A DNA stretch of 20,173 bases from a virus (IMGVR_UViG_3300001450_000447:1-20173), one strand, 5' to 3'; counted from the first letter of the stretch, positions 1-20,173 are shown. The notes: generated by a model from the letters alone, not told the origin. Translations and numbers: made by a program.

Positions 1-225
1 GATTGGATTGTATGTACTGAAGAGTATATACATGGTAAAGGTGATAAGTCTCATGTTGTTAAGAAAGGTGAATGGTTTGAAGTAGAACAAATCAAAGGTA
101 AGAAAGCTACTATAGTTGATGGTGATTATAACACTCCGTTTGTTTTAGAAAACGTACCAGTATCTGTAATAGATAAGTGGGAAGATGCTGAAACATACAG
201 TTGGAATAAATCTTTTGACTTTTAA
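1..225 (+). CDS. C-terminal part of an unknown protein
   Basis: An open frame runs in phase from base 1 to a TAA at 223-225 and gives the last 74 residues of a protein whose start lies outside the window. The fragment is hydrophilic, rich in Lys, Asp, Glu and Val with several Trp, and has no membrane segment or motif I recognise. It ends in SWNKSFDF. Its final codons also hold the -35 box of the next promoter, so coding and regulatory sequence overlap here. It lies upstream of the replication genes on the same strand. No function can be assigned. Confidence 0.7.
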   Translation, partial: DWIVCTEEYIHGKGDKSHVVKKGEWFEVEQIKGKKATIVDGDYNTPFVLENVPVSVIDKWEDAETYSWNKSFDF

Positions 226-243
226 TTTACAGTATGTTATACT
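215..243 (+). promoter_or_regulatory. Host-type sigma70 promoter, extended -10
   Basis: TTGACT at 215-220 and TATACT at 238-243 are separated by exactly 17 bases, and TGT directly precedes the -10 box, making an extended -10. Transcription should start near base 250. That leaves a leader of about 20 bases to the ATG at 271, or about 78 to the ATG at 328. The match to the bacterial consensus is close for such an AT-rich sequence. It suggests that host RNA polymerase transcribes the replication genes downstream. The promoter at 7184-7212 has the same layout and the same TTGACTTTT start. Confidence 0.75.
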
Positions 244-245
244 GT
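229..245. repeat. Perfect 7-bp inverted repeat over the -10 box
   Basis: ACAGTAT (229-235) and ATACTGT (239-245) are exact reverse complements separated by three bases. The right arm contains most of the -10 box of the promoter at 215-243 and the left arm lies in its spacer. This placement fits an operator for a dimeric regulator. A weak RNA hairpin is unlikely, because transcription should begin downstream of it. The second promoter at 7184-7212 lacks this repeat. The role is inferred and the symmetry is observed. Confidence 0.45.
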
Positions 246-327
246 TTATTTTAACGAGGAATAAGCACGAATGCCTTTAGGCAGTGAGTGCGTAATTGCG
301 AAAAATATTATAAATGGAGAAGTAAAG

Positions 328-525
328 ATGAGATGTATAGCGTGTAATAAATCCTTATCTGATTTTGAAGCTACCAGAAAAGATAGTACAACAGGTCAAT
401 TTATTGATATGTGTAACGATTGTTATATTGAAATAGAAGAAGAGTTTGCTTCAATTGAAAGAGAAGATCTGAAACATGTTGATGATGAAACAGAAACATC
501 TCCTAATCAATTTTCAGGTAGTTAA
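328..525 (+). CDS. Small zinc-ribbon protein
   Basis: A 65-residue protein starting MRCIACNK, with two Cys pairs (CIAC near residues 3-6 and CNDC near 32-35) that should bind one zinc ion. An acidic helical tail follows, ending in a Ser/Asn-rich stretch. Similar short Cys-pair proteins with an SDFEATRK-like segment occur in many phages; I know of no established function. I chose ATG 328 because GGAGA lies 8 bases upstream and the Cys motif normally sits at the N-terminus. An in-frame ATG at 271, with GAGGA 10 bases before it, would add 19 residues and cannot be excluded. It is the first gene after the promoter and lies two bases before the primase gene, so a role in early regulation or replication is possible but unproven. 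Confidence 0.75.
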   Translation: MRCIACNKSLSDFEATRKDSTTGQFIDMCNDCYIEIEEEFASIEREDLKHVDDETETSPNQFSGS

Positions 526-527
526 TT

Positions 528-1211
528 ATGAGTTTATTTTTAGGTCATCTGCCATGCCCCAAGTGTGGTAGTAAAGATAATTTAGGCGACTATGATGACC
601 ATCAATATTGCTTTGGTTGTGGTTATTATGTAAAGAAAACAGATACTAATAGTCTAAGAACACGTATTAATAGAACTGTAATTCTCAATGAATTGCAGGG
701 CATTACTACGACTACTGATATACCTCAAGAAGCTATGCAATGGTTGTTGAAATACAACATAACTCAAAATGAAATAGACAAGTACAAAATTAAATGGAGT
801 AATACATCTAAAGTACTTGTACTAATTCAAACTAAAGACTATTGGCAAGGTAGAAACTTTGGATTTAGTAGTCAAAAATACAAAAGTAATGGTGTTAAAC
901 CCTTGACAATATATGGAAAGGGTGGTACAATAATTTTAGTAGAAGATGTTTTGTCAGCTATCAAAATAGCTAGAACTAAAGATTATTCTGCATTGCCTTT
1001 GTTAGGTAGTAACCTATCTAAAAAGATAGAGTCTAACCTAGCAGATAGATATTCAAAAATCTATGTGTGGTTAGACAGAGATAAAGCGAGACATGCTGTT
1101 CAAATTAAAAACAGACTAAGAAGTTTAGGGATAACTAGTAAAGCTATCATTACACCACTAGACCCTAAAGAGTATAATGAAACGGAGATTAATACATGGT
1201 TGAAGAATTAA
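528..1211 (+). CDS. DNA primase, T7 gp4 primase-like
   Basis: Synthesises RNA primers at the replication fork. The N-terminus carries a zinc-binding module, CPKC (C10, C13) and CFGC (C28, C31), in the same pattern as the T7 gp4 primase zinc domain. A Toprim-type domain follows: ILVED around E139 should supply the catalytic glutamate and WLDRD (D183, D185) the metal-binding aspartates. A DPKEY segment near the end resembles the equivalent T7 region. At 227 residues the protein is the size of the primase half of gp4 and stops before any helicase motif. The helicase is the next gene, overlapping by 16 bases, so the bifunctional T7 enzyme is two polypeptides here. Primase activity rests on these family motifs. 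Confidence 0.92.
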   Translation: MSLFLGHLPCPKCGSKDNLGDYDDHQYCFGCGYYVKKTDTNSLRTRINRTVILNELQGITTTTDIPQEAMQWLLKYNITQNEIDKYKIKWSNTSKVLVLIQTKDYWQGRNFGFSSQKYKSNGVKPLTIYGKGGTIILVEDVLSAIKIARTKDYSALPLLGSNLSKKIESNLADRYSKIYVWLDRDKARHAVQIKNRLRSLGITSKAIITPLDPKEYNETEINTWLKN

Positions 1212-2434
1212 TATTAAATCTATTTTGTTTAGACAAAAAGTACTGGACAAAATATTATAAGTATGTTAATATAAATTATATTAAAAATAATTATACTAAT
1301 ATATATAAATTATTTTTAGTAGTTGATAGTTATTATAATAAACATGATAAAGATACTATTACTAAACTAGAACTACTAATAGAATACAATACTAATTATT
1401 TATTACAAGATTCTGAAAGACTAGAACTATCAGAGTTACTTGATAGAATCTTAACAGAAGAAATAGAAAATATAGACAGCATTACAAATCTTCTTGAAGA
1501 ACATAGAAGAAGATCCCTTGCTGGTGATATAGCTAAACTTGCTTTAGATGTAGAAGAAGGTAGTGCTGATGTTAAAGAACTTATGGAAAAGTTTTCTAAC
1601 TTTGAACATCAAGAAGTAGAAGTAGACCAGCCTGACCCCGTTAACATGGAACTAGCTGACTTACACAAAGCTCAGATAGGTACACCAGGATTGAGATGGA
1701 GACTGAACTGGCTTAACAAGTCTCTAGGTTCACTACGTAAAGGTGACTTTGGTTTTATCTTTGCTAGACCAGAGACAGGTAAGACTACGTTCTTAGCTTC
1801 AGAGATAACTCATATGGTTCAACATACAGAAGGTGATATCATATGGTTTAACAATGAAGAACAAGGTAAGAAGGTTGCTATTCGTTGTTATCAAGCAGCA
1901 CTAAACTTGACAAGTAAAGAATTATTTGATAGTATAGAAGACAATAGTACCAAGTACAAAGACATGACAGGCAACAGAATAAAAATATATGACTTTGAAG
2001 ATTCATCTAGTACTGGTAGAATAGAACAGATACTAAAAGAATCTAATCCATCATTAATTATCTTTGACCAAATGGATAAGATAAAAGGATTCAAGTCAGA
2101 CAGACATGACTTACAACTAAAACAATTGTATCAATGGGCTAGAGAGTTAGCTAAAACATATGCTCCAGTAATTGCAGTATCACAAGCTGGAGGTACTGCA
2201 GAAAATAAACTGTGGTTAACAATGGATGATGTTGATAGCAGCAAGACTGCGAAGCAAGGTGAAGCTGATTGGATACTTGGTATTGGTAAAGAACAAGACA
2301 ACACCAGCCATATGAGATTCTTAAATATAAGTAAGAACAAATTACTAGGAGACTCAGATTCATTACCAGATTTACGACATGGTAATCAATCTGTAATTAT
2401 TAAACCAGAAACAGCGAGGTATGTAGACCAATGA
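1196..2434 (+). CDS. Replicative DNA helicase, DnaB/T7 gp4-like
   Basis: A ring-forming 5'-3' helicase that should unwind the fork with the primase and polymerase encoded beside it. Residues 1-140 form a Lys/Asn/Tyr-rich then acidic N-terminal region. The RecA-like core follows: Walker A ARPETGKTT at 190-198, an NNEE motif at 219-222, Walker B LIIFD ending at D291, and the VSQAGG motif with Q330. The usual first Gly of Walker A is Ala (A190). ATG 1196 overlaps the end of the primase gene by 16 bases and has GGAG 8 bases upstream. The stop codon overlaps the polymerase start as ATGA. The N-terminal 40 codons are extraordinarily AT-rich. Confidence 0.92.
   Translation: MVEELILNLFCLDKKYWTKYYKYVNINYIKNNYTNIYKLFLVVDSYYNKHDKDTITKLELLIEYNTNYLLQDSERLELSELLDRILTEEIENIDSITNLLEEHRRRSLAGDIAKLALDVEEGSADVKELMEKFSNFEHQEVEVDQPDPVNMELADLHKAQIGTPGLRWRLNWLNKSLGSLRKGDFGFIFARPETGKTTFLASEITHMVQHTEGDIIWFNNEEQGKKVAIRCYQAALNLTSKELFDSIEDNSTKYKDMTGNRIKIYDFEDSSSTGRIEQILKESNPSLIIFDQMDKIKGFKSDRHDLQLKQLYQWARELAKTYAPVIAVSQAGGTAENKLWLTMDDVDSSKTAKQGEADWILGIGKEQDNTSHMRFLNISKNKLLGDSDSLPDLRHGNQSVIIKPETARYVDQ
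1261..1320. other. Extremely AT-rich segment inside the helicase gene
   Basis: Only 4 of these 60 bases are G or C. The stretch encodes an Asn/Tyr/Ile/Lys-rich segment of the helicase N-terminus. Such a region melts easily, so it could act as an unwinding element for replication. It could equally be relaxed coding sequence in an AT-rich genome. No repeated initiator boxes were seen around it. Confidence 0.2.
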
Positions 2435-3588
2435 AATACTTGACACTAGATGTAGAAACAACTATTAGTAATAAAGGTAATGCATTTGACCAGACTAATA
2501 AACTTATGTATGTTGGTTTGTCTGGTAAAAAAGTATATGATATTGAATACTCCGTTGACCCCTACAAGGAATTGCTAGAAGACATTCAAATCGCTGTGAA
2601 TGATGCAGATGTGCTTGTAGGGTTTAACATTAAATTTGACTTGCATTGGTTACAAAGATATGGTATAGTATTCAAAGATAAAAGAATATGGGATTGTCAA
2701 TTAGTACAATTCATACTTGACAATCAAGCTAATCCATATCCTTCTCTTAATAGAGTAGCAGAGTACTATGAACTTGGAACTAAACTAGATGAAGTAAAAG
2801 AAAACTATTGGAAAAACAATATAGATACTGACAAGATTCCAAAGGAAATCTTGGAAGAGTACTTAATACAAGATGTAGAACTTACTGAAAAAATTATGTA
2901 CAAACAAATGAAAGAACTTGACAAACGTCCAGAACTAAAACGTTTGGTGTCATTACATAATCAAGACCTAATGGTTCTACAAGAAATGGAATACAATGGA
3001 CTTAACTTTGAATATGACTGGAGTAATACACTTGGACAAGAACTCGAAGAACAAATTAGTAAGCTTAATAATAGATTACACAATTATCACAAGTACGATG
3101 ATTTTAATCCCAATAGTGTGGATCATCTTAGTGCTTTCCTTTATGGTGGAGCAATTAAATCTAAGCGTCAGATACCTGCTGGAACGTATAAGACAGGTCC
3201 TAAAAAAGACCAGCCTAAATTTAAATGGGAAGATTACACAATTCCAATGGGAAGACGTGTTCCACCTATTGCAGGTACAGAGTTATCTAAAGAAGGTCTG
3301 TACTCAACTGACGAAAAGACTCTCAAAAGTCTTAAAGGAACTAAAGAAGCTCAAGAAATTCTAAACATATTACTTACTAGAGCAACTTTAGAAAAACGAA
3401 TGTCAACATATTATTATGGACTGACAAAACTAACAGACCAGATGAACTGGACTAAAGGAAAAATACATGGACAACTAAATCAATGTGTAGCAAAAACAGG
3501 TAGGTTAAGTAGTAGTAAACCTAACTTACAAAACTTTGATGGAGAAATAAAAACTTTATTCACTAGTAACTTTAAGGAGATAATATGA
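2431..3588 (+). CDS. DNA polymerase A, N-terminal half (3'-5' exonuclease and start of polymerase domain)
   Basis: Proofreading exonuclease plus the first part of the palm/thumb of a family A replicative polymerase. Exo I is LDVETT (D7, E9), Exo II is NIKFD (N66, D70) and Exo III is YLIQD (Y144, D148), so proofreading should be intact. The polymerase motif TGRLSSSKPNLQNF begins near residue 356. The protein ends at residue 385, just where motif A should begin. The rest is encoded by the gene at 3974. Together the halves total 624 residues, about the length of a complete phage polymerase, so almost nothing is missing. The start overlaps the helicase stop as ATGA, and the stop overlaps the next ATG in the same way. 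AAGGAG near the end serves as ribosome binding site for the following ORF. Confidence 0.92.
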   Translation: MKYLTLDVETTISNKGNAFDQTNKLMYVGLSGKKVYDIEYSVDPYKELLEDIQIAVNDADVLVGFNIKFDLHWLQRYGIVFKDKRIWDCQLVQFILDNQANPYPSLNRVAEYYELGTKLDEVKENYWKNNIDTDKIPKEILEEYLIQDVELTEKIMYKQMKELDKRPELKRLVSLHNQDLMVLQEMEYNGLNFEYDWSNTLGQELEEQISKLNNRLHNYHKYDDFNPNSVDHLSAFLYGGAIKSKRQIPAGTYKTGPKKDQPKFKWEDYTIPMGRRVPPIAGTELSKEGLYSTDEKTLKSLKGTKEAQEILNILLTRATLEKRMSTYYYGLTKLTDQMNWTKGKIHGQLNQCVAKTGRLSSSKPNLQNFDGEIKTLFTSNFKEII

Positions 3589-3767
3589 AAAGCAATTTAA
3601 CATATTATATAGTAGGATTTTTAATTATTTTTAGTTTTGCTTTAACAGTATATAATAAATCAGATAGTGCTATATATTCTTGGGATCATCTAATTGCTGA
3701 TGAAGCACCACTACCAGCAATTGATCCAGTACCTTTTATAGATATTCCACATTTACAGGAGAACTAA
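3585..3767 (+). CDS. Small single-pass membrane protein inserted in the polymerase locus
   Basis: A 60-residue protein with one hydrophobic segment at about residues 5-24 (YYIVGFLIIFSFAL), then a short polar linker and an acidic, proline-containing tail ending IPHLQEN. The only nearby N-terminal charge is Lys2. No lipobox Cys is present, so it is not a lipoprotein. AAGGAG lies 8 bases before the ATG and the start overlaps the stop of the polymerase N-terminal gene. It lies between the polymerase halves in the same operon. I do not recognise a family. A membrane anchor or inhibitor role would be speculation. Confidence 0.75.
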   Translation: MKSNLTYYIVGFLIIFSFALTVYNKSDSAIYSWDHLIADEAPLPAIDPVPFIDIPHLQEN

Positions 3768-3977
3768 ATGAAAACTGATTATCTTATTCCAGAAGAAGAT
3801 GAAAAAGATAACTGGGAACAACAAGCTCAAGAAGAAGCACATCAACATTTTGTTTCAGTTGAGTTTAGTCATATGTTAGTTGAAGATGGTGTAGCTTGTA
3901 CTCTTGGTAAACTTAGTAAAGAAGCTCAAAGAGAGATACGAGCAATGATAACATTACACGGAAACAATTTACTATGA
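3768..3977 (+). CDS. Small acidic protein inserted in the polymerase locus
   Basis: A 69-residue protein without membrane segment or cysteine pair (one Cys). The first 30 residues are strongly acidic (IPEEDEKDNWEQQAQEEA) and probably helical. The end, LSKEAQREIRAMITLHG, also looks helical. The start follows the preceding TAA directly and has AGGAG upstream. The stop overlaps the start of the polymerase C-terminal gene as ATGA, so translation of the polymerase half probably depends on ribosomes finishing this ORF. I do not recognise a family. Confidence 0.75.
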   Translation: MKTDYLIPEEDEKDNWEQQAQEEAHQHFVSVEFSHMLVEDGVACTLGKLSKEAQREIRAMITLHGNNLL

Positions 3978-4693
3978 TACTTAATGCAGATGCAAAACAA
4001 TTAGAATGGGTAGGTGCTACTTACTTATCTCAAGATAGTACAGCTATCAAAGAGATACTAAATGAAGTAGATCAACATTCTGATAATCAAAAAAGATTTA
4101 GATTACCAGATAGACTTACAGCTAAGACTTTTGTATTTAGATTAATCTATGGTGGGAGTGCGTACTCATACGCAAACGACCACAACTTTAAAGATATAGG
4201 TAATGAATCTTTTTGGCAAAATGTAATTGATGAATTTTATATAAAGTACAATGGATTAAAAAAGTGGCATGATGAAATATTCTTTCGTGCAAAACGAGAT
4301 CAATATTTGGTTATGCCTACAGGACGAAGATATGATTACAAGCCTGAAATAAATAGTCAAGGTAATCTAAAGTATCCTCGAACACGAATACTAAATTATC
4401 CTGTTCAAGGTTTAGGTGCTGACTTAATGACAATTGCTAGAGTATCATTAAGAAACAGACTTAAAAACAAACCGGGTGTTAAATTAATTAATACAGTACA
4501 TGATTCAATAATGCTTGACTTTGATGAAAAAGTATGGGATAATAATAGTATAGTTAAAGTAGTAGACAAATGTTTTAATGACGTACCTGAAAACTTTGAA
4601 AAGTTATTCGGAAAAAAGTTCAACCTTCCCATGAGAGTTGAATGTCAAATTGGACCATCATGGGGTAACTTGGAGATTATAAATGCAAATTAA
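3974..4693 (+). CDS. DNA polymerase A, C-terminal half (palm and fingers with catalytic motifs)
   Basis: Carries the nucleotidyl-transfer site of the split polymerase. Motif A is LNADAKQLEW, with D6 as the first catalytic Asp. Motif B is RLTAKTFVFRLIYGG, where R47, K51, F55 and Y59 match R754, K758, F762 and Y766 of E. coli Pol I. Motif C is VHDSIML with D177, and Ser replaces the usual Glu of HDE. The protein begins only three residues before motif A, so it cannot fold as an independent polymerase and must pair with the product of 2431-3588. There is no good ribosome binding site before ATG 3974. Translational coupling through the ATGA overlap is likely. Confidence 0.92.
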   Translation: MILNADAKQLEWVGATYLSQDSTAIKEILNEVDQHSDNQKRFRLPDRLTAKTFVFRLIYGGSAYSYANDHNFKDIGNESFWQNVIDEFYIKYNGLKKWHDEIFFRAKRDQYLVMPTGRRYDYKPEINSQGNLKYPRTRILNYPVQGLGADLMTIARVSLRNRLKNKPGVKLINTVHDSIMLDFDEKVWDNNSIVKVVDKCFNDVPENFEKLFGKKFNLPMRVECQIGPSWGNLEIINAN

Positions 4694-5210
4694 TGTAATT
4701 GATGTAGGTAGTTTAAATACACATTCTGCAAAGAATGGTAGGCAGTATCAATCTATTGAAATAACTTACAAGAATGAACAAGGTCAAGCTCAATCAAAGA
4801 AGCTAATGTCGTTCAGTGCACCAGATGTTTTTAAAGCAGCTCAGTCTTGGACTAAAGGAGACAGCGTTAATGTAGCTACTAAGAAAGATGATAATGGTTA
4901 CTGGCAATGGACAAAGATACTTGCTGATGGTGAACTAGATACCCAGGCAACGTCAGGCAGTTCAGTCAAACCTGCTAACACAACAAGGGTTACAGGTAGT
5001 AATTATGAAACTAAGGATGAAAGAGCCGCTAGGCAAGTAATGATTGTACGTCAGTCGTCTCTTTCTAATGCAGTAGCTACCTTTGCAGTTGATGGTAGTA
5101 AAGCTACAGCTAATGACGTAATCAGTCTAGCAAAGCTGTATGAAGGTTATGTACTAGGAACTGTAGGAACGACATCTATTGATGACTTCACAGACGATGT
5201 ACTAATCTAA
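4683..5210 (+). CDS. Single-stranded DNA-binding protein-like
   Basis: A 175-residue protein whose N-terminal half looks like a beta-rich OB-type domain (alternating hydrophobic strands, SKKLMSFSAPDVFKAA, GYWQWTKI). A Ser/Thr/Asn linker and a conserved-looking helical segment, ERAARQVMIVRQSSLSNAV, follow. The end, IDDFTDDVLI, resembles the acidic tails of SSB proteins such as E. coli SSB and T7 gp2.5, which bind other replisome parts. GGAG lies 8 bases before ATG 4683, which overlaps the polymerase gene by 11 bases. Its place between polymerase and exonuclease fits. The assignment rests on the tail, the size and the context, not on a clear family motif. Confidence 0.68.
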   Translation: MQINVIDVGSLNTHSAKNGRQYQSIEITYKNEQGQAQSKKLMSFSAPDVFKAAQSWTKGDSVNVATKKDDNGYWQWTKILADGELDTQATSGSSVKPANTTRVTGSNYETKDERAARQVMIVRQSSLSNAVATFAVDGSKATANDVISLAKLYEGYVLGTVGTTSIDDFTDDVLI

Positions 5211-5956
5211 TGAAAGCACTAATTGACCATGATCTAGTGTGTTTTCGAAGTGCTGCAAGTGCTGAGAATGATGACTTAGGTATTGCTATCTATAGAGCAG
5301 AACAGCTATTAGATAGTATTATTGAGAAAACAGAAGCAACAGAATACCGTGCTTTTCTTTCAAGTCCTATTAACTTTCGTAAAGATGTATTACCTACTTA
5401 CAAAGCTAATAGGACAGCACCTAAACCTAAGCATCTTCAAGCTCTTAAAGATTATGCACTAGAAAAAATGGGAGCTGAAACAGCTAGAGAAGGGTTGGAA
5501 GCTGATGATGAAATGTCAATAAATCAAACTGAAGATACAATCATTTGTACTCTTGATAAAGATTTATTACAAGTTCCTGGCAAACATTTCTCATGGGAAA
5601 TTAGTGGTAAGAACTGGACAAGACCTGATAAATTTGTAGAACAAACAGAATTAGAAGGTCTTCGTCTATTCTTTGAACAATGCATAAAAGGAGATTCTTC
5701 AGATAATGTTGTAGGTATTAAAGGTTTAGGTGATAAAAAATCTAAACAAATGTTATCAGGTTGTGAAACACCTGAAGAAATGTTTATTATTGTGCAAGAT
5801 TTATATAATGACGATAACAGATTTATTCGTAATGCATCATGCTTATGGATGAAACGATACTTAGAAGATAACTGGAAGGATAGATTTAATGAATTTCAAA
5901 AGCAAACTGGAGGAGAAAGCATGGAAGATCCTCAAGACAAATTTTCCGTCAGTTAA
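5210..5956 (+). CDS. 5'-3' exonuclease, FEN/T7 gp6-like
   Basis: Removes RNA primers and chews 5' ends during phage replication. The metal-binding residues of the family are visible in order: D6 in LIDHD, YKANR at 64-68, EADDE (E97, D99, D100), TLDKDLLQ (D116, D118) and GDSSDNVVGIKGLG (D162, D165), the last being the helix-hairpin-helix DNA-binding region. At 248 residues it is a typical phage size. The ATG overlaps the preceding TAA by one base and has no clear ribosome binding site, so coupling is likely. The 3' end overlaps the endonuclease gene by an unusually long 68 bases. Confidence 0.93.
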   Translation: MKALIDHDLVCFRSAASAENDDLGIAIYRAEQLLDSIIEKTEATEYRAFLSSPINFRKDVLPTYKANRTAPKPKHLQALKDYALEKMGAETAREGLEADDEMSINQTEDTIICTLDKDLLQVPGKHFSWEISGKNWTRPDKFVEQTELEGLRLFFEQCIKGDSSDNVVGIKGLGDKKSKQMLSGCETPEEMFIIVQDLYNDDNRFIRNASCLWMKRYLEDNWKDRFNEFQKQTGGESMEDPQDKFSVS

Positions 5957-6266
5957 ATATGAGCCAGATGTAATCAATTATATTCAACCTATTAAATATA
6001 GGAAATATAATCCTGATTTTAAAATGGCAAAGAATGTCTACATAGAAGCTAAAGGTAAACTTGATTTAGCTACTAGACAAAAGATGGTTTGGTTTAAAGA
6101 ATGTAATCCTGAAGTCACCATAATATTCTTGTTTATGAATCCAGACAACAAGATAACCAAACGTAGTAAAACAACATACTGGCAATGGGCTGAAAAAGAA
6201 GGGTTCATGTGGCTAGACTTTAGAAAGGATTGGATAAATGATTATAAAAAACTTAGTAGAGAATGA
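5889..6266 (+). CDS. Endonuclease I, T7 gp3-like junction resolvase
   Basis: Cuts branched DNA and helps degrade host DNA. The catalytic set of T7 endonuclease I (E20, D55, E65, K67) is reproduced with identical spacing as E8, D43, E53 and K55: KLEEK, YNPDF, YIEAKGK. KTTYWQWAEKEGF also follows the family pattern. At 125 residues it is shorter than the 149-residue T7 enzyme, losing roughly a dozen residues at each end. ATG 5889 has AAGGA 9 bases upstream. The conserved N-terminal helix lies inside the overlap with the exonuclease gene, so the overlap is real and not a start-site error. Confidence 0.93.
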   Translation: MNFKSKLEEKAWKILKTNFPSVKYEPDVINYIQPIKYRKYNPDFKMAKNVYIEAKGKLDLATRQKMVWFKECNPEVTIIFLFMNPDNKITKRSKTTYWQWAEKEGFMWLDFRKDWINDYKKLSRE

Positions 6267-6429
6267 CGATGGTAGTGTTGACTTTGATTTCAAAGTTGAT
6301 AAAAATGAAAATGAATTTTTAATAAATTATGCAGTTAAAGCTTTAATGAGAGAAGGTATAATTAAAGCTACTGATGATGAAATGAATGAATCTGAAATGA
6401 ATGTTAAACTTAAGGAGACATTACAATGA
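6238..6429 (+). CDS. Small acidic phage protein, unknown
   Basis: A 63-residue protein opening with a DGSVDFDF segment, then a likely helix LINYAVKALMREGI and a Glu/Met-rich tail. ATG 6238 overlaps the endonuclease gene by 29 bases and has AAAGGA 8 bases upstream. The stop overlaps the phosphoesterase start as ATGA. Similar short proteins with an acidic beta start and a helix occur in replication regions of marine phages as far as I recall, but I know of no function. Confidence 0.72.
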   Translation: MIIKNLVENDDGSVDFDFKVDKNENEFLINYAVKALMREGIIKATDDEMNESEMNVKLKETLQ

Positions 6430-7187
6430 AGCATTTAGTAATCCCAGATACTCAAGTAAAGCCAGGCATTAGCCTGGACTACTTGCGTTGGATAGGACAG
6501 TATGCTGCTGAAAAACAACCAGATGTAATTGTACATATAGGAGACTTTGCAGATATGCCTAGCCTTTCTTCATATGATACAGGTAAGAAATCATTTGAGG
6601 GTAGAACATACAAAGCTGATATACGTGCTGCGTTAAAAGGAATGGAAATATTACTCGAACCTATCAAACGTTTAAATAAAAAACTAGCAAGATCTAAAAA
6701 GAAACTTTACAAACCTAAGATGGTACTTACATTAGGTAACCATGAAGATAGAATTACTAGGTCAGTTGAGTATGATAGAAAACTAGAAGGTCTTGTAGAC
6801 TTAGGAGATCTAAAATATGAAGAATTTGGCTGGACTGTTGTTCCTTATTTGGACGTTATTAGTATCAACGGCATTGCTTACTCTCACTATTTTGCTTCTG
6901 GTGTCATGGGTAGACCGGTTACTTCAGCTAATGCTCTCTTAACTAAGAAACATATGTCTTGCTTTGCAGGTCATCAACAAGGTAGACAAATAGCTTATGG
7001 TAGACGAGCTGATGGTACAGAAATGACAGCTATTATATCAGGTAGTGCTTATGTACATGATGAAGAGTATTTATCACATCAAACTAACCAGCATTGGAGA
7101 GGAATTTATATGCTCCATGATGTTAAAGATGGTAGCTTCGATGAGATGGCAGTGTCAATGAAATACTTAAAAGAAAAATTTGCTTGA
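6426..7187 (+). CDS. Calcineurin-like metallophosphoesterase with altered metal site
   Basis: The 253-residue protein has the ordered motifs of the calcineurin-like superfamily: PDTQ (D8, Q10), GDFAD (D40, D43), GNHED (N105, H106), YSHYF (H154) and GHQQG (H183). Relatives hydrolyse phosphodiesters or phosphomonoesters with a two-metal centre; the substrate here is unknown. The family pattern is DxH and GHxH, whereas this protein has DxQ and GHxQ. Both lost His residues normally bind the same metal (M1), while the M2 ligands are kept. The gene is last before the second promoter, and that promoter's -35 box overlaps its stop codon. A GC-rich inverted repeat lies in its 5' coding end. Confidence 0.88.
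   Translation: MKHLVIPDTQVKPGISLDYLRWIGQYAAEKQPDVIVHIGDFADMPSLSSYDTGKKSFEGRTYKADIRAALKGMEILLEPIKRLNKKLARSKKKLYKPKMVLTLGNHEDRITRSVEYDRKLEGLVDLGDLKYEEFGWTVVPYLDVISINGIAYSHYFASGVMGRPVTSANALLTKKHMSCFAGHQQGRQIAYGRRADGTEMTAIISGSAYVHDEEYLSHQTNQHWRGIYMLHDVKDGSFDEMAVSMKYLKEKFA
6462..6477 (+). other. GC-rich hairpin in the 5' coding region of the phosphoesterase gene
   Basis: CCAGGC and GCCTGG are perfect reverse complements around an ATTA loop. Ten of the twelve stem bases are G or C, in a neighbourhood that is mostly A and T. The hairpin starts 36 bases after the ATG and spans codons for PGISLD, using GGC, AGC and CTG, which are uncommon in this window. There is no U-tract after it, so it is not a standard terminator. 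It could slow or protect the mRNA or be a protein site; the function is unknown. Confidence 0.45.
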
Positions 7188-7212
7188 CTTTTTATAAAGG
7201 ATGTGGTATAAT
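7184..7212 (+). promoter_or_regulatory. Host-type sigma70 promoter, extended -10, overlapping a gene start
   Basis: TTGACT at 7184-7189 and a perfect TATAAT at 7207-7212 are 17 bases apart, with TGG before the -10 box. Transcription should begin near 7219, inside the DUF3310 reading frame that starts at 7213. The -35 box overlaps the TGA of the phosphoesterase gene. The AAAGG ribosome binding site for the DUF3310 gene lies in the promoter spacer, so transcripts made here would lack it. The promoter therefore probably serves the genes from 7427 on, including the ribonucleotide reductase. Confidence 0.72.
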
Positions 7213-7452
7213 ATGGATAAAGCTAATAAAAAACAAATAGGTGGATCTCATTACAAAGATTATAAGATTCAACCTATAGATTTTATACATAAAAATAACA
7301 TACCTTTTATAGAAGGATGTATTATTAAATATATTGTTAGATGGAAACATAAGGGTGGTCATCAAGACTTAGATAAATGTATACACTACTTAGAATTATT
7401 AAAAGAACTACATAAGGACACTAATAATGATTCATTACGTAATGGTAATTAG
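7213..7452 (+). CDS. DUF3310 family protein
   Basis: A 79-residue protein with the hallmark IGGSHYKDYKIQPIDFI near the start, then IIKYIVRWKHKGGHQDLDKCIHYLELL. This is the DUF3310 pattern, often labelled nucleotide kinase in phage annotations without firm biochemical proof. It has no Walker A motif, so kinase activity is doubtful. The ATG at 7213 directly follows the TATAAT box. An in-frame ATG at 7201 lies within the promoter spacer and touches the AAGG, so it is the poorer start. From 7213 the AAAGG is about 12 bases upstream, which is long. Translation should come from read-through of upstream transcripts. Confidence 0.82.
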   Translation: MDKANKKQIGGSHYKDYKIQPIDFIHKNNIPFIEGCIIKYIVRWKHKGGHQDLDKCIHYLELLKELHKDTNNDSLRNGN

Positions 7453-7627
7453 TATTATGCTTACACCAGTAGGTCCAAGTGATTGGAAATACATAGGACA
7501 TTTTGTTAACTGTACTCAAGCTTACGAACATGTTAAGAAACATCACCCTAAAGCTACATCAACACGATGTTTATTAGAAGAATACATTCATCTTCCCAAA
7601 GATTTAGAATTTAAGTACCACATTTAA
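7427..7627 (+). CDS. Small protein, unknown
   Basis: A 66-residue protein with a hydrophobic start (MIHYVMVISIMLTPVG) and a middle DWKYIGHFVNCTQAYEHVKKHHPKA containing one of its two Cys and several His. AAGG lies 7 bases before ATG 7427, which overlaps the DUF3310 gene by 26 bases. An internal ATG at 7442 is possible. The hydrophobic start could be a weak signal or membrane segment, and a secreted form with the Cys pair C25/C44 bonded is conceivable. I do not recognise a family. Confidence 0.65.
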   Translation: MIHYVMVISIMLTPVGPSDWKYIGHFVNCTQAYEHVKKHHPKATSTRCLLEEYIHLPKDLEFKYHI

Positions 7628-7647
7628 TTGGAAAGGTCGGTCATACA

Positions 7648-7830
7648 TTGCTTACTTTTGAAGAAATACTAAACGAGCTTAAAAGAGTCGAAGAAACTAC
7701 TCTTATTGAAATGCTAAATGTCACATCAGACGAAATTGTTGAACATTTTAGAGATAAAATAGAGGAAAATATTGATTATTTTAAAGATTTTGCAAACGAA
7801 AATATAGAGGAAATGCACGATTATGAGTAA
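7648..7830 (+). CDS. Small acidic helical protein, TTG start
   Basis: A 60-residue acidic, mostly helical protein (TFEEILNELKRVEETTLIEMLN, then DEIVEHFRDKIEENI), with no Cys and no membrane segment. No ATG is available near the front, so the start appears to be TTG at 7648 with GGAAAGG about 11 bases upstream. Similar short TFEEI-like proteins occur next to nucleotide-metabolism genes in phages as far as I recall. The end overlaps the reductase start by 8 bases. The function is unknown; tight coupling to the reductase gene hints at co-expression only. Confidence 0.68.
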   Translation: MLTFEEILNELKRVEETTLIEMLNVTSDEIVEHFRDKIEENIDYFKDFANENIEEMHDYE

Positions 7831-9691
7831 CTTACCCTCCGTCTATCAAGACGTTATAGGATTATCAAGATACGCAAGGTATCTACCAAAAGAAAATAGA
7901 AGAGAAAATTGGACAGAAACAGTAGATAGATTAATATCTTATATTAAAACAAAAGTCCCCAATCTTAAAGAACATAAAGAAATTAGAGAAGCTGTATTAA
8001 ATTTAGATGTAATGCCATCTATGAGACTTCTTATGTCAGCAGGAGAGGCTTGTGAAAGAGACAATATTGCAGCTTACAATTGTTCTTACCTCGCTATTAA
8101 TAATAAACGAGCTTTTTCAGAGGCTTTATATATATTAATGAACGGTACAGGAGTAGGATTTAGTTGTGAAAGACAAGAAATTAATAAATTACCAGTTATA
8201 CCAGAAGATATTAATAAATGTGACGATACTATCGTTGTTGGTGACAGCAAGCTCGGCTGGGCAAAGGCATTTAAGAAACTCTTATCATCCCTATGGGAAG
8301 GTGATATACCTACAGTGGACTACTCCCAGGTCAGACCAGCTGGAGCTAGGCTCAAAACCTTTGGTGGTAGAGCCAGTGGACCGGAACCTCTTAAACGATT
8401 GTTTGATTTTGTTATAGAATCTTTTAATCATGCTAAAGGACGTAAATTAAATTCCTTAGAAGTCCATGATATCATATGTATGGTAGGTGAAATAGTGGTT
8501 GTAGGAGGAGTCAGAAGATCTGCTCTTATTTCGTTATCAAATCTAACTGACAAAAGAATGAGAGAAGCTAAAATGGGTGCCTGGTACAATGATTTTGCAT
8601 ACCGTGGATTAGCTAATAACTCAGTTGCTTATACAGAAAAACCTGATATGGAAACATTCATGGATGAATGGGTATCCTTAGTTAAATCTAAGTCAGGAGA
8701 ACGTGGTATATTCAACAGAGTTGCTGCACAAAAACAAGCAGCTAAACAAGGTAGAGTTAAAGATCTAAACTACGGTACAAATCCATGTAGTGAGATTATA
8801 TTACGTGACAAACAGTTTTGTAACTTAACAGAAGTAGTTGTAAGACAAGGTGATACAGAAGCTACACTCACTAAGAAAGTTAAAATTGCTACAATACTAG
8901 GTACAATTCAATCTACATTATCAAACTTTAAATTCTTATCTCATGAATGGAAAGATAATACAATGGAAGAAAGATTATTAGGTGTTTCATTAACAGGTAT
9001 TATGGATGCTAAAATAACATCTAATCCAGATCCAAAATTATTAGAAAGGTTACGAGATCATGCAAGAAAAACAAATCATAAGTACGCAGACTTACTTGAC
9101 ATCCCACGATCAAAAAGTATTACGTGTGTTAAACCTTCTGGGACTGTCTCTCAGCTTGTTGACAGTTCTAGCGGCATACATGCTCGTCATAACGACTATT
9201 ACATAAGAACTATCCGTATGGATAAAAAAGATCCTATCTATGAATTCTTAAAAGATAGAGGGGTGCAAGTAGAAGATGAACAGTATAGACCTGACTCAAC
9301 TGCAGTGTTTAGCTTTCCTATGAAAGCACCCAAAGGAGCAGTTACTAGAAACGATATGACAGCTATTGAACAAATGGAAAACTGGTTAGTATATCAAAGA
9401 CATTGGTGTGAGCATAAACCTTCTGTTACTATTTCTGTTAAAGATAATGAATGGATGGAAGTAGGTGCTTGGGTATGGAAACATTTTGATGAAATCTCAG
9501 GTATATCTTTCTTACCTCATAGTGATCATACTTATGTACAAGCTCCTTATCAAGATGCTACAAAAGAAGAATATGAAGCATTATATAAGAAAACCCCTAA
9601 GTCTATAGATTGGAGTCAATTTGTAGAAATAGATGATAATACAGTAGGTGCTCAAACATTAGCATGTACTGGAGGAAACTGTGAAATATGA
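7823..9691 (+). CDS. nrdJ: Class II (adenosylcobalamin-dependent) ribonucleotide reductase
   Basis: Converts ribonucleotides to deoxyribonucleotides for phage DNA synthesis. The thiyl/redox cysteines of the monomeric Lactobacillus leichmannii enzyme (C119, C408, E410, C419, C731, C736) correspond to C87 (YNCSYL), C322 and E324 (NPCSEI), C333 (FCNLTE), C615 and C620 (ACTGGNCEI). The spacings 322-333 and 615-620 match. GGVRRSA and VKPSGTVSQLV are further family signatures. No radical-generating small subunit gene or glycyl-radical motif is present, which supports class II. At 622 residues it is shorter than the 739-residue L. leichmannii protein. GAGGA lies about 11 bases before ATG 7823. It sits downstream of the second promoter. 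Confidence 0.93.
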   Translation: MSNLPSVYQDVIGLSRYARYLPKENRRENWTETVDRLISYIKTKVPNLKEHKEIREAVLNLDVMPSMRLLMSAGEACERDNIAAYNCSYLAINNKRAFSEALYILMNGTGVGFSCERQEINKLPVIPEDINKCDDTIVVGDSKLGWAKAFKKLLSSLWEGDIPTVDYSQVRPAGARLKTFGGRASGPEPLKRLFDFVIESFNHAKGRKLNSLEVHDIICMVGEIVVVGGVRRSALISLSNLTDKRMREAKMGAWYNDFAYRGLANNSVAYTEKPDMETFMDEWVSLVKSKSGERGIFNRVAAQKQAAKQGRVKDLNYGTNPCSEIILRDKQFCNLTEVVVRQGDTEATLTKKVKIATILGTIQSTLSNFKFLSHEWKDNTMEERLLGVSLTGIMDAKITSNPDPKLLERLRDHARKTNHKYADLLDIPRSKSITCVKPSGTVSQLVDSSSGIHARHNDYYIRTIRMDKKDPIYEFLKDRGVQVEDEQYRPDSTAVFSFPMKAPKGAVTRNDMTAIEQMENWLVYQRHWCEHKPSVTISVKDNEWMEVGAWVWKHFDEISGISFLPHSDHTYVQAPYQDATKEEYEALYKKTPKSIDWSQFVEIDDNTVGAQTLACTGGNCEI

Positions 9692-9834
9692 CAATCTCAA
9701 TAGGTCCTATCTGTGGAGTTCAAGTAGGTGTTGAACTCACAGAAGGTCAAATAGATGATAAACGCATAGGTTATTTTTTAATAGATGTTTTTATATTAAG
9801 AATACAATGTGCTTGGTTTATTAACAATGAATAA
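9688..9834 (+). CDS. Small ORF after the reductase, unknown
   Basis: ATG 9688 overlaps the reductase TGA as ATGA and opens a 48-residue frame (MTISIGPICGVQVGVEL near the start, a hydrophobic stretch YFLIDVFILRI, then CAWFINNE). GGAGG lies upstream at 9671-9675, about 12 bases off. The hydrophobic stretch is too short and interrupted by Asp and Arg to be a clear membrane segment. Tight packing and the ATGA overlap are the main support; no family is recognised. Confidence 0.5.
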   Translation: MTISIGPICGVQVGVELTEGQIDDKRIGYFLIDVFILRIQCAWFINNE

Positions 9835-9958
9835 TTTCTTTGAAATACTTCTTAATAGTAAACCTAATGCTAAACAATTTGGAGAATTAAACATGGGAAA
9901 CCGAGATAAGCCTAAAAGAGAGGCTAAAAAACCTAAAAAACAACAAAATCCTTTATAA
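9827..9958 (+). CDS. Tiny Lys/Pro-rich protein at the end of the plus-strand module
   Basis: A 43-residue frame overlaps the preceding ORF by 8 bases. Its last 21 residues, beginning MGNRDKPKREAKKPKK, resemble a widespread family of very short Lys/Pro-rich proteins of unknown function. An internal ATG at 9893 is preceded by GGAGA at the ideal distance of 7 bases, so the real product may be only that 21-residue part. The upstream part is ordinary-looking (NNFFEILLNSKPNAKQFGEL). It is the last rightward gene before the strand switch. Confidence 0.5.
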   Translation: MNNFFEILLNSKPNAKQFGELNMGNRDKPKREAKKPKKQQNPL

Positions 9959-9975
9959 CACTATTTTAAGAGCTA

Positions 9976-10035
9976 TAGTAAGCTTTTCACTATATTTGAT
10001 ACTAAAGTACCAGTTAAGTAGTAAAGAGCTTACTA
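9976..10035. terminator. Inverted repeat between convergent modules, possible bidirectional terminator
   Basis: TAGTAAGCT (9976-9984) pairs perfectly with AGCTTACTA (10027-10035) and the stem can extend by three weak pairs. A smaller repeat, TATAGT/ACTATA (9974-9979, 9989-9994), competes with it. The loop of about 36 bases is long and no U-run of the standard type follows on either strand, so intrinsic termination would be weak. The position, in the only gap between two convergent modules (9959-10054), makes a termination or collision-control role reasonable. Confidence 0.35.
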
Positions 10036-10054
10036 GAAGCTATTATAACTAAAA

Positions 10055-13000
10055 TTATTGTTCAGGAAGGTTATATTTTCTACGTAACTCAAGTTCTCTT
10101 TGTCTAGACTCTCTACGTTTTTTTCTACGTTCTTCAGACCTTGCTTGGTCTCTCGTTTTAATTTTAAAGTCAATTTGTCTACTTAATACTCTTTCATTTG
10201 GTCCATCTGCATTAACAATTTGAGAAGCTAATGGAATACTTGTTCCAAGTTTTTTAAGAACGTCTCTTGCTATGTATTGTGCTGGATCATTTACATTATA
10301 TATTTCTCTTCCATTGTAGAATGTAGTATTTAATAATAATTCTGCTCCTAATGTTAGAGTAGGATTTATAGTAGCTAAGTTTTGAAATAATGCATAGGGA
10401 TCTTTACTGCCTTCTCCAACTTTAAATGAAGTATCTAATACGTGAAGTATACCAGCTCTTCTCATATAACCATCATCAGCATTAAATAGTTCTCTAAATA
10501 GTGCATCTAATATAGGATAAATAATTAATGATGCTGACGCTAGTGCTAATCCTGAGTCAGCTCCATCTTTAAATTGTTCTTTAATTGTTCTTCCTTTAGC
10601 TACATCTTTAGCTCCTATAAAATCAGCTACTTTTTCTAACCCTCCTTTTCTTAATGGAGCATCTAATGGAGCCATTATATCACGTAATGTATTAAGTCCA
10701 GAACTAACCATACCATGTTTATATCTAGCAAAAATAACTACACTTTGATTTTGCAATATTTTAGATAAAACCCTAGATAATTGAGCACCTAACACTTTTT
10801 CACCTACTCGTATAGGAATACGATAGCTAGGTAAATGTGATTCAACTAATTGTATTTGTTGTTTCATTGTAAGATTAGGATACTGTCTTTGTTTTTGTTT
10901 AAGAAGCATCATAAACATAACATCACGAGTATGCCACATTGAGTTCTGAGAAAAATTAGAAAGCCTACCGTAGGTCTCACCTACTTGTCTATTCATTATT
11001 TTATCTGCTTTAGCAAAAAAAGAAGCACTTGAAGACGTAGGAGTACTATAAAAATCTTTATGGTTTTGTCTAAATATACTATCTAAAATTGTAGTATTTT
11101 TAATATTAGTAGACATCATAGAAGAGTTATTTCTTAAGGCTTCTCTGTATACTTCTCCAAACTCTGAAACTTGTTTTTCTGCCCACATCATATCTTCTTT
11201 AAACAAAGCTCTTGCTTTAGGACTCCAGGTTCTCATAAACCCTTTTGTAGAGTAAAAGTGAATAAGCTCGTTGTGCATGTGAGGAATAGGGTTAAGCATC
11301 ATGTTTTTAACAAGAGCATCTGATACTTTTGTTAAAACATTCTTTGGTCTAGGTCTATTAGCATCTTCTAATATTTCTGCTGTTCTATCTTTATAATAAT
11401 ATTTATCTAAATCTTTATATGATTGAGTTAAATCTTCAGTAACTTTTTTAAACCCTTCAGGAGCTCTTTCTCCTGGTTTAAGTTTAACAGCGTTTTCTTT
11501 AAAATATTTAGATTTTTTAAAATTTGTTTCAAAAACTAAATCTCTTTCTATTTGTTTTAATTCTGCAAGACGATCAAAAAGAACAGCAGGAGACTCTGCT
11601 ACATATTGTAACTTTGTTTGATTTCTTAATTCTTTTCTAGTAGCTTCTCTAACTTCAAGAGGACCTAATTTATCTCCTGATTTAGATATACCCCCACTTT
11701 GATTATTTAATTCAGTTAATGCTCTGTCTTTAACAAAAACTTTCTCACCTTTTGCATTTTTAGTAGCTTTTAAAACAGTTGTAGTAGGTCCTCCTATTTG
11801 ATTAGGATTCACATCAAGAGCTATTACTTGTCGTTGTCTAGTTAAAGGATTAAATAAAGTAAAATATGCCCTACCTGATAAAGCATCTGCAGCAGTACGT
11901 CTTCTACCAAAAGGATCATTAATTTTAAATTTATCACCTAAAACATTTTTAAAGAACCCTTCACGTTTTTGTAACATTCGTCTAGGAAAAATTTTACCTG
12001 TTTTATTAGCATTAATAATAATATCTTTTTCTAATTTACCTGCTTTATGTAATTTTTTTATAAGAGCATTATAGTCTTTCATAGCAGGTTTAAATATATC
12101 ATTATATATTTGTCTTTCTACTTTAGTTAGAGTAGGTCTTTTACCTCTCATAGTAGAATCCCATGTCATATAATCTACAATATCATCATATACTTTATTA
12201 TGAGCTTCTTTGTTTTTACCAAAAAGTTTATTAAGTTTAGTAGTTAAAGACATTTGAATAAGAGTAGTATAAGAATTATCTAATTTTTGTTGTCCTCTAC
12301 CAGCAAGTTCATTAATTGAAGCTGCTTGCTCTTCTGTTTTAACATCCCTAGCTTCTTTAGCAAAACGTCTATTTGTAGATGACTGTAAAGCTTCTTTTAC
12401 AAAGTTTTCTGGAGGAAAATCAAATGGAATACCTTTATCTGTTTGTGTTACTTTACCAAAAGTAGCTGCATTTTTATACTCTTGTAAGTGTTTTGAATCA
12501 TAACCTAATTTAGATCTAGCTTCAATAGCTTTATTTATTTGTGCTAAGTCTGAATTACCTGTTATTCTTTTAATAGTTCCTGTTAAACCTGTACCAGATG
12601 AAACTTTTCCTCCAATATTTATTATAGGTTTTGCAATAGTATTAGATTTAAGCATAGCCATTTCAGTAAATGCAACACCTAATTCAGAAGGAAGTCCTGT
12701 ATCTACCTCAACTTCTTTAGCTATTCCTAGAATATTTTCACCTAACCAAGATAATGCTCTACCTGTTACAGATTTATCTTTTAAATTTTGTAAATCTTTT
12801 TGAACTTCTTTCCATTCATCATTTTTTTGTTTACTTATTTTAGATGTATAGTAATCCATAAATAAGTCAGAGTTTTTACTTGGATTAAGAAAAACAGCAC
12901 TTTCTCTTATATTTTTATCAGCTCTTTCAGCAGATGCTTTAAACGTAGCATTTTTATCTAAATCAACTAATTTATATAAATCTTCTTTTGTATGAATACC

Positions 13001-13330
13001 TTTTTCTATTTTATCTTCTAATATTCTTCCTTCATTCCAAAGATTAGCTTTAGAATAAACATAATCTAAGCCTGCTGCAATAGGAACACCTACAGCACTT
13101 GTCTGAAACTCTCCTATAACAGCTGCAAAAAAATCATTTAAGGCTCCTATTTCTCCTATAAAACCATCATGTAATTGATCACCTAATGAAGGTTCTTTAG
13201 TAAAGATTTTTTTATAATAATCTGGATCATTTTGAGCAAGATAGGCATTAGCATCAAAAGATGTTTTTTCAGTAGGCATAGCTACAGACACACCTTTTGA
13301 TTCTAAATATGCATTAGGATCAAATTCCAT
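10055..13330 (-). CDS. Large internal virion / DNA-ejection protein, putative
   Basis: At 1091 residues this is the largest product and lies last in the leftward late operon. Its N-terminus has two copies of a short repeat, FDPNAYL (residues 3-9) and FDANAYL (24-30), a motif I have seen at the front of large phage internal or ejection proteins. The rest is mostly helical and Lys-rich, with one hydrophobic stretch in the last quarter (GLALASASLIIYPIL) and a highly basic tail (RSEERRKKRRESRQRELEL) suited to DNA or membrane contact. No lysozyme or transglycosylase motif was seen. The start follows the previous stop by one base. Order and size match the core-protein slot of T7-like phages, but no homology to T7 gp15 or gp16 is visible. 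Confidence 0.7.
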   Translation of the reverse strand: MEFDPNAYLESKGVSVAMPTEKTSFDANAYLAQNDPDYYKKIFTKEPSLGDQLHDGFIGEIGALNDFFAAVIGEFQTSAVGVPIAAGLDYVYSKANLWNEGRILEDKIEKGIHTKEDLYKLVDLDKNATFKASAERADKNIRESAVFLNPSKNSDLFMDYYTSKISKQKNDEWKEVQKDLQNLKDKSVTGRALSWLGENILGIAKEVEVDTGLPSELGVAFTEMAMLKSNTIAKPIINIGGKVSSGTGLTGTIKRITGNSDLAQINKAIEARSKLGYDSKHLQEYKNAATFGKVTQTDKGIPFDFPPENFVKEALQSSTNRRFAKEARDVKTEEQAASINELAGRGQQKLDNSYTTLIQMSLTTKLNKLFGKNKEAHNKVYDDIVDYMTWDSTMRGKRPTLTKVERQIYNDIFKPAMKDYNALIKKLHKAGKLEKDIIINANKTGKIFPRRMLQKREGFFKNVLGDKFKINDPFGRRRTAADALSGRAYFTLFNPLTRQRQVIALDVNPNQIGGPTTTVLKATKNAKGEKVFVKDRALTELNNQSGGISKSGDKLGPLEVREATRKELRNQTKLQYVAESPAVLFDRLAELKQIERDLVFETNFKKSKYFKENAVKLKPGERAPEGFKKVTEDLTQSYKDLDKYYYKDRTAEILEDANRPRPKNVLTKVSDALVKNMMLNPIPHMHNELIHFYSTKGFMRTWSPKARALFKEDMMWAEKQVSEFGEVYREALRNNSSMMSTNIKNTTILDSIFRQNHKDFYSTPTSSSASFFAKADKIMNRQVGETYGRLSNFSQNSMWHTRDVMFMMLLKQKQRQYPNLTMKQQIQLVESHLPSYRIPIRVGEKVLGAQLSRVLSKILQNQSVVIFARYKHGMVSSGLNTLRDIMAPLDAPLRKGGLEKVADFIGAKDVAKGRTIKEQFKDGADSGLALASASLIIYPILDALFRELFNADDGYMRRAGILHVLDTSFKVGEGSKDPYALFQNLATINPTLTLGAELLLNTTFYNGREIYNVNDPAQYIARDVLKKLGTSIPLASQIVNADGPNERVLSRQIDFKIKTRDQARSEERRKKRRESRQRELELRRKYNLPEQ

Positions 13331-13331
13331 A

Positions 13332-14345
13332 TTAAGGAGTCTTTTGAGTATTAAGGAAATTTAAAATTTGACGAGCAGCTTTATCTCCAGGATCTTTATT
13401 TAATCTATCTATTGCATAATTATAAGCTTCTTGATCTTTTTTATCAAGTCCCGGAGGCATTCCAGAATCTTTTGTATTAACTTCAACTCCCATTTCTTGT
13501 TGTATTAATGTTTTAATTTCGTTTAACATATTAGAAGGTAAGTTAATTTCAGTTTTTGTAAAAGGATTATATTTCATGCCTTTATCAATATATTTATATT
13601 CTTTAGTTTCTTTACCATCCGTATCTTTCTTTTTCATGCTAAGTACAGACTCTGTCATTTTTTGAGCTTGACCAGGAGTAAATAAAGGTATTGTATTACC
13701 ATATTCATCTTTAGAAGTCATTAATAATATTTCTCTATGAAGTTTTTGATAAACATTTCTAATTAAATCAGGATCATCGCTTCCAATACCTCTAGCAAAT
13801 CTATCAGAGTCTCCATATTGGGTAGATTGTTCATCATTATAATTATCATTTACTATGCGATAATGATCTCTATTCTGATCCATATTTTTTTCAGCTTGCT
13901 TTCGTGAATAATCTGCTACTTTTAGACCTTTTGCATTTTCTGCTGTCATCAAAGCGGCATCTGTAGTTGCTTTTTTATATTGTTGATCTGCCATTACATT
14001 TTGTAAACCTAATATATATTTAGCAGATACGCCACTTTGTCTCATTGCATCCATTAAAGCAGGATATACTTTACTAGGATCTCCCATTTCTTCTTTTGAT
14101 AAAGTTTTATTAATTGAAAATAAAGCATTATCAACAGCTGTTTTATCTCTTAGTAATGGATCTTCAGAACCAAATATTCCACCTCTACCTAAAGTATTTC
14201 TACCTATCTTATTTACACCTGCTAAAATAGGACCATATCCTGTAGGAGCTCCAGCACTAGCAGTAGCATCTGACCTTTGATTTAATAACTCCTGTGCTTG
14301 TAGTCTTTCATCAAAGTTAAATAATTTTTCAATTGTTAATGCCAT
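13332..14345 (-). CDS. Putative internal virion protein
   Basis: A 337-residue protein with Gly/Ala turns near the front (SAGAPTGYGPILAGVNK, GRGGIFGSEDPLL), then long helical stretches rich in Gln, Asp, Lys and Met. It has no cysteine and no membrane segment. I chose the ATG at 14345 because AAAGGA lies 8 bases upstream. A longer frame to 14402 would overlap the preceding gene by 41 bases and lacks support. Its place between a small Gly/Ala/Met-rich protein and the giant protein fits the second of three ejection or internal proteins in podoviruses. Function is inferred from context only. Confidence 0.62.
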   Translation of the reverse strand: MALTIEKLFNFDERLQAQELLNQRSDATASAGAPTGYGPILAGVNKIGRNTLGRGGIFGSEDPLLRDKTAVDNALFSINKTLSKEEMGDPSKVYPALMDAMRQSGVSAKYILGLQNVMADQQYKKATTDAALMTAENAKGLKVADYSRKQAEKNMDQNRDHYRIVNDNYNDEQSTQYGDSDRFARGIGSDDPDLIRNVYQKLHREILLMTSKDEYGNTIPLFTPGQAQKMTESVLSMKKKDTDGKETKEYKYIDKGMKYNPFTKTEINLPSNMLNEIKTLIQQEMGVEVNTKDSGMPPGLDKKDQEAYNYAIDRLNKDPGDKAARQILNFLNTQKTP

Positions 14346-14361
14346 AATTTTTCCTTTTAAA

Positions 14362-15225
14362 TTAATCTGCTTTGGGAGCAGTTCCTGGTCTAAATACACC
14401 ACCAGATTCTAAACCTGTACCTAGTAAGTTTGTAAACATACCTATATTAGCTAATGAAGCATTTAATGGATATTGAGCTGCTTGTCCATAACCTTGTGCT
14501 TGAGCCATTCTACCTGGTTGAGCCATTGCTCCAAAGTTCATACCTAACATCATAGGTTGTTGACCTTGTAATTCAACTCCAGATCCATATCCAAACATTT
14601 GATTAGCATAATTATAAGGATTAGATGCAATTTGAGGAGCTAAACCCATCATACCTATAGCACGGTTTTGATCAGCTACATCTTGATTATACACTCTATC
14701 TTTAACATCATAAAGTATGTTACTATTTTCTCTGTTAAGAGAAGTTAAATAATCCATACGAGCTGGGTTAGTATAACCTCCAGTTCCTGATGCCATGCCT
14801 AAACCTTCTGTTCCCATATTAAATAAATTATTAGCTAAACCTGTTTGTTCTCTCATGCGTTGAGGTTCTAGTAAATCAATAATTTCTCTATAGGCTTCTC
14901 CAACTCTAGTTTTTCTATCTCCTCTAGTAGAATCATCAAATAATCTTGTAGAAAAATCACTAATTCTATCAGCATCTGCTCTAGCTCCTGGTACCATACC
15001 ACCAAAATAATCAGCTCCCTCAAAAAAACTATCCCTAATTTTAGCTAGTTCTGGAGATAATGTATATGTTGCTGTATCATCACCAAACTCAACATCACTA
15101 AAAATAGAACCTTTTATATCAAAAGGTTTAAATTTAGCTAAGTCAGCTGCAGCTTTAGTTTCCGCTGCTGCTTTTTTAGCTGCTGCAGTAGTTCCTGTAA
15201 TTGCTCCTATTATTTTGTCAATCAC
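14362..15225 (-). CDS. Putative small internal virion protein, GTG start
   Basis: A 287-residue protein starting with GTG at 15225, supported by AAGGAG 6 bases upstream. The first 30 residues are an Ala/Lys-rich helix (GTTAAAKKAAAETKAAADLA). The second half is rich in Gly, Met, Asn and Gln (MASGTGGYTNPARMDYL, QQPMMLGMNFGAMAQPG). This mix is typical of small internal core proteins that enter the cell with phage DNA, such as T7 gp14, although no direct homology can be claimed. It lies after the fibre gene and before two further putative internal proteins. Confidence 0.62.
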   Translation of the reverse strand: MIDKIIGAITGTTAAAKKAAAETKAAADLAKFKPFDIKGSIFSDVEFGDDTATYTLSPELAKIRDSFFEGADYFGGMVPGARADADRISDFSTRLFDDSTRGDRKTRVGEAYREIIDLLEPQRMREQTGLANNLFNMGTEGLGMASGTGGYTNPARMDYLTSLNRENSNILYDVKDRVYNQDVADQNRAIGMMGLAPQIASNPYNYANQMFGYGSGVELQGQQPMMLGMNFGAMAQPGRMAQAQGYGQAAQYPLNASLANIGMFTNLLGTGLESGGVFRPGTAPKAD

Positions 15226-15235
15226 TTCAATCTCC

Positions 15236-15889
15236 TTAAGATTTCATTATGTATGCTAATGCATAGTATGGGGGTAAATTAGCATTAGTAGCTGTTACAC
15301 CCTCAGTAGAGTTAGCTACTGTAATTCCTGTTGTTGCTGTACTTGTAGTTCCTGTAGTTGTATTCTGAACTTCTGACTCTCCAGAACCACCTCCATCTTC
15401 ATTTACAGGTTGTGTAAAAGTATGGTTATGTCCAGGGTCTGTAACAGTAGCAGTGTGAGTATGGCTTGGTAATGAAGCATCTGCACTACCACCTGTTGCA
15501 TCTACTGAATATGTAGACCCAGCACCTACTACAAATCTATTTCTTAAATCAGGAGTACTACTAGTACCATTACAGATTAGCCAACCTGTTGGTATAGCAG
15601 AAGTAGCCCCAGACCATAATACAATTGTACCTGCTGGTATAGCATTTGCTACTGCAGTAGTTACATATGCTGTTGTAGCTACTTGAGTAGAATTAGTAGA
15701 TGCTACTGCAGTAGGTGCAGCAGGTGTTCCTGTTAATGTAGGAGAAGCTGTATTTGCTTTTGTTGCTACTGATGTAACTAAATTATTAAATTCAGTATCA
15801 AATTCAGATCCTCTAATAATCTTATTAGTATCAGAGTCAGGTAATGAGTCCTTTGCTAAAAAGTTTGTTGTTTTTGTATAATTAGTCAT
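15236..15889 (-). CDS. Tail fibre protein with collar domain
   Basis: A 217-residue, Thr/Ala/Ser-rich protein. An N-terminal attachment region is followed by a repeat-like segment (SPTLTGTPAAPTAVASTN, QVATTAYV) common in phage fibres. Next is the tail-collar signature IPAGTIVLWSG, GWLICNG and DLRNRFVVGAG. SHTHTAT and PGHNHTF supply two HxH motifs, which in related fibres bind metal ions. The end, LPPYYALAYIMKS, closes the domain. It probably contacts the host surface. The ATG overlaps the preceding TAA as TAATG. It is short for a full receptor fibre, so it may be an accessory or distal piece. Confidence 0.85.
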   Translation of the reverse strand: MTNYTKTTNFLAKDSLPDSDTNKIIRGSEFDTEFNNLVTSVATKANTASPTLTGTPAAPTAVASTNSTQVATTAYVTTAVANAIPAGTIVLWSGATSAIPTGWLICNGTSSTPDLRNRFVVGAGSTYSVDATGGSADASLPSHTHTATVTDPGHNHTFTQPVNEDGGGSGESEVQNTTTGTTSTATTGITVANSTEGVTATNANLPPYYALAYIMKS

Positions 15890-17508
15890 TATGAAGTTTT
15901 CCCTGTTTTTAAGAACAAATCTATTTTTTGTACACTTACTGCATCATCATCAATTGTAGCATTAATTGTAAATGCAAATGTTTCTCCAGATCCTCCTAGA
16001 GGAACTTTTATTTCTTGCACTCCAATACCTACTGAAGAGTATCTACTAACTGCATATAAAGCAGTAGAAGTTCCAAATTTTGTAAAATCTCCTGTACCTA
16101 AGTCTCTAGCTAATACTATAGTTCTAGGATTTAAAGTGTAGTCATAACCATAACCAAATACAAAGTCTTGTGTACCAGATCCTATTACTAATAACTTAGC
16201 TTTTTTTAAAAACTTTTTAACTACTCCTCCACCAACATCAGAAAATGGAGATTTATAAGCAAGTTCATAACTTTTTTGATTATCTTTATTTCCTGTATAT
16301 TCTCCTATACCATTCGGAACTCCTACAAGTAACTTTCTATCTGATGTAGCTAAATATGTTTTAAAAACATCACCATTATCTATACTCCAAGTAGTAATTC
16401 TAGCACTTCCATTTGGAAGCTCTGTCCTTAAATCTACATAAATCATAAGTTTAGATGAAGGAAATGTTAAAATATAAAAAGCTTCTCGTTCAAAGTAAGA
16501 TGCTTTTATTGCATTTAAATTAGGTTCTAATGCTAAGTAATCAACCACGTCATCTCTAATATTTAAAGATAGTTCTCTCATAGGTAAAGATTTTTCTTGT
16601 ACTGTTCTTCGTAAAGATCTAATACCAGACTGTGATAAGAAAATTAAATCAGTACCAGTAGCTTGAATAGAATCTCTAGAAACACAGCCAACACCTACTA
16701 TAGTATCTACTAATGAAATATTAGGAGGATCTCCAGCATTTTGATATATTATAATATTATTTTTACAAAATATTACTAGAAATCCATTGTGATTAGCTAA
16801 CCCTATAATTTCATCTTTATTACCTACTACTGAACTTATGTCTAATACACCTGCACTACCAGTAGTAAAATTAGTTGGATCTAATAGGTCACTAAAAAAT
16901 AAAGTATGTTTATTAACTGAAACTCCTGCAGTCCATATTCTACCATAAGCAGATATAGCACAATCTGGATCAAAAGAACTAATTCCAGTAGGAGCTGTAC
17001 CATGTCCTGAAGTACCTACCTTTTGAAATATATAAGCACCAGTATCACTAATTCTTCTTCTAACTAGTAACTCATTACCATTTTGTGCAGCAAATGCATA
17101 AGTAACTGCAGCTGCTCCAGATCCTTTAGGTAGTGAACAAAACTGCCATCTATTACCAGTAAATGTTACTGATACATCTGTAGATTGATCAGCAGCTTTT
17201 ACACTTTGAGGAACTAATGTAGTAGTACCATTAAATAGTTTTCCATCTCCTGCTGATAATATTTCTGTACTTCCTGTGTTATCTGTAAATTCAAATAAAG
17301 ATTCAATATATGCATTTGCAGTTAATGTTCCTCTATCTGTTGTTAATAAAGAATATCCTTGGCGAGATCCTAATCTACCAAACTGATCAATTATACAATT
17401 ATTAGCTCTAGTAGCATAACCACTATCTAAACCTACTTTAGCATCTTGAGTATTTAAACCTAGAAACCCTGGAGATAATAAACTAACTGATTGTAAAGGA
17501 GCTGCCAT
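15889..17508 (-). CDS. Large tail/stabilisation protein, putative
   Basis: A 539-residue beta-rich protein opening LQSVSLLSPGFLGLNTQDAK and continuing with an NNCIIDQFGRLGSRQGY segment seen in podovirus tail proteins (tail tubular B or P22 gp10-like stabilisation proteins). Repeated strand-turn units (YGRIWTAGVS, GFLVIFCKNNIIIYQNAG, DLIFLSQSGIRSL) suggest a beta-propeller. It should form part of the tail nozzle below the adaptor encoded just upstream. I chose ATG 17508, which overlaps the previous TAA as TAATG. An in-frame ATG at 17523 would add five residues. The exact structural role is inferred. Confidence 0.72.
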   Translation of the reverse strand: MAAPLQSVSLLSPGFLGLNTQDAKVGLDSGYATRANNCIIDQFGRLGSRQGYSLLTTDRGTLTANAYIESLFEFTDNTGSTEILSAGDGKLFNGTTTLVPQSVKAADQSTDVSVTFTGNRWQFCSLPKGSGAAAVTYAFAAQNGNELLVRRRISDTGAYIFQKVGTSGHGTAPTGISSFDPDCAISAYGRIWTAGVSVNKHTLFFSDLLDPTNFTTGSAGVLDISSVVGNKDEIIGLANHNGFLVIFCKNNIIIYQNAGDPPNISLVDTIVGVGCVSRDSIQATGTDLIFLSQSGIRSLRRTVQEKSLPMRELSLNIRDDVVDYLALEPNLNAIKASYFEREAFYILTFPSSKLMIYVDLRTELPNGSARITTWSIDNGDVFKTYLATSDRKLLVGVPNGIGEYTGNKDNQKSYELAYKSPFSDVGGGVVKKFLKKAKLLVIGSGTQDFVFGYGYDYTLNPRTIVLARDLGTGDFTKFGTSTALYAVSRYSSVGIGVQEIKVPLGGSGETFAFTINATIDDDAVSVQKIDLFLKTGKTS

Positions 17509-18152
17509 TAAACTGCCTGCCATATAGTTTCATTAGGTTTCTGAGCTGCTTCTATTGCAATATAATCTGATAAAAGATTTCTATATCTTATTTCTTGATC
17601 TGGACTACCACCATCTTCTCCTCTTTCACTTATAGCTTTAGCTAAAGTAGATTCTATAACTAATTGAGAAGATACTAAAGGAGTATCTGTAGATAGTACT
17701 AAATCTTTTTGAGGTTGTACTATATTAAATCTAAGTATATATTCTCCATCTGGAACAGGATATAAATCTACTTGAGAATCTTCATCTGATGTTACTCCAT
17801 TAAAAGCATAATAAGCAGGAGAACCTTTAGCAGGAGTTTCTACAAAAGCAAACCTTTCATCCATCCACTCATTAGGTCTTATGTACATAAAGTTTTTAGT
17901 AGTAGCATTATAAACATCAAGTACTCTAAAGCGTGTTGTAGAATCTTCTAAAATATAATTAAAGATTCCATCAACTGTACGAGCTGTTAATGTATTTCTA
18001 AGAACTCTCCAGTTCCATGCATTTTCTATTTCTTGTTTTGAAACATTAACAAAATCTGCAATTAATTTAGAGTAATCGTTCTCAGCTAAAGTAGAAACTT
18101 CTTCTTCTCTAAGTCTTCTAAGTACACTATTAACTATTTCTAAATATGTCAT
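17508..18152 (-). CDS. Head-tail adaptor, tail tubular A / P22 gp4-like
   Basis: A 214-residue protein with an N-terminal helical part (MTYLEIVNSVLRRLREEEV, FVNVSKQEIENAWNWRVLRN) and a beta-rich middle with YIRPNEWMDERF, VDLYPVPDGEYILRF and VQPQKDL. A C-terminal helix with ERGEDGGSPDQEIRYRNLL follows. This order matches the adaptor family that joins portal to tail in T7- and P22-like podoviruses. AGGA lies about 9 bases before ATG 18152. It is the first structural gene of the leftward module visible here, directly after the basic mini-genes. The stop overlaps the next gene's start. Confidence 0.82.
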   Translation of the reverse strand: MTYLEIVNSVLRRLREEEVSTLAENDYSKLIADFVNVSKQEIENAWNWRVLRNTLTARTVDGIFNYILEDSTTRFRVLDVYNATTKNFMYIRPNEWMDERFAFVETPAKGSPAYYAFNGVTSDEDSQVDLYPVPDGEYILRFNIVQPQKDLVLSTDTPLVSSQLVIESTLAKAISERGEDGGSPDQEIRYRNLLSDYIAIEAAQKPNETIWQAV

Positions 18153-18167
18153 TAATCTATCCTATTA

Positions 18168-18407
18168 TTATGTACGATACTTTCTTACTTTTTTAGCTAC
18201 TTTTCTAGGTTGTGCCACATGTTGTTTACCTTTTTTATTGCCTTTTCTTTTAGCAGCATTAGTTGCTTTTCTTTCTGCAGGACTTAATGCATTCCATGCA
18301 GCATCAGGCAAATATCTTTTTTTACCTTTACTAGGTTTACCATCAGAAGTTCTCCACTTTTGTTTTGACCACTTAGATAAACTTTTCTGTGATTTAGCTT
18401 TAGCCAC
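18168..18407 (-). CDS. Small basic protein (SKWSKQKWRT type), GTG start
   Basis: A 79-residue, Lys/Arg-rich protein. It contains SLSKWSKQKWRTSDGKPSK, then RYLPDAAWNALSPAERKATNAA and a basic tail with KKGKQHVAQPRKVAKK. Short proteins with this KWxxQKWRT and YLP..A..ALSPAE pattern are widespread in phages and usually listed as a domain of unknown function. I prefer GTG 18407, about 9 bases after an AGGTGG run. A GTG at 18419 would add four residues. It overlaps the preceding gene by 8 bases. Nucleic-acid or virion association is plausible from the charge but unproven. Confidence 0.75.
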   Translation of the reverse strand: MAKAKSQKSLSKWSKQKWRTSDGKPSKGKKRYLPDAAWNALSPAERKATNAAKRKGNKKGKQHVAQPRKVAKKVRKYRT

Positions 18408-18582
18408 GATAACCACCACCTTTAGATTTATATTGCTTAGCTAATAGTTGTGCTTTACGTGCTGACCACTGTCCAGGCTTCCCTCCTTTACTCCCTGCTT
18501 TAATCCTATTAAAAAGATTTTTACGCATTGTAGGTTTAGTGTAATTACCTGCTTTATTTACTGTACTTTTCTTTTTTACCAT
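18400..18582 (-). CDS. Small basic protein (KPGQWSARKAQLL type)
   Basis: A 60-residue basic protein ending KPGQWSARKAQLLAKQYKSKGGGYRG. The QWSARKAQ segment recurs in short uncharacterised phage proteins. The first half is Lys/Asn/Gly-rich and probably unstructured. The ATG lies in the end of the previous gene (7-base overlap) without a good ribosome binding site, so translation is likely coupled. The 3' end encodes a Gly-Gly-Gly run whose bases also form the ribosome binding region of the next gene. Confidence 0.75.
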   Translation of the reverse strand: MVKKKSTVNKAGNYTKPTMRKNLFNRIKAGSKGGKPGQWSARKAQLLAKQYKSKGGGYRG

Positions 18583-18860
18583 TTTACTTTATCTGCCCAG
18601 TATGCAGCTGACATTTTACCTTTAGATATATTTCTACCATGTCTAGCTTTAAATGATTTACGCTTTGCTTTCATTCTTGCAGATTCTCCTGCTTTAGGTT
18701 TACCTGCAGTAGACGCACCTTGTTCTCCAAATCGTATAGTTTTAACTTTATCACCTTCTTTAGCTACAACTACATGTGATTTTTTAGGATGAGAAGGAGT
18801 ACGTTTAGGTTTATTAAACCCTGATACTCCTGCTCTTGCTAATCTAGAATCTTTAGCCAT
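18576..18860 (-). CDS. Small basic protein (RFGEQG, KMSAAYWA type)
   Basis: A 94-residue, strongly basic protein. A Lys/Ser/Pro-rich start is followed by a short beta-like part (SHVVVAKEGDKVKTIRFGEQG). A helical end with ARMKAKRKSFKARHGRNISKGKMSAAYWADKVKW follows in sequence. The KxxSFKARH and KMSAAYWA pattern recurs in uncharacterised phage proteins. There is no Cys and no membrane part. The ATG overlaps the previous TAA as TAATG. Function unknown; DNA or RNA binding is an inference from charge. Confidence 0.76.
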   Translation of the reverse strand: MAKDSRLARAGVSGFNKPKRTPSHPKKSHVVVAKEGDKVKTIRFGEQGASTAGKPKAGESARMKAKRKSFKARHGRNISKGKMSAAYWADKVKW

Positions 18861-18997
18861 TATTTCTTTTTCTTTTTAGGTTTCATATGAGTATATCCTT
18901 TTTCTTTTAAATCTAAATGTTTTTTCTTTGTAAATACCATTTGTCCTTTACCAGCTTTAGAATACATCATATGAGGTTTCATTTTATCTTTATCCAT
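18860..18997 (-). CDS. 45-residue Lys/Met-rich protein
   Basis: A 45-residue protein beginning MDKDKMKPHMMYSKAGKG and ending in five lysines; 16 of 45 residues are Lys. ATG 18997 has AAAGGA 8 bases upstream, a near-ideal ribosome binding site. The stop overlaps the next gene's start as TAATG, which supports a real gene despite the low complexity. No family function is known to me. It lies third from the top in a run of six basic small proteins. Confidence 0.68.
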   Translation of the reverse strand: MDKDKMKPHMMYSKAGKGQMVFTKKKHLDLKEKGYTHMKPKKKKK

Positions 18998-18998
18998 T

Positions 18999-19124
18999 TT
19001 AATATCCTTTACTTATTCTCATTGTCATTGTTTTCTTTTTTTTCTTCTTTTTCTTTTTAGCTTTTTCTGCTGCCATTTTACCTTTTGCTGTATAAGCGTA
19101 CTTTTTTCCATTTACCATAGGCAT
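18999..19124 (-). CDS. 41-residue poly-Lys protein
   Basis: A 41-residue protein starting MPMVNGKKYAYTAKGKMAA, then nine consecutive lysines and a short tail TMTMRISKGY; 15 of 41 residues are Lys. AAGGA lies about 9 bases before ATG 19124. Short proteins with the MPMVNGKKY start occur in other marine phages as far as I recall, all uncharacterised. The lysine run uses mixed AAA and AAG codons, so it is not a simple mononucleotide slippage product. One base separates it from the following ORF. Confidence 0.66.
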   Translation of the reverse strand: MPMVNGKKYAYTAKGKMAAEKAKKKKKKKKKTMTMRISKGY

Positions 19125-19125
19125 A

Positions 19126-19395
19126 TTAAGTTTTCCTTTTAGTTAAGTTACGTTTCTTCTTTTTTGCTTCTTTACTTAAATTCTTTTTAGCAGATACTTT
19201 TTTTAAGTTACTTTTCCTGTTATCCATTGCATTATCATTCTTATGTGCTGCGTGTCGTTTATCTCCTTTTTTAAGACCAAGTTTAGTTCGTGCAGCATTA
19301 CGAGAAGCTCTTTCTTTAACTCTTTTAGGTTTCTTTTTCTTTTCCCAATTAAGTTCTTTTTTATAGTCTCGTTTTCCTTTACTCATATAAGGCAT
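19126..19395 (-). CDS. Small basic HNH-like protein
   Basis: An 89-residue, very basic protein. The segment HAAHKNDNAMDNRKSNLKKVS (residues 48-68, His at 48 and 51, Asn at 55, 59 and 63) follows the HKNGxxxDNRxxNL pattern of HNH nucleases. The first His usually sits after an acidic or Val residue, but here two Ala precede H51. The N-terminus, KGKRDYKKEL, and the ASRNAARTKLG helix match short phage HNH-like proteins. It could nick DNA or be a degenerate DNA-binding relative. ATG 19395 follows GGAG by 11 bases and overlaps the upstream TAA. A start at 19386 lacks a binding site. Confidence 0.68.
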   Translation of the reverse strand: MPYMSKGKRDYKKELNWEKKKKPKRVKERASRNAARTKLGLKKGDKRHAAHKNDNAMDNRKSNLKKVSAKKNLSKEAKKKKRNLTKRKT

Positions 19396-19487
19396 TAAAT
19401 ACTACTCCACAACGTTATTATAAATAGTACTGTAGGTGTTACTGGCATAACTGTTAAAAAAGCTAAAAGACTTATAAATGATTTCAT
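19395..19487 (-). CDS. 30-residue membrane peptide
   Basis: A 30-residue, almost wholly hydrophobic peptide beginning MKSFISLLAFLTVMP and ending TLWSSI. ATG 19487 directly follows the stop of the holin-like gene and has AAGGA about 7 bases upstream. Its stop overlaps the next start as TAATG. One Lys at residue 2 suggests N-terminus inside. The size and position beside lysis genes fit a small holin-assisting or membrane-disrupting peptide, but no sequence family supports this. Confidence 0.55.
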   Translation of the reverse strand: MKSFISLLAFLTVMPVTPTVLFIITLWSSI

Positions 19488-19919
19488 TTATTTTCCTTTT
19501 GCTAGTTGTCCACCAAAATAAAACTCTACAATCATAGTAGCCCACGTAAATATTTCATCAAATTTATAGAGTCCCTTAATTGTTTCAAATTTAGTTTCTC
19601 CTCCAATTTCAAAAATACCAAAAAGAAAACTAGTAGGTTCTTCTACAATTTTAACTACTGTATCTATACCTAATACTCCTGCTAAAGGATATACAGCTAC
19701 TAACGAAAGAATAGCAAACATTAGTATTCGTCTATTCCAAGCAGCCATCTTACCTTCTGTACTTGCATGTTCTCTTGCTTTTTGTATTGCACCTTCTTTT
19801 GCTGCTAAAGCTTGTAACATCATTTGATGTTGCTGATGAGCTTGTTCTGATTTAATTGCTGTTAGTTTAGCAATAAAACCTAAACCAATTGGAATTAAAT
19901 GTTGTAGTATACTTATCAT
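19488..19919 (-). CDS. Holin-like three-segment membrane protein
   Basis: A 143-residue protein with hydrophobic segments at about 2-18 (ISILQHLIPIGLGFIA), 66-86 (ILMFAILSLVAVYPLAGVLG) and near the end (IFTWATMIVEFYFGG). They are separated by a Gln/His/Ala-rich helical region and an AWNRR loop. The order, with a charged helix before AWN and two later segments, resembles three-segment phage holins that time host lysis by perforating the inner membrane. ATG 19919 overlaps the XhlA-like stop as ATGA, so I preferred it to a start at 19976 that would overlap by 61 bases. Confidence 0.65.
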   Translation of the reverse strand: MISILQHLIPIGLGFIAKLTAIKSEQAHQQHQMMLQALAAKEGAIQKAREHASTEGKMAAWNRRILMFAILSLVAVYPLAGVLGIDTVVKIVEEPTSFLFGIFEIGGETKFETIKGLYKFDEIFTWATMIVEFYFGGQLAKGK

Positions 19920-20083
19920 ATTGCTTGAACTAGTACTGCTATTACAACGGCTCCAAACCCTGTTAAAGCACCCCACACTAATTTATTTAACATAACTTCA
20001 ATTCTATCTAATCTTTTATGAATTGTATTATATCTCTCAAGACACAATTTTTCATGTGATTTCATTTCTTCGTGTGGTGTCAT
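19916..20083 (-). CDS. XhlA-like small membrane protein
   Basis: A 55-residue protein with an N-terminal charged helix (CLERYNTIHKRLDRIEVML) likely to form a coiled coil, then one membrane segment (WGALTGFGAVVIAVLV). This two-part layout is that of phage XhlA-type proteins, which act with holins in lysis. ATG 20083 has AAGGA about 5 bases upstream and overlaps the stop of the preceding frame as ATGA. An in-frame ATG at 20089 touches that binding site and is less likely. It is directly upstream of the holin-like gene. Confidence 0.65.
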   Translation of the reverse strand: MTPHEEMKSHEKLCLERYNTIHKRLDRIEVMLNKLVWGALTGFGAVVIAVLVQAI

Positions 20084-20173
20084 TTCCATCCTTTCTCTAG
20101 AATATTATGTATTTTACTTTCTATAGCAGGAAGAAGTCTCATTCCACTATACCCTATAAAGAATGCTATTGCT
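20080..20173 (-). CDS. C-terminal end of an unknown, possibly membrane, protein
   Basis: A frame open from the right edge gives 30 residues: AIAFFIGYSGMRLLPAIE and a helical, Lys-containing end to TGA at 20080-20082, which overlaps the next ATG. The hydrophobic beginning suggests the end of a membrane segment, in keeping with the lysis genes that follow. The rest lies outside the window. Confidence 0.5.
   Translation of the reverse strand, partial: AIAFFIGYSGMRLLPAIESKIHNILEKGWK

Follow-up and report, generated by a model that had tools for sequence, protein, structure and literature searches.

The locus described here raises the question of how a DNA polymerase gene comes to be divided just before its first catalytic motif, and whether the two parts still make one enzyme. 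The window, by which we mean the whole stretch of viral DNA analysed (20,173 nucleotides, IMGVR_UViG_3300001450_000447:1-20173), carries its family A DNA polymerase as two separate ORFs, 2431-3588 and 3974-4693, which flank two small ORFs. The features of the region are as follows.

1196..2434, plus strand: DnaB-type helicase, directly upstream of the polymerase and overlapping the start of its N-half (ATGA)
2431..3588, plus strand: N-half of the polymerase (3'-5' exonuclease with its motifs, thumb, N-terminal palm), 385 aa
3496..3537, plus strand: TGRLSSSKPNLQNF motif, N-half residues 356-369, the last strongly conserved block of the N-half, aligning with Bst/Klenow
3585..3767, plus strand: insert ORF 1, 60 aa, start overlapping the N-half stop (ATGA)
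3768..3977, plus strand: insert ORF 2, 69 aa, start directly after the stop of insert ORF 1, stop overlapping the C-half start (ATGA)
3974..4693, plus strand: C-half of the polymerase (motifs A, B and C, palm, fingers), 239 aa
3986..4009, plus strand: motif A, ADAKQLEW, with D6 and E11 invariant, aligning with Taq DYSQIE
4112..4150, plus strand: motif B (O helix), RLTAKTFVFRLIY, with R47, K51, F55 and Y59 invariant
4499..4507, plus strand: motif C, HDS, with H176, D177 and S178 invariant
4683..5210, plus strand: conserved 175-aa protein, directly downstream and overlapping the C-half end

Both ORFs have the positions and lengths that a preliminary description had given them (385 + 239 = 624 residues), and since the same split is found in isolates and in other samples, the division into two genes is real. 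The N-half ends in TGRLSSSKPNLQNFDGEIKTLFTSNFKEII followed by a stop codon, and the C-half begins with MILNADAKQLEW. The Pfam DNA_pol_A model matches the N-half over profile positions 54-132 (E=4e-21) and the C-half over positions 154-380 (E=3.5e-26), while the Pfam 3'-5' exonuclease family matches the N-half; with exonuclease and polymerase domains (PF00476 with PF01612) and motifs A, B and C, this is a family A DNA polymerase. The exonuclease residues of the N-half (D7xE9, D70 and Y144xxxD148, that is D7, E9, D70, Y144 and D148) and the polymerase residues of the C-half (D6, the catalytic Asp of motif A, with E11, R47, K51, F55, Y59, H176 and D177) are invariant among 39 diverse members. The claim that all catalytic residues are kept therefore stands, with one nuance: motif C of the window has Ser after the Asp (HDS), where E. 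coli Pol I has Glu. The same Ser occurs in the unsplit polymerases of HMO-2011 and HTVC033P and in the split polymerase of ICP2. HMO-2011-type polymerases (HMO-2011, HTVC033P, CRP-738), which share the HDS form of motif C, are the nearest fused polymerases to the C-half; they are single chains of about 680-720 aa, and that of HMO-2011 has an annotated DnaJ-type zinc domain.

The two small ORFs have no Pfam or PHROG match. Insert ORF 1 has a hydrophobic N-terminus that looks like one membrane helix, and its family is present, among the surveyed loci, only in the window and in two contigs from other samples (L007 and L008). Insert ORF 2 occupies the same place as MEP401 gp14, with 46% identity. 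Neither has an endonuclease match, so the window lacks the endonuclease gene at the break that marks genes split by a homing endonuclease; only some relatives carry one there. The 175-aa protein downstream has no Pfam, PHROG or NCBIfam match. Start and stop codons are interlocked along this stretch, as ATGA at 2431 (helicase/N-half), ATGA at 3585 (N-half/60-aa ORF), TAAATG at 3768 and ATGA at 3974 (69-aa ORF/C-half), and the four junctions from helicase to C-half therefore look translationally coupled. Across the relatives, the C-half start codon is ATG in 147 of 150 cases, a 4-nt SD match precedes it in 59% (16% at internal ATGs), and it overlaps or abuts a stop codon in 68 of 108 distinct starts.

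The record of the window is linear, 20 kb long and possibly a fragment, which would leave room for an assembly artefact, or for a decaying polymerase that another enzyme has replaced. However, the same layout recurs across many samples and isolates. One contig (L006) is identical to the first 8172 bases of the window, and so possibly the same data; L007 and L008, from other samples, are 97-98% identical to the window with the same layout, and isolates MEP401 and MEP402 show the same split. In sufficiently diverged pairs, each half mostly has a dN/dS of 0.04-0.18, and such strong purifying selection on each speaks both against decay and for the earlier suggestion that both are functional. No other family A polymerase was found in 16 whole records of relatives, and no family B polymerase in 8. 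With both halves intact and under selection, and no intact copy elsewhere in the records searched, the locus has the genetic make-up expected of an enzyme in pieces, and the probability of artefact or decay is practically negligible.

We then consider what caused the split. The survey of relatives comprised IMG/VR scans together with the MEP401/402, Manatee Spring and QDWS535 records, and gave 210 loci with both halves, 161 of them distinct by protein. The polymerase is split at the same place in all of them. Among the distinct loci, 150 have an intact separate C-half, 11 were flagged as odd (three of these for no other reason than a late start of the match), and there is no fused one. Seven loci that had been flagged as unsplit turned out to be ORFs overlapping by 17 nt in different frames. 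Fused relatives inside the split clade were absent from the IMG/VR scans, and a scan of genome contigs gave only matches of 24-31% identity; scans with the Alcaligenes phage or ICP2 C-half alone found no relatives. On the tree, the split clade is monophyletic (support 100) with respect to fused and ICP2 polymerases.

The space between the halves is far less constant. They overlap by 1, 4, 7 or 17 nt in 28 loci and are separated by 0-48 nt in 14 (thus 42 distinct loci with gaps of -17 to +48 nt), by 61-150 nt in 21, by 151-330 nt in 71, by 331-1000 nt in 15 and by 3598 nt in one. The 135 ORFs found in these gaps fall into 35 families, among them HNH-type genes, endonuclease VII-like genes and a cytosine methyltransferase. 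Even between the window and L007, whose polymerase halves are 97-98% identical in DNA, the gap is only 82% identical and has many indels. The split point is shared by two genomes from Manatee Spring, in which inserts of 3.6 kb (MW202796) and 0.2 kb (MW202697) separate the halves. Many relatives, including the isolate Alcaligenes phage QDWS535, have the split without any insert (as a TAATG overlap, a 17-nt overlap or a stop codon followed by ATG), and a tree of 27 members implies at least 7 gains or losses of an insert. Insert-free splits, varied gap ORFs and repeated change of the insert together indicate that the split is older than its cargo. The preliminary description had attributed the split to a two-gene insertion; this does not hold, and, judged from these comparisons, the two ORFs of the window did not cause it.

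Where the cut falls is seen from alignment with fused polymerases, which read SRFDGGKVMEADFAQLEF (HMO-2011) or SRFEGGSIVQSDFTSLEV (StenM_174) across the junction region; split polymerases have there SRY and a stop, then MLLQADAKQLEW. From the conserved SRY/SRF to the end of the N-half there are 0-20 residues, and in the C-half five residues precede the catalytic Asp. Only a short Gly-rich turn before motif A is missing in comparison with the fused homologues, and a new Met takes its place, so that the 624 residues have indeed lost almost nothing. The break had been called unusual for lying between motifs that must pack together. It does lie within palm sequence, but exactly on the Gly-rich turn, and such a turn is a benign place to cut. 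We modelled with AF2 a relative whose halves are in frame across one stop (L125), reading the stop as Gln. The model has the stop position at residue 384 and the first residue of the motif A strand directly behind it, at 385, and the alignment to Bst and apicoplast polymerases extends over the full chain (probability 1.0, TM 0.6-0.7); with a pTM of 0.43, the model places the cut, while the interface is not confidently predicted. The C-half of the window alone is modelled with a pLDDT of 94 and matches the palm and fingers of Pol theta and Pol I.

In local alignments, the N-half of the window scores better with T7-like/ICP2 polymerases and the C-half with HMO-2011-type polymerases. A chimera formed by recombination at the split was considered, but is not supported: in spite of the crossover of local scores, separate trees of N- and C-halves give the same four-group topology.

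Could the halves nevertheless be joined into one chain during expression? The authors who described MEP401 and MEP402 reported a split polymerase, also in most related metagenomic genomes, suspected an intron and left the question open (PMC10580990). Splicing would remove such an intron from one interrupted polymerase gene, and a single polypeptide would result. Group I introns that contain endonuclease-like ORFs do exist in this polymerase family, in the C-half of L100 (L100:4827-5544) and in the N-half of L120 (L120:6002-6706). However, they lie at other sites, with the split still present. The intron of L100 is inside the C-half, between LFR and TIFRG, and the split upstream is intact; that of L120 follows LSSSRP in the N-half, whose own stop comes further on (after QNFASELQDIFISQYDQ) and is succeeded by two ORFs and then the C-half. 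While these two served as positive controls, no Rfam intron was found in the window up to E=5, nor in six related loci, and the window's gene is not interrupted by a group I intron at the junction. Furthermore, an intron would find no room in the 42 distinct loci where the halves overlap or have no more than 48 nt between them, and the gap ORFs belong to 35 families rather than one. We consider an intron extremely improbable. Joining after translation by a split intein has precedents among DNA polymerases, those of phages included, one being PolB of phage MIJ3 (PMC6892783). Here there are no extra residues at the junction end of either half and no room for intein domains, neither half carries intein sequence, and we give this explanation next to no credence.

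Ribosomal frameshifting or stop readthrough might join the two parts into one polymerase, if only in members without inserts: in L098, L125 and L189 just one stop codon separates halves that share a frame, and in L140 the halves overlap in different frames. But all three relative frames occur among the closely spaced members, so no recoding scheme is shared; members with hundreds of bases of insert, the window included, cannot use recoding; and the C-half is equipped with an SD-like site and an ATG of its own. Recoding is thus very unlikely.

Since all loci are split, closely spaced halves leave no room for introns, both halves are under selection and no second polymerase was found in the relatives searched, the comparisons point to two cistrons, two chains and one enzyme. 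Very probably, then, this clade has a fixed two-subunit family A DNA polymerase, encoded by neighbouring cistrons, with halves that would assemble in trans and a junction that collects cargo and HNH genes. In this scenario an ancestral single gene would have been cut, most simply once in the ancestor of the clade, at the Gly-rich turn leading into the motif A strand, and the downstream part would have gained its own ATG, so that the halves came to be made as neighbouring cistrons. In the window they would be linked via the ATGA, TAAATG and ATGA junctions across two extra small cistrons. The chain with exonuclease, thumb and N-terminal palm and the chain with motifs A, B and C, palm and fingers may fold together non-covalently into a Pol I-like enzyme. 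Small genes and HNH endonucleases would be gained and lost repeatedly at the junction because it is now intergenic inside an essential gene cluster, and the two ORFs of the window would be one such filling.

Physical assembly and activity of such a two-chain polymerase would have precedents. The split replicative polymerase gp43A/gp43B of the T4-type Aeromonas phages 25 and 44RR co-purifies as two chains and is active, and activity is likewise known for the split NrdA of Aeh1 (PMC2988022); gp43A/gp43B is of family B and so not homologous to the family A enzyme of the window. The closest isolates, the OM43 phages MEP401 and MEP402, have the same split point just before motif A, the same gene order and a small ORF between the halves, which are 65% and 71-72% identical to those of the window, and the window's polymerase belongs to this MEP401-type; they have one insert ORF where the window has two, and their authors suspected an intron, not two subunits (PMC10580990). 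The split phenomenon was thus already known from these phages (PMC10580990), and its fixed, insert-independent and intron-free nature is new here. Alcaligenes phage vB_Af_QDWS535 shares the split point and replication neighbourhood with the window, but has no insert, its halves overlapping by 1 nt and being 45% and 36% identical to those of the window.

A second group of split family A polymerases is the ICP2-type of Vibrio phage ICP2 and its relatives (Icepovirus, VP41s3), in which two ORFs are separated by a short gap, sometimes with an HNH or other ORF between them. Its cut lies about 15 residues earlier than that of the window, and ICP2 falls with fused T7-like polymerases on the tree (support 99). 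A tree constrained to unite the two split groups is disfavoured (AU p=0.022), although with each half alone it is not rejected (p 0.20 and 0.13). The split of the ICP2-type (L086, L090 and VP41s3, L091) is thus likely independent of that in the window's clade, as far as these trees tell. In ICP2 itself (L086) HNH gene 51 lies at the split and the polymerase is annotated as a joined gene. This GenBank join looks doubtful because in the relative ICP2_2013_A_Haiti (L090) the same two ORFs lie 9 nt apart, the sequence reading LQNISN and a stop, 9 nt, then MSDIKRC.

Endonucleases might still have had a part in the origin of the split, if a homing endonuclease insertion first made it and was later replaced by other cargo. 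The junction is occupied by HNH-type genes in L117, L149 and L191 and, in L233, by an endonuclease VII-like gene; the ICP2 split also contains an HNH gene, and Aeh1 nrdA/mobE is a known precedent (PMC2988022). However, an endonuclease is lacking in the majority of members, and forms without an insert are scattered across the clade, so that the endonucleases may have arrived late, when the junction was already open. We regard such an origin as possible but somewhat doubtful.

An observation that counts against the two-subunit explanation is a set of indels in motif A, at C-half codons 8-12, in seven distinct loci (L004 +1, L099 +6, L117 -1, L120 +10, L130 -1, L191 +2, L193 +2) and in L235 (-1). 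They would kill the C-half unless specially decoded. In MW202697 the C-half (L004:4985-5753) is annotated with a late start, apparently owing to one extra A in motif A. The C-halves show no frame break other than these indels and the intron of L100. Downstream of the indel, C-half omega is 0.11-0.13 at dS 0.5-0.8 among L117, L130 and L235, indicating purifying selection. Five of the eight loci have an HNH-type gene (L117, L191, L235) or its remnant (L130, L193) just upstream, and the combination recalls the mobA/gene 60 arrangement of T4. Gene 60 is read by translational bypass. The splitting of a T4 gene by mobA has been described (PMC2988022). By analogy, the junction could be a homing-endonuclease battleground, where an HNH gene between the halves targets motif A in competitors, while alleles with a small indel, its frame restored in translation, are resistant. 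No unusually stable RNA structure was found downstream in the indel group (z about 0), and we consider this reading unlikely; if true, the window would represent a member of this family that was left undisturbed.

The two-subunit reading turns a polymerase that is interrupted, perhaps by an intron, into a testable claim. If it is true, a widespread marine and freshwater phage clade would replicate with a natural two-chain family A polymerase, and the junction would offer a natural, evolution-tested split site for the study and engineering of two-part Pol I enzymes. It would also show how an essential gene tolerates a cut at a turn and afterwards accommodates cargo that changes. Surveys that use PolA as a marker gene and look for it in one piece will probably overlook or mis-annotate these phages.

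Elsewhere in the window, positions 7823-9691 encode a B12-dependent ribonucleotide reductase (622 aa), which scores 325 bits, just under the NCBIfam cut-off of 340, and the minus strand of 18168-19395 carries a run of six short predicted proteins that are very rich in Lys and Arg.
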